Shown: piece by piece, positions 1-5,167 of the stretch | How the letters are laid out: the number at the start of each line of letters is the position of its first letter | Position numbering within the stretch: position 1 is the first letter of the stretch | DNA from: Nitrospirota bacterium | Lineage (GTDB): Bacteria; Nitrospirota; UBA9217 | Length of the DNA: 5,167 nucleotides | Assembly (NCBI GenBank): GCA_017885365.1 | Contig: JAFNGD010000324.1 | Location: 1-5,167, forward strand | Direction: 5' to 3' | Notes under the pieces: generated by a model | Told to the model about the DNA's origin: nothing | Database searches by the model: none | Seen by the model: only the letters and a program-made list of their open reading frames with translations | Position numbers and translations under genes: made by a program

Positions 1-58
1 GCGAGAACAGGATGGCCGCGAGGATTAGACCGTGTTCCATGGGCACCGTTGCAATCAT
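1..58 (-). CDS. nuoK: NADH-quinone oxidoreductase subunit K, N-terminal fragment
   Basis: This is the start of the small membrane-arm subunit K of complex I, a three-helix protein (MrpC-like) in the proton-translocating path. Only 19 codons are visible before the left edge, reading MIATVPMEHGLILAAILFS. The EHGLILAAILF stretch matches the start of E. coli NuoK (QHGLILAAILF) and is the beginning of its first transmembrane helix. The ATG at 58 is chosen because GAGG (66-69 on the plus strand) sits 7 nt upstream. The in-frame ATG at 40 and GTG at 46 lack such a site, although E. coli NuoK is about three residues shorter here. It follows nuoJ, as expected, but after a 103-bp gap instead of the overlap seen in E. 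coli. Identity is firm from sequence plus position. The rest of the protein cannot be judged. Confidence 0.9.
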   Translation of the reverse strand, partial: MIATVPMEHGLILAAILFS

Positions 59-135
59 TGCGGAACCTCGAAGTTGGGAAGTTGAGAAGGTGCGAAGGCG
101 GGACGGAGCCGGATGTGATCCTTAACTATTCGCAT
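55..135 (-). CDS. Possible 26-residue small ORF coupled to nuoK
   Basis: The ATG at 135 on the minus strand is preceded by a perfect GGAGG (plus-strand 144-148) with 8-nt spacing, a better ribosome binding site than those of nuoI and nuoJ. The frame runs 26 codons (MRIVKDHIRLRP then AFAPSQLPNFEVPQ) and its TGA overlaps the nuoK start as ATGA, the usual arrangement for translational coupling. The second half is simply the translation of the 8-bp tandem repeat, and no hydrophobic segment or known motif is visible. I do not recognise it. It could be a short leader that feeds ribosomes onto nuoK, the relic of an older nuoK start separated from its gene by repeat growth, or chance. Low confidence that it has a function as a peptide. 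Confidence 0.22.
   Translation of the reverse strand: MRIVKDHIRLRPAFAPSQLPNFEVPQ
64..69 (-). promoter_or_regulatory. Ribosome binding site of nuoK
   Basis: Read on the minus strand this is GAGGTT, with GAGG ending 7 nt before the ATG at 58. It decides the start between the ATG at 58 and two internal in-frame candidates (GTG at 46, ATG at 40). Confidence 0.6.
70..109 (+). repeat. Degenerate 8-bp tandem repeat in the nuoJ-nuoK gap
   Basis: Five consecutive octamers can be read on the plus strand: GAAGTTGG, GAAGTTGA, GAAGGTGC, GAAGGCGG and GACGGAGC. The first two differ by one base, and the units decay progressively to the right. The tract lies just upstream of the nuoK ribosome binding site in transcript orientation, and it accounts for part of the unusually long gap. 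On the minus strand it reads as pyrimidine-rich repeats (CAACTTCC type). It is unrelated in sequence to the ~122-bp elements elsewhere in the operon. Its function is unknown; it may be a slippage-derived or mobile short repeat. Confidence 0.6.
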
Positions 136-161
136 CGTCACAACCTCCAGACTTCTCACTC

Positions 162-656
162 TCAGGTATTTGTCCGTTTTCCGAGATGATACGCCCCCAC
201 CAGGCCTGCCAGCAGGAGCATGGATGCCAGCTCCACGCCGAGCGCGTAGGGGCCGAAGAGCGTAATGCCGACCTGCTTCGGAGAGATCGTCGCGCCTCTC
301 ATGGCCTCAACATTGCTGTCTACGAAGAAGTATACGAGCTCGAATGCCAGGATGCCGCAGAGGAGCGAAGGCCCTCGCCAGATGCCGGGCTTCAACCACA
401 GCGATTCCTGCTGCGCTGTCACCCTGCCCAGGTTCAGCATCATCATCACGAAGATGAACAGGACCATGATGGCGCCGGCATAGATGATGACCTCGAGCGC
501 CGCTGCAAAAGGTGCGCCGAGGACAAAAAAGATGAGCGCCACGGCCAGGAGCGACACGATGAGATACAGCAGCGCGTGCACCGCGTTCGTCCGGGTGATG
601 ACCAGGACAGTAGCCAGGACCGCGATGATGGCTGACATATAGAAAAGAAGGTTCAT
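162..656 (-). CDS. nuoJ: NADH-quinone oxidoreductase subunit J
   Basis: Membrane-arm subunit J (ND6 family) of complex I, 164 residues. Five hydrophobic segments are seen at roughly residues 1-20, 27-46, 52-75, 92-113 and 138-157. The third contains ALEVIIYAGAIMVLF, including Glu55 and Tyr59 at the same numbers as in E. coli NuoJ. This helix carries the pi-bulge that is thought to switch during coupling of quinone reduction to proton transfer. The motifs THTNPVHALLY-like (21-31), ISPKQVGITLFGPY (124-137) and VELASMLLLAGLV (141-153) are near-identical to E. coli. The protein ends at GKRTNT and lacks the ~20-residue hydrophilic tail of the E. coli protein. The ATG at 656 fits the family's N-terminus (MNLLFY versus MEFAFY), but its only candidate Shine-Dalgarno lies far upstream, inside the end of a repeat element. 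It sits between nuoI (300-bp gap) and nuoK (103-bp gap). Confidence 0.96.
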   Translation of the reverse strand: MNLLFYMSAIIAVLATVLVITRTNAVHALLYLIVSLLAVALIFFVLGAPFAAALEVIIYAGAIMVLFIFVMMMLNLGRVTAQQESLWLKPGIWRGPSLLCGILAFELVYFFVDSNVEAMRGATISPKQVGITLFGPYALGVELASMLLLAGLVGAYHLGKRTNT

Positions 657-670
657 AATTAAAGATCAAG

Positions 671-676
671 TTCCTT
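671..676 (-). promoter_or_regulatory. Candidate, unusually distant ribosome binding site of nuoJ
   Basis: Minus-strand AAGGAA overlaps the end of repeat copy A and is followed by 14 nt of AT-rich sequence before the ATG at 656. No better Shine-Dalgarno is present closer in. Spacing is longer than the usual 5-10 nt, so initiation may be weak or may depend on an unstructured AT-rich leader. Confidence 0.35.
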
Positions 677-793
677 GACACGGAAGATTCATGATAAAAA
701 GCCTGAAGAGGCATGATAAGTCGCAGTCTTTATCTTCAGAACAACAATGAATCCGCCTTTATCCGGTTTTCATCCGCCCCTTCAGTGTCAAAG
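673..793 (+). repeat. ~122-bp terminal-inverted-repeat element, copy A
   Basis: One of three copies of the same element, 121 bp, in the nuoI-nuoJ gap. The left end CTTGACACGGAAG and right end CTTCAGTGTCAAAG are imperfect inverted repeats (one base missing, one mismatch). Behind the left end, a GAAGAttCATGAT / GAAGAGGCATGAT pair repeats with a 22-bp period. The right arm carries three ATCCG iterations at about 10-11 bp spacing (751-775). Arms match copies B and C; the centre (about 717-747) does not. GCCTGAAGAGGC (701-712) could form a tiny hairpin. No ORF or transposase is present, so this is MITE-like or REP-like non-autonomous repeat DNA. I cannot assign a named family. The minus-strand strand of this copy would be transcribed in the nuo mRNA just ahead of nuoJ. 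Confidence 0.85.
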
Positions 794-806
794 ATTCCCG
801 ATATGA

Positions 807-929
807 CCTTTGACACGGAAGAAGCATGATCAACAGCCTGAAGAGGCATGACACGGCGCCTTGTTCGGTCTTAATCCAATGAATTAATCCGCCGTGATCC
901 GGTGTACATCCGCTCCTTCAGTGTCAAAG
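807..929 (+). repeat. ~122-bp terminal-inverted-repeat element, copy B
   Basis: Second copy, 123 bp, same orientation as A and directly adjacent to it. The ends CTTTGACACGGAAG (808-821) and CTTCAGTGTCAAAG (916-929) are inverted repeats with one mismatch in 14. The 22-bp-spaced GAAGA..CATGA pair (818-830 and 840-852), the GCCTGAAGAGGC block (836-847) and the ATCCG iterations (887-912) are all present. The centre (about 852-880) differs from A and C. A 13-bp linker separates it from copy A, and a related sequence follows its right end. Together with A it fills almost the whole 300-bp nuoI-nuoJ gap, in which I see no other gene, promoter or terminator. Confidence 0.85.
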
Positions 930-956
930 ATGCTCGATAGTCCTTTCGCTGCATAT

Positions 957-1472
957 TCACGGCAATAGGCTTTTTACGTCCACCGGCGGTTCTTCGTTCA
1001 AGCCTTCTCCCTTGCCCTTGCCTTCGACGGCCAGTCCCGCGACGCGGTAGAAGTCATATCCGGGATATTTGCCTGGGCCGCTGATGAGCAGGTCCTCTTT
1101 CTCATACACCAGGTTCTGCCGGACATACTCGCCCATCTCGAAGTCCGTCGTCAGCTGGATGGCATAGGTCGGGCATGCCTCCTCGCAGAATCCGCAGAAG
1201 ATGCAGCGCGAGAAATTGATGCGAAAAAAGGACGGGTAGCGCCGTCCGTGCTCGTCCTCCGTTGCCTGGAGCGAGATGCAGCCCACCGGACAGGCAACGG
1301 CGCACAGGTTGCAGGCCACGCAGCGCTCCTTCCCTCCGGGGTCCCGGGAAAGGATGATCCTGCCGCGCCAGCGCGGCGGGATATGCGGCCGCTCCTCGGG
1401 GTACTGGATTGTCACCCGTTTCCGGAATACGGTCACGAAGACCGTCCATATGGATCTGAGAAGACTGATCAT
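957..1472 (-). CDS. nuoI: NADH-quinone oxidoreductase subunit I (2x[4Fe-4S] ferredoxin-like)
   Basis: Subunit I carries clusters N6a and N6b, which relay electrons to the terminal cluster N2 and on to quinone at the junction of the peripheral and membrane arms. The 171-residue protein shows two CxxCxxCxxxCP motifs: Cys51, 54, 57, 61 and Cys90, 93, 96, 100. As in 8Fe ferredoxins, the last Cys of each motif should ligate the other cluster. Both motifs are intact. An amphipathic N-terminus (LLRSIWTVF) precedes the conserved YPEE (24-27) and RGRI (36-39). The C-terminal part has [21 protein letters not shown] and the ending DVKSLLP, all essentially as in E. coli NuoI (180 residues). The ATG at 1472 is the only normal start in frame after the upstream stop region, but its Shine-Dalgarno candidate is 16 nt away in the end of repeat copy C. 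Identity is secure. Confidence 0.97.
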
Positions 1473-1488
1473 AATTCTAATAAAATTG

Positions 1489-1494
1489 CCACCT
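1489..1494 (-). promoter_or_regulatory. Candidate, unusually distant ribosome binding site of nuoI
   Basis: Minus-strand AGGTGG overlaps the end of repeat copy C and is followed by 16 nt of AT-rich sequence before the ATG at 1472. Nothing closer resembles a Shine-Dalgarno. The arrangement parallels that upstream of nuoJ. Confidence 0.35.
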
Positions 1495-1613
1495 TTGACA
1501 CGGAAGAGGCATGATCAACTGCCTGAAGAAGCATGATAAGACTTTTCTTAGTTGTTAAACCAAGGGACCGATCCGCCTTTATCCGATTTTCATCCGCTTT
1601 TTCCGTGTCAAAG
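1492..1613 (+). repeat. ~122-bp terminal-inverted-repeat element, copy C
   Basis: Third copy, 122 bp, filling most of the 148-bp nuoH-nuoI gap. It has the best-preserved ends: CTTTGACACGGAA (1493-1505) and TTCCGTGTCAAAG (1601-1613) are a perfect 13-bp inverted repeat. The left arm has GAAGAGGCATGAT (1503-1515) and GAAGAAGCATGAT (1525-1537), 22 bp apart. The right arm has ATCCG at 1571, 1581 and 1592. The centre (about 1538-1570) is unlike A and B. No clear target-site duplication can be seen. Its right end is 7 bp from the nuoH stop codon, so in the nuo transcript it begins almost immediately after nuoH and ends at the nuoI leader. Confidence 0.87.
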
Positions 1614-1620
1614 ACCTTCT

Positions 1621-2580
1621 TTATCCCTTCATCAACATGACTGCTCCCGTCATCACCAGGTTCACCAGCGACAGCGGCAGCATCACTTTCCATCCGAAGG
1701 ACATGAGCTGGTCGTACCGGGGCCGGGGTAGGGACGCCCGGATCAATATGAAGAAACAGATGAAGACGGAGGTCTTGAGCAGGAACCAGACGATTGGCGG
1801 CAGGAACGGTCCATGCCATCCGCCGAAGAACAACACGACGGACATTGCGGAAATGAGCGTGATGCCCAGGTATTCACCGGCGAAGAACAGGCCGAACTTG
1901 AGGCCCGAGTACTCCGCGTGATACCCCGCGACCAGTTCGCTCTCGGCCTCGGGAAGGTCGAAGGGGAGGCGGCGGGTCTCGGCGATGCCGGCGATGAAGA
2001 AGACCACGAAGCCGACGAATTGGGGCACGATGAACCATTGGCCGCGCTGGGCCTCGACGATGGCGACCAGGTCGAAGGAGCCCGTGATCATGACCACGCC
2101 CATGAGCGACAGGCCCATGAACACCTCGTAGCTCAGCATCTGCGCCGCCGCCCGCAGTCCTCCCAGCAGCGAGTACTTGCTGTTCGAGGCCCACCCGGCC
2201 AGGGCGACGCTGTACACACTGAGCGACGACATGGCAAGAAAGAACAGGATGCCGATGTTCAGGTCCACGACCTCGATGCCGGGGGCGAAGGGGATGACGG
2301 CAAAGGACATGACGACGGCGACCATGATGATGGCAGGCGCCAGGACGAACACCGCCTTGTCGGCGAACGGCGGAATCCAGTCTTCCTTCGTGAGCACCTT
2401 GATCATATCGGCTGCCACCTGCAGGAGGCCGAACGGCCCGACCCGGTTCGGCCCATAGCGGTACTGCCAAAGAGCGAGAAGCCGTCGTTCAAGCCAGATC
2501 AGCAGCCCGCCGACGGTCAGGACCGAGAAGAGCACGCTGAACAGGATGATGAGATGGAGGATGGCATCATGCATGATCAT
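1621..2580 (-). CDS. nuoH: NADH-quinone oxidoreductase subunit H
   Basis: Subunit H (ND1 family) is the membrane protein that forms most of the quinone-binding chamber and the first (E-channel) proton route of complex I. The 319 residues contain about eight hydrophobic helices. Signature motifs are ERRLLAL (31-37), [11 protein letters not shown] (41-51), KEDWIP (65-70), DLNIGILFF (106-114), the [18 protein letters not shown] block (130-147) with SYEV (150-153), the acidic loop [22 protein letters not shown] (split here at residues 205-226) and [13 protein letters not shown] (281-293). These match E. coli NuoH almost residue for residue, and the loop glutamates thought to take part in coupling are present. 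Its ATG at 2580 overlaps the nuoG stop as ATGA. However, an AAAGGG site (2583-2588) is 2 nt from that ATG and 8 nt from the in-frame ATG at 2574, so the true start may be Met3 (317 residues). Confidence 0.97.
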
Positions 2581-5167
2581 GACCCTTTGACAATGCTTCC
2601 GAACACCGGACCGTTCGTGCCCCGGAGAGGGAGGACCCCGGACGGGAAGCCTGCCAGGCCCGGCCGCAGGCCGGGTACGATGGCCACGCGGCAGCGGAGC
2701 CGTGTGCCTTCGGACAGTAGATCGACCAGGTCCCCGGGAGACGCATTGAGCTGTTCCGCATCGAAAGGGCCCAGGGCGAGATAGGGTCCCGCTGCAAGCG
2801 ATACAATGCCCGGGGCATGTATGCTCAGCTCCTCGGAACCGAAGAGGTGATACAGCGGGACCAGGAGCCAGGTACCCGGCCCTGCCGTAGAGGTCGCGGG
2901 AACGCCGTCGAAATAGTTCGCCGGCCCCGAGGGCCCCGGACCCGGGAACAGCCTTCCCGCATCTGCGCTGTCAGGAGGCAGTGCCTCCGCGAAGGGTGGT
3001 CTGTTCAGCGCCTGGACCGAATTCCATCCCGGCGACCAGTACCGCGAGATGAGCGGCAAAGGCGGTCTGCCTTCGTAGCCCTCCATCGAGAATGCCAGGG
3101 GAGAATCCGGGTCCTCCGGCGGTTTTGGCTCATGCACGTTCGTATGTGCAAGCATGGCGGTGCGCCCGCTGTATCGGTGCGGCTGGCGGGGGACTTTTGA
3201 TCCCTTGATCCTGAACTCCGCAGAGGGTGCTATGTCCGCGACAGGAGCAAGGACTGGCAAGGCCGATGCCATCTGCTTCACCAGTGCGTCGAAGGACGGC
3301 GAACCTCCGATTGCCGGTCTCCCGGCAGCCTTCATTATATCATTGATCCATTTTCCGCTTGCCTGAATATCGCCTTGAGGAACGTACACCTGATAGGATC
3401 GCTGCGCCCGGCCTTCGTTGTTCACCAGCGTCCCCTGCGATTCAGCGAAGGTGCCTGCAGGCAGGACGACGTCTGCGCGTGCTGTTGTTGCGTTGACGAG
3501 ATGGTCGAGGACGATGATATGTTCTGCCTTGCCCAGGAACGCGTCGATGGTCGTCCTATCGCCCCTGCGGTAGAGATCGTTCTCAAGGATGATGACGGTA
3601 TCGGCAAGGCCGTCCTGCATGACCGTGAAGGCTTCGCCCAGGTTCCTTCCTCCCATGATGCCGGAGCCCATGCTGTTGCATTCAGGGACCGCATAGCAGA
3701 TCGATACGGAACGGTTGCTCCTGGCGAGGGTCGCTGCCACGTTGGCCGCGGACGCTACAATGGATTCGTTTAACAGACTTGTGCCGGAGACGATGAGCGG
3801 CCGCTTGGCGTCCTTGAGACTGTGAGCGATCTCCCATGCGAGGGCAGCGGCCGACGCGTTCAGGTCCGCGACCTCAGGCGCATGGGGGTCCAGTTCATGG
3901 GCTATGGCAAAGCCCAGCCGTGCGATATCGTCGGGAGCGGCCTGATAGGCCTTTGTCGAGATGTCGTCCAGTTTTGTATTGGTGACCGTGGCGATATACA
4001 GCGGACTTGTTGCGCCCTGCCCGGCGTTCCGTACGCCTGCATCCTGCCATGGGGGGATCTTGAGCTTCGCTGCTGCATCAAGCTCTTTCCGGCGCACGGA
4101 CTGCCTGAGGGAGAGGGCAAGGAGGGGGGCCGTGTTCGTCAAATCCTCACCCAGGACCAGCACCGCATCGGCGTTCCGGACATCGTGCAGGGAAGACAGT
4201 CGGGCAGGGCCTCCTCTGAAAATATCAATGATCCGGGAGACGAGCGCATGGTCCGCATCGGACATGCCGGAGTAGAAGTTCTCCGGTCGCACAAGCGTGC
4301 GCAGCGCAAAGTTGGATTCCAGCGATGCGCGGGGCGAGCCGATGCCGATAATGCCCTTGCTCCGGGAAAGAATATCGGCGACGTGAGCGAGAGCGGATTC
4401 TTTGTCAAAAGGCTGGAGATCCCCCTCACCCTGACCTCTCCCCAATAGGGAGAGGGGTAATACGGCGAGAGGTTTCCTGATCCGCTTGTCGCTGTTCACG
4501 AACTCGTAGCCGAAACGGCCCCGGTCGCACAGGAAATAGCCGTTCACCTCGTGATGGAAGCGGTTCGCGATCCGGCGCAGGGAATGGTCGCGCTCGCCGG
4601 CGATGGTGTTGCATCCCAGACCGCAGTGCACACAGATGGACGGCGCGGTCTGGAGGTCCCATTTGCGGGTGTAATGTCGTTTCAGGGTCTTGTCGGTGAA
4701 CACGCCCGTGGGGCAGATCTCGACCAGGTTGCCGCTGAACTCGCTTTCGAGCACACCGTCCTCATGCCGGCCGAAGTACACGTGGTCATGGGCACCGAAG
4801 ACGTTCAGGTCCCGTCCCCCTGCATAGTCCCGGTAGAACCGGACGCACCGGTAGCACTGAATGCACCGGTTCATCTCATGATTGATGAACGGGCCCAGAT
4901 ACTGGTTCCGGTGCGTGCGTTTCCTGAATCGCGTGCGGCGATATGTATGGCCGGTCATGACGGTCATGTCCTGGAGGTGGCACTCGCCGCCTTCGTCGCA
5001 GACCGGGCAGTCGTGCGGGTGGTTGAGCATGAGCCACTCGATCACGCCCTTCCGGAACGCCCTGGCCTCCGGGTCGTCCACGGAGATGCGCATACCCTCG
5101 GTCACCGGGGTCATGCAGGACATGATGATCTTTCCGCGCGTGTCGTGTTCGTCCTTGAACTGCTTCA
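2577..5167 (-). CDS. nuoG: NADH-quinone oxidoreductase subunit G, 5' end beyond the window
   Basis: Largest peripheral-arm subunit, carrying electrons between the NADH site and NuoI. The frame is open to the right edge; about 50 N-terminal residues with three ligands of the [2Fe-2S] cluster N1b are outside. Numbering from the Met at 5123 (internal; equals E. coli Met65): Cys3 is the fourth N1b ligand. N5 ligands are His35, Cys39, Cys42, Cys48; N4 ligands are Cys87, 90, 93, 137. N7 ligands are Cys164, 167, 171, 199, whose spacing equals that of N7-bearing NuoG. A molybdopterin-oxidoreductase-like fold without expected cofactor follows (IGIGSPRAS near 259-267, [27 protein letters not shown]-like [10 protein letters not shown]) with a C-terminal beta domain. 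Similarity to E. coli NuoG (~908 residues) is end to end. Two oddities are a ~10-residue insertion at 223-234 encoded by a palindromic repeat, and a Pro/Gly-rich stretch (FPGPGPSGP, around 727-738). Confidence 0.96.
2583..2588 (-). promoter_or_regulatory. Ribosome binding site of nuoH (within the nuoG 3' end)
   Basis: Minus-strand AAAGGG, encoding part of the last NuoG codons (VKGS). Its spacing is 2 nt to the ATG at 2580 and 8 nt to the ATG at 2574, which favours the second Met or translational coupling through the ATGA overlap. Confidence 0.4.
4421..4457 (+). repeat. Palindromic repeat inside nuoG, translated in frame
   Basis: CCTCTCCC (4435-4442) and GGGAGAGG (4448-4455) form a perfect 8-bp inverted repeat around a 5-nt loop, preceded by CCCCCTCACCCTGA. 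The layout (C-rich CCTCACCC lead plus CTCTCCCC/GGGAGAGG hairpin) resembles a short palindromic repeat commonly seen between genes in many GC-rich bacteria; that resemblance is from memory. Here it is read through on the minus strand as [12 protein letters not shown]. Aligned with E. coli NuoG, the segment between the conserved RKP/RQP and ADI positions is about 36 residues instead of 26, and the repeat accounts for the extra ~10. It lies in the linker between the N7 cluster region and the molybdopterin-like domain. Confidence 0.7.

Follow-up and report, generated by a model that had tools for sequence, protein, structure and literature searches.

Fold-back repeats in nuo operon gaps of a Nitrospirota bacterium and their candidate relation to GxxExxY nuclease genes

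Introduction

Several kinds of short repeat that lie between bacterial genes and carry inverted ends have been described. In the REPIN/RAYT (REPtron) and TIRYT systems, to judge from excerpts of the published accounts (PMC3116915; PMC3733652), the repeats are short inverted doublets, intergenic and multicopy, and the enzyme genes are themselves flanked by related inverted repeats. The multicopy nucleotide sequences of Geobacter, compared here by their description in an excerpt of the report (PMC2700814), occur both in intergenic regions and within genes, and some have inverted-repeat ends. MITEs are short and gene-less, have terminal inverted repeats and occur as dispersed copies with target-site duplications (TSDs).

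Here we analyse a window of 5,167 nucleotides, the whole stretch of DNA under study, from a Nitrospirota bacterium (contig JAFNGD010000324.1 of assembly GCA_017885365.1). Its open frames and Pfam matches show part of a minus-strand nuo operon (nuoG, nuoH, nuoI and nuoJ), and two of the gaps between these genes hold three fold-back elements, c1 to c3, which probably derive from a mobile element associated with GxxExxY nuclease genes. Searches of open-licence papers listed none that describes such elements or GxxExxY mobility.

Results

Three fold-back copies in two nuo gaps

Arms of the elements were scored with R1, a 47-position sequence-only profile built from 41 arms. The features of the window are as follows.

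162 to 656, minus strand: nuoJ, host operon gene (PF00499, E 3.6e-35)
673 to 793 (121 nt), unstranded: c1, in the nuoI/nuoJ gap; arms at 674-718 (+) and 750-793 (-), with R1 arm matches of 27.0 and 43.9 bits from a profile that includes the c1 arms themselves
808 to 929 (122 nt), unstranded: c2, in the nuoI/nuoJ gap; arms at 808-851 (+) and 886-929 (-), with R1 arm matches of 29.2 and 37.0 bits
957 to 1472, minus strand: nuoI, host operon gene (Fer4 families; tblastn matches at nuo loci of relatives)
1493 to 1613 (121 nt), unstranded: c3, in the nuoH/nuoI gap; arms at 1493-1538 (+) and 1570-1613 (-), with R1 arm matches of 29.3 and 45.2 bits
1621 to 2580, minus strand: nuoH, host operon gene (PF00146, E 7.9e-124)
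2577 to 5165, minus strand: nuoG, its 5' end outside the window (PF10588, PF22117, PF00384)

The three copies reported in a preliminary description of this DNA are real, being recovered by a repeat search, by an end-pair pattern (three matches in the window, none in 200 dinucleotide shuffles) and by alignment. Their coordinates had been right within one base, c2 and c3 starting at 808 and 1493 where 807 and 1492 had been given. The common ends hold in substance, with two corrections: c1 starts CCTTGACAC, and c3 has TTTCCGTGTCAAAG as its right end instead of CTTCAGTGTCAAAG. The doubled block of the left arm is present as GAAGANNCATGA at all six places, and as the exact GAAGAGGCATGAT at some of them only. 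The three ATCCG iterations of the right arm were found in c1, c2 and c3, the alignment confirmed that the centres diverge, and all three copies lie outside the nuo frames, as judged from the open frames and the Pfam matches of the four proteins.

Each element is built of two terminal arms of about 45 bp, inverted around an unconserved centre (about 30 bp in the window). Identity between whole copies ranges from 92/120 to 95/121 (77-79%), and c1 and c2 lie next to each other, with 14 bp between them. Every R1 arm opens with CTTTGACAC and continues with GA-centred words (CGGAT, CTGAT, CATGAT) about one helical turn apart, the GA dinucleotides being invariant or nearly so and spaced by 10-12 bp. 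Both strands of c1, c2 and c3 fold better than shuffled sequences (z -2.4 to -4.5); none of 200 shuffles did as well in five of the six strand cases, and 3/200 did for the c1 plus strand. We saw no nuclease remnant in the centres of c1-c3. Rfam returned no relevant RNA family, its one sub-threshold match (2023-2137) lying outside the elements.

Two other features of the window were observed. An imperfect palindrome inside nuoG at 4412-4460, CCCTCACCCTGACCTCTCCCC..GGGAGAGGGG, is translated in frame as a 13-residue stretch; the overlapping 121-nt block 4329-4449 is the least conserved against the related genome G001 (80/119) and looks as if another repeat had invaded the gene. The nuoJ/nuoK gap (45-161) holds a degenerate GAAGTTGGGAAGTTGAGAAGG tract.

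A dispersed family between genes

The copies had been taken for a dispersed, non-autonomous, REP/BIME-like family lying between co-transcribed genes, and this view is supported by copy counts, intergenic placement, presence or absence at orthologous sites and the TSDs of genome G010. In the relatives G001, G002 and G003 we counted at least 67, 129 and 58 R1 arms, respectively (E<=0.01; 150 candidates scored per genome). R1 copies lie on many contigs of several genomes, and the absence of further copies, which the preliminary description had named as the result that would speak against a family, was not observed. An exact scan of genome contigs for the end pair returned five stretches, each from a MAG with Nitrospirae or Nitrospiria in its title; one of the stretches (L003, in W9_Combined_metabat2_096, our G001) is the orthologous nuoH/nuoI gap. 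Within the phylum, 11 of 198 genomes carry R1 arms under stricter filters (E<=1e-5; 31 candidates scored per genome).

Placement was examined in an 864,060-bp sample of G002, consisting of the first 20 kb of contigs C5-C64 picked irrespective of elements. There, 29 arms scored at least 15 bits, against none in one first-order Markov shuffle, and they form nine head-to-head pairs and 11 single arms. According to the calls of a simple purpose-made gene caller, by which the sample is 82% coding, all nine pairs are intergenic, eight in tandem gaps and one in a divergent gap; eight of the single arms are in tandem gaps and three at contig edges. Since tandem gaps make up 74% of gap bases, the elements show no enrichment for sites between co-directional genes as such. 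The centre is unconserved among the aligned copies of G001-G003 and the window. One R1-type element was also noticed at 6281-6413 of L006, a 43-kb IMG/VR contig that is either a provirus or a mis-sorted host contig.

Orthologous nuo sites differ in what they hold. In G001, the closest relative found, c2 and c3 have orthologs. Its nuoI/nuoJ gap has a single element, the ortholog of c2 (L004, 113-235), with the nuoJ start 16 bp beyond it, and c1 is absent. In G009 and G012 only 15-17 bp lie between the matched ends of nuoH and nuoI, which leaves no space for an element. The nuo gaps of relatives contain further fold-back elements. In G003 the nuoH/nuoI gap carries another palindromic repeat (CCCCTCCTTGCCAAGGAGGGG and relatives; L071, 6944-7144), so that this gap appears as a recurrent insertion place.

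GxxExxY genes with inverted iteron flanks

Some nuo gaps of relatives are occupied by an open frame of 125-134 aa, namely the nuoI/nuoJ gap in G003 and G011 and the nuoH/nuoI gap in G002. The G003 and G002 frames are GxxExxY proteins (TIGR04256, E 6.7e-41 and 5.7e-44; PF13366, E 8.7e-39 and 5.1e-43), and the G011 frame was identified by tblastn with these two. In G001, G002, G013 and G014 the gap after nuoJ is likewise occupied by GxxExxY, there with ends of the CCACAGAG type. Matches were found in all ten relatives searched (3-9 stretches each, some of them fragments) and, above the cut-off, in 30 of the 198 genomes of the phylum.

In the protein alignment (35 of 37 attempted rows, L138, which had stops, being omitted along with L139), G33, G35, E38, Y41, D77, E87, K89, Q101 and N118 are invariant, so that the active-site D, E and K are kept in 35/35. 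We take these D..ExK residues to be a PD-(D/E)XK-like site, adjoining the name-giving GxxExxY. A fold search with the predicted model (pLDDT 89) returned Cas4 (SSO0001), LHK-Exo, lambda exonuclease and MGME1 (E 5.8e-5 to 0.02, TM by query 0.44-0.57, rmsd mostly 11-14 A), matches that are consistent with a nuclease fold without pointing to a precise function. Of three proteins compared with PADLOC, one had a single weak match (E 0.0025).

The flanks of these genes are inverted repeats far more often than those of ordinary genes. Among 53 distinct genes with at least 120 nt on each side, out of 61 matches, 38 had flank repeats scoring >=18, against 4/314 ordinary genes gapped on both sides and 7/657 ordinary genes overall, the controls being drawn from G002 alone. 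The mean score was 20.8 for a gene's own flanks, 11.7 for swapped flanks and 12.0 when its own flanks were compared directly instead of inverted. Each end is an array of a short word (CGAAG, CAAAG, CGGAT, CAGAG, CGAAT, CTGAG and others), and an element usually has one and the same word at its two ends. GxxExxY genes between inverted iteron arrays are found in the relatives and not in the window. The similarity of ends follows protein distance (Spearman -0.31, Mantel p=0.0005, 488 non-orthologous pairs) in 32 of 39 elements, the seven with an inverted-repeat score <15, L129 of G002 among them, being left out. The genes also sit in the sense of their surroundings: for 56 of them both neighbours were on the same strand in 49 cases, one was opposed in two and one side was uncalled in five. 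This gives 49/51 with both neighbours co-directional, against 210/314 ordinary G002 genes gapped on both sides (p=3e-6) and 472/657 of all ordinary G002 genes, the neighbour callers differing slightly between GxxExxY and ordinary genes.

Gene-less elements with such words are frequent as well. In the G002 sample, 31/481 gaps score >=18, against 0/481 shuffles, and 23 of these 31 bear the words as judged by eye. Large gene-less fold-back families with other words were observed in the same sample (L140-L199), and the CTCGCAAAG pattern has 35 matches in G002 and 107 in G003, the CACGAAT pattern 34 and 17. Words and GxxExxY end types agree only loosely by genome: none of the seven genes seen in G003 is of the CACGAAT type, for all its 17 matches, and G006 has such a gene and one match.

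Beyond these relatives, 14 of 29 further GxxExxY genes from other lineages, plasmids and viral contigs have flank inverted repeats scoring >=15. The repeats are clear on the viral contigs L200 and L201 and, owing to G+C content, doubtful in Gemmatirosa (L206) and Sphingomonas (L207); the genes on plasmids of Fusobacteria, Bernardetia and Persicobacter (L203-L205) show none. Three GxxExxY loci were confirmed on viral contigs in a pattern-limited scan. On the Gemmatirosa plasmid, a CGCGGAT-word hairpin lies immediately downstream of the gene.

R1 arms at GxxExxY genes

The gap just upstream of nuoG carries GxxExxY in G003, G005 and G011. Presumably it is the same nuoF/nuoG gap, its genes being named from the flanking letters, that holds GxxExxY in G002 (L129), G010 (L220) and G012 (L117, with one stop), and what we take to be a GxxExxY remnant lies upstream of nuoG in G009 (L078). 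The upstream-of-nuoG proteins of G002, G003, G005, G010 and G011 fall into a single clade (support 0.89), and the ends of these elements are mostly TTTGACAC-like. In L129, R1 arms of 20.0 and 18.0 bits flank the gene on both sides in the correct orientation; the two ends pair poorly with each other (score 11). L117 has one R1 arm of 20.0 bits and a weak 8.5 on the other side. The R1 profile had been built without any arm of these upstream-of-nuoG elements. At the level of genomes, GxxExxY is matched in all 11 that bear R1 arms. These 11 are close kin, so that the co-occurrence is confounded by descent, and of the 31 genomes matched by GxxExxY, 20 lack any R1 arm at E<=1e-5. Among the relatives searched, none of the GxxExxY elements found had arms identical to those of the window.

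Target-site duplications and candidate mobilising enzymes

R1-type copies of G010 resemble one another from end to end, also in the centre (20 copies of 130-145 nt; identity on average 83% between pairs and 95% to the nearest neighbour), and reach outward to CCTARAAAA..TTTTTAGG, with outer ends CCTAGAAAAA..TTTTTAGG. An exact 5-bp TSD was present in 11/22 cases, against 19/462 swapped pairs, at a boundary chosen as the best among 64 offsets, no other offset giving five or more exact; a looser scan gave 16/22, against 3.9 expected. Such closely similar copies with 5-bp TSDs indicate that R1-type elements have moved as DNA. For 47 R1 copies outside G010, the window included, there was no TSD signal (5 against 2.9 expected), which fits with age and decay of the ends; the sequence outside their arms is A-rich toward the arm. 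No TSD was detectable at GxxExxY elements (4/38 against 2.8 expected). Thus, with TSDs in G010 and none detected at GxxExxY elements or other R1 copies, the G010 copies and the GxxExxY elements may move differently.

These data leave room for another reading, in which R1 elements are ordinary MITEs moved by some transposase with 5-bp duplications and their likeness to GxxExxY elements reflects a common architecture or a capture. The TSDs and outer ends of G010 agree with it, as does the lack of TSDs at GxxExxY elements. In addition, three loci of G013 (L250, L251 and L268) carry an IS-like sequence (start MQLYASFDL; about 15 codons seen) that starts immediately behind the CATTTGA or CACTTGA in outer ends of the R1 type and that we take to be perhaps IS110-like. 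However, its copies are alike only inward of TTGA and the outer end of L268 differs, so that it is better read as inserted into R1-type ends; it may be a site-specific IS targeting the repeat, or the repeat's own partner. To find a transposase that could partner the G010 subfamily, we examined two outer-end patterns and 20 further loci, several ends of which hit contig edges. In 18 of these loci no second end was found within the fetched stretch (<=4 mismatches), and in two it lay at 142 and 177 bp; for 15 of the loci the inward sequence was examined for open frames alone. The GxxExxY gene with R1 arms on both sides likewise argues against ordinary MITEs, and we consider this reading unlikely.

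Pairing of the arms and constraint on the copies

It had also been proposed that pairing of the arms is what is selected, and that the arms pair in the nuo mRNA as processing or stability signals setting subunit ratios. The hairpins are indeed stable, the transcribed strand has the lower folding energy in all three window copies, and copies sit within operons. Conservation of c3 points the same way: it is identical to its ortholog (L003, 577-697) at 115/121 sites, and the nearest third codon positions agree at 52/60 and 48/60, so that c3 differs at 6/121 sites against 20/120 (fourfold sites of the window and G001 agree at 132/168 in nuoH, 55/76 in nuoI and 277/373 in nuoG). By this sequence comparison, c3 evolving more slowly than neighbouring third positions favours some constraint on it, which could reflect a host function. 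In contrast, c2 matches its G001 ortholog at 101/122 aligned bases, about the rate of nearby third positions, and is not clearly constrained.

Tests of the pairing itself showed no such trace. Among 48 distinct R1 elements, own arms were less alike than swapped arms (15.6 against 18.1). In 44 fold-backs of G002 tandem gaps, G.U pairs were not in excess on the sense strand (65 against 62 A.C), and the sense strand was the more stable in 26/44, which is not significant (p=0.115). RNAalifold predicted nine pairs from 21 copies, none with a compensatory change. Selection on arm pairing is thus not borne out, and a role as an RNA element appears improbable.

Weaker alternatives

A REPIN mobilised by a RAYT (Y1 transposase) would likewise be a hairpin-forming inverted-arm doublet, intergenic and in many copies, as an excerpt of the original account has it (PMC3116915). 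But R1 arms begin CTTTGACAC and have no GTAG/CGTC tag, and the search for RAYT that the preliminary description had suggested gave Y1 matches in 4/4 genomes, whose 14 Y1 loci were free of R1 arms scoring 12 bits or more; we rejected RAYT as the R1 partner and regard this origin as very improbable. One Y1 transposase gene of G002 (L278, 1428-2448) is flanked by inverted repeats of its own, ACAGCTAGGGGACGTTGTTGCTA, which are unlike R1 and make it TIRYT-like. Finally, a local duplication restricted to the nuo operon, suggested by the adjacency of c1 and c2, is refuted by the dispersed copies on many contigs of several genomes, and the centres of c1, c2 and c3 differ.

Discussion

R1 is a dispersed family whose sampled pairs are all intergenic; orthologous sites differ in having a copy or not, and in G010 the family has been amplified with 5-bp TSDs. 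Elements of like build with other words flank GxxExxY PD-(D/E)XK genes within the same set of genomes, also at the nuo gaps where c1-c3 lie. We propose that c1-c3 are probably old, gene-less copies of a GxxExxY/iteron DNA mobile element whose arms are iterons for a trans-acting nuclease. The arms would be helically phased recognition sites in DNA to which a protein binds, and the mobilising enzyme would be a nuclease of the GxxExxY type acting in trans. Operon gaps may be permissive in that insertion there spares the frames and leaves transcription intact, and RNA folding would then be a by-product and not a selected trait. A second enzyme for R1, such as a transposase, is possible.

A broader proposal is put forward more tentatively. 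GxxExxY nucleases (TIGR04256) might be the sole enzymes of an undescribed mobile class that crosses phyla, inserts in the sense orientation between operon genes, has inverted iteron ends that co-evolve with the enzyme, and leaves many gene-less fold-backs, c1-c3 among them. The unstudied annotation "GxxExxY protein" would thereby be tied to a repeat architecture found filling the gaps within operons of some environmental genomes. If true, this would be a nuclease-based counterpart of the RAYT/REPIN system, would account for the strong differences of intercistronic gaps between relatives, and would offer a directly testable pair of enzyme and DNA ends.

Compared with known systems, R1 shares with REPIN/RAYT and TIRYT the short, inverted, intergenic and multicopy doublet, and the GxxExxY genes resemble their enzyme genes in being flanked by related inverted repeats. 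Unlike REPIN/RAYT, R1 elements are about 120 bp long and built of iterated words of 10-12 bp, without a GTAG/CGTC tag, and the gene between the inverted repeats codes for a PD-(D/E)XK nuclease instead of a Y1 transposase. With the Geobacter sequences R1 has in common that it is multicopy and intergenic. R1 fits the structural definition of MITEs, being short, gene-less and dispersed with terminal inverted repeats, the 5-bp TSD being confined to the G010 subfamily; it differs from MITEs of classical IS by its unconserved centre, its iteron-built ends and a transposase partner that is a candidate only. The gene-bearing GxxExxY elements (TIGR04256 / PF13366 PDDEXK_3), from which c1-c3 differ in having no gene, share the nuo gaps with them and can carry R1-type ends.
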